From Roseofilum acuticapitatum BLCC-M154 (GTDB lineage: Bacteria; Cyanobacteriota; Cyanobacteriia; Cyanobacteriales; Desertifilaceae), in contig NZ_JAQOSP010000026.1 in assembly GCF_030068475.1 (NCBI RefSeq), positions 1-64,000 on the forward strand: DNA of 64,000 nucleotides. Direction: 5' to 3'. Numbering within the stretch: position 1 is the stretch's first letter; every line of letters starts with the position of its first letter. The notes beneath the pieces were generated by a model, which was not told the DNA's origin, made no database searches, and saw only the letters and a program-made list of their open reading frames with translations. Of the stretch, positions 1-64,000 are shown one piece after another. Position numbers and translations under genes: made by a program.

Positions 1-225
1 GAAATACCCTAATTAAAAATCCAGGGAGCAAGATGCTCCCACTCCAGTCATATCAAAGAATTCGAGGAGTGCGGGCATCTTGCCCGCTTCTTAACCAATT
101 AACTGGACTTGATATCATAGCATAACTATCTTTTCATGACAGTGGATTTCGATCCCCCTAAATCGCTCTTAAAAAAGGGGGATTTAGGGGGATCGAAAAT
201 TAAACAATATTACAGCATTTTTGTC
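1..225. repeat. Intergenic palindromic repeats
   Basis: This stretch before the end of miaB contains no gene that I can support. It holds three inverted repeats. Positions 24-40 have GGGAGCA and TGCTCCC arms around a 3-nt loop. Positions 71-87 have GCGGGCA and TGCCCGC arms, also around 3 nt. Positions 150-195 have perfect 15-bp arms that begin CGATCCCCCTAAATC. The third belongs to the same C-rich/G-rich family seen near 22.44 kb and 42.0-42.3 kb. It lies just past the miaB stop and could end transcription, though no clear T-run follows. Confidence 0.75.
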
Positions 226-1587
226 CTAAGTGCGATCGCCAGCACCCACAGCTATCCTCTGCTCTCCGGTTAGACTAAAGGCGCGAGTTTCTGTAATTTT
301 CACCTGCACCAATTGCCCCTTAAGTTGCTCAATATCTCCGGTAAAGAAGGTTAAGCGGTTGCCATCCGTGCGTCCCATGACTTGGGTGGCATCCTTGGGA
401 TTTTGGTCTTCGACGAGGACGGTTTCCATGCGTCCGAGATAACGCTGCGATCGCTCCTGTGCTTTAATAGCAACTAAATGATTCAACCTCTGTAGGCGAT
501 CGCTCTTCACCTCTTCACTCAATTGATCTTCCCATACTGCTGCCTCCGTACCTGGTCTAGGAGAATAGGCCGCCGTATTTAACTGGTCAAAGCCAATATC
601 CTCAACCAACTCCAGAGTATGCTCAAATTGTTCCTCCGTTTCTCCGGGAAACCCCACAATTGCATCCGCACTAATGGAGGCATCCGGCATCAAGTCGCGA
701 ATCTTATCAATAATCCGGCGATACTTCTGATGGGTATACCCGCGCCGCATAGCCTTGAGGATGTCATTATCTCCAGACTGAAACGGAATATGAAAATGTT
801 TACACACCTTCGGTAACTCTGCACAAGCGCGAATTAACCGCTCCGTGAAATAGCGGGGGTGACTGGTGGCAAATCGGATGCGCTCAATTCCTTCCACATC
901 ATGAACAAAATAGAGCAAATCCGTAAACGTATTCTCCCGTCTTCCTTCCGGCGTAATTCCGGGTAAATCCCGACCATAAGCGTCAATATTTTGACCCAAC
1001 AGCGTCACCTCCTTATATCCCTGCTGACCCAACTGTTCCATTTCTTCCCGAATGGCCTGGGGAGTCCGAGACTGTTCCACCCCTCTAACTCCAGGAACCA
1101 CACAATAGGAACAGCGCTCATTGCAGCCATAAATCACATTCACCCAAGCCGTAATCTTACTATCGCGCCGGGGTTTGGTGATATCCTCCATAATATGAAC
1201 CGGTTCCGTAGCTACCACCTGGTTCCCCTCTAGGACTTGCTCCAACAAATCTCCCAAGCGGTTGGCATGTTGGGGCCCCATGACTAAATCGAGTTCTGGA
1301 ACCCGACGCAAGAGCGCTTCCCCTTCCTGTTGGGCCACACATCCAGCCACAATTAGGGTTAAATTGGGGTTTTCATGTTTGCGTTTGGCTTGTCTTCCCA
1401 GATAAGAATAGACCTTTTGCTCGGCGTTATCACGAATGGTACAGGTATTGTAGAGAATCACATCCGCTTGATAAGGGTCTTCGACGAATTCTAAGCCGAT
1501 ATCCTCTAGAATGCCAGCCATCCGCTCCGAGTCGGCCTTGTTCATTTGGCATCCAAAGGTAGTAATGTGATAACGACGATGGGTCAT
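226..1587 (-). CDS. miaB: tRNA-2-methylthio-N6-dimethylallyladenosine synthase MiaB
   Basis: MiaB is a radical-SAM methylthiotransferase that converts i6A37 to ms2i6A37 in tRNAs reading UNN codons. The 453-residue length is normal for the family. The N-terminal UPF0004 domain shows the three conserved cluster cysteines at C13, C49 and C83. The radical-SAM motif CNERCSYC supplies C155, C159 and C162. A TRAM RNA-binding domain occupies roughly residues 380-445. The ATG start sits directly before [14 protein letters not shown], as expected for MiaB. It stands alone, with repeats downstream and a decayed toxin-antitoxin pair upstream. Confidence 0.95.
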
Positions 1588-1673
1588 GGGTTTTAGAGTT
1601 GAGAGTCAAGTACCATTTTTAATTTTACATTAGTTTCATACTGATTTCCTCAATCAACTTTCATTAGCAGAAA

Positions 1674-1832
1674 CTAAATAGTGCTATACAATTGCTGATT
1701 AATACGAAAGCCAGCTCTATCGATATAGACAGCTTGGGGAATTAGAATAGTCTGATAAAGATGGTGCAGGAGTTCAAGTTGATCAATTGCTGCAAGATTG
1801 GTAATTGCAGAAGTATTGCTAACAACAATCAT
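1674..1832 (-). pseudogene. DUF3368 PIN-like toxin, internally deleted remnant
   Basis: The reading frame overlaps the upstream UPF0175 gene by 4 nt (ATGA), the usual arrangement for UPF0175/DUF3368 toxin-antitoxin pairs. It encodes only 52 residues, whereas DUF3368 proteins are usually about 150-160. The N-terminal part (MIVVSNTSAITNLAAI, then LIPQAVY) matches the start of the PIN-like fold. It then jumps directly to AGFRINQQLYSTI, which resembles the family's C-terminal end. The simplest reading is an in-frame internal deletion of about 100 codons that removed most of the acidic catalytic residues. The family assignment is from recognised motifs only. Confidence 0.7.
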
Positions 1833-2074
1833 AACTCTCCTAACCTTTTTAAGGTTTGAATATCCGCCTCGAAATCTTCTACCTCATAATTGAGATATAC
1901 TCCTCTTTTAGATAGTTCTTGTTGAAACTGTATCAAGTGCATCCCGGCAAGATGGCGGGCTTGTCCTGTACTAATTTTCCGTTGTTGATAGAGTGATATC
2001 GCCAGTTCTAGTTTAATATCCGCTTCGGACAGTTGAGCCGAGTGAAGGATTTCATCAGGAATCGTAATATTCAT
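1829..2074 (-). CDS. UPF0175 family protein, antitoxin-like
   Basis: This 81-residue protein begins MNITIPDEILHSAQLSEAD, followed by LELAISLYQQRKISTGQARHLAG, a helix-turn-helix-like segment characteristic of UPF0175. Members are thought to act as DNA-binding antitoxins paired with DUF3368 PIN-like proteins. Here the partner frame starts inside the stop codon of this gene (4-nt overlap) but is reduced to 52 residues, so the antitoxin appears to be left without a working toxin. It may persist as a solitary regulator. Upstream lie short AACAATGAACAATG-type repeats. Confidence 0.8.
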   Translation of the reverse strand: MNITIPDEILHSAQLSEADIKLELAISLYQQRKISTGQARHLAGMHLIQFQQELSKRGVYLNYEVEDFEADIQTLKRLGEL

Positions 2075-2198
2075 TTTGACTTACTCCAGCAATCATTTCT
2101 TTTAAATTGTTCATTGTTCATTGTTCATTGATATAACCCTTCATTCGCAATGACCTATTATAATTGATTCAACAGACTTGAGATAATTTTTAATTGAC

Positions 2199-2714
2199 AT
2201 GACCCTTCCCAATTGGATTACATTTTCTCGCTTGCTGGGAGTTCCGTTTCTGCTCTACAGTTTACTGGAGCCGACGGTAGAGCGGCGCTGGTTTTGTTTG
2301 GCGGTGTTTTTGGTGGCTGCGGGAACAGACTGGTTAGATGGCTATTTGGCGCGGCGGCTCAATCAAGTCAGTGAGATGGGTAAGTTTTTAGACCCTTTGG
2401 TGGATAAGTTGTTGGTGTTAGCGCCGTTGTTGTCGTTGGTGGAGTTGGGAGAAGTTCCAGCTTGGGGGGTGTTTCTAATTTTAGCGCGGGAATTGACGAT
2501 CGCCGGATGGCGCGTCAATCAAACCACGGTTTCGGGGGCGAATATTTGGGGAAAACTGAAAACCGTGGTGCAAATTGGGGCGATCGCCTTTTTAATTGCT
2601 CCAACTCCCGTTTCTTGGACTCTACCTATCTTAATCTTCTTTTGGAGTGCTGTAGCTCTAACCTGGATTTCAGGCTTGATTTATATTTTTCCCCAACCTT
2701 CCGGTGAGTCATGA
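2199..2714 (+). CDS. pgsA: CDP-diacylglycerol--glycerol-3-phosphate 3-phosphatidyltransferase
   Basis: PgsA is an integral membrane enzyme that makes phosphatidylglycerol phosphate, the committed precursor of phosphatidylglycerol. In cyanobacteria that is the only phospholipid of the thylakoid membrane and is needed by both photosystems. The CDP-alcohol phosphotransferase signature is complete: D44, D47, G48, A51, R52, G61, D65 and D69 in the segment from TDWLDGYLARR to GKFLDPLVD. The 171-residue length and the hydrophobic helices fit the family. The gene runs in the same direction as the channel-like gene 35-50 nt downstream and may be co-transcribed with it. Confidence 0.93.
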   Translation: MTLPNWITFSRLLGVPFLLYSLLEPTVERRWFCLAVFLVAAGTDWLDGYLARRLNQVSEMGKFLDPLVDKLLVLAPLLSLVELGEVPAWGVFLILARELTIAGWRVNQTTVSGANIWGKLKTVVQIGAIAFLIAPTPVSWTLPILIFFWSAVALTWISGLIYIFPQPSGES

Positions 2715-2764
2715 ATAATGAGTAAGGCTCAGTTGATGTCGTTTCTCAAGTGAGAACTGAGGTT

Positions 2765-4852
2765 ATGTCAACCCTGTCACCTACACCACCCAATGTAACT
2801 CCTCCCTCTCAAAACGGCGATCGCTTTTTAATCTGTGGATTAGGTCGTCTCGGTCAAGAATGCGTGATTGCTCTGAGGAATTTTGGAGTCATTGTTATTG
2901 GGATTGAAAAAATGCCTCCTGCTGAATGGGAATTAGCGACAGTTCCCGAATTATTAGATTCCTTGATTATAGGAGACTGTCGGCAACTATACATTCTCGA
3001 ACAGGCTCAAATTCAAAGCTGTCGGACAGTTTTAATTGTTACCAGTGACGAAGAAGTGAACGCTCAAACCGCTTTAGCAGTACGGCAACTGAATCCCCAT
3101 GTGAGAATTGTAGTGCGTTCTGCGGCGGATAACTTGAATCAACTATTGAGCGAACAGTTAGGTAATTTCTTTGCTGCCGAACCGAGACAAATGGTCGCCA
3201 CTGCCTTTGGTTTAGCCGGTTTGGGGGCGGGAACCTTGGGCTTTTTTGAGCTAGATGGTCAACATCTCCAGGTGATTACCCATAAACTTGAAGAGGGCCA
3301 TCGATGGTGTCATACGCGATCGCTTCAAGACCTCAATACCAGCAAACGGCGAGTTCTGTTCTATCACCCCAAACCGGGGTTATTGCCCCATTTTTATCGA
3401 TGGAATCCCAAGGATGTGGTTAAACCGGGTGACGAGATTGTTTATGTAGAAGTTGTGGACAAGCTTTCTCTAACCGATGAGCAACAGACCCCCAACTTCA
3501 GGAGAAATTTGTCTGAGCGACCCAGAAGCAACTCTCGTCAAACCCTTGGGTCTAGATTGACTCATTTTTGGAATACGCAGCTTTTTGAAGTGACCTTTTG
3601 GCAGTTGCAATGGCAAAGATTTAAGGATGAATTTTTGATCACTGGAGTACGAAAAGTTGCCATTATCAATGCGATTATTGTTGTATTTTTATTAATCCTA
3701 GGCACAGTTTTATTTAAGGCTTATTATCCCAATACGACTCTGTTATATTCATTTTATGCCACAGCTATCCTGTTGCTTGGAGACTATGGAGAATTATTTG
3801 GAGACTTGGAACCCATCACCAAGATTCCCGCAGCCTTACAGTTATTTGCGTTTACCCTAACCTTAGTGGGGACGGCATTTGTTGGGGTTTTGTATGCCCT
3901 GCTCACTGAAGCCATTCTTTCCTCTAAATTTGAATTGTTGCGTCGCCGTCCCCCCATTCCTAAAACTGACCATTTAATCCTAGTGGGACTCGATCGCCTC
4001 GGACAACAGGTCGCCGGTTTCTTGGATAATTTGGAACAAGCCCTAGTGGTCATTCCTTTTAACCCAAATTTGGATCAGAATGTACTACCCCGTATTCCCC
4101 TCGTCGTCGGAAATTTAACCGAAGCCCTGACCAAAGCCAATGTATTAACGGCTAGAAGCGTGATTATCACCACCGATAATGAAATGCTTAATCTAGAAAT
4201 TGCACTCATGGCTCGGCGATTAAATCCTAACACCCATTTAGTTATTGGCACGTATGGCCAAGGTTTAAGCCAATATCTAAGTCACTTATTGACCAATGTA
4301 CAAATATTGGGAACCTATGAGGTAGCCGCCGAAGCCTTTGCTGGAGCGGCGTTTGGTGAAAATATTATTAGTTTGTTTCGCTATCATAAGACCATTTTAG
4401 TTACAGAATATCAAATTGAAGAAATTGATACCTTACATGGATTACTGATTAGTGAAGTGGCTTATGGCTATCGGGTGGTGGTGCTGCTTCACCAAACTCC
4501 ACCGGAGACGGCAACATTGATGCCTTCTGACGATCTGCGGCTGGCAGTGGGCGATCGCATTGTGGTATTGTCTTCCATTGAAGGCTTAAAACGCATTGAA
4601 CACGGAACCATCATCACCCCAACTTGGAGAGTTCGGATTGATTCTACGCCGACAAGGGATGCGGCTTTCGATGGAGCCAATGTGATTGCGCGCATTTCCG
4701 GATACAGTTTAAGCGGCGCTCGTGAGTTGATGGATCAATTGCCCAAAATCTTACCGAAACGGCTCTATCTTCATCAAGCGGCCCGTTTAGTGGGAGAATT
4801 AAAGCGATCGCGAGTTAAAGCCCAATTAATCAAACCCAAACCGAAGACCTAG
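2765..4852 (+). CDS. RCK (TrkA-N) / two-helix pore / RCK ion channel-like protein
   Basis: The predicted protein has about 695 residues from ATG 2765; an in-frame GTG at 2750 is an alternative start. An N-terminal TrkA-N Rossmann domain begins with the dinucleotide motif LICGLGRLGQ. Two membrane helices follow (about residues 295-320 and 355-385) with a short pore-like segment between them. A second TrkA-N domain starts at LILVGLDRLGQQ, with RCK-C-like sequence to the end. A canonical potassium filter (TVGYG) is absent; the segment between the helices reads ILLLGDYGELFGD. The overall architecture resembles the RCK-containing channel group to which plant CASTOR/POLLUX belong. Ion selectivity cannot be inferred. 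A relative lies at 56998-58773. Confidence 0.75.
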   Translation: MSTLSPTPPNVTPPSQNGDRFLICGLGRLGQECVIALRNFGVIVIGIEKMPPAEWELATVPELLDSLIIGDCRQLYILEQAQIQSCRTVLIVTSDEEVNAQTALAVRQLNPHVRIVVRSAADNLNQLLSEQLGNFFAAEPRQMVATAFGLAGLGAGTLGFFELDGQHLQVITHKLEEGHRWCHTRSLQDLNTSKRRVLFYHPKPGLLPHFYRWNPKDVVKPGDEIVYVEVVDKLSLTDEQQTPNFRRNLSERPRSNSRQTLGSRLTHFWNTQLFEVTFWQLQWQRFKDEFLITGVRKVAIINAIIVVFLLILGTVLFKAYYPNTTLLYSFYATAILLLGDYGELFGDLEPITKIPAALQLFAFTLTLVGTAFVGVLYALLTEAILSSKFELLRRRPPIPKTDHLILVGLDRLGQQVAGFLDNLEQALVVIPFNPNLDQNVLPRIPLVVGNLTEALTKANVLTARSVIITTDNEMLNLEIALMARRLNPNTHLVIGTYGQGLSQYLSHLLTNVQILGTYEVAAEAFAGAAFGENIISLFRYHKTILVTEYQIEEIDTLHGLLISEVAYGYRVVVLLHQTPPETATLMPSDDLRLAVGDRIVVLSSIEGLKRIEHGTIITPTWRVRIDSTPTRDAAFDGANVIARISGYSLSGARELMDQLPKILPKRLYLHQAARLVGELKRSRVKAQLIKPKPKT

Positions 4853-4936
4853 AGCCAGAGTTGCACAAGTGCTTGGGTACTGACATGATAGTAAAATACC
4901 TTTAATTCGTTTGAATTACCCTAAATCACAAAAAAT

Positions 4937-5272
4937 ATGGCAGAAATCCAGTTAACCAAAGGAATCACAGAAAAAGATGTTCCTGAAGTGCGTCTAACCC
5001 GTGCTAAAGATAAAAGTAGTGGTACAGCAACATTTATTTTTTCCGATCCCACTGTTTTTAAGGAAGGCAATACCGATGAAGTAACCGGCTTACATCTGAT
5101 TGATGAAGAAGGAGAAATCGTCAGTCGGGAGGTAACCGCTAAGTTTGTTGATGGTGAACCCACCACGGTAGAAGCCTTCTATGTGATGAGGGGAGAAGGT
5201 GAGTGGGATCGGTTTATGCGCTTTATGGAACGCTACGGCAAAGAGCATGGTTTAGGGTTTCAGAAAGCCTAA
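4937..5272 (+). CDS. psb28: Photosystem II reaction centre assembly protein Psb28
   Basis: Psb28 binds the cytosolic face of photosystem II assembly intermediates containing CP47 and assists PSII biogenesis and repair; it is not part of the mature complex. The 111-residue length is typical. The sequence has the family's mostly beta organisation with recognisable blocks: [16 protein letters not shown], and the C-terminal [20 protein letters not shown]. No signal peptide or membrane helix is present, as expected. The gene has its own 84-nt upstream spacer and precedes a phosphorothioation-associated gene by 57 nt; there is no obvious functional link. Confidence 0.95.
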
Positions 5273-5329
5273 TGGCGATATTGGGGCGAATCTCGTCTCG
5301 ACTCACTTTCTGAATGGGGAAAAGTTAGG

Positions 5330-5794
5330 ATGGCAGTCTACCGCATTCGATTGGCAAAGGATAAGGGAGAGTTGGTTAAGCGGTTGGTAGAGTCTGATGA
5401 GGATAATGCACCGTTTGAAACCTATGCAGATGTGGTGATGTTTGCCGCTAGTTTAGGATATCAACGCCATCAGGCAATTCCCCTAGATGATGTGATTGCC
5501 AAAGAACCCGCTCCCATTGCTTGGGATGTTTTTCGATCGCGAGGATACGATCGCACCATTCGCCTATTGGCGATCGCCACAACGGAGGAGGTTAGTGTTC
5601 TTTCCCTATCCTCTCCAGAGGCGATCGCCCAACAAATTCAAATTCTAGAAGAATATGCCAATGGGGGATTGCAGATCTTACAAGAAGAATTGCGCGGTAT
5701 TATTGATATCACCCATCATCTTCCCCTGATGTTGCACAAGCAAAGGCATCCCCAAGAGTCACCCCCAGAATTCGATTTAAGCCAATTTCTCTAG
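5330..5794 (+). CDS. DNA phosphorothioation (dnd)-associated protein 4-like
   Basis: This 154-residue protein resembles the 'dnd system-associated protein 4' family. That family is met beside DndBCDE phosphorothioation modules and also alone in cyanobacteria. Recognisable features are an N-terminal RIRLAKDKGELVKRLVES block, FETYADVVMFAASLGYQ, and a Leu-rich helical C-terminus with QIQILEEYANGGLQILQEEL. No dndA-E, sulphur-modification or restriction gene is in the window, so this copy is an orphan here. Its molecular role is not established. The start ATG is preceded by GTTAGG, a weak ribosome site. The family call is from remembered motifs and needs a profile search. Confidence 0.65.
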   Translation: MAVYRIRLAKDKGELVKRLVESDEDNAPFETYADVVMFAASLGYQRHQAIPLDDVIAKEPAPIAWDVFRSRGYDRTIRLLAIATTEEVSVLSLSSPEAIAQQIQILEEYANGGLQILQEELRGIIDITHHLPLMLHKQRHPQESPPEFDLSQFL

Positions 5795-5819
5795 TTAACC
5801 GCTAGAGACAAGCTAGGGT

Positions 5820-6134
5820 TTAGCGCAACTTTTGCACATCTGCTATAAAGGCATCAACTGCTTTTTGCGTTTTGCCTAAGTAATTGCCATCAGCCTCTAA
5901 TGCATTTTTTAGTTCTTCTGCCACTCCAATTAATCCCCCTTCTTCTGACATATAAGCGCCTTTCATCTCAATCTCGCGCCAATACTCTTCTATGACGCGG
6001 GTTCTCATCTCTTCATAAGTCTCAATGAGGGAAGCTTTGACTTTCTTTTGTTCCGCGTTGAGGTTTTCATACTCCAATTGACTAATTAATTCCGTTAATT
6101 CCGAAAGATGTCGGCGCACAGTTTCCCAGCTCAT
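5820..6134 (-). CDS. Small helical protein of unknown function
   Basis: The 104-residue product is highly charged and predicted almost entirely alpha-helical, with a heptad-like stretch from RRHLSELTELISQLEYENLN to about residue 60. It has no signal peptide, membrane segment or cysteine. I do not recognise a family. It is convergent with the dnd-associated gene (26 nt between stops) and is followed upstream by a 98-nt gap to the GDSL lipoprotein gene. Codon usage appears ordinary for the neighbourhood, so it is probably a real gene, but nothing indicates its job. Confidence 0.65.
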   Translation of the reverse strand: MSWETVRRHLSELTELISQLEYENLNAEQKKVKASLIETYEEMRTRVIEEYWREIEMKGAYMSEEGGLIGVAEELKNALEADGNYLGKTQKAVDAFIADVQKLR

Positions 6135-6232
6135 AACGATTTCCCTTCATAAGATCGGAGAGTTTCGACAGGTATCTTACCAGGTTCTTTGCCACACCCC
6201 TGATACTTTACAAAGGTTAACATTTTTTCTGA

Positions 6233-6961
6233 CTATTCGATCGCCAGATTCTCAAGGTTTGGGGGAATCTTAGCGGCTTTGAGTAAGGGTTGTAAGCCTT
6301 TGAAGATGCGATCGCCGATTACCTCATGGCCAGCCGCACTCGGATGAATGATATCATCTTGTCGGTATTTCTCGTCTCTGAGCAAACCCTTGAGAATCTG
6401 GGGAATCAAATGCGCTTGCGTCTCCTTTGCCAACTGCTCAAACATGCGATCGTATTTGTCCCCCACAACTCCCACATTAATCCCCAATATAACGGCGATC
6501 GCCCCCTGAGCTTGAATTTGCGTAATGATTTGCCGTAAATTCTCCTCAGTCTCCGTTTCTGCGATGTTCTGTAGATAGTCATTCCCCGACAACTCCACCA
6601 TCACCAACCAGGGATTTTCATCCAGCACATCCGTTTGCAACCGTGCTAACCCCATAGCCGTTGTATCCCCTGGAACCCCCTGATTCAGAATCGGCACATT
6701 CAACCGACGACTTAAAAGACTGGGAAAAGCTTGCTCTGGGTTCAGTCCATACCCCGAAGCAATGCTATCACCCAAAACAATAATCTGTTCTCCTTGTCCA
6801 AGTTGCAAGTTTTTCACCTGGTTCACAGATGAACCGCAACTGATGACGAGTCCCCAGGTGGTGAATAGGAGGACGATCAGAAGGAGACTTCGCCGTACTC
6901 TGCGTTGAGCGAAGGGCAGTAGACTTAAACTCAGGATAGAGGCAATCATGATTAGGAGCAA
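6233..6961 (-). CDS. GDSL/SGNH-family esterase, predicted lipoprotein
   Basis: This is a TesA-like SGNH hydrolase, probably an esterase or lysophospholipase. All four blocks are present: GDS with nucleophile S66 (IIVLGDSIASGYG), the glycine block NQGVPGDT, the asparagine block SGND at 126-128, and the catalytic dyad D203/H206 in DIIHPSAAGHE. The N-terminus is hydrophobic and ends in VISC at C42, which fits a lipobox, so the mature enzyme is likely anchored to a membrane facing the periplasm. The length of 242 residues is usual for the family. Its substrate cannot be told from sequence. Confidence 0.85.
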   Translation of the reverse strand: MLLIMIASILSLSLLPFAQRRVRRSLLLIVLLFTTWGLVISCGSSVNQVKNLQLGQGEQIIVLGDSIASGYGLNPEQAFPSLLSRRLNVPILNQGVPGDTTAMGLARLQTDVLDENPWLVMVELSGNDYLQNIAETETEENLRQIITQIQAQGAIAVILGINVGVVGDKYDRMFEQLAKETQAHLIPQILKGLLRDEKYRQDDIIHPSAAGHEVIGDRIFKGLQPLLKAAKIPPNLENLAIE

Positions 6962-7002
6962 TCCTTAATAGTAGTCACTATTTTAGCAAAATGCTCTAGG
7001 GC

Positions 7003-8592
7003 CTACTCCTTTTCGTTTCTTCCCTTGGGTTTGCGTCGCCATAGGAAGAGAATCAGCCAAATCGCCAATACTAACCCCCATCCGAGACTCAAACCCACCG
7101 ATTTTACAAAGGGATGCACAACAGTAGCATTGGCATCCCACGGCATCAGTAAGGGGTTTTTGTCTGTAATCAGAGCATAGCTAGTGGCGATCACACTCGC
7201 GGCAGCCATACCGCCACCGACGACCCCGATGGTAATATTTAAGTTGTGGCTATCAATGGATTCTTGTTCATTGCTTTTTTTAATCTTTTTCTCTAACTTA
7301 AGTAACGTCTTCTGTAATTTCCGGCTTTGTTTGGCTTGCTTAACTAGATCTTTGTGTAACTTTCGACTAGCTTTTACTTGTCTGACTAACCGTTCTTCCA
7401 GAGCGCGATCGGCTTCAATTTGCTCAATTTCTAACATGCCGCGAATGGTGGCAATCATTTCTTGAAACAGATTTTGACCCGCGAGTAAATAATTTAAGTA
7501 GGTTTCGATTTGTTGCAGATAAGTATTTTTCGCTAAGTCGAGAAAAGAGTCCCAGAAGGGGAAATGATCATCGGTCAATTTCGCCTGGTTAATCTCAGTA
7601 AATGCCTTTTGAAAATTCTTGATATTGGTGTCCGTGGTGTTGTAGCACTCGCGGAGCAGGCGCAGGGTTTGGCTATACTTAAATCCCAGTTTGCGGATAT
7701 TATTGAGTAATCGTTTTAACTCTTGTAACCGTTTTTCGTCATCGGTTTCTTGCTCAATTTGGCTAAACCGGGGAATTTGTTGCTCTAGCTCGTTGGCCAG
7801 CTTTTGCGCTTCTTCGTAGTATTGTCTCGATTGTTGGGTAGTGAAGAGGATTTTATGGCGAAAGCAGAGTAGTTCTTTCAGGGGTCGGTTGAACCTTTTA
7901 TTGATAAAAGAAGATAAGCTATTTTCTTTGAATTTGAGCCAGACTAAAATATAAGTATTTTCCGCTTCGTACAGGAATAAGGGGCTACCGAACAGTTGAC
8001 CTTCACGGGTCTGTAGAGGACGGGGGATCATTTCTGTGGGGCGATCGGGAAATAAGCCGGTTACACAATCATCCGCTAGGTCGCGATATTCATTAATTAG
8101 GATGCGATAGTCTTTCAGGGCAATCGGTTTACTGGGTTCGGCATAGAGTAAAAAACTTTGACCTAACGAGGGATTTAGGGTAGAATAGGAAAGAATATTA
8201 TTGGGATTAAAACCGTTAATTTGGTGACAAAAAAGCGATATTTTTCGGTCACGTTTATCTAAAAAGAGAGTTAGTTCGCCTAGATAGACATCTTGCAACT
8301 TTTCAGCGTGAAATGCTCCTTTAGCTTGCAGCGTTGGAGTTAAGGGAACTTGGCTTAACTTCAGTTTTCGTTGTCCTTTGATCAGGTCTTGCCAGGGTTC
8401 ATTTTCTTGAATTGGATGCAAGTTGGCGCGGAAGGTTTTCAGCTCTTCACTGTTAAAAGCAGTCGCAACCGTTGTGGCGAAGGTTTGCCAGAGTTCCTCG
8501 GCATTTTTTGCGGGCATTTGATAGCCTTGGTCAAAATCTGACCAAAAGTGGAAAGCGTAGAGCGTGAAAATAGGGTTTTGAATTTCAGTCAT
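7003..8592 (-). CDS. Unrecognised protein: long coiled coil and two C-terminal membrane helices
   Basis: I do not recognise this family. The preferred start is ATG 8592 (MTEIQNPIFTLYAFHFW), giving about 529 residues. An upstream in-frame TTG at 8634 would only add translation of the intergenic repeat. Residues 1 to about 240 look globular with a beta-rich pattern. Residues 250-445 are helical with strong coiled-coil character, including a Lys-rich run around KASRKLHKDLVKQAKQSRK. Two membrane helices follow (about 455-475 and 500-520), ending in a basic cytosolic tail RRKPKGRNEKE. The topology recalls CorA-like or effector-like membrane proteins, but no GMN motif is present. Three repeat units lie immediately upstream. 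Confidence 0.7.
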   Translation of the reverse strand: MTEIQNPIFTLYAFHFWSDFDQGYQMPAKNAEELWQTFATTVATAFNSEELKTFRANLHPIQENEPWQDLIKGQRKLKLSQVPLTPTLQAKGAFHAEKLQDVYLGELTLFLDKRDRKISLFCHQINGFNPNNILSYSTLNPSLGQSFLLYAEPSKPIALKDYRILINEYRDLADDCVTGLFPDRPTEMIPRPLQTREGQLFGSPLFLYEAENTYILVWLKFKENSLSSFINKRFNRPLKELLCFRHKILFTTQQSRQYYEEAQKLANELEQQIPRFSQIEQETDDEKRLQELKRLLNNIRKLGFKYSQTLRLLRECYNTTDTNIKNFQKAFTEINQAKLTDDHFPFWDSFLDLAKNTYLQQIETYLNYLLAGQNLFQEMIATIRGMLEIEQIEADRALEERLVRQVKASRKLHKDLVKQAKQSRKLQKTLLKLEKKIKKSNEQESIDSHNLNITIGVVGGGMAAASVIATSYALITDKNPLLMPWDANATVVHPFVKSVGLSLGWGLVLAIWLILFLWRRKPKGRNEKE

Positions 8593-8614
8593 TTTTAATT
8601 GATGATGATTTGCT

Positions 8615-8910
8615 GTAGGGGCGGGTTTTACCAAGATCTAGAATACCCACAAATATCTTACCTAAACCCGCCCTCATTCCCGGTTTCTGGGTTTTCCAGG
8701 TCAATGATTCACTGTAGGCGCAGGTTTTACCAAAATCTAGAATACCCACAAATATCTTACCTAAACCCGCCCCATTCCCGGTTAAGAAACCCGGTTTCTT
8801 GAAGAAACCGGGTTTCTGGGTTTCCAGGTCAATGATTCACTGTAGGCGCAGGTTTTACCAAGATCTAGAATACCCACAAATATCTTACCTAAACCCGCCC
8901 CATTCCCCTA
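8615..8910. repeat. Three tandem copies of a GTAGG-CGGGTTTTACC intergenic repeat
   Basis: Three direct copies begin at 8615, 8714 and 8842. Each carries GTAGGGGCGGGTTTTACC (or a close variant), then TCTAGAATACCCACAAATATC and TTACCTAAACCCGCC. The second copy differs from the first mainly by an extra 29-bp segment near 8780-8810 that forms the hairpin arms AAGAAACCCGGTTTCTT and AAGAAACCGGGTTTCT. The spacing is therefore 99 bp and then 128 bp. Diverged relatives occur near 12.39-12.45, 44.87-44.95 and 45.06-45.11 kb. No coding sequence is supported. Confidence 0.85.
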
Positions 8911-8923
8911 TTTCCCCATTCCC

Positions 8924-9781
8924 CTATTCCCCCATTTCCAAACCTGATTCTTGCAACCCCTGATTTAACAGGGACGTAAGCTGAAGAAATTCCGCCCATT
9001 GTTTAAGATAAACCCAATCAAGGGATAAACGTTGCACTTTCAAAACCCCTAACACATCTCGCCATTGCTTCTGGGACTGCATTCCGGTGAGGGTGTACCA
9101 GCGCAATTTTTGCAGCACAATATCTTCTGGTGAGTAGAGATAAAGGTCAATATTGGGGTCTTCAGAGACTCGATAGGGCTGACGACGACTAAATTTAGAA
9201 CGGGAAAAGTCATCGTTGGGGAGGACAAAGAAATCGACTTTCTCGGCTGAGAATAAATGAATAGCATTAAACGAGGATTCGTTATTCATGGCTTCGGTAA
9301 CCGTTGCTTCATTAATGTAGAATTCTGCGGACATTGCCGCAACTAAGGGAGCAACTTTAACGGATTGGAGATCGATAACCAAGTCTAAGTCTTGAGTGGA
9401 GCGTTCTTCCCCCCATAGAGAACTCGCCACCGAGCCACCAACCATATAGGGAATGTCTAAAGGATTTAAGATTTCAGCGATGTTTTGCGCTAATGAAATG
9501 GGGTCTAAGATCATTAATTTATCGAGTAATTGATCGCTGGATTTAGGTAAGTTGAAGGTGAGTAGCTTTTGGTTGACATAGGCTTGAGTAAGCTCTGGTG
9601 GGGAGGCTTGGGGAAAGGTTCTCTTGAGAGAGAAGAGAGCCATTTTTCGGACGGATTGATTAAAGGTTTTGACTCGTTGGGTTTTTTGGACGGGGGAAAA
9701 TTGACGCAGTTTTTCAAAGAGGAAAATATCGGCATCAATGCTGGTGTCTTCGGCTTGGGGTTTGTAGCCAGGGAGAGGCAT
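8924..9781 (-). CDS. MNT/AbiEii-like nucleotidyltransferase domain protein
   Basis: The 285-residue protein contains a minimal nucleotidyltransferase fold. The motif YMVGGSVASSLWGEERST (GGS at 115-117) is followed by the metal-binding QDLDLVID with D131 and D133. A later acidic/aromatic block VDFFVLPNDDFSR and the helical segment PEDIVLQKLRWY complete the domain. The first 100 residues are a helical extension of unknown role. Such proteins act as NMP- or AMP-transferring antitoxins or toxins in HEPN/MNT and AbiE systems, but no cognate HEPN or AbiEi gene is adjacent here. The neighbouring same-strand gene is the TPR-CHAT protein. It is flanked on both sides by CCCGGTTTC hairpin repeats. Confidence 0.75.
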   Translation of the reverse strand: MPLPGYKPQAEDTSIDADIFLFEKLRQFSPVQKTQRVKTFNQSVRKMALFSLKRTFPQASPPELTQAYVNQKLLTFNLPKSSDQLLDKLMILDPISLAQNIAEILNPLDIPYMVGGSVASSLWGEERSTQDLDLVIDLQSVKVAPLVAAMSAEFYINEATVTEAMNNESSFNAIHLFSAEKVDFFVLPNDDFSRSKFSRRQPYRVSEDPNIDLYLYSPEDIVLQKLRWYTLTGMQSQKQWRDVLGVLKVQRLSLDWVYLKQWAEFLQLTSLLNQGLQESGLEMGE

Positions 9782-9836
9782 ATCAATTAAAAATTAAAAA
9801 TTAAAAATTAAAAATGGGGATCGGTTGAGAGGGTTA

Positions 9837-9872
9837 AGAAACCCGGTTTCTTGAAGAAACCGGGTTTCTGGG
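9837..9872. repeat. CCCGGTTTC hairpin repeat
   Basis: The arms AAGAAACCCGGTTTCTT and AAGAAACCGGGTTTCT form a nearly perfect 15-16 bp stem around a GA turn. Identical or near-identical hairpins occur at about 8783-8818 and 44965-44997, and a half copy at about 12501-12516. It sits between the CHAT gene and the nucleotidyltransferase gene and could act as an mRNA processing or termination structure. It is more simply a dispersed REP-like element. Confidence 0.85.
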
Positions 9873-9889
9873 TTGCCGCGTGGGTTGAG

Positions 9890-12298
9890 CTACTGTTGTT
9901 TCTCGTTGGTTTGACCTAAGCGGTTGAGGTTTTCTAGGTATTTTTCATAGGCTCTTTTGACCACTTCTTCCGGGTCGTCTTCTGCTTCTTCGGCATCATC
10001 GAGGCCCATTTGGCTGAGGTCGTTTTCGATGTTTTCTTCGACGTTGGGATGGGTTTTGCACCAGGTTTTGATTTTGGTGGCTAGGGTTTCGATGCTGTCC
10101 GTGGGTTGGAGGTCTAAGCCTTGAATTTGGGTTAAAAATTCGGGTTCGTAGTAGTCGAATAGGTCGGTGAAGGCTTTGACGATGGCTGCGGGGGTGGCAT
10201 GTTCGGGGATGGACATGGTGCGTAAGGCCTCTTCTATGTTTTGGGTGGTGAGGGTGAGGGGTTGGGTTTCGCCGATGAGGGTGAACCCAGACCAGGATTC
10301 GGGTTTGGGAAACCGGGTTTTGGTGTTGAGCATAGCATGACGGAGGGCGGAGGCGCGGTTTTTGCCCTGGGCGAGGTTTTGGTAAAATTCCGTCATCAGG
10401 ACTTTGGCGGCCGGTGCGCCGATGTTCCAGAGGGAGACAACGAGACTGGGAACTCCGGAGAGAATGAAACAGCGCGATAGGCCGATGATGCCATCGCCGG
10501 TAATTTTACCTTTGCCGGTGCTACAGGCGCTGAGGACAATAATTTCTGAATTTAAGTCTAAATCGAGAATTTCTTCGGCATATAAGGCTCCATCATCGTC
10601 ACCATCGGGGGCTAAGATAATTACGCCAGGAATATCGGTTTCTAAGTCTTGTTTGCGGTCTTCGAGTTTTAACTCTTGTAAGGCATGGGCGAAAATGTGA
10701 ACGGTGCGCGTGTCTACTTCGAGCAGTCGGTTAATCACGGCAACTTTGGTCGCTCTATCGCCAGTGATGGCATCGGTTGCTAAGGTAGCGCCAATGCTTT
10801 CCCCTGCTTCTTTCATGTAGGGGTAGGGATTGAGTTTATAGTTCTTCTGGAACTTGGGGTGCAGGGTGGGTTCGGCGACGACGAGGGCTTTTTTCTGGGT
10901 TGGGTGCAGGCGCTGCTGTTGGGCGTGGGTGGTCTCTAGGACTTGAATGGAGGGAGCCGTGAGGACGGTATGGTCTTCGATCAGATAGCGCCCTTGGGGG
11001 TTCTGTAAGGACGCGAAGGGAACCAAATAGAGGGCATAGTGGGGAATGAAGATGACTCGCGCTTCGGGGTCGGTGGGCAGGAGGTCGGTAATGGGGGCGA
11101 TGAGGATATTGTAGAGGTATTGCAGCCAGGGAAAGTGACCGTTGCGGGGTTTTTCTTCCGGGTTGAGTTTGAGGAGTTGGTTGTCGTTGTCTTTTTCGGT
11201 GATACCGATGGAGACTCGCGCCCGGAGAATTAGGGTTTCCAGGTTGTCGAGTTCGGATTCAGTGATGGGGGAGCGGCGAAACTCGATGTTTCCGGTGGGT
11301 TGGATCACCCAGATATAGAGTTCTGCGGTAACAATGGAGTATTCGACCAGGGTGGCGTTTTGGGTTTGGGCAACTTGGCGAATTTGAGGGGCGCTGATGT
11401 AAGGGTTGCTCTCTTCGGGGAAGCGCTGTCTGAGCAGGTCGATAAAGGCACGGGTGCGCCCGCGCTCGGAGATTTCTAGTGCTTGGATATGTTGATCTTG
11501 GGCAATGAGGACTTCTTCCAACATTCGGTAGGAGGAGCGCTGGGTTTCAAAGATGGAGATTTGATGGCTGTCTTGTAAGTCAGATCGCAACGTTTCGCAG
11601 ACTTCTACCGCTTTTCGTAGCGTTTTTTCAGCTAAATCTACTAGCTGTGGAATTTTCCGGAGACTATTACCAAGATTATTTAGGGAACTCCATTCCCCAT
11701 GAAGATCGCCGATTTCCCTTTTTATGGTTAAAGACTGCTGGTGAAAGTCGATCGCTCTTTGGTATTGCCCTAATGAATAGTAGGCATTGCCCAGATTTCC
11801 CAGGGAAGCTGCCTCTCCCTGGCGATCACCGATTTCCCTGGCTAGGGTTAAATACTGCTGGTGGAAGTCTATCGCTCTTTGGTATTGCCCTAATGAATAG
11901 TAGGCACTGCCCAGATTTCCCAGGGAAATTGCCTCTCCCTGGCGATCGCCGATTTCCCTGGCTATGGTTAAATACTGCTCGTGGAAGGCGATCGCTCTTT
12001 GGTATTGCCCTAATGCACGGTAGGCAATGCCCAGACTTCCCAGGGAAGAAGCCTCTCCCTGGCGATTTCCGATTTCCCTAGCTAGGGTTAAAGACTGCTC
12101 GTAGAAGTCTATCGCTCTTTGGTATTGCCCTAATGATTGGTAGGCAAGGCCCAGATTTCCCAGGGAAGCTGCCTCTCCCTGGCGATTTCCCATTTCCCGA
12201 TAGAGAGCAAGGGCCTGTTCCCAGGAGGCGAAAGCTTCGCGAAACTGGCTTTTGTAGTATTGTTCTATCCCTTGGTTGAATAGATTGTCTGCATCCAT
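9890..12298 (-). CDS. TPR-CHAT protein (caspase-like peptidase domain)
   Basis: The 802-residue protein begins with about six tetratricopeptide units (residues 1-240). Five units of exactly 40 residues repeat GEAASLGNLG..AYYSLGQYQRAIDF almost without change. A linker leads into a CHAT domain (about 400-680) with the likely catalytic pair H538 in HIFAHAL and C592 in VLSACSTGKG. The C-terminal 110 residues (from about 695) form a separate acidic helical module, AIVKAFTDLFDYYEPEFL onward, that I do not recognise. CHAT proteases act as effectors or processing enzymes in bacterial immunity and cell-death systems. The upstream and downstream genes include a nucleotidyltransferase and toxin-antitoxin loci. 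Its substrate is unknown. Confidence 0.9.
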   Translation of the reverse strand: MDADNLFNQGIEQYYKSQFREAFASWEQALALYREMGNRQGEAASLGNLGLAYQSLGQYQRAIDFYEQSLTLAREIGNRQGEASSLGSLGIAYRALGQYQRAIAFHEQYLTIAREIGDRQGEAISLGNLGSAYYSLGQYQRAIDFHQQYLTLAREIGDRQGEAASLGNLGNAYYSLGQYQRAIDFHQQSLTIKREIGDLHGEWSSLNNLGNSLRKIPQLVDLAEKTLRKAVEVCETLRSDLQDSHQISIFETQRSSYRMLEEVLIAQDQHIQALEISERGRTRAFIDLLRQRFPEESNPYISAPQIRQVAQTQNATLVEYSIVTAELYIWVIQPTGNIEFRRSPITESELDNLETLILRARVSIGITEKDNDNQLLKLNPEEKPRNGHFPWLQYLYNILIAPITDLLPTDPEARVIFIPHYALYLVPFASLQNPQGRYLIEDHTVLTAPSIQVLETTHAQQQRLHPTQKKALVVAEPTLHPKFQKNYKLNPYPYMKEAGESIGATLATDAITGDRATKVAVINRLLEVDTRTVHIFAHALQELKLEDRKQDLETDIPGVIILAPDGDDDGALYAEEILDLDLNSEIIVLSACSTGKGKITGDGIIGLSRCFILSGVPSLVVSLWNIGAPAAKVLMTEFYQNLAQGKNRASALRHAMLNTKTRFPKPESWSGFTLIGETQPLTLTTQNIEEALRTMSIPEHATPAAIVKAFTDLFDYYEPEFLTQIQGLDLQPTDSIETLATKIKTWCKTHPNVEENIENDLSQMGLDDAEEAEDDPEEVVKRAYEKYLENLNRLGQTNEKQQ
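11680..12200. repeat. 120-bp tandem repeats inside the TPR region
   Basis: The DNA encoding the TPR units repeats every 120 bp with few differences. For example TCTTTGGTATTGCCCTAATG recurs at about 11756, 11876, 11996 and 12116. The blocks in between, such as CCCAGATTTCCCAGGGAA, are likewise near-identical. Conservation at nucleotide level rather than protein level alone indicates recent duplication or ongoing homogenisation of the array. Confidence 0.85.
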
Positions 12299-12547
12299 AG
12301 GTCAATTAATAATGAACAATTAACAATTTTCATGTCGGCGATAGCCGAAACAATGGTTCTGGGTTGCTGGGTTGGGTTTCCGGTGGGTGGGGGCGGGTTT
12401 AGAGGATTGGTGGTTTGGTGTTCTAGATTTGGGTATAACCCGCCCCTACGATTGAATGAACAATTAACAATTAACAATTAACAATGAGGCGATTGGGGAG
12501 AAACCGGGTTTCTGGGAATCGGGCAATCCAATCATCCATTACCCATG
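12299..12547. repeat. Intergenic dispersed repeats
   Basis: This gap between the TPR-CHAT gene and the DUF5615 gene contains several repeat types and no supportable gene. There are runs of AATTAACAATTAACAATTA. A GGGCGGGTTTAGAGG / TAACCCGCCCCTACG inverted pair lies at about 12389-12451, and half of a CCCGGTTTC hairpin near 12501-12516. It belongs to the same repeat-rich interval that flanks the conflict genes from 8.6 to 14.4 kb. Confidence 0.7.
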
Positions 12548-12901
12548 CTATCTCAGAGGCAGAAATCTTACTTGTCCTTCCCATTCTCCCTCAAGGCTGC
12601 ACTGGGCAATCAAGATTATTTCCTCTATTGCCAACCCTACAGGAACGCGCCGACTCACCTCAAACAACCCAGGCATGAGCAACCCAGCCTGGATGCGTTG
12701 ATAAGCAAAAGTGGTCATGGTAGCCACATCATGAGTGAGGACAATTCGTTCCTCTTGTGCAGCCCATTCTAAAACAGTTGGGTCATCGACTCCAGACAGA
12801 CCGACATCTTGAACGCGCACAATGTCAACATCTGGACTTTGACGAAGAACACCTCGTACAATTTGGTTGTTAAAATTTTCATCAGCCAGGAATCGAGTCA
12901 T
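12548..12901 (-). CDS. DUF5615 PIN-like toxin
   Basis: The 117-residue protein starts MTRFLADENFNNQIV, the acidic DEN motif of DUF5615 (Mut7-C/PIN-like) proteins. It has the second block IVLTHDVATM about 50 residues later. These proteins are predicted ribonuclease toxins paired with DUF433 antitoxins, and the DUF433 gene lies 6 nt upstream on the same strand. The C-terminus ends GEWEGQVRFLPLR, typical of the family. Expression would be from the promoter before the antitoxin gene. Activity is inferred from family and arrangement only. Confidence 0.9.
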   Translation of the reverse strand: MTRFLADENFNNQIVRGVLRQSPDVDIVRVQDVGLSGVDDPTVLEWAAQEERIVLTHDVATMTTFAYQRIQAGLLMPGLFEVSRRVPVGLAIEEIILIAQCSLEGEWEGQVRFLPLR

Positions 12902-12907
12902 TTCAGA

Positions 12908-13234
12908 CTACCTGAATTGATTTTGTCTGGCAAGTAAGCGATCGCGTATTCCCACCGGATCGAAACGCTGCTCAAGCTCCTGCCGCATCGCATCGGCTTG
13001 TCGTTGACGTTCTGCCAGATAGGTATGAACCTCATCCTGATGTCTAAGGTAGTAACCGATCACCAGATAGATATCGGGAAGTTGTAATGATGGATACTGT
13101 TCTCTGATTTCCTCTGGCGTACATCCCTCAAGAAAAGCCGTCACAACCGTATCTAGAGTTACACGGGTTTGGGCAACTCGGATAACGCCTTGGCGATCGG
13201 TAACTAATGGGACGTTTTCAACGGCTATTGTCAT
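12908..13234 (-). CDS. DUF433 antitoxin
   Basis: This 108-residue protein carries the DUF433 helix-turn-helix signature: a beta strand GVIRVAQTRVTLDTVVTAF, then EGCTPEEIREQYPSLQLPDIYLVIGYYL. DUF433 proteins are antitoxins of DUF5615 PIN-like toxins and probably autoregulate their operon. The toxin gene follows after 6 nt. The C-terminal segment, rich in Arg, Gln and Glu (from about residue 70), is likely the toxin-binding helix. A GCGATCGC-type palindrome and AACAATGAACAATG repeats lie upstream. Confidence 0.9.
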   Translation of the reverse strand: MTIAVENVPLVTDRQGVIRVAQTRVTLDTVVTAFLEGCTPEEIREQYPSLQLPDIYLVIGYYLRHQDEVHTYLAERQRQADAMRQELEQRFDPVGIRDRLLARQNQFR

Positions 13235-13332
13235 TTGTTGCGTGCCACATCAACTATTTTTAGGATAGCGCGATCGTAGAACAATGAACAATGAATAATT
13301 AACAATGAACAATGGTTCTGGGTGGGTGGCGG

Positions 13333-13719
13333 CTAAGGATTAAAAGGGTTATACAGTGCCAAACCCATAATTCTGTAGAAATCTGCTATGTTACGAGTGA
13401 CTAGCGTATAGCCTTGTACAAATGCACAAGCGGCGATCGCAGCATCGGGTAGTTTCAAGCGGTAACTTTGCCGAATCTGAGCAGCGCTGTCTAAAATCGT
13501 CTCCGTCAGTGTAACTGAGGAAAGTCTTCTCAAAAATGCTCTGATCTGATTGGCTTCTCTTGGGGTTAAGGCTGGATAACAGAGTAATTCAACCCAAGTT
13601 AAAGGGCAATAGTAACCTTCATGATTACCCGCTAAAATATCGGCAAACAAGGGCTGAACCACTGCATCTCCATTGAAATAATAGATAAAAATATTCGTAT
13701 CGAGTAAATATCTAGTCAT
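13333..13719 (-). CDS. vapC: VapC-like PIN domain toxin
   Basis: The 128-residue PIN-domain protein has the acidic residues expected of a VapC ribonuclease: D7 in YLLDTNIFIYY, E44 in LTWVELLCYP, D91 in KLPDAAIAACAF and a late Asp in VTRNIADFY. VapC toxins cleave tRNA or rRNA. The gene overlaps the upstream small gene by 8 nt, the usual coupling for a toxin-antitoxin pair. The length is typical. Only the subtype of target is unknown. Confidence 0.9.
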   Translation of the reverse strand: MTRYLLDTNIFIYYFNGDAVVQPLFADILAGNHEGYYCPLTWVELLCYPALTPREANQIRAFLRRLSSVTLTETILDSAAQIRQSYRLKLPDAAIAACAFVQGYTLVTRNIADFYRIMGLALYNPFNP

Positions 13720-14035
13720 CCCACTCTTGCCTGAGTTGCTTTTGGAAGACTAGAGGATCAACCCGTTGCGGGAGAAACCCAAACCCATCTAATGATAATT
13801 CATGATTCTCAGCCTTCGAGTCGCTTAAGGCTTGAGCCAAAAGAGCAGCAGCCTCAGAGGAGTTACGCAACCTTTGAAGTGATAATTCACTCTCAGCCGT
13901 TACAGATGCTTCATTCGTCTCATCATGGGAACGGTTGGTTTCTGCTTGAATGGAATTGAGGAGTGCTTGGACTAGATGCCAGCGATCGCCTATGGGTAAT
14001 GCTAGGATGCGATCGCGTAATTCGGGTAATGTCAT
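13712..14035 (-). CDS. Antitoxin of the adjacent PIN toxin
   Basis: The 107-residue protein begins MTLPELRDRILALPIGDRWHL, a pattern common to small cyanobacterial antitoxins encoded ahead of PIN-domain genes. The middle is polar and probably disordered. The C-terminal FGFLPQRVDPLVFQKQLRQEW likely wraps the toxin. It overlaps vapC by 8 nt. A decayed copy of its N-terminal coding region is found about 380 bp upstream (14321-14382). Confidence 0.75.
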   Translation of the reverse strand: MTLPELRDRILALPIGDRWHLVQALLNSIQAETNRSHDETNEASVTAESELSLQRLRNSSEAAALLAQALSDSKAENHELSLDGFGFLPQRVDPLVFQKQLRQEWDD

Positions 14036-14320
14036 CTCTGGCGTGCCACATCAACTATTTTTAGGATAGCGCGATATAATTAACAATTAACAATTAACAA
14101 TGGTTCTGGGTTGGTGTTCTAGATTGTGTCCTCTCCCTTTCATGTCCGCTTTGCGGAAAATCCCTCTCCCACTCCGAGAGGGACTTTTCTCCCCTTCTCC
14201 TGTGGGAGAAGGGGTTGGGGGATGAGGGCGGATTTATGGCGATCGCGCAGAGCTACAACCCCAATATTGTAGATAAAGCTACGTCTAAGTCTGCTAAGTC
14301 GCGATCGCCATTAGCACCCG
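14036..14320. repeat. Intergenic repeats including CCCTCTCCC / GGGAGAGGG family
   Basis: There is no gene here. At 14117-14227 lies a copy of a dispersed repeat with two nested inverted parts, CCCTCTCCCACTCCGAGAGGG and CCCCTTCTCCTGTGGGAGAAGGGG, ending TTGGGGGATGAGGGC. Related copies occur at 17689-17775, 47391-47472 and 48333-48374. AATTAACAATTAACAATT tracts precede it. The sequence TTTTAGGATAGCGCGAT shortly before the antitoxin start also occurs at about 13258-13274, before the DUF433 gene. Confidence 0.75.
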
Positions 14321-14382
14321 TGGTTTCCGCTTGAATGGAATTGAGGAGTGGTTGGACTAAGTGCCAACGATCGCATGGGTAA
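14321..14382 (-). pseudogene. Remnant of a duplicated antitoxin 5' end
   Basis: The segment matches 13936-14001 inside the intact antitoxin gene in the same orientation. TTGAATGGAATTGAGGAGTG followed by TTGGACTA is shared exactly except for a single base, and GATCGC plus ATGGGTAA follow with small differences. The rest of the gene is missing and the frame is not maintained to a start codon. It records a former second copy of this toxin-antitoxin locus, or the scar of an unequal recombination that left the present copy. Confidence 0.75.
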
Positions 14383-14419
14383 GGGATAACAAGCCGCTTT
14401 TTGAGAACGGTGCTTTACT

Positions 14420-15736
14420 CTAGGCAATAGGTAATTCAACGATCAATTCTGTTCCCTGATGGAGGTTAGAGTGACAATAGAGTTGACCTTGATGTTGTTC
14501 GGTAATAATTTGATAGCTGATATAGAGACCGAGACCATTATGGTTTTTACCTAACTTTGTGGTGAAGAAGGGCTGAAAAATTTGCTCTTGTATGGCTTCT
14601 GATATCCCTATGCCATTATCGGTGATGGACAGCCTCACGGCTTGTTCTTGAAGGGATAAGGTTGAAATCTTTAAGGTTTTCTTTAGCACTGTATGTTCTT
14701 CTAAAGCATCGATCGCGTTATTGAGGATATGCATAATGGCCTGGTTCAGTTGTCGAGGATAGCAGGAAATGGGGGGAAGGTCGCTATACTCACGGATAAT
14801 GGTAATTGGGGGGCGATCGCCGTTGGGGGTGAGTCGATGTCCCAATAGTAATAAATTATGCTCAATCGCTTCCTGTAAATCTACCCTTTTATAGTCTGAT
14901 TCATCCAAGCGAGAAAATTTGCGGAGTGAGTTAACAATGGTTTGAATGCGATCGATACCCACTTGAGTAGATTTCAGGAGTTCTTGAAGATCTTGACCCA
15001 AAAACTCTAAATCGAGATTTTCCAGTAAGTTTTGTAAAGTTTCCGGTGGATTCGGATAGTGGTTTTGGTAAGCTTGAGCTAGGGACAATAATTCTTGTGA
15101 ATATTCTCCCAAATGATGGAGATTGCCCTGAATAAAGGCCGTTGGATTATTAATCTCATGGGCAACCCCCGCAACCAACTGTCCCAAAGCTGACATTTTG
15201 GCACTTTGGATTAATTGAGCTTGGGTTTGTTGAAGATGTCTGAACTTTAACCTTAATTCCATCTGAGAGATGACCTGTCGCCCCAGGGCTTTCAGAGCCT
15301 TCAATTGTTCGTCACTTAGATCGCGGGGAACTCGATCTATGGTACAAAGTGTGCCGATGGGATATCCGTCGGGGGTGACGAGAGGAGTGCCCGCATAAAA
15401 GCGAATATTGGGTTCTGAGGTGACTAAGGGATTGGTCGCAAAGCGATCATCCTCTAGAGTATTGGGAACCACTAGAAGGCGATCGGGTTGGTTAATAGCA
15501 TGGGCACAAAAGGCAATCTCTCTGGGCGTTTCTGCGGCATCTATGCCCACTTTGGATTTAAACCACTGCCGATTTTGATCGACTAAACTCACTAGGGCAA
15601 TGGGAGTGTCGCAAATGTATGCAGCCAGTTGGGTGAGATCGTCAAACGCTTCTTCTGCCGCAGTGTCTAAGATATCGTAATTCTCTAGGGCCTGCAAGCG
15701 CTCTGTTTCATGGCTAGGAATGGGTGGAATCTTCAT
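14420..15736 (-). CDS. GAF domain sensor histidine kinase
   Basis: The 438-residue protein is soluble and has no membrane helix. An N-terminal GAF domain (about 20-165) contains the family block FCAHAINQPDRLLVVPNTLED. The HisKA domain follows with the phosphorylated histidine in GVAHEINNP, near residue 192. The HATPase_c domain has the N box HILNNAIDAL, G1 DNGIGI, the F box IFQPFFTTK and G2 GLGLYIS. It therefore appears able to autophosphorylate. No response regulator is adjacent, so it is an orphan kinase whose signal and partner are unknown. No chromophore-binding cysteine typical of phytochromes is evident. Confidence 0.93.
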   Translation of the reverse strand: MKIPPIPSHETERLQALENYDILDTAAEEAFDDLTQLAAYICDTPIALVSLVDQNRQWFKSKVGIDAAETPREIAFCAHAINQPDRLLVVPNTLEDDRFATNPLVTSEPNIRFYAGTPLVTPDGYPIGTLCTIDRVPRDLSDEQLKALKALGRQVISQMELRLKFRHLQQTQAQLIQSAKMSALGQLVAGVAHEINNPTAFIQGNLHHLGEYSQELLSLAQAYQNHYPNPPETLQNLLENLDLEFLGQDLQELLKSTQVGIDRIQTIVNSLRKFSRLDESDYKRVDLQEAIEHNLLLLGHRLTPNGDRPPITIIREYSDLPPISCYPRQLNQAIMHILNNAIDALEEHTVLKKTLKISTLSLQEQAVRLSITDNGIGISEAIQEQIFQPFFTTKLGKNHNGLGLYISYQIITEQHQGQLYCHSNLHQGTELIVELPIA

Positions 15737-16154
15737 TTAAGAGTGGATCTTGATGCCCAATTAGGCTAAGTACAAAGGTTGATAGAAAGAAACTCATTCT
15801 ACCAAATAGCGGCGATCGCCGTCTTTACAAAATACAGCGCTTTGCGCTCTGGGTGGGGGAATCGGGAGAGCGAACCGCGTAACCAAAAAACCTTTGCCAC
15901 CCCCTAGCCACGGACATATTTCTCACCCCGGAACAACGGCAAAAATTTGCCCAAGATATCGAAGTAAAAATGGCATAAGATTGCCGATCTACATGCAGAA
16001 ACTCTCGCCAGAGTGCTACACTCAATTCACTCATAAGCCAAGGCTTGAGTGAACAGCACAACTTTATTTAGGGTGTCATCATAAATTATGGGAAGTTTTG
16101 AGTCACTCTTCCCCATCGCTGAATCCAACTCATTTACCCCATTCTTTGTGAACT
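15737..16154. other. Intergenic region with a possible gene remnant
   Basis: No intact gene is supported in these 418 bases. On the + strand, an open frame ending at the TAA about position 15978 reads LATDIFLTPEQRQKFAQDIE then VKMA. The LTPEQRQKF pattern is common at the C-terminal end of small secreted LTxxQ-type proteins, so it may be the tail of a lost gene. The short overlapping frame on the other strand lacks family features. The last 60 bases before ATG 16155 should contain the promoter and leader of the carboxypeptidase gene, but I see no convincing promoter. Confidence 0.4.
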
Positions 16155-17681
16155 ATGATAGCAACCCTGAAGTCCACAACTGCTCAATTAGAAGAATTGA
16201 AAGCAAGGGTCACCGAGATCTACGATATTAATGCGGCTGTTTCTGTACTCTATTGGGATCAGGCGACTTATATGCCCTCTGGTGGGGCTGGGGCTAGGGG
16301 ACGACAGATCGCCCTGTTGCGACAAATGGCCCATCAGAAATTGACTGATCCTCAGTTAGGACAGTTGTTGGCTGATTTAGAGACTGGGCAAAAAAACTGG
16401 GATTATCATTCCTCAGAAGCGAGTTTAATTCGCATTACTCGTCGCAATTATCAACGAGCGATACAAGTGCCTGGGGATTTTGTGGCCCAGTTTTCGGCCC
16501 ATCGCAGTCGCTGTTACGAAGCTTGGGCGAAAGCGAAGGAAGAGGATAATTTTGCTCTGGTGCAACCGGAGTTAGAAAAAACCCTGGATTTTACTCGCCA
16601 GTATGCGAGTTTTTTTGCTGGCTATGACCATATTGCCGATCCATTGATTGAAGAGGTGGATTATGGGATGACTACGGCAACTCTGCGACCGTTGTTTGCC
16701 CAGTTGCGTCAGAAGTTAGTACCATTGGTGGAGGCTATTTCCTCTTGTCCCCAACCGGATGTTTCCTGTGTGCAGCAAGGGTTCGATCGCCAAAAACAAT
16801 TGCAGTTTACCCTAAATCTGTTGCGGCAAGTGGGGTATGATTTTAATCGCGGTCGTCAGGATGAGAGCTTGCATCCGTTTACCACCAGTTTTTCCATTGG
16901 TGATGTGCGAATTACCACCCGTGTGCGGGAAAACGACCTGACGGAGGCTCTGTTTAGTACGATTCATGAGATGGGCCATGGGTTCTATGAGCAGGGATTA
17001 GATCCCAGTTTAGAGGGTACGCCCTTAGCAGAAGGGACATCCTCTGGAGTCCATGAGAGTCAGTCGCGACTGTGGGAAAATTTGGTGGGGCGATCGCCAG
17101 AATTTTGGCAGTATTTTTATCCTCAGTTGCAGAAAACGTTCCCGGATCAATTGCAGGATGTTGCTTTAGATCGCTTTTACCGAGCCATTAACCGGGTGGA
17201 GCGATCGCTGATCCGCACGGATGCCGATGAGGTCACCTATAATCTCCATGTGATGATTCGCTTTGACCTCGAATTAGAATTACTTGAAGGCTCTCTAGAA
17301 GTGCGGGATCTGCCCGAAGCTTGGAATGCTCGCTATCAGTCCGATCTCGGAGTCTGTCCAGAGAGCGATCGCCTGGGAGTGCTTCAGGATGTTCATTGGT
17401 ACACCTCCACCCTCGGAGCCATGTTCCAGTGCTACACCTTGGGAAACATTATGAGCGCTCAAATTTATCAAGCCGCTCTCCAGGATCTGCCCCACCTGAA
17501 AGACGACATTGCCCAAGGTCATTTTGCCCCCTTACACCAGTGGTTAATCGATCATATCTATCAATTTGGCAGTGTCTACACCCCACTGGAGTTAATGCAA
17601 AAAGTCACGGGTAGCGATTTGAAAATTGCCCCATTTGTGGATTACATTGAGCAGAAATATCGGCAATTGTATAATTTCTAA
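16155..17681 (+). CDS. M32 carboxypeptidase (Taq type)
   Basis: This is a cytosolic zinc metallocarboxypeptidase that trims C-terminal residues from peptides. The 508-residue length fits the M32 family. The zinc motif is HEMGH in STIHEMGHGFYEQG, with the third ligand supplied downstream by the glutamate of GVHESQSRLWEN. Both blocks, plus the N-terminal SVLYWDQATYMPSGG and the late RFDLELELLEG, are characteristic. No signal peptide is present. It stands alone and is followed by a CCCTCTCCC-type repeat. Confidence 0.95.
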   Translation: MIATLKSTTAQLEELKARVTEIYDINAAVSVLYWDQATYMPSGGAGARGRQIALLRQMAHQKLTDPQLGQLLADLETGQKNWDYHSSEASLIRITRRNYQRAIQVPGDFVAQFSAHRSRCYEAWAKAKEEDNFALVQPELEKTLDFTRQYASFFAGYDHIADPLIEEVDYGMTTATLRPLFAQLRQKLVPLVEAISSCPQPDVSCVQQGFDRQKQLQFTLNLLRQVGYDFNRGRQDESLHPFTTSFSIGDVRITTRVRENDLTEALFSTIHEMGHGFYEQGLDPSLEGTPLAEGTSSGVHESQSRLWENLVGRSPEFWQYFYPQLQKTFPDQLQDVALDRFYRAINRVERSLIRTDADEVTYNLHVMIRFDLELELLEGSLEVRDLPEAWNARYQSDLGVCPESDRLGVLQDVHWYTSTLGAMFQCYTLGNIMSAQIYQAALQDLPHLKDDIAQGHFAPLHQWLIDHIYQFGSVYTPLELMQKVTGSDLKIAPFVDYIEQKYRQLYNF

Positions 17682-17688
17682 AGAACAG

Positions 17689-17778
17689 ACCCTCTCCCTA
17701 TATCCCTCTCCCTTGGGAGAGGGACTTCTGCTCCCCTTCTCCTGCGGGAGAAGGGGGTAGGGGGATGAGGGGCAGCTA
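17689..17778. repeat. CCCTCTCCC / GGGAGAGGG dispersed repeat
   Basis: The element reads CCCTCTCCCTATATCCCTCTCCC, then GGGAGAGGGACTTCTGCTCC, then CCTTCTCCTGCGGGAGAAGGGGG and ends GGGGATGAGGGGC. It forms two successive hairpins. The same architecture is present at 14117-14227, 47391-47472 and, in part, 48333-48374. It lies between the carboxypeptidase and lhgO genes and could act as a terminator in either direction. Confidence 0.85.
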
Positions 17779-17818
17779 TTACATAACTCATTTAGGTTCG
17801 CTATAGAGGATATCGATT

Positions 17819-19027
17819 ATGTATGATTTTGCAATAATTGGGGGCGGAATTGTCGGTTTAGCCACAGCACTAGCCTTGCAAAATCGTTTTCCCAACGCCC
17901 AAATATCAGTATTAGAAAAAGAGCCTCAATTAGCCTGCCATCAAACGGGCAATAATAGCGGTGTGATTCATTCAGGAATATACTATAAACCCGGAAGCTT
18001 GAAAGCCCGTTTAAGTCGTGCTGGATCAAAATCCATGGTCGAGTTTTGCCAACAGCATGATATCCCCCATGATGTTTGTGGTAAAGTGATTGTTGCCACA
18101 GCTCAAAACCAGTTAACCCAATTAGAAAAACTCTATCAGCGCGGCTTAGAAAATGGGTTAGAAGTGGCGAAAATTTCCGCCGAAGAAGTAAAGGAAATTG
18201 AACCCCATGTAAGTTGTTTAGCCGGGATTCGGGTGAAAACAACTGGCATTGTTGACTATCGCCAAGTCTGTGAAAAATATGCCCAGTTAATTTCCGAAGC
18301 TGGGGGCGAGATTCGCCTGAATACGAAGGTGGAAAACTGGCGGGAGATGGGTGAAACGATTATTCTCGAAACTTCCCAAGGGGAAATTGAAGCCAAATTT
18401 GTGATTAATTGTGGGGGATTATTTAGCGATCGCCTCACCCAGATGAGTGGGATGCAGCCCCAAGCCAAAATCATTCCCTTTCGCGGTGAATATTACGAAC
18501 TCAAGCCAGAAAAGCGTTATTTGGTCAAAAACCTCATTTATCCCGTTCCCAACCCAGAATTCCCCTTTTTAGGCGTTCACTTTACCCGCATGATCGATGG
18601 CTCTGTCCATGCGGGGCCGAATGCGGTGTTAAGTTTGAAACGGGAAGGCTATCAAAAAACGGATGTGGATCTGGCTGATGTTGCCGACATGCTCACCTAT
18701 CCTGGACTGTGGAAACTCGCGGCTAAACATGGCAAAGAGGGCATTAAAGAGATTATTCGCTCGTTTAGTAAGGCGGCTTTTGTCCATAGTCTGCAACAAT
18801 TAATTCCCGAAGTGCAAGCGGAAGATGTGATCCCTACCCATGCGGGGGTTCGCGCTCAAGCCTTGAAACCTGATGGAGCGTTAGTTGATGATTTTTTGAT
18901 TCTCCAGGATAAGCGAAAAATGCATGTGTGTAATGCACCTTCTCCTGCGGCAACGGCTTCTTTGGAAATTGGTCGAGAAATTGCAGCACAAGTGCCTGAA
19001 CTACAGGGACTTATGACTTATAGCTGA
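17819..19027 (+). CDS. lhgO: L-2-hydroxyglutarate oxidase
   Basis: This FAD-dependent oxidase converts L-2-hydroxyglutarate to 2-oxoglutarate. The N-terminal dinucleotide motif is IIGGGIVGLATALALQ, and the family block NSGVIHSGIYYKPGSLKA lies about 40 residues later. The C-terminal THAGVRAQALKPDGALVDDF is diagnostic of LhgO. The 402-residue length is normal. Its neighbours downstream are succinic semialdehyde dehydrogenase and 2-oxoglutarate decarboxylase, the two steps that would consume its product. A strong hairpin plus T-run 144 nt past the stop may separate the transcripts. Confidence 0.92.
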   Translation: MYDFAIIGGGIVGLATALALQNRFPNAQISVLEKEPQLACHQTGNNSGVIHSGIYYKPGSLKARLSRAGSKSMVEFCQQHDIPHDVCGKVIVATAQNQLTQLEKLYQRGLENGLEVAKISAEEVKEIEPHVSCLAGIRVKTTGIVDYRQVCEKYAQLISEAGGEIRLNTKVENWREMGETIILETSQGEIEAKFVINCGGLFSDRLTQMSGMQPQAKIIPFRGEYYELKPEKRYLVKNLIYPVPNPEFPFLGVHFTRMIDGSVHAGPNAVLSLKREGYQKTDVDLADVADMLTYPGLWKLAAKHGKEGIKEIIRSFSKAAFVHSLQQLIPEVQAEDVIPTHAGVRAQALKPDGALVDDFLILQDKRKMHVCNAPSPAATASLEIGREIAAQVPELQGLMTYS

Positions 19028-19170
19028 TCCCTGCATCTATAATATTAGGAGCGATCGCACATATTTCTTAACTTTAGATGTAGTCACTACAATACCTAAG
19101 TGATACAAATTGTAGAGTTTCAATCTTGTAATCCTCCATTGTATCTAAAATTTAAATTAAGACAATCTGT

Positions 19171-19222
19171 AAAAGTCTTTTGCCGGAAAGACCAATCTCC
19201 GATCGGGCAAAAGGCTTTTTTA
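19171..19222 (+). terminator. Strong hairpin and T-run in the leader of the succinic semialdehyde dehydrogenase gene
   Basis: The arms AAAAGTCTTTTGCC (19171-19184) and GGCAAAAGGCTTTT (19206-19219) pair over 14 bp with a single G-U wobble. The right arm runs into TTTTTT, as in an intrinsic terminator. The loop is about 21 nt. It ends 30 nt before the ATG at 19252. It may simply end the lhgO transcript, or it may be a conditional terminator (attenuator) in the dehydrogenase leader. The sequence upstream gives no riboswitch that I recognise. Confidence 0.75.
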
Positions 19223-19251
19223 TCGCATGATCCACTTGAGGAAGAAACTGC

Positions 19252-20619
19252 ATGGGCATTGCCACTGTTAACCCAGCAACCGGAGAAACTTGCCAAACCT
19301 TTTCAGCACTCACAGATGCTGAACTAGAGAAGAAATTAGCTTTAGCACAACAAGCCTTTTTAGAGTATCGTCAGACTTCCTTTGACCAAAGAGCCACTTG
19401 GTTAAAGCAAACGGCGGATATTGTGGAAGCCGAAGCCCAAAAGTTTGGCAAAATTATTACCTTAGAAATGGGGAAACCCATTAAACAAGCGATCGCCGAA
19501 GTGAAAAAATGCGCCCTCGTCTGTCGCTACTATGCCGATCGCGCCGAAGAGTTTCTCAGCCCCACCTATACTGAAACTGATGCCAGTCAAAGCTTTGTGG
19601 CTTACCATCCCCTGGGGGCTATTTTAGCGGTGATGCCTTGGAATTTCCCCTTCTGGCAAGTCTTCCGGTTTGCAGCTCCGGCACTGATGGCGGGGAATGT
19701 GGGACTGCTCAAACATGCTTCTAATGTGCCCCAATGTGCGATCGCCCTGGAAGAAATCTTTACCCAAGGTGGTTTCCCCCCTGGAGTCTTCCAAACGCTC
19801 CTAGTCGGTGCAGATAAGGTCGCCCAAATTGTAGCTGATGACCGAGTAAAAGCTGCTACTTTAACCGGCTCGGAACCCGCAGGAGCCAGTTTAGCCTCCA
19901 TTGCTGGAAAACACATTAAAAAAACCGTCCTCGAACTCGGTGGTACTGACCCCTTTATTGTCCTGGAGAGCGCCGATCTCGATGCAGCCGTTGCCACTGC
20001 GGTGACGGCGAGACTGCAAAACAATGGTCAGTCCTGCATTGCCGCTAAACGGTTTATTGTGGTGGAGGCGATCGCCGATCGCTTCCAAAACGCCCTGGTA
20101 GAAAAATACCGGCAACTCAGTATCGGTGACCCCATGGACGAGGCTAATGATATTGGCCCCCTAGCGACCCCCAGTATCCTGAAAGAAGTGGATCAACTGG
20201 TGCAAGCCTGTGTGAGTCAAGGGGCAGAAGTTCTGATTGGTGGCAAACCTTTAGGCGATCGCCCAGGAAACTACTACCCGCCCACCATTTTAGCTAACAT
20301 TCCCCCCGGCACTCCCGCCGACACCGAAGAATTTTTCGGCCCTGTTGCGCTCCTGTTCCGGGTTAAAGACATCGACGAAGCCATTACTGTGGCGAACTCC
20401 ACCTCTTTAGGACTAGGAGCGAGTGCTTGGACAACTAACGAACAAGAGTGCGATCGCCTTATTCGCGACTTAGAAGCCGGAGCCGTCTTCATCAACGGTA
20501 TGGTCAAATCTGACCCCCGTCTTCCTTTCGGTGGCATCAAGCGATCGGGCTACGGCCGAGAACTGAGCGTCGAAGGTATCCGCGAATTTGTCAACCTCAA
20601 AACCGTTTGGATAAAGTAG
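19252..20619 (+). CDS. Succinic semialdehyde dehydrogenase (NAD(P)+)
   Basis: The 455-residue enzyme belongs to the aldehyde dehydrogenase superfamily and oxidises succinic semialdehyde to succinate. The catalytic cysteine lies in NNGQSCIAAKRF and the general base glutamate in VLELGGTDPF. The cofactor-binding AVMPWNFPFWQ and TLTGSEPAG blocks are intact. It is followed after 124 nt by the 2-oxoglutarate decarboxylase gene. In Synechococcus PCC 7002 the equivalent pair closes the TCA cycle in place of 2-oxoglutarate dehydrogenase, and the same role is likely here. The start follows GAGGAAG, a fair ribosome site. Confidence 0.92.
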   Translation: MGIATVNPATGETCQTFSALTDAELEKKLALAQQAFLEYRQTSFDQRATWLKQTADIVEAEAQKFGKIITLEMGKPIKQAIAEVKKCALVCRYYADRAEEFLSPTYTETDASQSFVAYHPLGAILAVMPWNFPFWQVFRFAAPALMAGNVGLLKHASNVPQCAIALEEIFTQGGFPPGVFQTLLVGADKVAQIVADDRVKAATLTGSEPAGASLASIAGKHIKKTVLELGGTDPFIVLESADLDAAVATAVTARLQNNGQSCIAAKRFIVVEAIADRFQNALVEKYRQLSIGDPMDEANDIGPLATPSILKEVDQLVQACVSQGAEVLIGGKPLGDRPGNYYPPTILANIPPGTPADTEEFFGPVALLFRVKDIDEAITVANSTSLGLGASAWTTNEQECDRLIRDLEAGAVFINGMVKSDPRLPFGGIKRSGYGRELSVEGIREFVNLKTVWIK

Positions 20620-20621
20620 GG

Positions 20622-20743
20622 TCAAGGGAATAGGGAATAGGGAATAGGGAATAGGAAAACAATATTTTCCCCGTCCCCCATCCCCCCATCCCCCCATCCC
20701 CCCAATCCCCCATCCCCCATCCCCCTATCCCATCCCCATTCCC
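20622..20743. repeat. GGGAATA and CCCCAT minisatellite tract
   Basis: The 124-nt space between the dehydrogenase and decarboxylase genes is made almost entirely of two simple tracts: four GGGAATA units, then roughly ten CCCCCATC-like units. Similar GGGAATA or GGGAATG tracts occur at 36604-36634 and 49387-49425. The tract probably varies in copy number and could alter spacing to the downstream ATG. Confidence 0.85.
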
Positions 20744-22381
20744 ATGAATACCGCAGAATTATTGATCCGTTGTTTAGAAAACGAAGGCGTTAAATACATC
20801 TTTGGACTCCCTGGAGAAGAAAACATGGCAGTGCTAAAAGCACTCACCCACTCCTCTATCCAATTTATTACCACCCGCCACGAACAAGGGGCCGCCTTCA
20901 TGGCCGACGTTTATGGTCGTCTCACCGGTAAAGCCGGGGTCTGTCTATCCACCCTCGGCCCCGGAGCCACCAACCTGATGACTGGGGTTGCTGATGCCAA
21001 CCTCGATGGCGCTCCCCTAGTCGCCATTACCGGCCAAGTGGGTACAGACCGGATGCATATTGAGTCCCATCAATATCTCGATTTAGTTTCCATGTTTAGT
21101 GCGGTTACCAAATGGAATACCCAAATTGTGCGTCCAAGCAATACGAGGGAAATTGTCCGCCGCGCTTTCAAAATTGCTCAAACGGAAAAACCGGGTGCAG
21201 TCCATATTGATTTACCCGAAAATATTGCCGCCATGCCCGCAGAAGGTGACCCCTTAAAACGAGACAAAAAAGATAAGTTCTATGCCGCTTATCATAGTCT
21301 CAATGAAGCGGCTTTAGTGATTTCTAAAGCCAAGTTTCCCATGATTTTAGTGGGCAATGGAGCGATTCGCGCCAATGCCAGCGAAGCCTTAACGGAGTTT
21401 GCTACCCATTTGAATATTCCGGTGGCTAATACGTTTATGGGTAAGGGGGCAATTCCCTATAGTCATCCTTTATCCTTGTGGACAACGGGATTAAAGCAAC
21501 GGGATTTTATTAGTTGTGCGTTTGATCGCACGGATTTAGTGATTGCCATTGGTTATGACCTGATTGAATATTCCCCGAAAAAATGGAATCCTAATAAAAA
21601 CATTCCCATCGTTCATATTGGGGCAAAACCGGCTGAAATTGATAGCAGCTATATTCCCGAAGTGGAAGTGGTGGGAGATATTTCGGATGCGCTGTTGGAA
21701 ATTTTGCGGCGCTGCGAGCGATCAGAAAAACCCGATCCTTATATTCATCAACTGCGATCGGAAATTCGCGAAGATTACGAACAATATGCCAACGATCCAG
21801 GGTTCCCGGTGAAACCGCAAAAAATTGTGTATGATTTGCGGCAAGTGATGGGGCCCGAAGATGTGGTTATTTCTGATGTGGGCGCTCATAAAATGTGGAT
21901 GGCTCGCCATTATCACTGCGATCGCCCCAATACCTGTATTATTTCTAACGGATTTGCCGCCATGGGCATTGCCATTCCAGGGGCGATCGCCGCTAAATTA
22001 GTGTATCCCGATCATAAGGTAGTCGCAGTCACCGGTGATGGGGGCTTCATGATGAACTGTCAGGAGCTAGAAACCGCTCTAAGAGTGAAAACCCCCTTTG
22101 TTACCATTATCTTTAATGATGGGGGGTATGGCTTAATTGAGTGGAAACAGGAAGACCAATATGGGGAATCGGCATTCATTAAGTTTACCAATCCTGACTT
22201 CGTTAAATTAGCGGAAAGTATGGGATTAAAAGGATACCGAGTAGATGCTGCGGAAAACTTATTGCCCATCCTCAAAGAAGCCTTAGAACAAGACGTTCCT
22301 GCGGTGATTGATTGTCCTGTAGACTATCGAGAAAATGCCCGCTTTAGTAAAAAAGCCGGTGGCTTAAGTTGTAGCATTTAG
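20744..22381 (+). CDS. Thiamine-diphosphate enzyme, 2-oxoglutarate decarboxylase of the cyanobacterial TCA bypass
   Basis: The 545-residue protein is related to the acetolactate synthase large subunit. The catalytic glutamate is in TTRHEQGAAFMADVYGR, and the thiamine-diphosphate motif runs from GDGGFMMNCQELETA to NDGGYGLIEW. By overall similarity it could be labelled acetolactate synthase. However, it lies next to succinic semialdehyde dehydrogenase, as in the Synechococcus PCC 7002 pair shown to convert 2-oxoglutarate to succinate. That makes 2-oxoglutarate decarboxylase the better call. No ilvN-type small subunit is nearby, which supports this. Product specificity is inferred from context. 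Confidence 0.85.
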   Translation: MNTAELLIRCLENEGVKYIFGLPGEENMAVLKALTHSSIQFITTRHEQGAAFMADVYGRLTGKAGVCLSTLGPGATNLMTGVADANLDGAPLVAITGQVGTDRMHIESHQYLDLVSMFSAVTKWNTQIVRPSNTREIVRRAFKIAQTEKPGAVHIDLPENIAAMPAEGDPLKRDKKDKFYAAYHSLNEAALVISKAKFPMILVGNGAIRANASEALTEFATHLNIPVANTFMGKGAIPYSHPLSLWTTGLKQRDFISCAFDRTDLVIAIGYDLIEYSPKKWNPNKNIPIVHIGAKPAEIDSSYIPEVEVVGDISDALLEILRRCERSEKPDPYIHQLRSEIREDYEQYANDPGFPVKPQKIVYDLRQVMGPEDVVISDVGAHKMWMARHYHCDRPNTCIISNGFAAMGIAIPGAIAAKLVYPDHKVVAVTGDGGFMMNCQELETALRVKTPFVTIIFNDGGYGLIEWKQEDQYGESAFIKFTNPDFVKLAESMGLKGYRVDAAENLLPILKEALEQDVPAVIDCPVDYRENARFSKKAGGLSCSI

Positions 22382-22705
22382 TTGATCAATCGATAGTAAT
22401 ATAGCGCGTTGCGCTGTATAGATGGACAGTAGGAAAAGATCCCCCCTTGCCCCCCTTAAAAAGGGGGGAATAGAAAAGTCCCCCTTTTTAAGGGGGATTT
22501 TCCGCAAGCGGACATGAAAGGGGGATCAAGATGTCCCACATAAAACGCGAAAACTGCTGTAAAAAGCAGGGGGTTTTCATTTTCACAAATTATACCACAA
22601 CAAAAGCAAAATCTTTGCTTCTCAAAACCGTTTTTTTGGCCCGGTTCAATTCTCTGTCAGCCAAGAATAACGTACCTCATAAAAGCGCAAGGTGCTGTAA
22701 ATCAA
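22382..22705. other. Intergenic region with C-rich hairpin repeat
   Basis: No gene is supported. At about 22438-22528 lies a copy of the dispersed hairpin family with CCCCCCTTAAAAAGGGGGG and CCCCCTTTTTAAGGGGG cores, ending GAAAGGGGGATC. At 22549-22578 the arms GAAAAC..TGCT and AGCA..GTTTTC form a weaker hairpin followed by ATTTTC, a candidate terminator for the decarboxylase gene. The remainder to the arsC stop is featureless. Confidence 0.6.
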
Positions 22706-23098
22706 CTATAATTGGGCAATTAACCCTTCTACTCGTTCCTTAACTTCTCCCCGAACTCGGCGAAAGGTTTCCAAGGGTTGACCGTCGGGATCGTCGAGTT
22801 GCCAATCTTCAAAAATTTCTCGCAAAACCCAATCTTGGGGCAAGTTCACCCCACAGCCACAGAGGGAAATAACGGCATCATAATCTTCAGCCTTAAAGTC
22901 ACTAATGGGATCGGAAGTTTGACCGGTAATATCAATGCCAATTTCTTTCATGACTTCAATGGCAGTGGGATGAACCCTAGAGGATTCTAAACCGCAACTG
23001 GTGACTTCAATTTTGTCTTCACCTAAACTGCGAGCAAATCCTTCTGCCATTTGGGAACGACAGGAGTTGCGTTTACAGACAAACATGACTTTTTTCAT
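22706..23098 (-). CDS. arsC: Arsenate reductase, Synechocystis ArsC type
   Basis: ArsC reduces arsenate to arsenite, which the adjacent Acr3 exports. The 130-residue protein has the low-molecular-weight phosphatase-like loop VCKRNSCRSQMAEGFA with C8, and the pair C80/C82 in LCGCGVN. These are the three cysteines used by the glutaredoxin/glutathione-dependent Synechocystis enzyme. It begins 15 nt after the acr3 stop and is evidently co-transcribed with it. No arsH or arsR gene is in the window. Confidence 0.92.
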   Translation of the reverse strand: MKKVMFVCKRNSCRSQMAEGFARSLGEDKIEVTSCGLESSRVHPTAIEVMKEIGIDITGQTSDPISDFKAEDYDAVISLCGCGVNLPQDWVLREIFEDWQLDDPDGQPLETFRRVRGEVKERVEGLIAQL

Positions 23099-23113
23099 GG
23101 AAATGACCTCAAA

Positions 23114-24259
23114 CTATCTCAAAGAATCAATACAGCGCGGATCGAGTAAAGTTGCTTTTTCTGGATTTCGAGGAAACCAAAAAGCTGTTTTTTTACAAAT
23201 TTCTACTAATAGCAACATCACTGGGACTTCGATTAAGACTCCCACAACGGTGGCTAAAGACGCGCCAGAATTAAGACCAAACAGCATCACGGATGTGGCA
23301 ATCGCGACCTCAAAGTGATTGCTTGCACCAATTAAAGCAGCAGGGGCTGCATCTTCGTAAGTCAGATTGAGTTTGAATGCCAGAACATAAGTGATTAAAA
23401 AGATAAAGTGGGTTTGAATAAACAAGGGAACTGCAATTAATAAGATATGCAGGGGGTTATTGACAATGAGATCTCCTTTAAAGGCAAAAAGAAGGACTAA
23501 AGTTAACAACAGAGCGGTTGTGGCAATGGGACTCAGATAGTGTAAAAAACGACGCTCAAACCAGTCTTTTCCTTTGTATTTAAATATCCAATAACGACTA
23601 TAAATTCCAGCCGCTAAAGGCAAACCTACATAGATTAAAACTGAGAAGACGATGGTTTGCCAAGGAACCACTAAATTATTGACGGAAAGCAGCCATTTCC
23701 CCAGGGGAGCATAGAGGAAGAGCATGGCTAATGAGTTGACAGCAACCATGACTAGAGTATGCCCTTGATTGCTATAGGAAAGATATCCCCACATCAGTAC
23801 CATTGCTGTACAAGGAGCAATTCCTAATAAGATACACCCAGCAATATAGGAGTTAGCTAAGGTTACTTCTGAGCCTCGAATGATCTCCGTTGAGTTTAAT
23901 AGGGGTAAAAAAAACCAGCCCAAAAAGAACTGGGCAAAAACGACCATAGTAAAGGGTTTAACTAACCAATTAATGACTAATGTCAAAAGTACAGGTTTAG
24001 GATTTTTTGAAGCTTTTACTGCTTGGGAGAAATCTATTTTTACCATGATGGGATACATCATAAAAAATAGACAGATGGCAATGGGAATTGAAACATTATA
24101 GACACTCATTGAGTCTAAGGTTTCTGCGACTCTAGGAAAGGTACGCCCTAAGATGATACCGAGAATGATACAAAGGGCAACCCAAAGGGTAAGGTATGCT
24201 TCAAAGATGCTGAGAGTTCCTCCCGCTTTGACTGCCTTGGGATTAATTTTGTTAGCCAT
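23114..24259 (-). CDS. acr3: Arsenite efflux transporter of the Acr3 family
   Basis: This 381-residue protein has about ten membrane helices and the Acr3 signature. [13 protein letters not shown] contains the essential cysteine, and [19 protein letters not shown] lies near the C-terminus. It exports arsenite across the cytoplasmic membrane by proton antiport. The gene is first in the acr3-arsC pair. The C-terminal extension (about residues 345-381) is hydrophilic. The promoter must lie in the 195 bp between 24260 and 24454, where I see no obvious ArsR operator. Confidence 0.93.
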
Positions 24260-24454
24260 AAACTTCTTTTTATATACGGAATTTTGCTTGCTTTATGAGG
24301 TACATTAAATGGAGAACAGGGGACAGGGAACAGGGAATGGACGTTATATCCTTGAGAGTCCCACTTGTTATCATTTCAAAAATTGGTCAAATGTCAAGTT
24401 AAGGTAGGGTTAATTTCTGGTTAAGTGAGTTTAAGGTTTAATCCTGTTTGATTT

Positions 24455-26353
24455 TTATAGCGTTTCTAAAAAGGGAGGAATGGGACAATCTAAGAGAATA
24501 ATAACGGTGCGTAGGAGTTCTGCTTCTTTAATATTGACTTGATGATTAAATAATACGGTGTGGGCGCAACCTTCGACAATGGCTTGTTTTAATTTTGGGG
24601 TTGTATTCATTAGCCGTCTTAGACTGCGGCGAATACTGATAATATTGGTGGGAATGAGTCGATCGGGAAGTGTTTTTTTAGGGCCATCAGGGAATTGTTG
24701 TAATCCCGATCGCAAAGCCTGAATTGCTTGCTGTTCATCCGGATGTCCGACTTTGGCTAATCCTGACAAAATTACTAGACAATCATTCCAAATTTCAGGG
24801 AGGGTTGTTGATAGGGTTTTGGGGTTACGAGTGGGATGGAAATAGGGGGCGAGACGATGGAGTAAAATGACTTGTAAAGTGTATTCGGATAAGGATAGTT
24901 TTCCGTCGGCATCAATGAGGGTTTGCACTTGTTGACTGAGATGTTGATAAGAGTCAATGGATAAATTTCTGAGGATAGGAATGGTTAAGTCAATGAGGGG
25001 TAAACGGTAGCGAGGATTTAAGTCTTGAAAATAGGGGAAAATCTGCCAGAGATGATCGAGAAGTTCTGGGGATTCGGTGGCTCTAAGATGGCTGATTTGG
25101 CGCTCCTGGATAGTTTTATCTTTTGTGTTTAATAACAGTCCATAAATTAGGGCTTGGGAACCGGGTTCAGATTTGAGGGCGGTTTTAATGGCTTCTGGAA
25201 GTTGGAAAAGTAAGGATTGGGCATAGTTGAGATGGGCGCGATCGGTTGTACCAATTTCAGTAATAATGGATTCGGGGTTGGCGTGGATGGTAGTAGATTG
25301 TAATTGAGAGATTTCTGGGGTTTCTAAAGTTGCGGTAAGTTGCCTTTCTGGTGGGGAAATATCCTCGGATAATGTGCCCACAGGTAGATTTTCCAACCGT
25401 TCAATGCGTTCGCTCAAGGGGGGATGGGTGGCGAAGAAGCGGTGATTGAAGTTGCGGATGGCTTCGCCAAAAAATAAGTGGCTGGCTTCTTCGGCTGTGG
25501 GGGTTTTGATTTTTGAGCCGTCTTTTAGGTTTCCTATGGTACGCAAAGCGCCGGAAAGTCCGAGGGGATTGCGGGTGAATTGAACGGCGGAAGCGTCGGC
25601 TAGAAATTCTCTCTGACGGGAGATGGCGCTTTTAATCATTCTGCCGCAGAGAAAGCCGATATATCCGATGCCTAAAAGGGCTAAACCGGCGATTACGAGT
25701 AGTCCTTGTTTTTTGCGCTTTACTGTGGGGCCATCACTGATCAATCGTAACATGGTGCGCCCTAAAATATGAATGAGTAAGATGCCTTGAACGATTCCGA
25801 TCAGATATAAATTGAGCCGCATATCGCCGTAAATAATATGACTAAATTCATGGGCAATTACGCCTTGAAGTTGATCTCGTGATAGCTCCTGTAAGCACCC
25901 TTTTGTTACGCCAATGACGGCATCGTTAATGGTAAATCCGGCGGCAAAGGCGTTGATTCCGGGTTCATGATCGAGGAGGTAGACGGGGGGAATGGAGGTT
26001 CCGGAGGCGATCGCCATTTCTTCGACGACATTCAGCAGTCGTTGCTCCAATAGATCGGTGGTGTTCGGTTGCACCAAACGCCCGCCCAGACTGAAGGCTA
26101 CGATTTTCCCTCCCGATCGCAATTGCAGGATTTTGTGGCCGCTGCCAAACCCGACAACCAGCAATACACCGATGGTAATAAGGATGAGTAATTCCGGTGA
26201 AATGAGCGATCGCCGGGTTTGCAACTCCATGTACGTGATGATGGCTACCACAGAATACAGAGCCAGAATCATCCCCATAATGGCGATCGCAAACAAGAAA
26301 ATCAGATAAACCGTTTTCCGCCTTGCCTGCTCTTGATGCTCAAAAAAGTTCAT
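24455..26353 (-). CDS. M48-family membrane zinc peptidase with C-terminal extension
   Basis: The protein has 632 residues. N-terminal membrane helices lie at about 15-38 and 52-70. The zinc motif HEFSH (H168-H172) in GVIAHEFSHIIYGDMRLN is followed by two further membrane helices, and the third ligand lies in the EFLADASAVQFTR block. M48 proteins of the HtpX/Ste24 kind degrade or process membrane proteins. About 300 residues beyond the usual peptidase domain form a helical, soluble C-terminal region of unknown role. The gene is 6 nt downstream of lemA, an association seen widely in bacteria. Confidence 0.9.
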   Translation of the reverse strand: MNFFEHQEQARRKTVYLIFLFAIAIMGMILALYSVVAIITYMELQTRRSLISPELLILITIGVLLVVGFGSGHKILQLRSGGKIVAFSLGGRLVQPNTTDLLEQRLLNVVEEMAIASGTSIPPVYLLDHEPGINAFAAGFTINDAVIGVTKGCLQELSRDQLQGVIAHEFSHIIYGDMRLNLYLIGIVQGILLIHILGRTMLRLISDGPTVKRKKQGLLVIAGLALLGIGYIGFLCGRMIKSAISRQREFLADASAVQFTRNPLGLSGALRTIGNLKDGSKIKTPTAEEASHLFFGEAIRNFNHRFFATHPPLSERIERLENLPVGTLSEDISPPERQLTATLETPEISQLQSTTIHANPESIITEIGTTDRAHLNYAQSLLFQLPEAIKTALKSEPGSQALIYGLLLNTKDKTIQERQISHLRATESPELLDHLWQIFPYFQDLNPRYRLPLIDLTIPILRNLSIDSYQHLSQQVQTLIDADGKLSLSEYTLQVILLHRLAPYFHPTRNPKTLSTTLPEIWNDCLVILSGLAKVGHPDEQQAIQALRSGLQQFPDGPKKTLPDRLIPTNIISIRRSLRRLMNTTPKLKQAIVEGCAHTVLFNHQVNIKEAELLRTVIILLDCPIPPFLETL

Positions 26354-26359
26354 CGTTTT

Positions 26360-26959
26360 CTAAAAAGAAATAGTAGGTGCATTTTTCACATCAGGATCAG
26401 TTTCTTGCAGCAACTGCGCCGCCCGAAAATTAAACATACCTGCAATCATATTACTCGGAAAAACTTCCCGCTTCGTATTGTAGAGAGTCACCCCATCATT
26501 AAACGCCTGACGAGCAAAAGCAATCTTATTTTCCGTCGATCGCAACTCTTCCATCAACTGAGCCATATTTTGATCCGCCTTCAAATCTGGATACGCCTCA
26601 GCTAAAGCAAACAATCGCCCCAAAGAACCCGTCAGCACTGCCTCTGCACTACCTAAAGTCTGCATCGCAGTTGGATCGCCCGGTGCTTGAGAAGCCTGAG
26701 AAGTCGCCGTTACCGCCGCATTTCTCGCTTGAATCACCGCCTCTAGGGTTTCCCGTTCATGCTTCATGTACCCCTTCACCGCTTCCACCAAATTCGGAAT
26801 CAAATCATGACGGCGACGCAACTGCACATCAATTTGAGCAAAGGCATTCTCATAGCGATTGCGTAACTTAACCAAAGAATTATAAGCCTCAATGACAATA
26901 GAAGCCACCAGAGCCACCAACGTCCCCAGAACAGCTAGGGTAAGGAGTATTTGTGCCAT
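26360..26959 (-). CDS. lemA: LemA family protein
   Basis: LemA proteins have one N-terminal membrane helix and a long helical bundle facing out of the membrane; their function is unclear. Here residues 5-27 are hydrophobic, followed by YNSLVKLRNRYENAFAQIDVQLRRRHDLIPNL, the family signature. The end of the domain reads FPSNMIAGMFNF. The 199-residue length is typical. It overlaps in transcription with the M48 peptidase gene 6 nt downstream, so the two probably work together at the membrane. Confidence 0.93.
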   Translation of the reverse strand: MAQILLTLAVLGTLVALVASIVIEAYNSLVKLRNRYENAFAQIDVQLRRRHDLIPNLVEAVKGYMKHERETLEAVIQARNAAVTATSQASQAPGDPTAMQTLGSAEAVLTGSLGRLFALAEAYPDLKADQNMAQLMEELRSTENKIAFARQAFNDGVTLYNTKREVFPSNMIAGMFNFRAAQLLQETDPDVKNAPTISF

Positions 26960-27009
26960 AATATAAAAACTCTTTTAGATCAAATTATATCAAAGTCAAC
27001 CTCAACTCT

Positions 27010-27818
27010 TCAAGCTATTTTTTTCAACTCCAAAGCCACATGATTCAACTGTTGAATACTCTCATTAATCTGGGTTAGGGCACTGGCATTATGATTTGCC
27101 CCGGCATTGATCTGGGTAATAGACTCGATGAGCTGTTCTACACCAATCAACTGTTGTTTTAAGTTTAGAGTGATTTGCTGGTTGCTATCAATAACATCAG
27201 TTACAGACTTTTTTACCTCTTCAAAGGTGTGGCTAGTATCCTGAGTAATCGTGAAACAACTTTGCACACTCTCTTGACCTTTTTGACTCATTTGAGTCGT
27301 TCCAGTAATAGATTTTTGAATTTCCATAATCAAATCATTGATATTTACCGTAGACTCTCGACTTCGATATTATTCATGATTATCTGACCTTTTCTGGACT
27401 TCACTAATTGCCATAACTCTTCTTCTTTTCCCAATCTTTTCAGTTGGATAGTCTCTCCTAATTCATCGTTTTTTTGCTCAGATAATTTTTTAAGATTTTG
27501 TAAATTGATAATCTGCTGTGGGTTATCAGCCACTAGGTCTTCTAAAATTGCCCACTCACTGTTTATGTTTTGAGTTGACCAGTTGTAGTGTTCTAAAAAT
27601 ATTTCATCACCTGTATAAATAAACCCTCGTTGACCGGTTTCAGCCTCTAGGAGATTGGTTTCAATATTTTTTAATCTAATTTGCACACCATAAGTATGGA
27701 GTACCCAATGTTGACTTTGTTCTACAAAATGATTGGTATAATTGGAGACAACAGCACTCAGTCCAACAGTACCGAGAATGACTCCAAAGCCAATGACTAA
27801 AACTTGTTTAATATTCAT
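27010..27818 (-). pseudogene. Chemoreceptor (CHASE3-MCP) pseudogene, internally deleted and frameshifted
   Basis: The upstream frame (27818-27345, 157 residues) starts with a membrane helix and continues as a CHASE3 sensor domain with ETGQRGFIYTGDEIFL, then ends abruptly at ESLR plus a stop. The downstream frame (to 27010) reads ESTVNINDLIMEIQKSITGT and ends with the usual receptor C-terminal helix, with ITQINAGANHNASALTQI. The second membrane helix, the HAMP domain and the central MCP signalling hairpin are missing. A large deletion has fused the two ends out of frame near 27355. No functional receptor is expected, although the membrane-bound CHASE3 fragment might still be made. Confidence 0.85.
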
Positions 27819-27963
27819 TGAACAAAATTAGTCCTATCTCTGAATGAAATGATTTAAGCCCATTTTAGCTTATTGCTATCTTCGTGGGCTAAACTGAAAG
27901 AGTGAATCAAAAAGAGTGCGTCATTATACCCAAAATTTTGGCTTGAAATTTGGAGAATACTCA

Positions 27964-28482
27964 ATGAAACTTATACCCAAATCAACTGGGTTATTCACCC
28001 TTAGCGCCCTAACTTTAAGCAGCCTAACGTTCACTGCTCCGGTCTCTGCTCAAACTCTAGGATTTCCCTGTCGGGATAACCAAATTTGTCCCGCTTTCAA
28101 TATCTTGCTACAAACAACAGAAGTTTTTACCCACACTTGTCCGCCTGTGTCTGACAACCCGCAAGACTATGCCAATTATTTAGGCAAATGGATCGATCAA
28201 ATTCCCCAAATTCAAGCTCAGATTAATTCCTTAAACCAGAATAATTCTTATACTTCGCCATTACCTGCTTCACCGAATCAAGTGGCTAATTTTCTCAATG
28301 CTTGGGTGGATATTGCCAGAATTGCCCAAACTCAAGCCAACCGCATTGAGCAACATCTAGACAATTGCCCTTCTCGTCTTCCTGCCCTCCCGGATGGTTC
28401 TACCCTGCCTGCTATTTCCACGGAGGCTGAATTTCCGAAAGTCTGTCCGTTCGATCCTTATACTTTAACTTGGAAGTGTTAG
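27964..28482 (+). CDS. Small secreted cysteine-containing protein of unknown function
   Basis: The best start is ATG 27964 (MKLIPKSTGLFTLSALTLSS), giving 172 residues; an upstream in-frame ATG at 27916 would spoil the signal peptide. A signal peptide with cleavage after PVSAQ is clear. The mature part has six cysteines in short pairs, such as GFPCRDNQICPAF and the terminal KVCPFDPYTLTWKC, consistent with disulphides in the periplasm. A helical middle is rich in Gln and Asn. I do not recognise the family. It stands alone. Confidence 0.7.
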   Translation: MKLIPKSTGLFTLSALTLSSLTFTAPVSAQTLGFPCRDNQICPAFNILLQTTEVFTHTCPPVSDNPQDYANYLGKWIDQIPQIQAQINSLNQNNSYTSPLPASPNQVANFLNAWVDIARIAQTQANRIEQHLDNCPSRLPALPDGSTLPAISTEAEFPKVCPFDPYTLTWKC

Positions 28483-28563
28483 GGGATCTTTCCACTCTAG
28501 CGCGTAGGGCTATACCAAGCTGATATCCTGAAAGATGACCTTTAAAGATAGGGCTGTATTACG

Positions 28564-28749
28564 ATGTTAATCCTGATGGAAGCTGGATCATTTCCTCTCG
28601 CCTTTACTCTGGTTTATGTGGTGGGATTTATTGCTGCGGTAGTGATTGGTTCGATCGCCTGGTATAACTCTAAGCGTCCCGCCGGATGGGAGGATGCGGA
28701 AAAACCGGACTATATTCCGGACGTGAATAAAGATAACAAAGATTCTTAA
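28564..28749 (+). CDS. Small single-helix membrane protein, Psb35-like
   Basis: The 61-residue protein has one membrane helix (about residues 11-34) followed by WYNSKRPAGWEDAEKPDYIP, a conserved block of a small cyanobacterial thylakoid protein. I believe this corresponds to the photosystem II-associated Psb35 family (Ssl2148 of Synechocystis), reported to stabilise CP47/high-light-inducible protein complexes. The assignment is from memory of the motif. ATG 28576 is an alternative start. It is convergent with rsmB, with only 8 nt between stops. Confidence 0.6.
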   Translation: MLILMEAGSFPLAFTLVYVVGFIAAVVIGSIAWYNSKRPAGWEDAEKPDYIPDVNKDNKDS

Positions 28750-28757
28750 ATCGACTC

Positions 28758-30119
28758 TTAGCTTAATTGCAAGCGTGCCATAAAAAAGCCATCCATCTGA
28801 TGACGGTGGGGCCAAACTTTAATCCAGCCTTCGGGGGTGGATAAAGGGGCTAGGGGGGAGGGCGATAAGGCTCCGCATTGCTGAAGCGATTGCACCGGCA
28901 CAATACTCCATTGAGAGTTCTGGTCTAAAAAGCGGCTTATCACCTCCTCATTTTCCTGGGGGTCAAGGGTACAAGTGGAGTAGACCAAAATTCCCCCTGG
29001 TTTCACCCAAGAGGCGGCTTTTTCGAGCAGTTCTTGCTGTAGCACCGATAACTGCTCGATCGCCTCTGGAGACTGTCGCCACCGGGCATCGGCATGACGG
29101 TGGAGCGTCCCTAAGCCGGAACAGGGAACATCCATTAAGACGCGATCGCCTTTTCCCGTAAAATCGGCCATCTCCCGCAGATCTCCCACACGGGTTTTAA
29201 TGCTGTGTAAATCGAGACGTTGGGCATTTTGGATCGCTTTCTTCAACCGCGAACCCTGGCGATCGCATCCCCAAATTGTACCGCGATCGCCCATTAACTC
29301 CGCTAAATGAGTCGTTTTACCCCCAGGAGCAGCACAGCCATCAATCACCACCTCCCCCGGTTGCGGATCGAGCAAATACCCCACCAATTGGGCGCTACAA
29401 TCTTGGATACTCCACCATCCTTGCTCAAAACCGGGCAACTGCTGCACCGCGCCCACTTTTTTCAATAATCGCAACCCTTGGGGAGAATAAGGTAAGCGCT
29501 CCACCGGAATATCTGCCTCCTGAAACGCCTTTTCCACTTCTTCTACCGAAACTTTATGGATATTAACCCGTAGATCCAGCGTTGGAGGACGGTTAAACCA
29601 CTCACATAACTGTTCTGTTTCCGTTTCTCCCAGTTGGGTTAACCATTTTTCCACGATCCAATCTGGGTAACTATGAAGAGTGCCCAACCGTTGCGCGACT
29701 GGATCGGGCAACTTCAGGGGATCGCCAGGTGACCTCATATACTGGCGCAATACCCCATTCACCACCCCCGACAAGCCTCGCAAACCATTATTTTTCGCCA
29801 ACTCCACCGTCGTATGCACTACCGCAGGCGCTGGGATTTGATTCAAATAGTGCAGTTGATACAATCCCAGATGAAAGATTAACCGTAAATCCGCCGGTTG
29901 TTCCTCAATCGGTTTACGGGCAAACTGACTAATGAGGGCATCGAGCGATCGCCTCCTTCGCACCACCCCATAAACCAACTCCGTCACCAAACCCCGGTCT
30001 ACCGCCGCCAATTTCGCCCCACTCAACCCCCGATGTAAGGCGACATCCGTATAAGTATCTTGGCGATCGATCTCCTTGAGAATGGCAAAGGCAACTTGAC
30101 GAGCATTGGCGTTAGGCAT
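28758..30119 (-). CDS. rsmB: 16S rRNA (cytosine(967)-C5)-methyltransferase RsmB
   Basis: RsmB methylates C967 of 16S rRNA. The 453-residue protein has an N-terminal NusB-like RNA-binding domain (about 1-140, from ARQVAFAILKEIDRQDTYTD). The methyltransferase domain has the SAM-binding block VIDGCAAPGGKTTHLAELM and two cysteines, DVPCSGLGTLHRHADARW and VYSTCTLDPQENEEV, the second being the nucleophile. All features of a working enzyme are intact. It is divergent from the parA-HEPN cassette. Confidence 0.95.
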   Translation of the reverse strand: MPNANARQVAFAILKEIDRQDTYTDVALHRGLSGAKLAAVDRGLVTELVYGVVRRRRSLDALISQFARKPIEEQPADLRLIFHLGLYQLHYLNQIPAPAVVHTTVELAKNNGLRGLSGVVNGVLRQYMRSPGDPLKLPDPVAQRLGTLHSYPDWIVEKWLTQLGETETEQLCEWFNRPPTLDLRVNIHKVSVEEVEKAFQEADIPVERLPYSPQGLRLLKKVGAVQQLPGFEQGWWSIQDCSAQLVGYLLDPQPGEVVIDGCAAPGGKTTHLAELMGDRGTIWGCDRQGSRLKKAIQNAQRLDLHSIKTRVGDLREMADFTGKGDRVLMDVPCSGLGTLHRHADARWRQSPEAIEQLSVLQQELLEKAASWVKPGGILVYSTCTLDPQENEEVISRFLDQNSQWSIVPVQSLQQCGALSPSPLAPLSTPEGWIKVWPHRHQMDGFFMARLQLS

Positions 30120-30288
30120 ATCAACTTTTCTCAGACTGACTTATTAATGATAGGGGTTAGAAGCGATTTTAGGGAAGTCATTAGTCAAAAAATCTTCAGT
30201 TCACTAGAGTCTCAATTTTAGTATCTCCCATAGTCTATAATAATATGCAATCGTCTCAATTCCCGTCCCTCAATATGGAGTCAATCTC

Positions 30289-31353
30289 ATGGTTCAAAAG
30301 ATTGCCCTTTTTAATCATAAAGGTGGAGTCAGCAAAACCACCACTACATTTAATCTAGGTTGGATGCTGGCTGAGAAAGGGAAAACCGTCATTCTCGTTG
30401 ATACCGATCCTCAATGTAACTTGACCGGCATGGTTTTGGGAGAAGGAACAGAAGAGAATCAACAGAGAATTGCCGCCATTTACCAAACCCCTTCCAATAT
30501 CAAAACTGCTTTAGCCCCCGCTTTTGAATCACAGCCCAAACCCATTGAAGCCGTCGATTGTATTCCGGTGCAAGATCGAGAAAGATTATTTTTATTGCCG
30601 GGTCATGTTGGCTTGGCTGAATATGAAGTAACGTTAGGCATTGCCCAAGAACTAAGTGGTTCAATTCAAGCTCTTAAAAATTTACCAGGCTCGATTACAG
30701 AGTTATTAAACAAGACCGCAGAAAAGTATCAAGCTGATTACATTTTGATTGACATGAGTCCCAGTTTGGGATCGATCAATCAGAACTTATTGATGACCAG
30801 TGATTTTTTTATTATTCCCACAACGGCAGATTTCTTTTCAGTCATGGCCATTGATTCTTTAACGAATGTTTTACCTAAATGGTATAGTTGGGCTAAAACC
30901 GCCAGCTCCCTCCCCATTCTCAAAGAAGCGGTTTATCCCTTTCCAGAGGTGCATCTGAAATTTTTAGGAATTATTGTCCAAAATTATCGCATTATTAGGG
31001 GTACAGAAACGGCAGCTTTTCAAAACTGGATCGAAACAATAGAAGAAAGTGTTGCTCAAAAAATGATTCCAGTCTTAGACCGTAATAATATGATTATTAC
31101 AGGCAGCAGGAATAATACAGAAGATAATTTTGTACTGATGAAAATACCGGACTTTAATAGTCTAATTGCTTTATCTCAAGAACATCAAACACCGGTTTAT
31201 GCCTTAACAGCAGAGCAGTTAAAATCCGCTCATTGGTATGGTCGAGTTTTGGACAAAGCCCAAGAAAAACAAAATGAATTTAGATCAAATTTTTCAAAAT
31301 TGGCTGATAAAATAATCACTCGTACTTCTCCTGCCCATGCAATCAGCGCTTGA
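30289..31353 (+). CDS. ParA/MinD-type ATPase of a ParA-HEPN cassette
   Basis: The 354-residue protein begins with a deviant Walker A motif, KGGVSKTT at 11-18, and continues with VILVDTDPQCNLTGM and the Walker B-like YILIDMSPSLGSINQN. These mark a ParA-family dimerising ATPase. No parB gene or centromere-like repeat is adjacent. Instead its last 17 nt overlap the start of a HEPN-domain gene, and a DUF6940-like gene follows. This coupling argues against chromosome partitioning and for an accessory function such as a regulatory switch for the HEPN protein. The C-terminal 90 residues are helical and may bind the partner. Confidence 0.88.
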   Translation: MVQKIALFNHKGGVSKTTTTFNLGWMLAEKGKTVILVDTDPQCNLTGMVLGEGTEENQQRIAAIYQTPSNIKTALAPAFESQPKPIEAVDCIPVQDRERLFLLPGHVGLAEYEVTLGIAQELSGSIQALKNLPGSITELLNKTAEKYQADYILIDMSPSLGSINQNLLMTSDFFIIPTTADFFSVMAIDSLTNVLPKWYSWAKTASSLPILKEAVYPFPEVHLKFLGIIVQNYRIIRGTETAAFQNWIETIEESVAQKMIPVLDRNNMIITGSRNNTEDNFVLMKIPDFNSLIALSQEHQTPVYALTAEQLKSAHWYGRVLDKAQEKQNEFRSNFSKLADKIITRTSPAHAISA

Positions 31354-32086
31354 TCAATTCCGGATTAGCATTGCCCGTGTTCGCGATTTGATTTCTATTC
31401 ATAATTCTGTTAAAGCACAATCCACTGCTGCTCTAGATTTATCCGATATTTTGAGAGCAACTTTAGTGTTGACAGTGAGTGCTTTAGACTATTATATTCA
31501 TGAAGTAGTCACCCTAGGCATGATACAGATCCATCAAGGACAACGTGCTGAACCTCAAGTCCCACCCAATAGTTCTCAGTCTGCTTTTTCACGGTTTCAG
31601 GTATCCTTGGGTGGGGCACGACAAGAACGAATAATCATCAACGATATTGCCTCTTGGTTAGAGAATGAAATCCAGCAAAGTCAAGGTTCATTCTTTTTGC
31701 AGCAATCTTATACAGTATCTTCCTTATTGCGTATTCTATCGAGTAGCCTGGTGAATAAACTGAATCGTAGTTCTTGGCTAGAAGATGAAATTCGCCAGCA
31801 ACTCAGTTACAAAAGTTATCAGCAACCAGAAAAAATTGCGGATGGGATCAGACTGATTTCAGACAAGAAGCTATGGGATGAGGTATCAGTTAAGTTAGGA
31901 CGATCGGCAAAAGATATCAAGCAACAACTGAGCTTAATTGTGGATCGGCGCAATAAAATTGCCCATGAAGCGGATATTGATCCGAGTTTTGGTATCGGGA
32001 ATCGCTGGCCAATTGATGAAATCATGGTGAGCGATGCGGTTAATTTTGTTGAACAAGTGGTTGAAAGCATTCATCAAATATTATAA
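31337..32086 (+). CDS. HEPN domain protein (RiboL-PSP type), predicted ribonuclease
   Basis: The 249-residue protein has an N-terminal helix pair with DILRATLVLTVSALDYYIHEVV. The C-terminal signature VDRRNKIAHEADID has the R-x4-H arrangement (R205, N206, H210) that forms the active site in HEPN ribonucleases. These features match the RiboL-PSP class of HEPN domains found in toxin, abortive infection and RNA-repair contexts. The gene overlaps the ParA-like ATPase gene by 17 nt, so the two are translationally coupled. The ATPase may restrain or locate the nuclease. No MNT partner is adjacent. Confidence 0.82.
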   Translation: MQSALDQFRISIARVRDLISIHNSVKAQSTAALDLSDILRATLVLTVSALDYYIHEVVTLGMIQIHQGQRAEPQVPPNSSQSAFSRFQVSLGGARQERIIINDIASWLENEIQQSQGSFFLQQSYTVSSLLRILSSSLVNKLNRSSWLEDEIRQQLSYKSYQQPEKIADGIRLISDKKLWDEVSVKLGRSAKDIKQQLSLIVDRRNKIAHEADIDPSFGIGNRWPIDEIMVSDAVNFVEQVVESIHQIL

Positions 32087-32095
32087 TTTTTGATT

Positions 32096-32692
32096 ATGTG
32101 GGAGATTGAATCTGAGGAAATAAAACCCGGTCGGATTATCCAATATCGCATCCGTAGCGGTGATAGTTATCTGTGCGTTCAAGAAGTTTTAGAACTTTGG
32201 CAAGATAATCCTGATTTTCGCTTATTCTATAGCCGCATACTCGCCGATCGCCCCTTTACTGCCTTTCGCTGGGAAACTCCCCCTTGCACCTGGGCAACCC
32301 GCGATCGCCTCTTTGAATATGTGCTGATTGATCAACCCAGTTTATGCCGTCCTCCCGATCCGGATGCATTTAAGACCTATTTTGATTCAGCCTCCCCTGA
32401 GCAAACCATGGTTAGTTTCCCCAATCTGAGCGGGGATGCTCATTTAATTGTGCCCTGTGCGATCGCCTCTGACTCCGTTTATGTTCACTTAGCCGCCTTT
32501 GTGCGAGAGGCTCCAGAGTCTCAACAGCACCAATTATGGGCAACCGTAGCCAGGGAAATGACGGCTCAGTTGCAGCGATCGCCCCAAATACCAATTTGGT
32601 TAAATACTGCTGGCATGGGGGTTCCCTGGCTCCATATTCGCCTGGATTCACGACCAAAATACTATAGCTACACCCCCTATAAGTTCAATTAA
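32096..32692 (+). CDS. DUF6940-like protein
   Basis: Starting at ATG 32096 (MWEIES) the product is about 198 residues; the upstream in-frame TTG at 32090 is less likely. The sequence has blocks I associate with DUF6940: FRWETPPCTWATRDRLFEYV, FPNLSGDAHLIVPCAI, HLAAFVREAPESQQHQLW and the C-terminal WLNTAGMGVPWLHIRLDSRP. No catalytic function is known to me. It follows the HEPN gene after 9 nt and may belong to the same transcript, although DUF6940 proteins can also occur on their own. The family name is from memory. Confidence 0.65.
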   Translation: MWEIESEEIKPGRIIQYRIRSGDSYLCVQEVLELWQDNPDFRLFYSRILADRPFTAFRWETPPCTWATRDRLFEYVLIDQPSLCRPPDPDAFKTYFDSASPEQTMVSFPNLSGDAHLIVPCAIASDSVYVHLAAFVREAPESQQHQLWATVAREMTAQLQRSPQIPIWLNTAGMGVPWLHIRLDSRPKYYSYTPYKFN

Positions 32693-32704
32693 CAATTAAT
32701 AAAA

Positions 32705-32730
32705 CATCCCCCGGTTCATACCGGGGGATG
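32705..32730 (-). terminator. Intrinsic terminator of the PEP-CTERM gene
   Basis: The arms CATCCCCCGGT and ACCGGGGGATG pair perfectly over 11 bp around a 4-nt loop. Read on the minus strand, the hairpin is followed by TTTTATTAATTG. It lies 41 nt beyond the stop of the surface-protein gene. It also lies 12 nt past the DUF6940-like stop on the other strand, where it lacks a T-run. Confidence 0.85.
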
Positions 32731-32771
32731 GAATCAATGGATATAGCTAATTGAGATTGGAAGGGACAAAC

Positions 32772-34382
32772 TTAACGCTTGTTTGTTCTACGCAATTGAG
32801 TCGCGCCCAAGCCGAGTAACATTAAACCAGCCAGAGCAGAGGGTTCGGGGACATCAACAGGGTCTTCAAACTCAGAAATGGTGGTTGCATTGCGATCGCT
32901 CGCTGAAGTCCGTACCCCATATTTTTCTTCCAAGACTTGTTCCTGAGCATCTGCTTGAGCCACAATCTCTTGGCGCATACCGGCGAGAATACCTTGAATC
33001 TCTTGCTCCAAATCCTTACGCATTTGTTTTTGTGCATTGCGTTCTGCAATCACTTCCTTGCGACGTGCGTTCGGTTCTACCATCGCTTCTTCATTGGCCA
33101 CATAGGTGGGATTGTCAGCACGGATTTGATTAATCAGGCTGCCATACGCCCGGTTTGCCGTTTTCCAGTCCTCCTGAGCGGTGGCTAAAGCCTCAGTTCC
33201 GTAGTCATTCTCAATCTTCTGGATTTCCTTGTTGGCATTCTTGATCTCATCTTGGAGGAACTTGCGGTATTTCTCATCCTTGGTGTTCCAGGTGGGGTCG
33301 TTGACTTCCCTAGCATTGAGTTCAGCAATCTTGGCTTCGGTTTCTGTGATGTCGTCAAGATACCCTTGGCGCTTGTTGGCTGCGTTCCTGACCTCTAAAG
33401 CCGCTTGCCGGTTGCCCCAGATTTCATCAAAACCAGGAGTGTCTGCACGAATGGCTTTGTTCTCTTCGTGATGGTCTTTGATTTCTTCGCGCCAGATCCG
33501 CCGTTGTTCTGCCTGGAGGCGATCGTACTCATCGTCAATTGCCTGGAAGTCATCATCCCAAATCCATTCCACACCCAGTTGTTCGGCTTGGTCGGGTAGG
33601 GGGAGAGGTTGGGTTAAAGCCTTGAGATTGAATTCAAAGGCAATCACCTCTGTTCCTGCATTGTCAAATCCAGAATCATTAAATCCTAAAGTATCTAAAC
33701 GAGTGGAGTCAACAAAGGAAAATCCATCATTGTAGGCGCGGGTTCCTTGACCGATGACATTGTATCCTGGCCCAGTGGTATTGTAGTAGGGGTTATTGCC
33801 ACCGAGTTCATTGGATTCGATATCTCCGAAGAAGTTGGTTACATCAGAGTCAACTAAATCCATGTAGTTGCCATAGGTGCGGTGACCAAAGTTGTGCATT
33901 CCCACCCCTTGAGCGGTGACACTGTTATAAACACCAACTTCAGGAGCATTAGAATCATTGGCTTGGGAGAAGTTAATGGCAAAGAGGTTACCGGAGTTTT
34001 GCGCTTCTTCAAAGGTTTGGTTCCCCGCAGTGAAGAAGAGGTCACCCCAGGCAATGGTGTTACCACTGCGATCGCTTCCTTCTCCATCAATGCTTGTGTT
34101 TCCAGTCATGACGACAACAACTTTTCCATCCTCGGTTACCGTGGTAGCCATCCCTCGCATGTCGTATAGGGGGCCGTCTGTGTTATCTCCCACTGCATCT
34201 TGGGTGAATTGCCATCCATTGATTTTTCCTTGTCTCTGATGGGCCATACCATCATTATTACAATCGAGGAAAATGCTGAACGTTCCGCCTAATGTGCCAG
34301 CTTGTGCGGGAGAGGTGAAGAGGGTTGCTAAACCGAGGGTAGCGACTGTGCCGAGAAAATGAGTTGTTGTATTGCGTGCCAT
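32772..34382 (-). CDS. PEP-CTERM surface protein with long coiled-coil region
   Basis: ATG 34382 is preferred because GGAGC lies upstream at proper spacing; a TTG two codons earlier is in frame. The 536-residue protein has a signal peptide ending near PAQAG. A globular Asn/Asp/Gly-rich domain (about 30-260) follows. About 230 residues are charged helices (from WIWDDDFQAIDDEYDRLQAE) with strong coiled-coil character. It ends in a PEP-CTERM anchor: VPEPSALAG, a membrane helix, and RRTNKR. PEP-CTERM proteins are processed by an exosortase for surface display. No exosortase gene is in the window. The coiled-coil insertion before the anchor is unusual. Confidence 0.85.
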   Translation of the reverse strand: MARNTTTHFLGTVATLGLATLFTSPAQAGTLGGTFSIFLDCNNDGMAHQRQGKINGWQFTQDAVGDNTDGPLYDMRGMATTVTEDGKVVVVMTGNTSIDGEGSDRSGNTIAWGDLFFTAGNQTFEEAQNSGNLFAINFSQANDSNAPEVGVYNSVTAQGVGMHNFGHRTYGNYMDLVDSDVTNFFGDIESNELGGNNPYYNTTGPGYNVIGQGTRAYNDGFSFVDSTRLDTLGFNDSGFDNAGTEVIAFEFNLKALTQPLPLPDQAEQLGVEWIWDDDFQAIDDEYDRLQAEQRRIWREEIKDHHEENKAIRADTPGFDEIWGNRQAALEVRNAANKRQGYLDDITETEAKIAELNAREVNDPTWNTKDEKYRKFLQDEIKNANKEIQKIENDYGTEALATAQEDWKTANRAYGSLINQIRADNPTYVANEEAMVEPNARRKEVIAERNAQKQMRKDLEQEIQGILAGMRQEIVAQADAQEQVLEEKYGVRTSASDRNATTISEFEDPVDVPEPSALAGLMLLGLGATQLRRTNKR

Positions 34383-34678
34383 GATCAATGCTCCTAAAAC
34401 TGTATTTGTTGCTGGCGATCGCCATCTACATTTGACGTGAGATGATATCTTGGTATTTGACTCCCTATTTCTCAGAGTAATTTAACTCAACCGCTTCCGT
34501 AAATTGTCGAGAATACCGAATTTAGGTTAAAAGAAGTGTGAAGCTTACAGAGCAGTTCTAGGGCACTCTTCAATAACTCCTGTACAAATACTGACTTTTG
34601 ATCAGGGATTCATCAATGTATTGCCGATTGGGTTACTCTTTATAGATAATTCACAGTAGAGGTAATCTGGAAAATTCT

Positions 34679-35776
34679 ATGAGTCAGTCTCCTATTGGTA
34701 TCGGCATTGTGGGCACAGGATTTGGGCAAAAAGTCCATATTCCCGCTTTTGAGCATCACCACCGCACTCAAGTGGTAGCCGTGTATCACCGAGATCTCGC
34801 TACCGCTCAAAAGATCGCCAGCCAACATCAAATTCCCCATGCTGTGGATACCGTAGAGGCGATCGCCAATTTACCAGAAGTAGATGCCGTTAGCATTTCC
34901 ACCCCGCCCTTCCTACACTACGAGATGGCGAAAACCGTTTTGGAAGCCAAAAAACATCTCTTACTGGAAAAACCCACCACCCTATCTGTTGAATCAGCCC
35001 AAGAACTTTATCAACTCTCCCAAGCTCAAGGGGTAGTCGCAGCCATGGATTTTGAATTTCGCTTTGTCCCAGCCTGGCAACGGTTTCAAGAACTTTTAGC
35101 TGATAACTATGTCGGTGAAAAACGCTTCATCAAAATTGATTGGCTCGCTCCCTCACGCTCCGATCCGAATCGTCCTTGGAATTGGTATTCCCAAAAAGAG
35201 AAAGGAGGCGGCGCATTAGGGGCGATCGGTTCCCATACCTTTGACTACATTGCCTGGCTCTTTGGAGACATCAAGCGCCTATCCGCTCGTTTGAGTACCG
35301 CGATTTCCGAGCGCCCCGATCCGACAACGGGGGAACTCAAACCGGTAGACGCAGATGACACCGGTTTACTGATGCTCGAACTCGCGGATGGTACACCCTG
35401 TCAAGTTTCCCTCAGTTCCATCGCCTATCAAGGACGGGGGCATTGGGTAGAAGTCTATGGCGATCGCGCTACCCTAATTTTAGGCAGTGCCAATCAAAAA
35501 GATTATATCTATGGCTTTACCCTGCAAGGAGCCAAATTTGGCGAACCCTTGAGCGAACTAGAAATTCCCCAACGGCTAGAATTTCCCCAAACCTACCCCG
35601 ATGGACGCATTGCCGCCTTTATGCGCGTCGTTGATGCTTGGGTAGACAGCATCGAAAATCCTTCTGCTCCACCGACTGTTCCCACCCTCAAAGAAGGAGT
35701 ATACTCCCAACTGTTGATGGACTTAACCCATCAATCTCATACCAGTAACCGTTGGGTTGAGGTTCCTCACGACTAA
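34679..35776 (+). CDS. Gfo/Idh/MocA family oxidoreductase
   Basis: The 365-residue protein has the N-terminal NAD(P)-binding motif GIGIVGTGFGQKVHIPAF, the substrate-domain block LLEKPTTLSVESAQEL containing the conserved EKP, and the C-terminal alpha/beta domain with GALGAIGSHTFDYIAWLFG. Family members oxidise or reduce sugars, inositols and related compounds; the substrate here is unknown. The stop overlaps the convergent DUF3598 gene by 4 nt. No sugar pathway genes are adjacent. Confidence 0.92.
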   Translation: MSQSPIGIGIVGTGFGQKVHIPAFEHHHRTQVVAVYHRDLATAQKIASQHQIPHAVDTVEAIANLPEVDAVSISTPPFLHYEMAKTVLEAKKHLLLEKPTTLSVESAQELYQLSQAQGVVAAMDFEFRFVPAWQRFQELLADNYVGEKRFIKIDWLAPSRSDPNRPWNWYSQKEKGGGALGAIGSHTFDYIAWLFGDIKRLSARLSTAISERPDPTTGELKPVDADDTGLLMLELADGTPCQVSLSSIAYQGRGHWVEVYGDRATLILGSANQKDYIYGFTLQGAKFGEPLSELEIPQRLEFPQTYPDGRIAAFMRVVDAWVDSIENPSAPPTVPTLKEGVYSQLLMDLTHQSHTSNRWVEVPHD

Positions 35777-36594
35777 GAACCGGTTTTGTATTCAGTCACT
35801 AAACTCAAGCTTTCCCAAGCGCCTTGGCGATCGTAGTTACGAATGAGCCGTAGGCGCTCCGTCGGGGAAATCAGCCATCCCACTTCCAAAAAGAAGGGTT
35901 TTCCAGATTCCAGGCTCACTGGGCTAGTAGTTGAACCCCCATCAGGAAGTAAGAGAACTTGCACCGGTTGATATCCTCCCGAAAATTCTAATCTAGACCC
36001 CTCTAGGATTGCCGTTGAGGTCAGATTAAAATCATTACTGTTCAGGGTTTGAGTGATTTCATTCCCCTCTCGCGAGAGAGTCAGGGTGCTTTGGGTTTCG
36101 TCTGGGGGGCGCAGATCTCGATAGAGGGTGATGACTTCCCCTTCCCAGGTTCCTAAGAGTTGCTCGACGGTTAAGGGGGGACGTTCGGGAATCGTTGTCC
36201 CTCGGAGTTTTTCCCGAATCAGGGTAATTTGGTCAAGGTAACTTTTTTGATAGAGAATCACGAAGCGGAGGCGGCGCTGTTGGTGGATAAAGCCAAATTC
36301 ACCCCCAAAAGTAGCAAAGGGGTTATAGTGGGCACTGCCTTGGGAAAAATGCCCATCGTCGAAGAAGAGAATATTGCGATGGAGAGTTTTGTATTCGAGT
36401 TCGAGCATGGGGGGTGGAGTTTCCCCAGGGGGAAATCGTTGCACGGTTTGGTAAACGGTTTGGTTGTTATCTCTGCCTTCGAGGGTAACGACGGTGGGGG
36501 TATCTTTTTCCAGGATGCCTAGGGGTGAGAATTGGGTAAAGGAACCGTCCCAAATGCCGAGGTTTTCTAAGAGATTTTGCCACTGCGATCGCAT
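35773..36594 (-). CDS. DUF3598 family protein
   Basis: The 273-residue soluble protein matches the cyanobacterial DUF3598 family. It begins QWQNLLENLGIWDGSFTQFSP and contains LHRNILFFDDGHFSQGS and FGGEFGFIHQQRRLRFVILY, followed by a second beta-rich half with LLGTWEGEVITLYRDLRP. The predicted double beta-barrel, lipocalin-like fold suggests binding of a small hydrophobic ligand, but no function is established. It lies downstream of fur, DUF309 and a secreted-protein gene on the same strand, with a GGGAATA minisatellite in the 42-nt gap before it. Confidence 0.85.
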   Translation of the reverse strand: MRSQWQNLLENLGIWDGSFTQFSPLGILEKDTPTVVTLEGRDNNQTVYQTVQRFPPGETPPPMLELEYKTLHRNILFFDDGHFSQGSAHYNPFATFGGEFGFIHQQRRLRFVILYQKSYLDQITLIREKLRGTTIPERPPLTVEQLLGTWEGEVITLYRDLRPPDETQSTLTLSREGNEITQTLNSNDFNLTSTAILEGSRLEFSGGYQPVQVLLLPDGGSTTSPVSLESGKPFFLEVGWLISPTERLRLIRNYDRQGAWESLSLVTEYKTGS

Positions 36595-36603
36595 AATTTA
36601 AGG

Positions 36604-36634
36604 AATGGGGAATAGGGAATAGGGAATAGGGAAT
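36604..36634. repeat. GGGAATA minisatellite
   Basis: Four nearly perfect copies of GGGAATA occupy most of the 42-nt gap between the DUF3598 gene and the secreted-protein gene. Comparable tracts are at about 20628-20655 and 49387-49425. Confidence 0.85.
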
Positions 36635-36636
36635 GA

Positions 36637-37542
36637 TTAATTGGTGACATTCCCACAGACTTGGGGCAGTTGTGCGCCATTCACACAAGCTTGTTCTGCC
36701 ATGGCTGCGGCTACTGCGTCAAATACAGGAGTTGCCCATTGAGCAGCTCTTTCCCAAGATCCGACTTTAGCCATAATTTCCCTGGCTTGGGCCACTTCTA
36801 GAATGGCAACATGGGGATTATATTCGGCTGCTCGCTCAATCAGGGGATGCCAGGCTAGGGAATGCCCTTCGCGATCGCTTTTTCCTCCCCTTACTCTAGG
36901 GCCAATGTTGCGTAACCCTTGCTGTTGATAAAAGGGTTGCAGTTTGGCTTGAATGCGATTTTCCCATTGGCGATCGCGCTCATGCAACCCAGTCACTAAC
37001 ATTTGTGCCCCCGGAAACGGATTAGCCTCACTGACGACATGGGCATCAGCAGTTAAAATTAGGGTCTGCACATTACGGTTCCCTTTATGGACACCAGCGA
37101 TATAGTGTTCTAAGGCTTGAAACCCGTCGAGATTTTCGCCATACATTTGAATCGTGGGAACCAGGACATAAAATCCAAGGGCGGTTAACCGTTGATAAAG
37201 TTCATTAGCAGTCACCGTATTCCAATAGAGTCCCACATGGTAATCCTCAACTTTGGCTCCCGGTTGCATGGAGTTAGCGGTATACTGAATCGGTAAAATG
37301 GCGATGGGTTGGTTGGTGTTGATGCGAATGGGGGCAACATCCGCATGAGTCCAGTTTTTACCCGTGTAGTTATATCGCACGCGATAAATACCTTGCCCCG
37401 CTTCAAATCTATAGTTGCGCCCATCCTCCATAACGGTGACTTCGGGAGTTAGGGCGAAGGTGGAGGTTTGGGCTAGGGAGGGGAGTCCATAGGATAGGCT
37501 TAAAACTAATGCCATGCCCAAGGTTTTGGATAAGACACTCAT
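36637..37542 (-). CDS. Secreted protein of unknown function
   Basis: The 301-residue product has a clear signal peptide (MSVLSKTLGMALVLSLSYG, cleavage near SLAQT). The N-terminal third is beta-rich. The central and C-terminal parts contain TLILTADAHVVSEANPFPGA, LVTGLHERDRQWENRIQAKL and GKSDREGHSLAWHPLIERA, conserved-looking blocks with several His, Asp and Glu residues that could bind a metal. I do not recognise the family; an alpha/beta hydrolase-like enzyme acting in the periplasm is possible but unproven. It follows the DUF309 gene after 22 nt and probably shares its transcript. Confidence 0.75.
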   Translation of the reverse strand: MSVLSKTLGMALVLSLSYGLPSLAQTSTFALTPEVTVMEDGRNYRFEAGQGIYRVRYNYTGKNWTHADVAPIRINTNQPIAILPIQYTANSMQPGAKVEDYHVGLYWNTVTANELYQRLTALGFYVLVPTIQMYGENLDGFQALEHYIAGVHKGNRNVQTLILTADAHVVSEANPFPGAQMLVTGLHERDRQWENRIQAKLQPFYQQQGLRNIGPRVRGGKSDREGHSLAWHPLIERAAEYNPHVAILEVAQAREIMAKVGSWERAAQWATPVFDAVAAAMAEQACVNGAQLPQVCGNVTN

Positions 37543-37564
37543 GAGATTAATTCACAGTTGATGA

Positions 37565-37987
37565 TTAACAATGGGTTTCAGGGCGTTCAGTTCCATGGGT
37601 TTGATCGACAAACTCAATTTTAGGCAATAGTTGAGAATACTCGTCAATATTTACCCGATCCGCAGAATTCAGGCTGGCTTGTTGCAGTTCAGTCAGTAAA
37701 GTTTTGCTTTGTATGAGCAGTTGGCGAATGTCTAATCCTGCGTAGTCCGGTTGATAGCGACTCAAGCGGCCGATCCCTTCACCGAGTAATATCATTGCCC
37801 CCCGTAAATTTTGATTGCTCAGATGATAAATACCGACCGCAAGTTGTAGGATGCCTTGATAAAGGGTGCGTTCCGGTTCCGAGGCTTCGAGCCAAATGGC
37901 TTCTAGGGTATCATGACAGGCATAAAATTCTTGTTGGTTAAATTGTTCAATGCCGTGCCAAAATTCAGGGGGCAGAGGATCGGACAT
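37565..37987 (-). CDS. DUF309 family protein
   Basis: The 140-residue all-helical protein has the DUF309 core: FNQQEFYACHDTLEAIWLEA, followed by ERTLYQGILQLAVGIYHLSNQNLRGAM. The conserved acidic and histidine residues (E, H and D of the first block) suggest metal or cofactor binding, but the function is unknown. It begins 36 nt after the fur stop and leads into the secreted-protein gene, so it may be iron-regulated through fur transcription. Confidence 0.88.
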   Translation of the reverse strand: MSDPLPPEFWHGIEQFNQQEFYACHDTLEAIWLEASEPERTLYQGILQLAVGIYHLSNQNLRGAMILLGEGIGRLSRYQPDYAGLDIRQLLIQSKTLLTELQQASLNSADRVNIDEYSQLLPKIEFVDQTHGTERPETHC

Positions 37988-38023
37988 AGGTTGGGTCTTC
38001 TATGATAGGTCTTCAGATTCTTC

Positions 38024-38560
38024 TTAATCGAGATATTCTTGAATCTCTTCTAGATTATTATGACTGGAGGCGATCGCCATCGAACAAGACCAACTACTCG
38101 GTAACATGGCTGGCCATCCTTTGCGAATCGCTTCCGGACAAATAGCATGAATCGTCAATTGACAATCAATCATCTGTACCCCGGTTTTCGAGGCTTGTTT
38201 TAAGCTGTGTTTAAGAATCGCATCATTCTTAAATTCTAGGGTCTGGTTGCACTGAACGCAGACAATGTGATGATGATGATGGGGGTAGGGATGATTCAAT
38301 TCGTAATGTTTATGACCTTCTGCCAGTTCCAATTCCCGAATAATCCCCATCCTGGCCATCAGTTTGACCGTGCGATAAATCGTCGATAGGCTAATCCGCT
38401 CACCCCTCTGTTTCAGAAGATCGTGGAGTTCTTCGGCACTCAGATGGTTTCCCCTGGGAAGATTCTGAAAAACATGCAGAATCGTTTCCCTCTGCGGGGT
38501 TAAGCGCCAACCTTTAGAATTCAGTTCAGCCTTGAGAGAGGTAGGAGTATAGAGAGACAT
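38024..38560 (-). CDS. fur: Ferric uptake regulator Fur
   Basis: Fur represses iron-acquisition genes when loaded with iron and, in cyanobacteria, also affects photosynthesis and redox genes. The 178-residue sequence closely follows cyanobacterial FurA: SLKAELNSKGWRLTPQRETI, ISLSTIYRTVKLMARMGI (recognition helix), and the His-rich HHHHH at 94-98. The cysteines are C101 and C104 (CVQC), C133, C141 and C159. The C-terminus lacks the second CxxC seen in some Fur proteins and is longer than usual. A good sigma-70 promoter and a Fur-box-like site lie upstream, consistent with autoregulation. Confidence 0.9.
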   Translation of the reverse strand: MSLYTPTSLKAELNSKGWRLTPQRETILHVFQNLPRGNHLSAEELHDLLKQRGERISLSTIYRTVKLMARMGIIRELELAEGHKHYELNHPYPHHHHHIVCVQCNQTLEFKNDAILKHSLKQASKTGVQMIDCQLTIHAICPEAIRKGWPAMLPSSWSCSMAIASSHNNLEEIQEYLD

Positions 38561-38592
38561 GGGGAATTCTCAACAATAGTGCTGTTTTCACA

Positions 38593-38621
38593 ATTATAAA
38601 GCGCGAATTACTGATTTGCAA
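38593..38621 (-). promoter_or_regulatory. Sigma-70 type promoter of fur
   Basis: On the minus strand, TTGCAA (38621-38616) and TATAAT (38598-38593) are separated by exactly 17 nt. The minus-10 box matches the consensus fully and the minus-35 box in four of six positions. It lies about 33 nt before the fur start codon, in the 134-nt gap after map. Confidence 0.7.
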
Positions 38622-38635
38622 AAAAACAATTTTAT

Positions 38636-38650
38636 TGAGAATAATTCTAG
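38636..38650 (-). promoter_or_regulatory. Fur-box-like operator
   Basis: The 15-bp site has the arms TGAGAAT and ATTCTAG around a single A, close to the 7-1-7 Fur box TGATAATnATTATCA in its left half and with an exact inner inverted repeat AGAAT/ATTCT. It is 14 nt upstream of the minus-35 box of the fur promoter. A second TGAGAAT half-site lies near 38566-38572, just before the start codon. Confidence 0.45.
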
Positions 38651-38694
38651 TTTATGAGTCCCCGTATCTTCAGACCGAGGACTCCTGAATAGCC

Positions 38695-39483
38695 CTAAGC
38701 GCTTTTCACCTCGTCTTGGGATTCTGGTAAAGTCAAGATTTCTACGCCATTCTCCGTAACGGCGATCGTATGTTCAAACTGGGCCGAGAGCTTGCCATCT
38801 TTGGTCACTGCCGTCCAATTATCCTCTAAAACCTGCGCTTCATAAGTGCCTTCATTAATCATCGGCTCAATAGTAAACACCATCCCCTTACGCAACCGTT
38901 TCCCCTTACCCCGTACCCCATAATGAGGAACCTGGGGAGCCGTATGAAACTCACGATTAATCCCATGACCGACAAAATCGCGCACCACAGAAAAGCCATG
39001 ACCTTCCGCATACTCTTGAATTGCTGCGCCAATATCCCCAATTCTGCCCCCCGGTTTCACTGCCGCAATCCCGCGCATCATACATTCATAGGTCACTTCC
39101 ACCAACTTTTTAGCAACCGGTGAAGGAGTCCCCACAAAAAACGTTCGCGAGGTATCCCCATAATAGCCATCCAGAATCGGAGTCACATCGATATTAATAA
39201 TATCCCCATCTTTCAGTTTTTGTTTGCTGTTGGGGATACCATGACAAATCACCTCATTCACACTGGTACAAATGGATTTGGGAAACCCATGATATCCCAA
39301 AGGCGCACTAATGGCTCCATGTTCGCGAGTCCAGCGTTCAGCTTCATCATTTAATTCTAAAGTGGTTACTCCCGGTTGCACCATGGGCGCTAAGTGATCC
39401 AGTAACTGGCTGGCTAAGATTCCGGCTTGGCGCATTTTGTCGATTTCGCGCCGCGATAATAATACGATTGTTTCGCTTCCCAT
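38695..39483 (-). CDS. map: Type I methionine aminopeptidase
   Basis: This cytosolic enzyme removes the initiator methionine from nascent proteins. The 262-residue length fits type I. The dinuclear metal ligands are recognisable: D in INIDVTPILDGYYGDTSRTF (two Asp), H in FVGHGINREFHTAP, E in FTIEPMINEG and E in QFEHTIAVTENG. It has the conserved histidine block ICHGIPNSK as well. It stands upstream of fur on the same strand but is separated by a promoter and a possible hairpin at 38653-38680. Confidence 0.95.
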   Translation of the reverse strand: MGSETIVLLSRREIDKMRQAGILASQLLDHLAPMVQPGVTTLELNDEAERWTREHGAISAPLGYHGFPKSICTSVNEVICHGIPNSKQKLKDGDIINIDVTPILDGYYGDTSRTFFVGTPSPVAKKLVEVTYECMMRGIAAVKPGGRIGDIGAAIQEYAEGHGFSVVRDFVGHGINREFHTAPQVPHYGVRGKGKRLRKGMVFTIEPMINEGTYEAQVLEDNWTAVTKDGKLSAQFEHTIAVTENGVEILTLPESQDEVKSA

Positions 39484-39621
39484 GTTTCTAAGATCTCAAA
39501 GGTCATCAAGCTCTTCACTCTTTATCCATCATACGGGAATGGGGAAATGGGGAGATGACTGATTAAGGCTCTGGTTTAGAATAAGGGGAATTTGGCTCAC
39601 CCAGATAATGTAGCAGGTATC

Positions 39622-39912
39622 ATGATGATCGCCTTAACTGAAGAACAAACCCAAGTGTTAACGTTGCTAGTCAAACAAGGACGGTATGCTTCATTGCAAG
39701 AGGCCCTGGATGCGGCCTTAATGCTTCTGGTTGATGAAACTGAATTAGAAGAACTAGAGGACAATCCCCAATACTTACAATGGTTAGAACACACTCGACA
39801 AAAGCTAGAAGAAGGATTGGAGCAGTCAAAACGAGGGGACGTATTGGATGGAGAAACCGTTATTGCTAAACTTCGACAGAAAGTCTTATCAGCTAGAGAG
39901 CAGGAACAATGA
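39622..39912 (+). CDS. parD: ParD-type antitoxin
   Basis: ATG 39622 (MMIALTEEQTQVLTLLV) is the best start, giving 96 residues; the ATG-less extension to 39592 reads into non-conserved sequence. The N-terminal ribbon-helix-helix-like block contains LVKQGRYASLQEALDAALMLL, typical of ParD/CC2985-type antitoxins. The C-terminus is charged and would bind the toxin. Its stop overlaps parE by 4 nt. ParD usually represses its own operon. Confidence 0.85.
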   Translation: MMIALTEEQTQVLTLLVKQGRYASLQEALDAALMLLVDETELEELEDNPQYLQWLEHTRQKLEEGLEQSKRGDVLDGETVIAKLRQKVLSAREQEQ

Positions 39913-40202
39913 GCCGTTTAAGAATTACGGTTGGGGCAAGCCGGGATTTAGAAGAAATTTCTGATTATTTTTTGGAAAAGAGTTTAGATGCAGGCGATCG
40001 CTTTGTTGAGGGGTTTCATCGCAAATGCCAGCAATTGAGTAAGTTTCCTTATTCAGGACGTTCTTACGCTCATATGAAGCCCGGATTACGAGGCACTCCG
40101 TTGATGGGGTACATCATCTTCTATCGAGTGATGGAAGACGGTATTGAAATCGTGCGTGTGATGAGTGGTTATCGTAATTTGTCGGATAGCTTGGAAGAAT
40201 AG
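39909..40202 (+). CDS. parE: ParE-type toxin
   Basis: The 97-residue protein has the RelE/ParE fold signature: VGASRDLEEISDYFLEKSLDAG followed by GFHRKCQQLSKFPYSGRSY and the C-terminal beta strand block YIIFYRVMEDGIEIVRVMSGYRN. ParE toxins inhibit DNA gyrase. The start overlaps the antitoxin stop (ATGA), so the two are coupled. Both genes appear intact. Confidence 0.92.
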   Translation: MSRLRITVGASRDLEEISDYFLEKSLDAGDRFVEGFHRKCQQLSKFPYSGRSYAHMKPGLRGTPLMGYIIFYRVMEDGIEIVRVMSGYRNLSDSLEE

Positions 40203-40428
40203 ATTTCGATCGCTCTATACCCTGCCCACCCTACAACTCACATTTCAAAGGATAGGAGAGATCTACCCTTCGACTCCGCTCAGGACACAGGCAGAGCGGA
40301 ATTATGAGAATTATGTTAAAAAATGTCAAATTGTTACGAAATTTACAGTTTTTTGTTTTTCTTTATAATTGTGGGCTAATCTAGAGCTATAAGGTTGAAT
40401 TAACACCATACATAAGAGGTAAACTCTG

Positions 40429-41718
40429 ATGATGAACACCTCAGTTAAGATGCCCCAGCCTCCAACTCCGGCCCATATTTGCCCGATGGATCGCACCTGT
40501 AGTTACTTACAGCAAGCCGGTTCTGAACTTAATATCGATCCGGGTATTCTGGTGGTTTTGGAAAATCCCCGCAAAGTGGTAACGGTTTCGATTCCTGTTA
40601 AGCTTGATACCGGAGAAGTGCAGGTTTTAGCCGGACACCGAGTCCAACATTGCGATGTTCTCGGCCCTTACAAAGGGGGAACGCGCTATCATCCCTCCGT
40701 CACCTTGCAGGAAGTCTCATCTTTGGCCATGCTGATGACCTGGAAATGTGCCTTACTGGGGATTCCCTACGGCGGAGCTAAAGGCGGTATTGCTATTGAC
40801 CCGAATCAATATAGCGTGGGTGAGCTAGAGCGGATTACTCGCCGCTATACCAGCGAACTGATTAAGGATATTGGCCCGGCTGTTGATATTCCGGCTCCCG
40901 ATATGGGGACTTCGGCGCGGGAAATGGCTTGGATGATGGATACCTATTCCATGAATGTCGGTCATGCGGTTCCCGGAATTGTCACGGGTAAACCCCTGTC
41001 TGTGGGCGGTTCTAAGGGACGGAAACAGGCAACTGGTCGAGGAGTGATGATTGTGGTGCGGGAAGCTTTGGCGCAACAGGGGAAACCCTTGGCGGGTGCT
41101 TCTGTGGTCATTCAAGGCTTCGGTAATGTGGGTAGTGCGGCTGCTCTGTTACTCCATGAAGCAGGGGCTAAAGTGTTAGCAGTTTCTAATGTTTCCGGTG
41201 GCGTGTTTGCCGAAAATGGTTTAGATATTCCTGCACTCTATAAGCATGTGGTTGAACATCATGGCCATATGGGTAACTTCCCCGGTGGCGAACTGATTAG
41301 TAATGAGGAACTGCTAACTTTGCCCTGTGATGTGCTGATTCCAGCAGCTCTGGAAAATCAGATTACGGAAGACAATGCGGCTCAGATTCAGGCACAAATT
41401 GTGGCAGAAGCGGCAAATGGCCCGGTGACGCTGGTTGCAGATCAACTGTTGCAAAGTCGCGGTATTACGGTTTTACCGGATATTTTGGCTAATGCCGGTG
41501 GTGTGGTGGTTAGCTATCTGGAATGGGTACAAGGCCAGTCCTATGTATTTTGGGATGAGGAACGGGTAAACCAGGAGATGGAAGGCTTGATGGTACGGGC
41601 GTATCATCGGGTTTATGAAGAGTCTCAAAACCGTGGAATTCCGTTACGGTTGGCGGCGTATACCTTGGGTGTGGGTCGTGTGGCTCAGGCTTTGAGCGAT
41701 CGCGGTTTATATCCGTAA
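40429..41718 (+). CDS. gdhA: Glutamate dehydrogenase
   Basis: This enzyme interconverts glutamate and 2-oxoglutarate plus ammonium. The 429-residue protein has the substrate-binding block KGGTRYHP followed by CALLGIPYGGAKGGIAID with the catalytic lysine, and the nucleotide-binding motif GASVVIQGFGNVGSAAA. The Gfo-like end SYLEWVQGQSYVFW is typical of bacterial GDH. It is of the hexameric class; cofactor choice cannot be fixed by eye. The gene follows the ParDE pair after 226 bp and precedes a long repeat-filled gap. Confidence 0.94.
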   Translation: MMNTSVKMPQPPTPAHICPMDRTCSYLQQAGSELNIDPGILVVLENPRKVVTVSIPVKLDTGEVQVLAGHRVQHCDVLGPYKGGTRYHPSVTLQEVSSLAMLMTWKCALLGIPYGGAKGGIAIDPNQYSVGELERITRRYTSELIKDIGPAVDIPAPDMGTSAREMAWMMDTYSMNVGHAVPGIVTGKPLSVGGSKGRKQATGRGVMIVVREALAQQGKPLAGASVVIQGFGNVGSAAALLLHEAGAKVLAVSNVSGGVFAENGLDIPALYKHVVEHHGHMGNFPGGELISNEELLTLPCDVLIPAALENQITEDNAAQIQAQIVAEAANGPVTLVADQLLQSRGITVLPDILANAGGVVVSYLEWVQGQSYVFWDEERVNQEMEGLMVRAYHRVYEESQNRGIPLRLAAYTLGVGRVAQALSDRGLYP

Positions 41719-42376
41719 TTGAGTTTGGTTTTTCTGTTACAAATCAGCAACATTCTCTTGTCTCATTGACAATTTGTTTGCTAGAATTGAGATAATCCAT
41801 TTTGAAATTGCTTTTTAACATTCAGGGATCAATTTTTCCCACTTTTTCATCCCATTCTATTTTCAGGTAAAGATTCCCGGTAGGGGTGGCACTGCTTCCC
41901 ACTCTCTACCCCCCTTAATTCATTTTTGGAATCTTTATCTCTTTGATTCAATTTACCTCTTTGATTCGATAGGCGAAGATCCCCCCAACCCCCCTTAAAA
42001 AGGGGGGCAGTAAAAGTCCCCCCTTTTTAAGGGGAGGCAGTAAAAGTCCCCCTTTTTAAGGGGAGGCAGTAAAAGTCCCCCTTTTTAAGGGGAGGCAGTA
42101 AAAGTCCCCCTTTTTAAGGGGAGGCAGCGAAAGTCCCCCTTTTTAAGGGGAGGCAATAAAAGTCCCCCTTTTTAAGGGGGGGCAATAAAAGTCCCCCTTT
42201 TTAAGGGGGGGCAATAAAAGTCCCCCTTTTTAAGGGGGGGCAATAAAAGTCCCCCTTTTTAAGGGGGATTTAGGGGGATCGATATGTGTCGCAGAGCAGA
42301 GCAACGTGCTGTAACTGTTGCCTGTTGCCTGTTGCCTTTTGCCTCTATTATTCCAGTTTTTGGAGAGATTAAAAAA
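41719..42376. other. Long intergenic region before ppsA
   Basis: These 658 bases hold no gene that I can support. The first 250 bases contain only weak repeats, such as CTTTGATTCAATTTACC and CTTTGATTCGAT. Positions 41978-42280 are the C-rich/G-rich hairpin array described separately. The last 90 bases carry TGCCTGTTGCCTGTTGCCTT and run into the ribosome site GGAGAG just before ATG 42377. The open frame that starts at 42284 upstream of ppsA is within this repeat-derived sequence and is not coding. Confidence 0.7.
41978..42280. repeat. Tandem array of 29-bp hairpin units
   Basis: Nine units of 29 bp begin at 42016, 42046, 42075, 42104, 42133, 42162, 42191, 42220 and 42249 (the first interval is 30 bp). 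Each contains a palindrome such as CCCCCTTTTTAAGGGG plus AGGCAGTAAAAGT or GGCAATAAAAGT. The array opens with an inverted version, CCCCCCTTAAAAAGGGGGG, near 41990 and closes with AAGGGGGATTTAGGGGGATCG. Units of the same family stand singly at about 150-195 and 22438-22528. It lies in the ppsA leader and would make a string of nine hairpins if transcribed. Confidence 0.92.
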
Positions 42377-44839
42377 ATGTTAAAAACTGTTGCTTTAACA
42401 AATGCTTATACCCAAGAAGCTAAAGCCAAGGCTTTGGTGTTGTGGAAACAAAATGCCTTGATCCTTTGGTTCGATCAAGTCGGTTTAAATGATATTGGCT
42501 TAGTTGGCGGTAAAAATGCGTCGTTAGGAGAACTGATCGGTCAGTTAACGCCCAAAGGGATTAATGTGCCCCAAGGATTTGCCATTACGGCCCATGCTTA
42601 CCGTTATTTTATCTCGTCGGCGGGGTTAGAGCCGCAACTGCGGGAACTGTTGACAGATTTGGATGTGGAGAATGGGCCATTGTTGCGTCAGCGAGCAGCT
42701 AAGGCGCGATCGCTCATTCTCAATACTAAATTCCCGAAAGACATCGAAATGGCGATCGCCGTTGCCTATCAGCGCTTAGGAGAACTCTACGGTAAAGATC
42801 CCGATGTAGCAGTGCGCTCTTCAGCCACCGCAGAAGATTTACCCGATGCCAGTTTTGCCGGTCAACAGGACACCTATCTGAATATTTCTGGCTTAAATGA
42901 GGTCATTAAAGCGGTTCATCGCTGCTTTGCGTCCCTGTTTACCGATCGCGCCATTTCCTATCGCACCCATAAAGGCTTTGACCATTTTGAGGTCGCCCTC
43001 TCTGTAGGCGTGCAAAAAATGGTACGCTCTGACCTAGCGACTTCCGGGGTGATGTTCTCCATTGATCCAGAAACGGGATTTAAGAACACCGCTCTGATTA
43101 CGGCTGCCTATGGGTTAGGAGAAACCGTGGTGCAAGGATCGGTAAACCCGGATGAATATTTGGTGTTTAAACCCACATTGCGCGAAGGATTCAAGCCGAT
43201 TTTGCAGAAACGTCTGGGTCGTAAGGCGATTAAAATGGTCTATCGTGAGGATGGCAACCATGCGACGAAGATTGTGCCGGTTCCTTGGATGCGGCAACAA
43301 CAGTTTGCCCTCAGTGATGAGGAAATTCTCAAGCTCGGAGATTGGGCTGTGATGATTGAGGATCATTACTCTAAATTGCGGCAAACCTATACCCCGATGG
43401 ACATTGAATGGGCCAAAGATGGGAAAACCGGGCAGTTGTTTATTGTGCAAGCACGGCCGGAAACGGTGCAGTCCCAGAAGTCGAGCCAAGTTTTACGCCA
43501 TTATCAGTTGCAGGAACAGGGCGAGCTGTTGGTGCAAGGTCGAGCCGTGGGAGAGGCGATCGCCTCCGGCCCCGCACGGGTGATTCTGGATGTGTCGCAA
43601 ATCGATCAATTCCAGTCCGGGGAAGTGCTGGTCACCCATCGCACCGATCCCGATTGGGAGCCAATCATGAAGAAAGCGAGCGCGATCGTCACCAATACCG
43701 GGGGACGCACCTGCCACGCCGCCATTATTGCTAGAGAAATGGGCATTCCCGCCGTTGTCGGGTGCGAAAAAGCGACCGAGCGGTTAAGTAATGGTCAGGA
43801 AATTACCGTCTCCTGTGCCGAAGGGGAACAGGGCAATGTTTACTCCGGTTTGTTACCCTTTGAAGTGCAGGAAACGGTGTTAAATGATTTACCTCGAACC
43901 CGCACGCAGATTCTCATGAACGTGGGCAACCCAGAGGAGGCATTCCGGTTATCAGCCATACCCTGTGATGGAGTCGGTTTAGCTCGTTTAGAGTTCATTA
44001 TTGCCAATCAAATTAAGACCCATCCCTTAGCGCTCCTTCACTTTGACGACCTCGAAGATGCCGACGTAAAGGCGGAAATTGAGGAGCTGACGGCACACTA
44101 TCCCTATAAACCCGACTTCTTTGTGGATCGGTTAGCCTATGGTATGGGGGCGATCGCCGCCGCCTTTTATCCCCATCCCGTCATTATCAGGCTTTCCGAC
44201 TTCAAGAGCAACGAATACGCCAATCTTTTAGGCGGTCGTCAATTTGAACCCCAGGAAGAAAACCCCATGATTGGCTGGCGCGGAGCCTCCCGCTATTACG
44301 ACCCCCAATATCGGGAAGCCTTCGCCCTAGAATGCCAAGCCTTAAAACGGGTTCGCGATGACATGGGATTGGTGAATGCTATCCCCATGATTCCCTTCTG
44401 TCGGACTCCAGAAGAAGGGCGCAAGGTGTTAGCAGAAATGGAAAAACATGGACTGAAACGGGGTAAACATGGCTTGCAAGTTTATGTCATGTGCGAGTTA
44501 CCCAGCAACGTGATTTTAGCCTCCGAATTTGCCCAAGTCTTTGACGGGTTTTCCATTGGTTCCAATGATTTAACCCAACTCACATTAGGTTTAGACCGGG
44601 ATTCCGGGTTAGTTGCGCCCTTATTTGACGAACGCAATGAAGCCGTTAAACGGATGGTGAAAATGGCCATTGAAACCGCAAAAGCCGAAGGTCGAAAAAT
44701 CGGCATCTGCGGTCAAGCACCGAGTGATTATCCAGAATTCGCCCGCTTTTTAGTCGAGTTAGGCATTGATTCGATTAGTTTGAATCCGGATTCAGTGTTG
44801 AAGACAATGTTGGATATTGCCGAACTGGAGCGCGGATAA
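42377..44839 (+). CDS. ppsA: Phosphoenolpyruvate synthase
   Basis: PpsA converts pyruvate and ATP to phosphoenolpyruvate for gluconeogenesis. ATG 42377 is chosen because GGAGAG lies 9 nt upstream and the protein then starts MLKTVALTNAYTQ; length is 820 residues. The N-terminal ATP-grasp domain has VGGKNASLGELI and SFAGQQDTYLNI. The swivelling domain carries the phosphorylated histidine in GGRTCHAAIIAREMGIPAV. The C-terminal PEP-binding barrel contains DGFSIGSNDLTQLTLGLDRD and the catalytic cysteine block GRKIGICGQAPSD. All domains are complete. Confidence 0.95.
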   Translation: MLKTVALTNAYTQEAKAKALVLWKQNALILWFDQVGLNDIGLVGGKNASLGELIGQLTPKGINVPQGFAITAHAYRYFISSAGLEPQLRELLTDLDVENGPLLRQRAAKARSLILNTKFPKDIEMAIAVAYQRLGELYGKDPDVAVRSSATAEDLPDASFAGQQDTYLNISGLNEVIKAVHRCFASLFTDRAISYRTHKGFDHFEVALSVGVQKMVRSDLATSGVMFSIDPETGFKNTALITAAYGLGETVVQGSVNPDEYLVFKPTLREGFKPILQKRLGRKAIKMVYREDGNHATKIVPVPWMRQQQFALSDEEILKLGDWAVMIEDHYSKLRQTYTPMDIEWAKDGKTGQLFIVQARPETVQSQKSSQVLRHYQLQEQGELLVQGRAVGEAIASGPARVILDVSQIDQFQSGEVLVTHRTDPDWEPIMKKASAIVTNTGGRTCHAAIIAREMGIPAVVGCEKATERLSNGQEITVSCAEGEQGNVYSGLLPFEVQETVLNDLPRTRTQILMNVGNPEEAFRLSAIPCDGVGLARLEFIIANQIKTHPLALLHFDDLEDADVKAEIEELTAHYPYKPDFFVDRLAYGMGAIAAAFYPHPVIIRLSDFKSNEYANLLGGRQFEPQEENPMIGWRGASRYYDPQYREAFALECQALKRVRDDMGLVNAIPMIPFCRTPEEGRKVLAEMEKHGLKRGKHGLQVYVMCELPSNVILASEFAQVFDGFSIGSNDLTQLTLGLDRDSGLVAPLFDERNEAVKRMVKMAIETAKAEGRKIGICGQAPSDYPEFARFLVELGIDSISLNPDSVLKTMLDIAELERG

Positions 44840-45189
44840 TTTAGCGGGTTAATCCATGGTGGGGGCGGGTTAATGCATTATTACCAATTTTTGTAGGGGC
44901 GGGTTATACCCAAATCTAGAACACCCACCCATCAATTCCCTAAACCTGCCCCCACCCCTGTCTAGAAACCCGGTTTCTTCAAGAAACCGGGTTTCTGGTC
45001 TTCGCCGGAATCAATCAATTGCCGCCCCTTGTCATCATTTAACCAAAATGGTTGGGATGGGCGGGTTTACGTTATTGATCTGTGGGTGTCCTAGATTTGG
45101 GTATAACCCGCCCGTACGAATTAATCAATATTCCCTATTCTTGTAGGGGCAAGTTTAACCGTATCCCTCATTTCCCATCCATAACTTCG
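44840..45189. repeat. Intergenic CGGGTTTA/TAACCCGCCC and CCCGGTTTC repeats
   Basis: These 350 bases have no gene. They contain two copies of the TAACCCGCCC-type inverted repeat (44862-44955 and about 45055-45116) with the shared words CTAGATTTGGGTATAACCCG or its complement. Between them, a CCCGGTTTC hairpin occupies about 44965-44997. Further GTAGGGGC words lie at 45141-45148. The arrangement mirrors the interval at 8.6-8.9 kb. Confidence 0.8.
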
Positions 45190-47340
45190 TTAAACCTTCA
45201 ACGACAAACCAATTCGTTTTAACTTCTCATTCACCTCCAAAACCCTCACCTTCACCACCTGTCCCACCTTGACAATATCCTTGGGATCGCTCACAAAACG
45301 ATCCGCCATTTCAGAAATATGAATTAATCCATCTTGGTGTACCCCAATATCCACAAACGCGCCAAAGTTCACCACATTCGATACCACCCCCTCTAAAATC
45401 ATCCCCTCTTTTAGGTCTGTAATCTCATTGATGCCCTCTCTAAACGTCGCATATTCAAATTTGGCTCTAGGGTCGCGTCCCGGCTTCTGAAGCTCATTCA
45501 CAATGTCTTTGAGCGTTGGTAATCCGATCGCCTCCGTAATATAGTTTTCCAAGCGAATTTTACTCACCCGATCCGCAATTTCTCCAACTCTCGCCAACGG
45601 CAAATTCAGATCCTGTACCATCTGCTCCACAATGCCATAACTCTCTGGATGCACCGCCGTATTATCCAACGGATTCTCACCCTCACGAATTCGCAAAAAC
45701 CCCGCCGCTTGTTCAAACGCCTTCGGCCCTAACTTCGGCACTTTCAGCAACTGACGACGATTCTTAAACGCCCCATTTTCATCCCGGAACTTCACCACAT
45801 TCTTGGCAATGGTGGGCGTAATTCCCGACACAAACGACAACAACTGCATCGAAGCCGTATTTAAATCCACCCCCACATAATTCACGCAACTTTCCACCGT
45901 TTCGTCTAACTGTTTTTTCAGCAATTTCTGATCCACATCATGCTGATATTGCCCCACGCCAATCGATTTCGGGTCAATTTTCACCAATTCCGCCAACGGG
46001 TCTTGCAACCGCCGACCAATACTAATTGCACCCCGCACCGTCACATCTAAATCGGGGAATTCCTCCCGCGCCAAATCACTAGCCGAATAAATCGAAGCCC
46101 CCGATTCATTCACCATCACCTTAATCGGTTTGCGCTCTAAATTTTGCAACACTTCGGTCACAAATTGATCCGTTTCGCGGGAAGCCGTACCATTACCGAT
46201 CGCAATCAACTCAATGCTATACTTCCCAATCAGCTTAACGATAACCTGGGCCGCCTCCTGCCGTTTCCGCTCTCCCTGGTGGGGAAAAATCGCCTGATAC
46301 TCCAGAAACTTCGCCGTCTCATCCAACACCGCCACCTTACACCCCGTGCGAAATCCGGGGTCAATCGCCAGCGTCGGCTTCATTCCTGCTGGAGGAGAAA
46401 GCAGCAGCTCCCGCAGATTCGTTTCAAAGGTTTGGATAGACTCAATATCCGCCGCCAATTTACACTCACTGCGAATATCCGAGGTTAAAGACGGCTTCAT
46501 CAAGCGATTAAAGCTATCCTCAATCACCCCCTGAAACCAGGGACGCAACACCCGGTTACGGGTACGGAGAATCTGGCCTTCTAAGGTCTCTAGGATTTTA
46601 TCGCGATCGCAGTCCAAATCCAGCTTCAAAACCTTCTCCGCCTCTCCCCGTAACAAAGCCAACCAATTATGAGCCGCAATTTTGCTCACTGGAGCGCTAT
46701 AATCGCGATACATCTCATATTTTGTCGTTCCCTCCGGATAATCCTTCTTAATTTGAGAAACAAACGCCCCCGTTTTCATCATCTGTTCCCGCACTTGCGC
46801 CCGCAAAGTCGCCGTTTCCGCCATTTGTTCGGCAAGAATATCACCCGCTCCTTTGAGCGCCTCTTCCACCGTCTCCACCCCTTTTTCTGCATTTAAATAG
46901 GGTTGAGCCAACTCCTCTAAAGACGAAACCGAACCTTGGGATGTATTCAAGTCTTGCAGCAATTGCGCCAGGGGTTCGAGTCCCTTTTCCTTCGCAATAG
47001 TAGCGCGAGTTCTGCGCTTCGGTTTATAGGGCAGATACAGGTCTTCCAGTTCCGTTTTCTGCTCACAGTTCTCAATTTGCGCTTTTAGCTCATCCGTCAG
47101 TTTTCCTTGACTCTCAATCGACTCTAAAATCGTCTTTTTCCGCGCTTCCAGTTCCGAGAGATAGAGAGAGCGGTCAGCAATTTCCCGCAACTGCACTTCA
47201 TCGAGCGATCCCGTTCTTTCCTTCCGATAGCGAGCAATAAAGGGAATCGTCGCCCCTTCTTGCAGCAATTGCAGCACATTCTCCACTTGAGAGAGATTGA
47301 GGTTTAATTCTTGGGCAATTTGTCGCGGAATTTGTAGCAT
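45190..47340 (-). CDS. tex: Tex family RNA-binding protein
   Basis: Tex is a conserved nucleic-acid-binding protein implicated in transcription. The 716-residue protein has the order of domains seen in Tex: N-terminal helical region with PFIARYRKERTGSLDEVQLR, YqgF/RNase H-like domain with LAIDPGFRTGCKVAVLDE, helix-hairpin-helix region with NTASMQLLSFVSGI, and a C-terminal S1 domain (VVSNVVNFGAFVDIGVHQDG). It is probably soluble and binds RNA through S1. It lies alone between repeat-rich gaps. Confidence 0.94.
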   Translation of the reverse strand: MLQIPRQIAQELNLNLSQVENVLQLLQEGATIPFIARYRKERTGSLDEVQLREIADRSLYLSELEARKKTILESIESQGKLTDELKAQIENCEQKTELEDLYLPYKPKRRTRATIAKEKGLEPLAQLLQDLNTSQGSVSSLEELAQPYLNAEKGVETVEEALKGAGDILAEQMAETATLRAQVREQMMKTGAFVSQIKKDYPEGTTKYEMYRDYSAPVSKIAAHNWLALLRGEAEKVLKLDLDCDRDKILETLEGQILRTRNRVLRPWFQGVIEDSFNRLMKPSLTSDIRSECKLAADIESIQTFETNLRELLLSPPAGMKPTLAIDPGFRTGCKVAVLDETAKFLEYQAIFPHQGERKRQEAAQVIVKLIGKYSIELIAIGNGTASRETDQFVTEVLQNLERKPIKVMVNESGASIYSASDLAREEFPDLDVTVRGAISIGRRLQDPLAELVKIDPKSIGVGQYQHDVDQKLLKKQLDETVESCVNYVGVDLNTASMQLLSFVSGITPTIAKNVVKFRDENGAFKNRRQLLKVPKLGPKAFEQAAGFLRIREGENPLDNTAVHPESYGIVEQMVQDLNLPLARVGEIADRVSKIRLENYITEAIGLPTLKDIVNELQKPGRDPRAKFEYATFREGINEITDLKEGMILEGVVSNVVNFGAFVDIGVHQDGLIHISEMADRFVSDPKDIVKVGQVVKVRVLEVNEKLKRIGLSLKV

Positions 47341-47390
47341 GATTCATTCACAATACTATTTTTAATCAATTTTTGCATAGACCAGATTTT

Positions 47391-47475
47391 GCCCTCTCCC
47401 TGTATCCCTCTCCCACGGGAGAGGGACTTGTGCCCCTTCTCCTGCGGGAGAAGGGGTTAGGGGATGAGGGCAAAA
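47391..47475. repeat. CCCTCTCCC / GGGAGAGGG dispersed repeat
   Basis: The element has the arms CCCTCTCCCACGGGAGAGGG and CCCCTTCTCCTGCGGGAGAAGGGG in series and ends TTAGGGGATGAGGGC. It is nearly identical to the copy at 17689-17775. A shorter copy at about 48333-48374 follows the radC gene. Confidence 0.85.
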
Positions 47476-47535
47476 TGCTGATTGCTTCAAAACGCCATAT
47501 AAAATAAAAACAATAACCCGTTCAGTAAATAAAGC

Positions 47536-48264
47536 TTAACCGAACTCCTGATAATTATCCCATAAATCCGTAGTTTGACGCAAACTCTGATGGGAACCCT
47601 GACCTAAAATCAAGTGATCTAACAACGGAATACCTAACAATTGAGCCGCCTGTAATAACTGTTTTGTTAGCTCCAGATCCTCCTCGCTTGGTTCCGTGCT
47701 TCCCGTGGGATGATTATGGGCAATAATCAAACGACTTGCCCCTTGACGAATCACTTCTCGAAAGATTTCTCTAGGATGGGCTAAAGTTTCAGTAGCTGTG
47801 CCGATGGTAATTACTTTAGTGGCTAAAATTTGGTTTTTAACATCTAAAGATATCACTGCAAACTTTTCTTGATTTTGCCACATTAACTGATGACTCAAAA
47901 CCGCCGCCGCTTCATCTGGACTCTTGATTTCTCGCTTGAGCGGGCGGCATTCAAACACCCGTTTTCCTAATTCGATGGCGGCTATAATGGTGGTGGCTTT
48001 AGCTGGGCCAATACCATGAATTTTAGTTAATTCTTGGGGACTAATATCTCGTAGGACTTCTAGAGCGTCGCGCTGCCCATCGCTGAGTTCTTTTAACAGA
48101 TGTTGTCCTAATCCCATGGCCGATAATTTGCCTTTTCCTTGCCCGGTCGCTAACAAAATGGCAATTAACTCGGTTGCGGTCAAATGACTAGCTCCCAGCT
48201 CAAGTAAACGCTCGCGGGGGCGTTCGCTGATGGGCAGATCCAGCATCCGGATACTGTAGGTCAT
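47536..48264 (-). CDS. radC: RadC/MPN family DNA repair protein
   Basis: The 242-residue protein has an N-terminal helix-hairpin-helix region ([19 protein letters not shown] and [16 protein letters not shown]) and a C-terminal JAMM/MPN metalloprotease-like domain. Its zinc motif [14 protein letters not shown] is intact. RadC was named for DNA repair but its biochemical role remains unclear. The start [20 protein letters not shown] is typical. A CCCTCTCCC-type repeat separates it from tex. Confidence 0.93.
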
Positions 48265-48332
48265 TTCAATTAAAATTAAAAGTTTTCAGGTTGGCGACAG
48301 CCAAAAAATTAAAAATTTAGAGTGATCCTGCC

Positions 48333-48375
48333 CTCTCCCTATATCCCTCTCCCACGGGAGAGGGACTTATGATCC
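48333..48375. repeat. Partial CCCTCTCCC / GGGAGAGGG repeat
   Basis: A single half of the dispersed element is present: CCCTCTCCCTATATCCCTCT followed by CCCACGGGAGAGGGACTTATG. The second hairpin half, seen in the copies at 17.7 and 47.4 kb, is missing. It borders the stop of the kinase gene downstream of it. Confidence 0.75.
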
Positions 48376-48383
48376 CACAGGAT

Positions 48384-49340
48384 TCACTCGTAAACATTGG
48401 CGGCTTTCAACATATGATAAGTAATCAAAAGTTGAGTGAGTGCCAAGGGATAACTTTGCAAAATTTCGCCGGTTGTGCCGACAAGTTTACCGATTTCGTC
48501 GTTGCCTTCTAAACTACAGAATTTGCCTAAATAAGGTACATCATTACAAAGAATTTTTTCCAGTTCTCTAACTTGTTCGCTGTTGGCATGACCGTCAACT
48601 TCTAAAACATCTACGGGTTTATTCATGTCTCGGTCTAATTCGAGACGAATGGCAGAACTGAGGTGCGATCGGCTCGGCTCTAAAATACCCGTAAAATCGG
48701 GGTGGGGAATAGTGGGGCGCATGACTAAACGCACATTTAACAAAAGGTCATTTTCCTCAGTTCCATCATTGGGAGGATAGAAGCTGACCACAATATCCGA
48801 CCATTGCCGTTGGGGACGGATAAACTGCTCTGAGTCGGGTTCCCGTTTGCGGAGTTGTTCGATTACCTGTTCTTGAGTATATCCGCGCTTGCGGGTATCG
48901 CGCTTAATTTTCCACTGACTGCGGAGATCTTCGGGGGGAGCAAGATATACTTTCACGTCAAAGCTATCCCTAGCAATGCGGGTGGAATAGCTTAAGAGTC
49001 CTTCAACAATGACAAAGCGTTTGGGTTCGATATATTCGGGGGCATCGAACATCCCGGTATCATGGTTATAAATGGGTTTGAGGATGGATTGACCGGTTCG
49101 TAGTAGTCCTAGATGTTGTTGGATAATATCCAGATAGTTACAATCGGGGTGCAGTGCAGAGATGCCCATTTCTGCCCGTTGTTTACGGTCATATCGGTGG
49201 TAGTCATCCGTACAAATAACGGTAACGCTGTCTTCTCCAAGAACTTGAGCGATTCCTTTGGTTAAGGTGGTTTTACCAGCAGCGCTATCACCGACAATAC
49301 CCAGGAGAATTGGGCGGTTAGAACTGTTACGAGTGGGCAT
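48384..49340 (-). CDS. Phosphoribulokinase-like P-loop kinase (paralogue)
   Basis: The 318-residue protein belongs to the phosphoribulokinase/uridine kinase group: P-loop GDSAAGKTT at 17-25, VICTDDYHRYDRKQR, and SYSTRIARDSFDVKVYLAP. In the Calvin-cycle enzyme the P-loop reads GDSGCGKST and its cysteine pairs with a second one in VICLDDYH for thioredoxin control. Here the first cysteine is replaced by A21 and only C43 remains. It could be a real PRK without redox control, or a paralogue that phosphorylates another sugar. The C-terminus also diverges from the usual PRK. Substrate is therefore left open. Confidence 0.75.
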   Translation of the reverse strand: MPTRNSSNRPILLGIVGDSAAGKTTLTKGIAQVLGEDSVTVICTDDYHRYDRKQRAEMGISALHPDCNYLDIIQQHLGLLRTGQSILKPIYNHDTGMFDAPEYIEPKRFVIVEGLLSYSTRIARDSFDVKVYLAPPEDLRSQWKIKRDTRKRGYTQEQVIEQLRKREPDSEQFIRPQRQWSDIVVSFYPPNDGTEENDLLLNVRLVMRPTIPHPDFTGILEPSRSHLSSAIRLELDRDMNKPVDVLEVDGHANSEQVRELEKILCNDVPYLGKFCSLEGNDEIGKLVGTTGEILQSYPLALTQLLITYHMLKAANVYE

Positions 49341-49386
49341 GATTTAGGAGTACCAAGTCGAGGGATTAAGTTGCCTTATGATACCA

Positions 49387-49425
49387 TGAATGGGGAATGG
49401 GAAAATGGGGAATGGGGAATGGGAA
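49387..49425. repeat. GGGAATG minisatellite
   Basis: The tract reads AATGGGGAATGGGAAAATGGGGAATGGGGAATGGGAAAA and lies between the kinase gene and the neighbouring membrane protein gene. It belongs to the same simple-repeat class as the tracts near 20.63 and 36.61 kb. Confidence 0.75.
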
Positions 49426-49456
49426 AAACCAATTCTTGAACATGGCGAATTGATGG

Positions 49457-50203
49457 CTATTGCTTTTTTGGTTCTAGAGAGACGGTAGTATCTGGGATGG
49501 GGAGGGGAGGACGGAGGAGAAAATAGGCGACTAGGCCAAAAAAGGGAATGAGACGAGTGACCCATAGTATTGTTGGATTATGCCATTGACGGCGCTTCAT
49601 GTCATCGCCAACGAGCCAGGATTGAAAGAGGGAAAAGAAGAGTAGATCGATCGCAAAGGAATAGGCGAGGCGATCGCTTGATATAATTTGCATCAAATCT
49701 TGCCACCGTTGCCCCATATTACCGAATTCCGGTCTCGCAAACAGGGCCCAACTGACCGACAGAAATACAATTCCGGTTAAAAAGAGACTCCAACCGCGAC
49801 TTTCTGTGACTTGTTCTAATGGGGATAGGGGGCGATCGCCCCATTCCGGATTACTGCGTCTAATCCCTAACCAAGGCAAATAAAACACATTGGTCAGAAA
49901 GGCAATACCCACTAAAAAGGGAAACATCGGCCATTTTTGACCCCGACCATCCACCAAAAAGCCCCATAATAATAAAGCCCAAGCCACAACCATATTAAAT
50001 AACCCTTCTAAGGCCGGATGCAACAGGGGTGCAGAGTCCGGTAAAACCAAGGGAGTAATAAACCAAAAGTTTAAGCTTAAATCCCAAACTTCTTGCAGTA
50101 ATTCGGCATTAATATGCAGCAAAGAGGGGCCGGGAGGTAGGTCAGAAAACAAGAGATAAACCACATAAACCAACCATATTGTCCAAATGAAAGCTTTACT
50201 CAT
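49457..50203 (-). CDS. Multi-pass membrane protein of unknown function
   Basis: The 248-residue protein has about six membrane helices (starting FIWTIWLVYVVYLLFSDLPP, and later helices near 70-88, 95-112, 138-155, 185-205 and 215-238). It contains NPEWGDRPLSPLEQVTESRG in a soluble loop. I recognise it only as similar to uncharacterised cyanobacterial membrane proteins. It lies 14 nt downstream of the adjacent cysteine-containing protein gene, and the two may form an operon. Confidence 0.7.
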   Translation of the reverse strand: MSKAFIWTIWLVYVVYLLFSDLPPGPSLLHINAELLQEVWDLSLNFWFITPLVLPDSAPLLHPALEGLFNMVVAWALLLWGFLVDGRGQKWPMFPFLVGIAFLTNVFYLPWLGIRRSNPEWGDRPLSPLEQVTESRGWSLFLTGIVFLSVSWALFARPEFGNMGQRWQDLMQIISSDRLAYSFAIDLLFFSLFQSWLVGDDMKRRQWHNPTILWVTRLIPFFGLVAYFLLRPPLPIPDTTVSLEPKKQ

Positions 50204-50217
50204 GACTCATCATTCCT

Positions 50218-50757
50218 TTAAGCTACTTGATGAGAACACTGACATTTGGGCAACTTATTGAGTAATTCAGTGTCAGTAGTGCTAACTGGCGGAGGAGTTT
50301 CACCGGGTTCTAAAATGGCTATTTCAGCAGGGATGGGTTTTTCACTGGTCTGAATTAACCGTTGTTTAATGGTACTTAAGATAGATTGATTATCCACTGG
50401 CGATCGCGGTAAAGGTAAGTCTAAATTAGGCCAACTAGAGAGACTAATACAAGGACAAGTTTTAGACTCCATGCTACCAATGGTCATGGGAATGGGCATC
50501 ACACAACGACAGCAAAGAATAATATCCCATTTGTCCGTGAGTAATTCGGCAATCCTTTGATCCGTATCTTCTAAATAACAGTCTCCTGATTCGTTAGCAA
50601 GGAGGGTTTGCCAACACTCTTCAAACGCTTTACTATAGCGATTTCCTTCTATGACAGGATGGGGAGAAAGAGAGCGATCGCCATTATGAATATAAATTTT
50701 GCGCCCTAACTGAAGCCAGTGGGCTAAATATCGTTTAACTTGGTCTGCTGATGCCAT
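50218..50757 (-). CDS. Hypothetical cyanobacterial protein with conserved cysteines
   Basis: The 179-residue soluble protein starts with a helix-forming block KRYLAHWLQLGRKIYIHNGD. It has a central cluster ILCCRCVMPIPM followed by KTCPCISLSSWPNLDLPLP, and ends NKLPKCQCSHQVA. The cysteine pairs may bind a metal. The block around EECWQTLLANESGDCYLEDT resembles other cyanobacterial proteins I cannot name. It is the upstream partner of the membrane protein gene. Confidence 0.65.
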   Translation of the reverse strand: MASADQVKRYLAHWLQLGRKIYIHNGDRSLSPHPVIEGNRYSKAFEECWQTLLANESGDCYLEDTDQRIAELLTDKWDIILCCRCVMPIPMTIGSMESKTCPCISLSSWPNLDLPLPRSPVDNQSILSTIKQRLIQTSEKPIPAEIAILEPGETPPPVSTTDTELLNKLPKCQCSHQVA

Positions 50758-50893
50758 AAATAATTTAACCTGAATACAACTTATGAGGGTTTACATCCCT
50801 AATCGCTCCCCTTGTATTCCCATCTTAACCTTGATTCTCTCTGCCTTATGCCCATCGAAAGGGAGAAATTAAGTCAAAACAGCTTATAAAATT

Positions 50894-51499
50894 CTAAAGA
50901 TTGGTCTTCAAAGGAGTTCCTAGCTGGGTTAAATTGAGGACATATCCTCCCGTAACTAGGTAAACTTGGTCAGCGATCGCCCCGACATGACGCACTAAGT
51001 TTCCCAGGCGATCGCGAAATTGGCGACCCAAAGGATAAGCCGGAACCACCCCCCATCCCGTTTCCTCCGCCACCAAAATCAGATCCGCTTGCGTCTTTGC
51101 CACCTGAGCTAAAAATCTTTGTTCCACCAATAACCAACCCTCTTCCTCTAGATCCAAACAATTCGCTAACCAAGTTCCTAAAGAATCCACTAAAAAACAT
51201 TCTCCTTTCTGCCCCTTCTCCAAGCAGTGATTTAAATCCTCGGAAACCTCCCTTGTTTGCCATTGTGCAGGTCTGCGCTGTTGATGTCGCTCAATCCGCT
51301 CAACCCATTCCCGATCCGTAGGATCGAGGTGGGCTGTGGCCACATAAACCACAACTTTTTCACTCTGCTGGGCCAAAGTTTCCGCCCATTCACTTTTACC
51401 CGATCGCGCTGGCCCCGTTACTAATATAACGGTTCCTCTACTAGAAGCATCAGTTGGCCAAGTCAATCCTTTATATTCCCCATAAAAAACCAGGTACAT
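50894..51499 (-). CDS. cobU: Adenosylcobinamide kinase / adenosylcobinamide-phosphate guanylyltransferase
   Basis: CobU phosphorylates adenosylcobinamide and then adds GMP, a late step in cobamide assembly and salvage. The P-loop VTGPARSGKSEWAE, the block VYVATAHLDPTDREW, the HQQRRPAQWQTREV element and EETGWGVVPAYPLGRQFRDR are all diagnostic. From the ATG at 51499 the product has 201 residues, with about 28 residues before the usual family start. That ATG lies inside the terminator hairpin of the upstream peroxiredoxin gene, so the true start may be the in-frame TTG near 51466. No other cob gene or cobalamin riboswitch is in the window. Confidence 0.9.
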   Translation of the reverse strand: MYLVFYGEYKGLTWPTDASSRGTVILVTGPARSGKSEWAETLAQQSEKVVVYVATAHLDPTDREWVERIERHQQRRPAQWQTREVSEDLNHCLEKGQKGECFLVDSLGTWLANCLDLEEEGWLLVEQRFLAQVAKTQADLILVAEETGWGVVPAYPLGRQFRDRLGNLVRHVGAIADQVYLVTGGYVLNLTQLGTPLKTNL

Positions 51500-51514
51500 T
51501 TAGTGTACCTGGTT
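51484..51514 (-). terminator. Terminator of the peroxiredoxin gene overlapping the cobU start
   Basis: On the minus strand the arms AACCAGGTACA and TGTACCTGGTT pair perfectly over 11 bp around a 5-nt loop and are followed by a run of six T. It lies 24 nt past the peroxiredoxin stop. The loop and right arm contain ATG 51499-51497, the first in-frame ATG of cobU. Confidence 0.88.
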
Positions 51515-51537
51515 AATCAACTTCTAAGCAGTATCTT

Positions 51538-52140
51538 TTATACGGCTGCGAAGTAAACTTTGGATTTTACCGGATCGGGGTTCATGGTTTTTTCACCCGG
51601 TTTCCAACCCGCAGGACAAACTTCATCGGGGTGAGATTGAACATATTGAATCGCTTGCAGCACGCGCAAGGTTTCATCAACGTTGCGACCAAAAGCTAAG
51701 TTATTAATGGTGGCATGTTGAATCACGCCTTCTTTGTCAATGATGAACAGACCCCTCAGAGCAATTCCAGCATCGGGATCGAGGACATTGTAAGCAGCGC
51801 TGATTTCTTTTTTGATATCAGAGACCAGAGGATAGTTCAGATCGCCAACACCACCGGATTTACGGTCGGTTTGAATCCAAGCTAAGTGAGAGAATTCACT
51901 ATCTACAGAAATTCCTAGAACTTCAGTACCTAGATTTTTGAATTCTTCATAGCGATCGCTAAATGCAGTAATCTCGGTCGGACAAACAAAGGTAAAGTCT
52001 AGGGGATAGAAGAAAATCACCACATACTTACCCTTATAGTCAGATAGTTTAATCGTCTTAAACTCTTGATCGACCACTGCGGTTGCCGTAAAGTCAGGCG
52101 CAGCCTGGCCAACGCGGATACATCCTTCTGATTGAGTCAT
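51538..52140 (-). CDS. 2-Cys peroxiredoxin
   Basis: This thiol peroxidase reduces hydrogen peroxide and alkyl peroxides using thioredoxin-family donors and protects photosynthesis. The peroxidatic cysteine lies in [19 protein letters not shown] and the resolving cysteine in [17 protein letters not shown]. The length of 200 residues and the conserved [23 protein letters not shown] fit the typical 2-Cys group. A strong terminator follows the stop. The tRNA-Met gene lies about 160 nt upstream on the same strand. Confidence 0.95.
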
Positions 52141-52300
52141 GTCTGCTTTCTCCGTTACATATTGTTACGAATCATATCATACTCATAGTCGTTATGACTC
52201 CTTTTTTTGCCAATTTTCCCTAATCTTGAGGAATGCATCCCATAAAAATCGCCTATACCCAGAAGATACAGACGATTTTGAAGACTATTTAATATTTCCA

Positions 52301-52374
52301 TGGCTCGGGGCAGATTTGAACTGCCGACCTTGGGCTTATGAGTCCCCTGCTCTAACCAACTGAGCTACCGAGCC
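52301..52374 (-). tRNA. tRNA-Met (anticodon CAT)
   Basis: The 74-nt minus-strand sequence folds as a tRNA: acceptor arms GGCTCGG and CCGAGCC pair perfectly, the D arm is GCTC/GAGC, and the T arm GGCAG/CTGCC encloses TTCAAAT. The anticodon loop reads CTCATAA, so the anticodon is CAT. The T arm and D arm suit an elongator rather than an initiator, because the first base pair G-C is intact. The anticodon stem is poor: GGGGA against GCCCA gives only three regular pairs. CCA is not encoded. Confidence 0.93.
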
Positions 52375-52425
52375 AAAACTCGCAACTTCACGATTATAAC
52401 TTAATTGCGAGCCAAAAAGCAAGGC

Positions 52426-52449
52426 AGATCGGGAAAATTTTCCCGATCT
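52426..52449. terminator. 24-bp perfect palindrome between the M23 gene and tRNA-Met
   Basis: AGATCGGGAAAA followed by TTTTCCCGATCT is a perfect inverted repeat. It starts 15 nt past the stop of the M23 peptidase gene on the minus strand and may end its transcript. There is no strong T-run directly after it, although TTTTTGGC occurs some 10 nt on. Confidence 0.55.
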
Positions 52450-52463
52450 AGCAATTATCAACT

Positions 52464-54968
52464 TTAACGATTGGGCAAATAGGCCATGGGATTAACAGCA
52501 CCCTGTCCCGAAGGATGAATTTCAAAGTGCAGGTGAGGGCCGGTACTGTAACCGGTACTTCCCATTTCCGCAATTTGCTGTCCCTGGCGAACGGTTTGCC
52601 CCTCACGGACTAACAAACGGTTATTGTGGGCATAGCGAGTTAAACTACCATCTGGATGGCGAATATCCACCAAATAGCCATAACCGCCAGTATTCCAATC
52701 GGCATAATCTACCACACCAGGCGCAGCCGCAAAAATCGGCGTACCAATGGGCCCAGCGATATCAATTCCTCGGTGCATTCTACCCCAGCGCCAGCCATAT
52801 CCAGAGGTTAACACTCCTTGAGCTGGCCAGATATAGCCATTCATGCGATGGCTATCGGGAAGATAACGCTCACCAGGCGCTAAGGGGGGAACTTCTGGAG
52901 AAACCATTTCCCCAATGGGTAACTTACTGGGGTCATAAGCATCTGGCCCTAGTGGAGCCACTGCTACATTTTGCCCCCCTCCAGAAGCTGGAGTTGTGGG
53001 AAGCGAAGGACTAGAAGAGCGATATTGCTCTTGTAAGCGCCGTAAGTCTGCTTCTAAGTTTCCACCAGAACTAGAACCTGAGAACTCTGGATTAACCCGC
53101 TCTACAGGGGGAGCCACCGGAGTCACTGGCTGCTGTACTGGGGTTGAGGGTTGAGTCAGGGGTAACGTCACGCTTGCCGGCTGATTTTGATACTGTTGGC
53201 GAAGCTGATTGAGTTCTGTGGTTAACCCTTCCACATAGGTACTATAAGAGTTTTCTCCACTAGAGGAGTTGGTAGACTGCTTTTGGGATGACGAATCATC
53301 GTTGAAGCTCACCAAAGCTACTGGTTGATTGGGATCAATTACAGATGAGCTAATTTGGGTGCTATTCATTCCTGGAATCAGGGCTGTTGCAGGAAATGAG
53401 TCTACGCTATGACTCTTAGGAATCTTGAGATTTTGATGGACTCGAATCAAATTGGGATTGGTAATGTGATTCACTCGCATTAACTCAGATCGCGTTACGC
53501 CATAGCGACGGGCGATCGCATCTAAGGTTTCCCCAGTTTGCACTTGATGCAGGATGGGTTGGGGGAAATTCGAGTTTGTCGGATTAAACGTAGAAGCAAT
53601 CGGAGTAGAATTCAAGGAAGGGGCGATCGGCAACTGAGTTAGCTCTGGCTCCATCTGAGCTGAACCCAACTCCACTGGGGTCATTTCCTTGCTTTGATCT
53701 TTCGTTTGAGCCGAAGAGTCCTCAACTTCTGTCACCCTTGCTGCCGCTTCCGGCATCGGGTTAGCGTTTTCTAAGGTAGGAACAGCTTGGCTTTGAGGGA
53801 GCAGGGACTGAGTCGGGAATGTCTCAGTTGACGCAACCTCTGGAGATTCCGTAAACCCTTTCGATTGAGCCTCTAACTGCTCTAATGTTTTTAGCTCTCC
53901 TGCCGTTTGCCAGGTTAGAGAGGGGGCTACTGCTGACCCAGAGGTTTGAAACCGAGGTACTGCCAAGGACTGATCGACTTCCAGCTCATCTGGATTACTG
54001 AGCTGATTCGCTTCAATCAGAGCTTGGGAGTCCACGCCATGGGTTTCAGCAATTTTGTTGACCGTATCTCCCGATTGAACTTGGTAAACTTCTAGAGTAA
54101 CTTTTTTCGGGGCCTCATCCACTTGAGGCACAGTCATGGGCTGAACTCTCACCTGGGGAGCAATTTTCACTTCCCCTGTCTCTGGGATGTTCCGCTCCTG
54201 CCAAGAGGGTTTAACTGCCGTGACTTCTGGTAGTTGCGCTTCTGTCGTCACCGGAATCACCGATTCCGATTGGACGGGAGATTCCTCTACAGCCACGCTT
54301 TGGAATTTAGGGGCAGTTTTTCCAGAGGGGAGAACAGTTAAAGTGCGGGATGATTCCGGGTTTACCGATTCTAGTAAAGTTACATAGCTAACTACCTCTT
54401 CTAAGGCGGCTTGCTCTTTTTCTTTCTGTTGTTCGGCCACCGGTTGATGGCTGGTTGATGCTGGAGTGAGGATCGCCGGAGCGGTGACCTTCATTCCCTG
54501 AGCTGGGACTTCAGAGGCAGATTGGCTCTTATTGTCTAGCAAGGGAGTTTCGAGAGGCTGCGAGCCGAGCATTGGGGATGTCTCGTTCAAGGTTTCCACT
54601 TGAGAAAACCCTTGACTTCCGAAGACCGCAGGCGCATTTCCCAGAGAAGCAGGTGCTGCTATAAACCCTGGAGAAGCTACTGTTGTGGACACTTCACGAC
54701 CCGCTAAATTGGGTTGGGAAGTTAGATCAGTAGTTGGATTAGGGTCAAGCGCTGCTGGTTCTGCCGCTCTAGCCGCTTGCTGACCTTCTGGGAATAATAG
54801 GTTGGGAAAACCCATGGAAATCGCCGCCAAGCCAATCATGGCTGCCGATGTACACACCCTGCGGTTGCTATCTGGGGAAACCTGCTTCGAGTTACCTAAT
54901 TCCGCTTGAAATACAGCGGTGGGAAGCAGAACCGATTGATTATCTTTCTGGGAATTTGCTCGTTTCAA
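52464..54968 (-). CDS. LysM and M23 peptidase domain envelope protein
   Basis: The start chosen is TTG 54968, because a full AGGAGGT ribosome site lies 6 nt upstream; an in-frame TTG at 55022 lacks one. The product has about 834 residues: a basic N-terminus, a hydrophobic export segment (TSAAMIGLAAISMGFPNLLF), then long Ser/Pro/Gln-rich linkers. It has two LysM domains, YQVQSGDTVNKIAETHGV and HQVQTGETLDAIARRYGV. The C-terminal M23 peptidase has HRGIDIAGPIGTPIFAAAPG and HLHFEI zinc ligands. It likely binds and cleaves peptidoglycan during growth or division. Confidence 0.9.
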   Translation of the reverse strand: MKRANSQKDNQSVLLPTAVFQAELGNSKQVSPDSNRRVCTSAAMIGLAAISMGFPNLLFPEGQQAARAAEPAALDPNPTTDLTSQPNLAGREVSTTVASPGFIAAPASLGNAPAVFGSQGFSQVETLNETSPMLGSQPLETPLLDNKSQSASEVPAQGMKVTAPAILTPASTSHQPVAEQQKEKEQAALEEVVSYVTLLESVNPESSRTLTVLPSGKTAPKFQSVAVEESPVQSESVIPVTTEAQLPEVTAVKPSWQERNIPETGEVKIAPQVRVQPMTVPQVDEAPKKVTLEVYQVQSGDTVNKIAETHGVDSQALIEANQLSNPDELEVDQSLAVPRFQTSGSAVAPSLTWQTAGELKTLEQLEAQSKGFTESPEVASTETFPTQSLLPQSQAVPTLENANPMPEAAARVTEVEDSSAQTKDQSKEMTPVELGSAQMEPELTQLPIAPSLNSTPIASTFNPTNSNFPQPILHQVQTGETLDAIARRYGVTRSELMRVNHITNPNLIRVHQNLKIPKSHSVDSFPATALIPGMNSTQISSSVIDPNQPVALVSFNDDSSSQKQSTNSSSGENSYSTYVEGLTTELNQLRQQYQNQPASVTLPLTQPSTPVQQPVTPVAPPVERVNPEFSGSSSGGNLEADLRRLQEQYRSSSPSLPTTPASGGGQNVAVAPLGPDAYDPSKLPIGEMVSPEVPPLAPGERYLPDSHRMNGYIWPAQGVLTSGYGWRWGRMHRGIDIAGPIGTPIFAAAPGVVDYADWNTGGYGYLVDIRHPDGSLTRYAHNNRLLVREGQTVRQGQQIAEMGSTGYSTGPHLHFEIHPSGQGAVNPMAYLPNR

Positions 54969-54974
54969 AGAACG

Positions 54975-54981
54975 ACCTCCT
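54975..54981 (-). promoter_or_regulatory. Ribosome binding site deciding the M23 gene start
   Basis: AGGAGGT on the minus strand matches the Shine-Dalgarno consensus completely and ends 6 nt before TTG 54968. It indicates that translation begins there and not at the earlier in-frame TTG at 55022. Confidence 0.75.
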
Positions 54982-55287
54982 AATAGACGAGCGCTCAACA
55001 GTGTCTGAGCTATCTGAGTCAATATAACCTAACTTTCGTGATTTGAAACACTTAAGTTCGGAGATCGGAATCACAGACAATGTAATAGGCTTAGGCAAGA
55101 CTACCTTGCTTTTTCAAATCTGACAAGCGTTAATTTTTGTTTCAATGATTCTAGCTCTGACTGGTTAAATTGTCATCCTTATCGATTATCTAGATTTTTG
55201 AAGGGTTTCAGGACTTTAAACCCCTATCAATAGACTTCTGATAGAAATTTCTTATTCAACTGACTCGATTGAGTTATAGATTAGAGC

Positions 55288-55755
55288 TTAAAGCCGATCG
55301 AGTTTACCCAGTTGCCGACGGGCTTCAAATAGTCCTAAAGCTGTACTGACTGAGAGATTGAGGCTACGGACTCCGGGTTGATCCATGGGAATTTTGACGA
55401 CACAATCACAAGATTTGAGGATGTCTGGGGGCAAGCCTTGGGTTTCACTGCCAAATAGGAGCCAGTCATTGCTTTGGAAGGCAAAATGGATATAGTTGGT
55501 TGTGCCGGAGGTACTAAAGCCAATGCAGCGCCCTCCTTGAGCTTGTTGATGGGTGGTGAAGGTTTCCCAATCAACATGATAGGTGAGATCGACGAAGGGC
55601 CAGTAGTCTAGTCCGGCCCGTTTCAGATAGCGATCGCTAATTTCAAAACCCAGAGGGCCCACCAAATGCAGGGGAGTACGGGTTGCCGCACAGGTTCGGG
55701 CAATATTTCCGGTATTGGGAGGAATTTGGGGATGAACCAGAACGACCCTAACCAT
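55288..55755 (-). CDS. trmL: tRNA (cytidine/uridine-2'-O-)-methyltransferase TrmL
   Basis: This SPOUT-class enzyme methylates the wobble ribose of leucine tRNAs. The 155-residue protein has the expected N-terminal VLVHPQIPPNTGNIARTCAAT and the C-terminal knot region LLFGSETQGLPPDIL and IPMDQPGVRSLNLSVSTALG that binds SAM. The length is typical. It begins 90 nt downstream of the gshA stop on the same strand; the gap contains no recognised element. Confidence 0.95.
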   Translation of the reverse strand: MVRVVLVHPQIPPNTGNIARTCAATRTPLHLVGPLGFEISDRYLKRAGLDYWPFVDLTYHVDWETFTTHQQAQGGRCIGFSTSGTTNYIHFAFQSNDWLLFGSETQGLPPDILKSCDCVVKIPMDQPGVRSLNLSVSTALGLFEARRQLGKLDRL

Positions 55756-55844
55756 AGTCTTGAATGCTATCAGAAATTCTAATCAGAGTGAGCATGAGGT
55801 GGGTTTAAATTGGGGGCAATTACTTTTTGGCCAAAGATATTTTT

Positions 55845-56984
55845 TTAAGCTCCTAATGGATAACAGAGATGATCGGCCATGTCTTGTTCCTGTTGTGCTG
55901 TGGCGGCGATCGCCTTTTGCATCACTTGTTCCAGATTACCATGGACTTGATAATCCTTTAACCATCGTAAACTTTCATTGCCTTGGCGCAAAATCTTTTT
56001 CACGGGAGAGAGAAAACAACTAAATCCTTTTTGTTTGGCTACGGGCCAAACCTGATCGTAGAGTTCCTCGATCCACTCCCTGGCTAAAATAGAGCGTCCA
56101 TCTTGCCAATGGACTAATGGGGCATCTAAACTCGATTGGGCGACGGCTTGTTCATTTTTAGTGGCTAAATGGACTAATTCTTGAGGATCGCCACCACCTA
56201 GGAGTAGGGGATCTAAACCGGGATCGGTAATGAGTTGCCATAAGCGAGCTTCTAAGAGGGCGGTAATGGCTAAAAGGGCGATCGGATCGGTGACGAGATC
56301 GCAGATTCTCAATTCTAGGCGATTGAGGGTATAGGGACGGCGATCGCCATTGGGACGGACAGAATTCCACAGATGACGTACATTTTGCATGGTTCCTTGG
56401 GCCAACTGTTCCTGAGTCCAGTCGATATAATGGCGGTGGCTTTCAAATAAGGGGACAAATTCAGGGGTTTGGGGAAAAACCTGCCAGCGTGTGGAATGGT
56501 AGCCAGTCACTTGGCCATTAAAAAAGGGAGAAGACGCACTTAAAGCCAGATAGAGAGGCGCTTCTAGGCGTACCAAACGACAGGCCCGCATTAACACTTC
56601 CGGGTCAGAAATCCCAATATTGATATGAATACTGGCGGTGACGACTTTAGTCCCATAAGTTTTTTCGATATACCCATGATAAGGATTATCGGGGTCGGAG
56701 CGATAAAAGCGATCGCCCCCACCCAAAGATAAGGTGCTGCCCGGAATCAGGGTATAGTTCCCCAACCCCTTCAGATAGTGGCGCAGTCGTTGTCGAGGCT
56801 GAAGCAATTCACACAACAAACGCTCATAACGACATAAGGGAGCGGTAGTGTACTCCACATTACGGCTATCGGGTTCGCGGACAAAACCATTGAGATCGGC
56901 CACAATGCGATCGGACAGCCCCACAATTTCGCCCTGGGGAGTCCCCGTGTACATTTCAATTTCAAAACCTTTGGAGAGGAGCAT
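55845..56984 (-). CDS. gshA: Glutamate-cysteine ligase, cyanobacterial type
   Basis: This enzyme makes gamma-glutamylcysteine, the first step of glutathione synthesis. The 379-residue protein matches the cyanobacterial GshA group: N-terminal KGFEIEMYTGTPQGEIVGLS, then REPDSRNVEYTTAPLCRYER, TKVVTASIHINIGISDPEVL and NRLELRICDLVTDPIALLA. The gene starts 13 nt downstream of an RCK-pore channel-like gene and is probably co-transcribed with it, which suggests a link between thiol status and ion flux. Confidence 0.92.
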   Translation of the reverse strand: MLLSKGFEIEMYTGTPQGEIVGLSDRIVADLNGFVREPDSRNVEYTTAPLCRYERLLCELLQPRQRLRHYLKGLGNYTLIPGSTLSLGGGDRFYRSDPDNPYHGYIEKTYGTKVVTASIHINIGISDPEVLMRACRLVRLEAPLYLALSASSPFFNGQVTGYHSTRWQVFPQTPEFVPLFESHRHYIDWTQEQLAQGTMQNVRHLWNSVRPNGDRRPYTLNRLELRICDLVTDPIALLAITALLEARLWQLITDPGLDPLLLGGGDPQELVHLATKNEQAVAQSSLDAPLVHWQDGRSILAREWIEELYDQVWPVAKQKGFSCFLSPVKKILRQGNESLRWLKDYQVHGNLEQVMQKAIAATAQQEQDMADHLCYPLGA

Positions 56985-56997
56985 ATTGATTCCTCAA

Positions 56998-58773
56998 TTA
57001 TTCTTGTTCTAGCTTATAGCGATCGCCCTCCCTCCGGAAAGAATAGCCATTCTCCATTTCTAGATCGGATGCACCTTGATTCGCCCGAATCGCCCCAGAA
57101 GAGGGCTTTACCCGCCATAACTGATCCAATTGGCTGGCAGGCATCGTTAAATACAACACATCTCCAGGGGTTAACATCGCCTCTAATAACTCCCAACTAT
57201 GCATCACCTGATGATAGTTGGTTTCCAAATACAGGGGTACAAAATCCGCTTGCATGGCCGCCTCTTTCACCCGTTTACCGCAAAAGGGATGACTGGGGGT
57301 AATTAAAGCGGCCAGGGCTACCCATAAGCTTTCACCGGTCATGCCATTACCCAAAATTCTTCCTCCTAGGGCAGCAGCAGCAAAGGAAGGAGCGGCTAAA
57401 TCTATGGGACTGAGAACGGAGTCGAGATCGAAAACCTGTTGGAATAACTTAGCAAAATGGGGGTCTTGGTTGCGGACAATCACCGGTAATTTAGGTACTA
57501 ATCCCTTAGTGCTGAGGGCAATTTCCAGGTTAATGGTATCATCACTGGTTACGGCAAAGAGCGCTTCTGCCTTTTGAATATGGGCACTTTCTAAGGTGGT
57601 GGCTAAACAGGCATCACTAATAATGACAGGGACTTTCAGGGCATAGGCAGCATTGAGGAACCGACAGTTGGCATCGGGTTCAATCACGACTACTTCATAG
57701 CCTTTGCTATGCAGTTGGCGGACAATTTCCATACCAATACCGCCTAAACCACAAACAATATAGTGATTCTGTTGGGGAATGGGAGCAGTTTCTAGGAGTT
57801 TACGAAAGCGAGTGCCCAAAACCCAGTCATTGAGGAGGGCATAGCTAATCCCAACAATCCCTGCTCCCATGAGCATCATAAAGGCTGTAAATAACTTAAT
57901 GGCAGCAGGAGCTTGTTCAGCTACGTCTTCTTGTCCCCCTGCACCGGTAATCATGCCGACGGAAAAATAGAGGGCATCAACGACGGGAATTTCCCAGTTG
58001 ATAGTGGTATAGGTAAAGGTGGCAATCAGAATGGTTAGACACAGGAGCAAGGTGACTAGAACCGAGGATTGAAAATGTTGTTGAAATTGGCGTAAATAGG
58101 TAATGAACTTGCGGATTTTAGCCAGGATGGAGGTCGAAGCGGTTTTGGGGCTTGGTTCTGTGGCTAAAATGAGGCGATCGCCGATTTGTAATTCTCGGTT
58201 TTGCATCACCCCAGAGATGAGATCGGTTTTTCCATGGTGAGGAAGATAGTAAATCAGCATTCGATGGGAATTTTCCCACAGAGCGGTTAGGCTCGTTCCT
58301 CGCCATGGATGATTGGCATCAATATATTCTTCATAGATGGGCCAAGTTTGGTTGTAGAGTTTCAGTTGGCCAATGGCATGATTGCCAAATGCCGCAAAGA
58401 CAAAGACGGGTGCAGCCAGGGAAGACACACTCATGGTGGTGTGTTGGGGTAGAGTGCGATCGAGGCGATCGCCTAAATTAGTATTAAATAGGCGATTGAT
58501 CACCCGAATATGGGGATTTAAGATCCTCGCTTGCACCAAAATTGCTAAATTCTCGGCATCATCATCACTGGCAATCACCAAGGTATGAGCTTCTACGATT
58601 CCGGATTTTAGGAGGGTAGAGGCTGAACGCAAGTCACCCACGACGATATTGGTATTTTCGCCAGCAATCGGTTGGGTAGAGATGCCAATCACCACAGCTC
58701 CCTGTTGTCTGAGCAGGGAATAAATAGTGTATCCAGTACGTCCAAGACCACAAACGATAATTCGAGGTTTCAT
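56998..58773 (-). CDS. RCK (TrkA-N) / two-helix pore / RCK ion channel-like protein
   Basis: ATG 58773 (MKPRIIVCGLGRTGYT) is preferred; a GTG at 58797 adds eight residues. The 591-residue protein has TrkA-N domain 1 at the N-terminus. Two membrane helices (about 235-257 and 295-317) flank a pore-like segment YFSVGMITGAGGQED in place of TVGYG. TrkA-N domain 2 starts at YIVCGLGGIGMEIVRQL, with RCK-C sequence thereafter. The layout equals that of the protein at 2765-4852. Ion and gating ligand are unknown. It lies 13 nt upstream of gshA on the same strand. Confidence 0.8.
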   Translation of the reverse strand: MKPRIIVCGLGRTGYTIYSLLRQQGAVVIGISTQPIAGENTNIVVGDLRSASTLLKSGIVEAHTLVIASDDDAENLAILVQARILNPHIRVINRLFNTNLGDRLDRTLPQHTTMSVSSLAAPVFVFAAFGNHAIGQLKLYNQTWPIYEEYIDANHPWRGTSLTALWENSHRMLIYYLPHHGKTDLISGVMQNRELQIGDRLILATEPSPKTASTSILAKIRKFITYLRQFQQHFQSSVLVTLLLCLTILIATFTYTTINWEIPVVDALYFSVGMITGAGGQEDVAEQAPAAIKLFTAFMMLMGAGIVGISYALLNDWVLGTRFRKLLETAPIPQQNHYIVCGLGGIGMEIVRQLHSKGYEVVVIEPDANCRFLNAAYALKVPVIISDACLATTLESAHIQKAEALFAVTSDDTINLEIALSTKGLVPKLPVIVRNQDPHFAKLFQQVFDLDSVLSPIDLAAPSFAAAALGGRILGNGMTGESLWVALAALITPSHPFCGKRVKEAAMQADFVPLYLETNYHQVMHSWELLEAMLTPGDVLYLTMPASQLDQLWRVKPSSGAIRANQGASDLEMENGYSFRREGDRYKLEQE

Positions 58774-58972
58774 ATAAAGGTAGGGTATCACCGTCACGAG
58801 CTGAATTCATCGGTGTTATCAGATTGAATCTTCCATTGTTGATGAGTATGGCCCCCTGGACTGTAACTGAAAACACCATCGGTGGGGCTAACTCCAGCTC
58901 TGGCCTGCTGACCTGACGGAAATCAGAGATAATGTTAAAGACTCCACTGGTTAAGTTTGAGGGAGGCGACTC

Positions 58973-59752
58973 ATGATCTATCCCAGTTGGTTTATTTCCC
59001 ATGGCGCTCCGGATGTCCTTTTACACTCACTGCCGGTGTTGGAATGCTGGCACTCTCTCTCTGCTGATTGTCCCATCCCTCAAGCCATTTTAGGGGTTTC
59101 CGCTCACTGGACAACTTCTGAACCCGTGGTTAGTGCTGCGACTGATCCAGAGACATTATATGATTTTCGTGGATTTCCGCCTTCTTTATCTGAGATCGTT
59201 TACCCCGTTTCAGGCGCACCCGAATTAGCCCATCAGATTGTAGAGTGCTTACAAGAAGCTGGCCTTACTTGTGCAATCACCCCACATCGAGGATTAGATC
59301 ATGGGGCTTGGGTTCCCTTATCCTGTATTTATCCAGAAGCTCAGATTCCGGTTACCCAACTTTCGATTCAGCCCCATCGCGATCCAGCTTATCATCTAGC
59401 CCTGGGGCGATCGCTCTCTTCTCTGAGATCTCAAGGCATTCTCATCATTGCCAGTGGCTCAATGACCCATAACTTAAGCTATTTTGGCCAATATCCTCTC
59501 CATGCTGAACCTCCCTTCTGGGTACAAGAATTCGATCGTTGGATGGAAAAAACACTTCAAGATGGAGATTTAGAGCGCTTAACTCATTATCGCCAACTCG
59601 CTCCCTATGCGGTTGAAAATCATCCCACTGATGAACACTTACTGCCCCTATTTGTTGCCCTAGGAGCCGCAGGAGAATCCTGGAAATCTAAGCGACTCCA
59701 TTCTAGTTTTACCTATGGTGTTTTGAGTATGGCTGCCTTTGAGTTTTGTTAG
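58973..59752 (+). CDS. LigB/DODA-type extradiol ring-cleavage dioxygenase
   Basis: The 259-residue protein belongs to the class III extradiol dioxygenases of the YgiD/4,5-DOPA dioxygenase kind. Metal ligands are visible in FISHGAPDVLL, VSAHWTTSEPV, ITPHRGLDHGAWVPLSCIYP and IASGSMTHNLSYFG. It would cleave catechol-type substrates using non-haem iron or zinc. No aromatic degradation genes are nearby, so its natural substrate is open. It is divergent from the channel-gshA operon. Confidence 0.92.
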   Translation: MIYPSWFISHGAPDVLLHSLPVLECWHSLSADCPIPQAILGVSAHWTTSEPVVSAATDPETLYDFRGFPPSLSEIVYPVSGAPELAHQIVECLQEAGLTCAITPHRGLDHGAWVPLSCIYPEAQIPVTQLSIQPHRDPAYHLALGRSLSSLRSQGILIIASGSMTHNLSYFGQYPLHAEPPFWVQEFDRWMEKTLQDGDLERLTHYRQLAPYAVENHPTDEHLLPLFVALGAAGESWKSKRLHSSFTYGVLSMAAFEFC

Positions 59753-59905
59753 ACTCTTGAATAAAACTTAGAGAAGCGCAAATACAAAAGAGTCTTGTTG
59801 AAATGATCTAATAAACTAAGTTTATTCTAAAAAACAGGTTTCTGACGGCTGCCTAAAATTCTCCCACTGAGGAACATTTCTGACTCCAATGGGTCTCTAG
59901 AAGCG

Positions 59906-60571
59906 TTGACTTCAGACTCGGAGTGGAGAAAATTGAGAACGTCCTCTATTTTCACAAAAGCCAATGTTAAAAAATCTGTCAGCCTTTTATTGCTTCTATT
60001 GGGTGTTTATGTGACTGGATTAGGCACTTGGATAAAAATTCAAACCACTTTAGCGCTGCGAGAATCTCCCCAACCGGAAGCTATTTTAATGTTGGGGGGA
60101 AATCATGAGCGCGAACCGTTTACGGCTCAATTTGCTGCCCAGCAAGAGTATCCCCTAGAAATTTGGGTTTCTTCGGGTGTGGGGCGTAAACAAGCGAGCC
60201 AAACTTTCCAAGATGCTGGAATTCCAGAAGAACGGGTTCATCTGGATTATCAGGCAGTGGATACGGTGACTAATTTTTCGACTTTAGTTGATGATTTGAA
60301 AGCCAAAAATATTCATCATGTTTATCTAATTACTTCCGATTTTCATATGCCCCGATCGAAGGCGATCGCGACGATTATTTTGGGGAGTCAAGGGATTGCT
60401 TTTACCCCCATAGAAGTGCCGTCTTCAGATGAAGGAGAATCACTGATGAGCATCGCCAGAGATGTCAGCCGATCGATTTTATGGACGTTAACTGGGCGTA
60501 CTGCGGCGACGCTGAATCCTCAGTTTCATAAATTGCGTGCCCAGAATTTGAAAGAAGTTGAAGCGCTATAA
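59906..60571 (+). CDS. YdcF family (DUF218) membrane protein
   Basis: The 221-residue protein has an N-terminal membrane helix (about 26-45) and a DUF218 domain: EAILMLGGNHEREPFTAQFA, then LEIWVSSGVGRKQASQTF and YLITSDFHMPRSKAIATII. The family includes ElyC/SanA-type envelope factors; the exact function is not known. No ATG start exists before the membrane helix, so the frame must start at a rare codon such as TTG 59906 or TTG 59933. The stop lies 3 nt from that of the convergent cupin gene. Confidence 0.85.
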   Translation: MTSDSEWRKLRTSSIFTKANVKKSVSLLLLLLGVYVTGLGTWIKIQTTLALRESPQPEAILMLGGNHEREPFTAQFAAQQEYPLEIWVSSGVGRKQASQTFQDAGIPEERVHLDYQAVDTVTNFSTLVDDLKAKNIHHVYLITSDFHMPRSKAIATIILGSQGIAFTPIEVPSSDEGESLMSIARDVSRSILWTLTGRTAATLNPQFHKLRAQNLKEVEAL

Positions 60572-60574
60572 TAA

Positions 60575-61042
60575 TTAACAACTATTAACTAGCACTTTGG
60601 CGCGATCGGAACGGCGCAAAACTTCAAAGTCTTCTGCATCTAATTCTACGGGTATACCACTGCGAATGAGTTCGGCAAAATTTTCATTAGGAACCATAAT
60701 ACAGAGGGCGTACATGCGCCCTTTTCCTGTATTTTCAATGATATGGGTTCCTGTGGGGGGAACCATCAAACTATCTCCGGCTTGAATGCTGACTACTTTT
60801 CCGTCACAATAGGCTAATCCTTCTCCTTTTAAGATAAAAAACATTTCTACGGCTAACTGATGACGATTGGGGGGAGTTTTGCCTCCTGGATCGAAAATTT
60901 CAATACAATAAGTTAAGGAAAAATCGGACATGGTGGGGTCAAAAACGATCGCCAGCCGATTGCTGTCTTTAGGGCTGATGCGATAGGCTTGGTATTCGGT
61001 GGGAGATTTGACCACTGGAATCATACAGTGATGTTTATTCAT
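60575..61042 (-). CDS. Cupin domain protein
   Basis: The 155-residue protein is a single-domain cupin. The beta-barrel motifs are KTPPNRHQLAVEMFFILKGEG (motif 1, with His and Glu metal-type ligands) and DSLMVPPTGTHIIENTGKG (motif 2, with His). Cupins bind small molecules or metals; no substrate is indicated. It begins 32 nt downstream of the isochorismatase-like gene and is probably transcribed with it. Confidence 0.9.
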   Translation of the reverse strand: MNKHHCMIPVVKSPTEYQAYRISPKDSNRLAIVFDPTMSDFSLTYCIEIFDPGGKTPPNRHQLAVEMFFILKGEGLAYCDGKVVSIQAGDSLMVPPTGTHIIENTGKGRMYALCIMVPNENFAELIRSGIPVELDAEDFEVLRRSDRAKVLVNSC

Positions 61043-61074
61043 AATGTTATAAAATCGTAAAATAAGGGCTAACT

Positions 61075-61848
61075 TTAAAGATTCTCAATTCCCTGGATGA
61101 TTGCTTCACTGTCACAGACAAAGCCAAAACATTGTTTGACATTATAAAGGGTGGCATCCCAACAATAGGAGGGTGAGGTGGTGGCGGTGCAGTCTTGGAC
61201 TAAAATACAGTCATAGCCGAGAAAGTTGGCATCTTGTAAGGTACAGAGAACGCATTGATCGGCGTTGACTCCGGCAAAAAAGAGGGTGGTTTTGCCTAGG
61301 TTGCGGAGAATACTGTCGAGGGGAGTATCCCAAAAGCCACTCATACGGTATTTATCTACATGAATATCTTCCGGTTGGGGTATGAGTTCATCTACAATGG
61401 CAGCACCCCAACTGCCTGCTGTGAGTACCTGTGCATTGGTTTCGGGGAGGCGATCGCCTAAGCCAATCCCTTTCCCAGTAGGATTATATACATGCCTTAA
61501 CCCGGCGCTGATGTTGAGTAGGTCAGGACGGTTCCCCCAGTTGAGCCAAATAATGGGGACTTTCTCGGCGCGTAAGAGGGGCAAAAGCTGATTTAATGGA
61601 TCGATAGGCGATCGCGCTGGAGAAACATCGACCCCAATATGAGCTAACCAACCCTGGGGATGACAAAAGTCATTTTGCATATCAATCACCAATAGGGCAG
61701 ATTTTACCAAATCGACCTGTAAGGTTTTGGTTTCGGCCATCAGGGTCATGATATCAGGAGGAATCGGAGGACGGGTAAGATCAGCCCTATCAGCATTGAC
61801 ATGCCAAGCATTGGGTGGAGTCCCCAGGGGATTTAGAGGTGGGTTCAT
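61075..61848 (-). CDS. Isochorismatase-like cysteine hydrolase
   Basis: The 257-residue protein has the triad of the cysteine hydrolase family: aspartate in LVIDMQNDFCHP, lysine in IHVDKYRMSGF and the nucleophile cysteine in FAGVNADQCVLCTLQDANF. Members hydrolyse amides such as biuret, nicotinamide or N-carbamoyl compounds. The insert WLNWGNRPDLLNISAGLRHV and the N-terminal 40 residues are less conserved. The enzyme substrate is not predictable from sequence. The downstream cupin gene may be a partner. Confidence 0.9.
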   Translation of the reverse strand: MNPPLNPLGTPPNAWHVNADRADLTRPPIPPDIMTLMAETKTLQVDLVKSALLVIDMQNDFCHPQGWLAHIGVDVSPARSPIDPLNQLLPLLRAEKVPIIWLNWGNRPDLLNISAGLRHVYNPTGKGIGLGDRLPETNAQVLTAGSWGAAIVDELIPQPEDIHVDKYRMSGFWDTPLDSILRNLGKTTLFFAGVNADQCVLCTLQDANFLGYDCILVQDCTATTSPSYCWDATLYNVKQCFGFVCDSEAIIQGIENL

Positions 61849-61947
61849 GGGAGAGTTCTAGATCGAGTAAGGTTGCTCTAATTTAACCCTATGAAGCCCA
61901 GGGGAAGCTACCCAAAAAACCTAAAGAAAGGATAAAGGAGACTAAAA

Positions 61948-62337
61948 ATGACCCATAAACCCGAATCACCCGTAACCTATAATGGGGGCTGTCACTGTGG
62001 ATTGGTGAAGTTTCAGGTAGTGGTGCGAAAATGGGAGGCGATCGCCTGTAATTGCTCCATTTGTACTAAAAAGGGCTTTCTTCATCTGATTATCCCCCCA
62101 GAAGATTTTACCCTACTGCAAGGTAAAGACGAACTCTCCACCTATACCTTTAATACCGGTTTAGCCCAACATTGGTTTTGCCCTACTTGTGGCATTCATT
62201 CCTTTTATCGCGCCAGATCTCATCCCAATGATATTGATGTCAATCTACGCTGTTTGGATGATGTCAATCTTGAGGATTTCCAAATTACTCCTTTTGATGG
62301 ACGCAACTGGGAAAAAAATGTAGAGCAAATTCAATAA
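61948..62337 (+). CDS. GFA family protein
   Basis: The 129-residue protein has the zinc-binding cysteines of the glutathione-dependent formaldehyde-activating (GFA) family: YNGGCHCGLVKFQV, CNCSICTKKGFLHL and FCPTCGIHSFYRA. Despite the name, most members have not been shown to act on formaldehyde. The stop is 3 nt from that of the convergent SpoIID-like gene. A ribosome site (AAAGGAG) precedes ATG 61948. Confidence 0.92.
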   Translation: MTHKPESPVTYNGGCHCGLVKFQVVVRKWEAIACNCSICTKKGFLHLIIPPEDFTLLQGKDELSTYTFNTGLAQHWFCPTCGIHSFYRARSHPNDIDVNLRCLDDVNLEDFQITPFDGRNWEKNVEQIQ

Positions 62338-62339
62338 AG

Positions 62340-63956
62340 TTAGTCCTCTACCATCGGATCTCGCCAAAAAACGATCGCCTCATTCAACGGTTGAATCTGA
62401 GTTCCGGGGAAGTAAAATTGCACAATTTGCTCCCCATTCCAGCCTAACTCGGCTAACCGATAAGCCCCCGTCTGACTCAATCCGACCCCATGGCCAAAGC
62501 CACCCCCGACAAAAGTATAGCCTTTTAGCATTTGGTTTTCATCCATCATTGGGTCAAGATAGAACAGGGTACTAATGGGAGGATAAAAAGCATTACGAAT
62601 CTGGTCTTTACTAATTTCTAATGGCCCCTTATCGGTCTGCACTTCCATCGTTAAGACTCGACCCGATGGCGCTCGTTCCGTGACTTCCACGCGGTCAATT
62701 TTTTGAATTCCAGCCATAGGATGATTGCGGTTGGTCAAATATTTATTCAAAAACTCCGCCATTTCCGTTAAGGAAGTGCTATAACTCCACCGGAAACGGT
62801 TCCACCCTGTCTCATTAAATCCCTGTTTCAGATTGAGGAATTGCCGTAAATTGGCTTCATTCCCTAAACTTTTTTGCGATAAGTCCCAAATGGAGCCGGT
62901 AGAATCAACAACAGCTCGCAAATAGGGCCGCGCTTGACCATCCCAAACATCTTCAAAGGGAGCAGTCACACCACCAGTCGTGGAAGAATAAAGGGCATCC
63001 ACTAATTCATTCTCGTAGGTAGCCACTAAAGAGCGCGTCACCGAAATTGCCCGGTCAGCTCTAGCAGAAGCATCCCCCAACCCCCAATAGACTTGACAAT
63101 CTGTGGTGGCACAGAGTTCATAATCATCAATCGCAAATCGGCGTAGGTTTCTCAGGGTATAGGTTCGCGCTAGAATGGCTTGCGCTTCCACGGCTGCGGG
63201 GGGGGCTTGGGGGCCAATTTCATGGGGAACCACGCCCCGCAAATAGGTCTCTAAGGGGACAAAATTCACCAAGGTGTAATTGCCATAGGCATTGGGTTGC
63301 ATTCGCAGAGAACCCCCATAGAGTCGGGTGGTTCCTCCGGTATGCACGACTTGAATCCGGTTATTGCCACTCTCGACTTCTAGGGAGCGCCGGTTATATC
63401 GATAACCATTCACGATCCAATAGGCTTGGGGATAGGTGCGTAAGACTTTTGTCTCGATATGGGCAATGGTATTGCCTTCAGATTTTAGGCTATCGAGCAA
63501 CAGGCGGCGCAGTAGGGGGGTATTATAAACTTCGCGCTTGGCCCAAACTTGCCAGCGTTCCGGATTGGCAATTTCCACTTCTAAACCCCGTTCTTGCCAT
63601 TTCTGGGCATCATGTTCGGCACTTTCAAAGCTGCGATGGGTGCTTAAGACGACCCTTTCCTCAACCATGGGTTGGGGTAGGGGTTTCATCTCGATCTGGA
63701 GTTTAACGCTATCGGTTTCTAGGGTGGCTTCTCCCTCTGTGGTGGCATAGCGTAGGGTGAGGCGATCGCCAGGTAATGCAGTTAAGGTTAACGTTTCCCC
63801 CACTTGATCGCCAAACCGTTGCTCAATCCCAATTTTGAGCAGGCGATCGACCTGAGACCATCCTGGAAGGGCCGACAACCCCACCATCGTCAGCGACATC
63901 ATCGCCGCGCTCACCCATTTTGCAGGTTGAATTCCCATTGTTTTAAACCGAATCAT
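62340..63956 (-). CDS. SpoIID/LytB domain protein
   Basis: The 538-residue protein has a signal peptide (ending near LPGWSQVD), a beta-rich N-terminal half and a SpoIID domain from about residue 220: VPLETYLRGVVPHEIGPQAP, VEAQAILARTYTLRNLRRF and TGGVTAPFEDVWDGQARPYL. It ends with GGGFGHGVGLSQTGAYRLAELGW, typical of the family. SpoIID is a lytic transglycosylase of peptidoglycan stem-free glycan; cyanobacterial members probably remodel the cell wall. The N-terminal segment VVLSTHRSFESAEHDAQKW resembles a SPOR-type fold. The promoter would lie beyond 63957. Confidence 0.92.
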   Translation of the reverse strand: MIRFKTMGIQPAKWVSAAMMSLTMVGLSALPGWSQVDRLLKIGIEQRFGDQVGETLTLTALPGDRLTLRYATTEGEATLETDSVKLQIEMKPLPQPMVEERVVLSTHRSFESAEHDAQKWQERGLEVEIANPERWQVWAKREVYNTPLLRRLLLDSLKSEGNTIAHIETKVLRTYPQAYWIVNGYRYNRRSLEVESGNNRIQVVHTGGTTRLYGGSLRMQPNAYGNYTLVNFVPLETYLRGVVPHEIGPQAPPAAVEAQAILARTYTLRNLRRFAIDDYELCATTDCQVYWGLGDASARADRAISVTRSLVATYENELVDALYSSTTGGVTAPFEDVWDGQARPYLRAVVDSTGSIWDLSQKSLGNEANLRQFLNLKQGFNETGWNRFRWSYSTSLTEMAEFLNKYLTNRNHPMAGIQKIDRVEVTERAPSGRVLTMEVQTDKGPLEISKDQIRNAFYPPISTLFYLDPMMDENQMLKGYTFVGGGFGHGVGLSQTGAYRLAELGWNGEQIVQFYFPGTQIQPLNEAIVFWRDPMVED

Positions 63957-64000
63957 AACGTTCTCACTCTCCCATCAGGCTGACATCTTTATACTGTACA

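Follow-up and report, generated by a model that had tools for sequence, protein, structure and literature searches.

The array upstream of ppsA

The DNA analyzed here (hereinafter, the window) is a stretch of 64,000 nucleotides of Roseofilum acuticapitatum BLCC-M154 (contig NZ_JAQOSP010000026.1). Within the window, a gene of the Glu/Leu/Phe/Val dehydrogenase family, here called gdhA, is followed by ppsA, and between the two lies a single 303-bp element that begins with GATCCCCCCAACC and finishes with GGATTTAGGGGGATC (Table 1). The element contains ten 17-bp palindromes of the type CCCCCTT-AAA/TTT-AAGGGGG, one inverted and nine direct, and all nine intervals between them are exactly 29 bp long; Tandem Repeats Finder (TRF) gives the same period, with 9.2 copies and a 96% match. 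The initial annotation had described nine strict 29-bp units, opened by an inverted copy and located about 100 nt ahead of ppsA, and these points hold: the span that it assigned to the array coincides exactly with the bounds of the element, the inverted copy is present, and 96 nt separate the end of the array from the likely start of ppsA. The opening copy is, however, part of the element's other terminal inverted repeat. With up to two mismatches allowed, 12 matches to the palindrome were detected in the window, compared to 0.03 expected from shuffled sequences; ten of these belong to the array and the other two to a separate element (22451-22496).

The spacers between the palindromes are near-identical and thus do not conform to the unique spacers that characterize CRISPR arrays. 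Their order is GGCAGTAAAAGT, AGGCAGTAAAAGT (three times), AGGCAGCGAAAGT, AGGCAATAAAAGT, and GGGCAATAAAAGT (three times), such that, with the first spacer left out, four of the seven neighboring pairs match exactly (p about 0.02 by permutation), in agreement with the earlier remark that the internal variants are grouped. The right outer arm that follows the element is also present in the congeneric genomes G005, G001 and G002, and no matching left outer arm was seen at the ppsA element. The window additionally includes a separate 120-bp tandem repeat (11704-12198; 4.1 copies with an 89% match according to TRF).

Table 1. Features of the ppsA upstream region and the second copy of the element in the window
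Feature	Position	Strand	Comment
Second copy of the element, unamplified, 162 bp	22400..22561	+	Bounded by TATAGC...GCTGTA; one inverted palindrome pair
Promoter-like TTGCTAGAATTGAGATAATC	41778..41797	+	Identical in five aligned genomes of the genus, this one included
Inverted repeat TAAAGATTCC...GGAATCTTTA	41868..41937	+	Between gdhA and ppsA; from the genus alignment
Whole GATCCCCC...GGGGGATC element	41978..42280	+	303 bp; the array is its interior
Left terminal part, GATCCCCCCAAC and inverted palindrome (CCCCCTTAAAAAGGGGG)	41978..42006	-	Inverted palindrome at 41990-42006
Nine direct palindromes CCCCCTTTTTAAGGGG(G/A)	42019..42267	+	Period 29 bp
Right end ATTTAGGGGGATC	42268..42280	+	Within the element, GATC is present here and at the left end only
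Degenerate right outer arm (GATATGTGTCGCA...GCTGTA)	42281..42313	+	Resembles outer arms of other copies
ppsA (phosphoenolpyruvate synthase)	42377..44839	+	Likely start with GGAG ahead; TIGR01418

A dispersed MITE-like family

Across the 5.22-Mb genome, the palindrome, with at most one mismatch, occurs 161 times in the forward and 119 times in the reverse orientation, and a reversed control sequence gave no matches. Altogether, the genome contains 49 strict inverted palindrome pairs, and 26 of 44 distinct copies that were examined carry a single unit, so the element is dispersed, as the initial annotation maintained. An unamplified copy has the layout GATCCCCC-palindrome-spacer-palindrome-GGGGGATC and spans about 70-93 bp, with the palindromes 28-31 bp apart in 27 of the 29 two-palindrome copies. 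Outer arms of the TACAGC/GCTGTA type, scored by a simple motif, are found on both sides in 16 of the 33 copies with full flanks and on neither side in 9. Used as a query against plasmids, the window's second copy yielded eight records, all of them cyanobacterial and covering at most 40% of the copy; in seven, no annotated feature lies beneath the match, and the remaining record carries no annotation. The start or end of a contig of the draft genome often falls within or next to a copy of the element (C3, C22, C36, C45, C74, C82, and others), and the family probably explains some of the contig breaks.

The terminal inverted repeats (the GATCCCCC...GGGGGATC ends with their palindromes), the number of dispersed copies, and the short, non-coding cores (70-334 bp, too short to encompass a transposase gene) are features of MITEs, and on account of its ends, copies and size we classify the family as putatively MITE-like. 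Inspected by eye, the flanks show at most a TA at the outer bounds as a possible target-site duplication, and this dinucleotide may itself be part of the element. No clean empty site was found: the site next to hemA in G005 lacks the element but is not a clean joint, and at ppsA there is none among the genomes of the genus that were compared. A transposase partner with the same ends was not found in the two families searched, DDE_3 and Y1. An IS630-type partner is not supported, as the genome has no DDE_3 match (PF13358), nor is a RAYT link, as seven of the eight Y1-transposase loci, taken with 1.5-kb flanks, lack the palindrome. Therefore the mobility of the family is something that we infer, and the original insertions presumably occurred by transposition.

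Amplified copies at other loci of the genome

The initial annotation held that the element has multiplied only upstream of ppsA, which is not the case. In the set of 44 distinct elements, a sample enriched for arrays, 4 copies contain no unit, 26 contain one, 3 each contain two, three and four, single copies contain six and seven, and 3 contain nine. Thus, besides the ppsA array, 13 of the examined copies possess two to nine units, and equal arrays at many unrelated loci, one part of what the same annotation named as grounds for rejecting its view, largely materialize in the form of two more nine-unit loci and eight loci with three to seven units. One of the other nine-unit arrays (contig C123) adjoins a gene whose product has CheW and receiver domains; the second one separates the ATP-synthase genes for beta and epsilon (C63:166981-167340, corresponding to 782-1141 of locus L175). 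Given that the beta and epsilon genes usually form one operon, the latter array is probably transcribed. A strict tandem pattern detected 15 direct junctions over seven loci, 8 of these in the ppsA array, and a similarity search revealed additional long arrays; because strict patterns overlook arrays with altered palindromes, the array counts for this and other genomes are lower bounds.

Among the arrays of this genome, the unit length is 29-37 bp, apart from one copy with two units that stand 72 bp apart. The unit consists of the palindrome and the spacer and its length tracks the spacer of the particular element; the spacers of most arrays are unlike one another. In all 11 elements with at least three units, GATC is found solely at the two ends, with the tandem repeat confined between them. 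An array on C109 reaches seven units even though only half of the palindrome survives in its repeated unit.

Unit number at orthologous loci

Arrays at orthologous positions differ in length between species of the genus. Upstream of ppsA, nine units in this genome correspond to five units in G005 (ppsA nucleotide identity, 95.9%), where an element with the same ends spans 187 bp. Three of the five G005 spacers are identical to spacers of the present array (two variants, in a different order), and the first and the last are each one base off one of them. In G001 and G002 (90% compared to 95.9% in G005), only a one-palindrome remnant, CCCCCCTTTTTAAGGG, and the right arm are present, whereas G003 (93%) has an unrelated stretch instead of the element. 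The ppsA upstream region of G004 (78% protein identity) is not alignable, and its loci L073 and L158 contain neither the palindrome nor a GATCCCC end. At a second locus, on C105, six units in this genome face three in G005 (the latter counted by eye), with flanks that are 94-96% identical. Upstream of hemA, a count of palindromes, likewise made by eye, gives four, some of them decayed, in this genome and three in G003; all that is left in G001 and G002 is a portion of the left end, and the element is absent from G005. Taken together, the grouping of variants and the fact that a close relative has another number of units at the orthologous locus support the proposal of the initial annotation that a dispersed element was duplicated locally and stepwise.

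Further repeats were noticed at 14997-15163 (about 167 bp) and 3568-3694 (about 127 bp) of locus L122, with many matches listed in G005 and G003.

Arrays and copies in other cyanobacteria

Strict pairs are present in 13 of 59 related genomes (this one included), with 14 and 11 pairs in two congeners, compared to 49 here, and none in three other congeners, a distribution that appears patchy and mobile-like. Arrays with three or more strict units were identified in at least three of the 59 relatives, namely, this genome, G005, where the array is the one next to ppsA, and G051, and in at least three of 386 genomes of the phylum sample (this genome, G100 and G195). In a species collection, at least three contigs carry such arrays; these come from a Spirulina MAG, Prochloron didemni, and a Richelia MAG. 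The arrays outside the genus have different spacers, and the unit lengths vary (27 bp in G195, 29 bp in Prochloron, 31 bp in Spirulina and Richelia, and 33 bp in G100), so that a dispersed cyanobacterial element has repeatedly turned into a minisatellite. The picture of one element bounded by single ends is less clean in these genomes: the units of the G195 array hold internal GGGGGATC, and the array of Prochloron didemni (JH610765.1; 11 copies according to TRF), which has sequence in common with the G051 array, is not neatly confined between ends, with no GATCCCCC directly to its left and a separate small element farther left.

The Prochloron array (positions 487-809 of L099 3-2352) is located within a DnaX intein. 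The N-extein and the N-terminal region of the intein (TIGR01445) continue into the array, where they terminate, and the C-terminal part of the intein together with the remainder of DnaX is open in a different frame; hence, as assembled, the reading frame is interrupted at the array.

Origin of the arrays

The interpretation that we favor, with a probability of about 0.8, is that a dispersed, non-coding, palindromic MITE-like element had its interior unit amplified in situ, through slippage or unequal recombination, to yield a variable-number tandem repeat that has no required role for ppsA. In an ordinary copy, the two 17-bp palindromes are almost identical and usually 28-31 bp apart; because such a palindrome reads alike in both orientations, an inverted pair doubles as a direct repeat. 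Slipped-strand mispairing or unequal recombination between the palindromes would then add or remove one palindrome and one spacer per event. Amplification in place accounts for the single ends, for a unit length that tracks the element's own spacer, for like variants that adjoin, and for the differences between orthologous copies. This scenario is supported by the array's bounds, GATCCCCC and GGGGGATC, which the unamplified copies share. The C109 array suits slippage between direct repeats, for which a hairpin in every unit is not needed. Slippage or recombination remains the presumed cause, and the data do not tell slippage, unequal recombination, and gene conversion apart.

Alternatively, the array could have been made by the transposition machinery, through insertion of elements into one another or through REP/RAYT-like copying of paired palindromes. 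The inverted palindrome pairs resemble REPINs and BIMEs, the genome encodes eight Y1-transposase matches, internal GGGGGATC occurs in the G195 units, and three copies in this genome with related GAATAAGAAAGT spacers and similar arms, carrying 9, 4 and 3 units, suggest that an array could move as a whole. Nevertheless, the absence of internal GATC from all 11 arrays argues that each is a single element and makes nested insertion an unlikely origin for the arrays of this genome; furthermore, the palindrome occurs at only one of the eight Y1 loci, where a pair and the gene are separated by about 1.4 kb, and spacers differ between most arrays. Overall, we consider an origin by transposition machinery unlikely.

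The assembly itself is a draft of 154 contigs and might miscount units in a 303-bp repeat. The many contigs whose start falls in or next to a copy indicate that the assembly struggled with this family, and accordingly the unit number could in part be an artefact of short reads; yet the internal variants are ordered and distinct, a congener's assembly likewise shows, at the corresponding position, an array with these ends, and an error of this kind could change the count but hardly create the array. As the explanation of the unit number, it appears very improbable.

The ppsA upstream region and RNA structure

If the promoter-like stretch upstream of the array is a true promoter, the array lies in the ppsA leader. 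The distance between this stretch and the ppsA ATG is 579 nt in this genome, compared to 285-463 nt in the other aligned genomes of the genus. A promoter scan of the region found one promoter-like site, a count not above chance, and in the genus alignment another stretch, near the ATG, is conserved as well. The arms of the inverted repeat between gdhA and ppsA are kept in the five aligned genomes, save for one base in G002, and this structure could be a terminator or part of a leader. Of the 14 terminator-like sites, 13 lie on the minus strand and thus give no indication that transcription ends before reaching ppsA. In the window, tRNA alone reaches the gathering score among known RNA families; a permissive scan of the leader returned 26 matches, all of which fall below the gathering scores and overlap palindromes, and these candidates were rejected.

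The initial annotation envisaged a chain of nine hairpins in the transcript. When pairing is held to a span of 40 nt, the predicted structure is indeed a chain of local hairpins, whereas in full-length folding the minimum-energy structure consists of nested long duplexes (-176.4 kcal/mol, z = -8.5). The promoter-like stretch, the strong folding, and the retention of nine units at one locus would be compatible with a selected regulatory device, in which the structure or stability of the mRNA, or local supercoiling, would be adjusted through the number of units. However, a z-score of this magnitude is expected from any palindrome array, arrays of the same size exist at unrelated loci, the conserved stretch near the ATG leaves room for a downstream start, and ppsA is kept without the array in G001, G002, G003 and G004. 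We therefore find a selected device of this kind improbable, and give no more credence to the broader conjecture that the family seeds variable-number arrays next to and between core genes (ppsA, ATP-synthase beta and epsilon, hemA), with the unit number serving as a heritable dial for how central-metabolism genes are expressed, one that changes between sister species. In these four congeners, ppsA is open throughout, so the array is not required for the presence of the gene and is dispensable on the species scale. The series of natural lengths in front of one conserved gene (303 bp, 187 bp, a remnant, and none) offers a way to test whether the arrays act, and the arrays are also usable as typing markers.

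Comparison with known systems

Topic and sequence-string searches covered the open-access literature, with subscription papers and supplements outside their reach; within that scope, the cyanobacterial family is not described as a minisatellite, and exact strings of the element gave no relevant match by title. Several known systems share part of its features. REP, BIME and REPIN sequences, as described in the text available to us (PMC3733652, PMC3116915, PMC2817692), are likewise paired, inverted palindromes that are dispersed and sometimes arranged in tandem, but the Y1 transposases of this genome are not flanked by the palindrome, and the ends of the element are of the GATCCCCC type. Intrastrand triplex motifs, in which cyanobacteria are rich, resemble it, judging by their description in the accessible part of the report, as GC-rich, palindrome-like repeats tied to local instability (PMC4666352). 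Named cyanobacterial MITEs include Nezha, to the extent that it is covered in the sources at hand. The type II MITEs of Anabaena sp. 90, compared by description, are also short, non-coding, mostly intergenic, inverted-repeat elements with many copies and without similarity to IS ends, as is the case for the present family in the two transposase families searched; in contrast to that family, an internal minisatellite is not mentioned in the available portion of the Anabaena account (PMC3542288).

The closest precedent appears to be BrickBuilt of Porphyromonas gingivalis, which, along with 464/PgRS, is presented in the accessible text as a MITE containing a minisatellite (PMC4596501); elements of this kind are thus already known. 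Similarly to the cyanobacterial element, BrickBuilt and PgRS are, by this account, short, non-coding, intergenic, dispersed in one genome, and equipped with inverted-repeat ends and an internal tandem repeat (PMC4596501). The two are set apart, at the level of description, by the organization of the repeat: the BrickBuilt units are 23 bp long and follow one another without spacers between leader and tail subunits (PMC4596501), whereas the cyanobacterial unit is the element's own terminal palindrome together with a spacer, and most of the examined copies retain just one.
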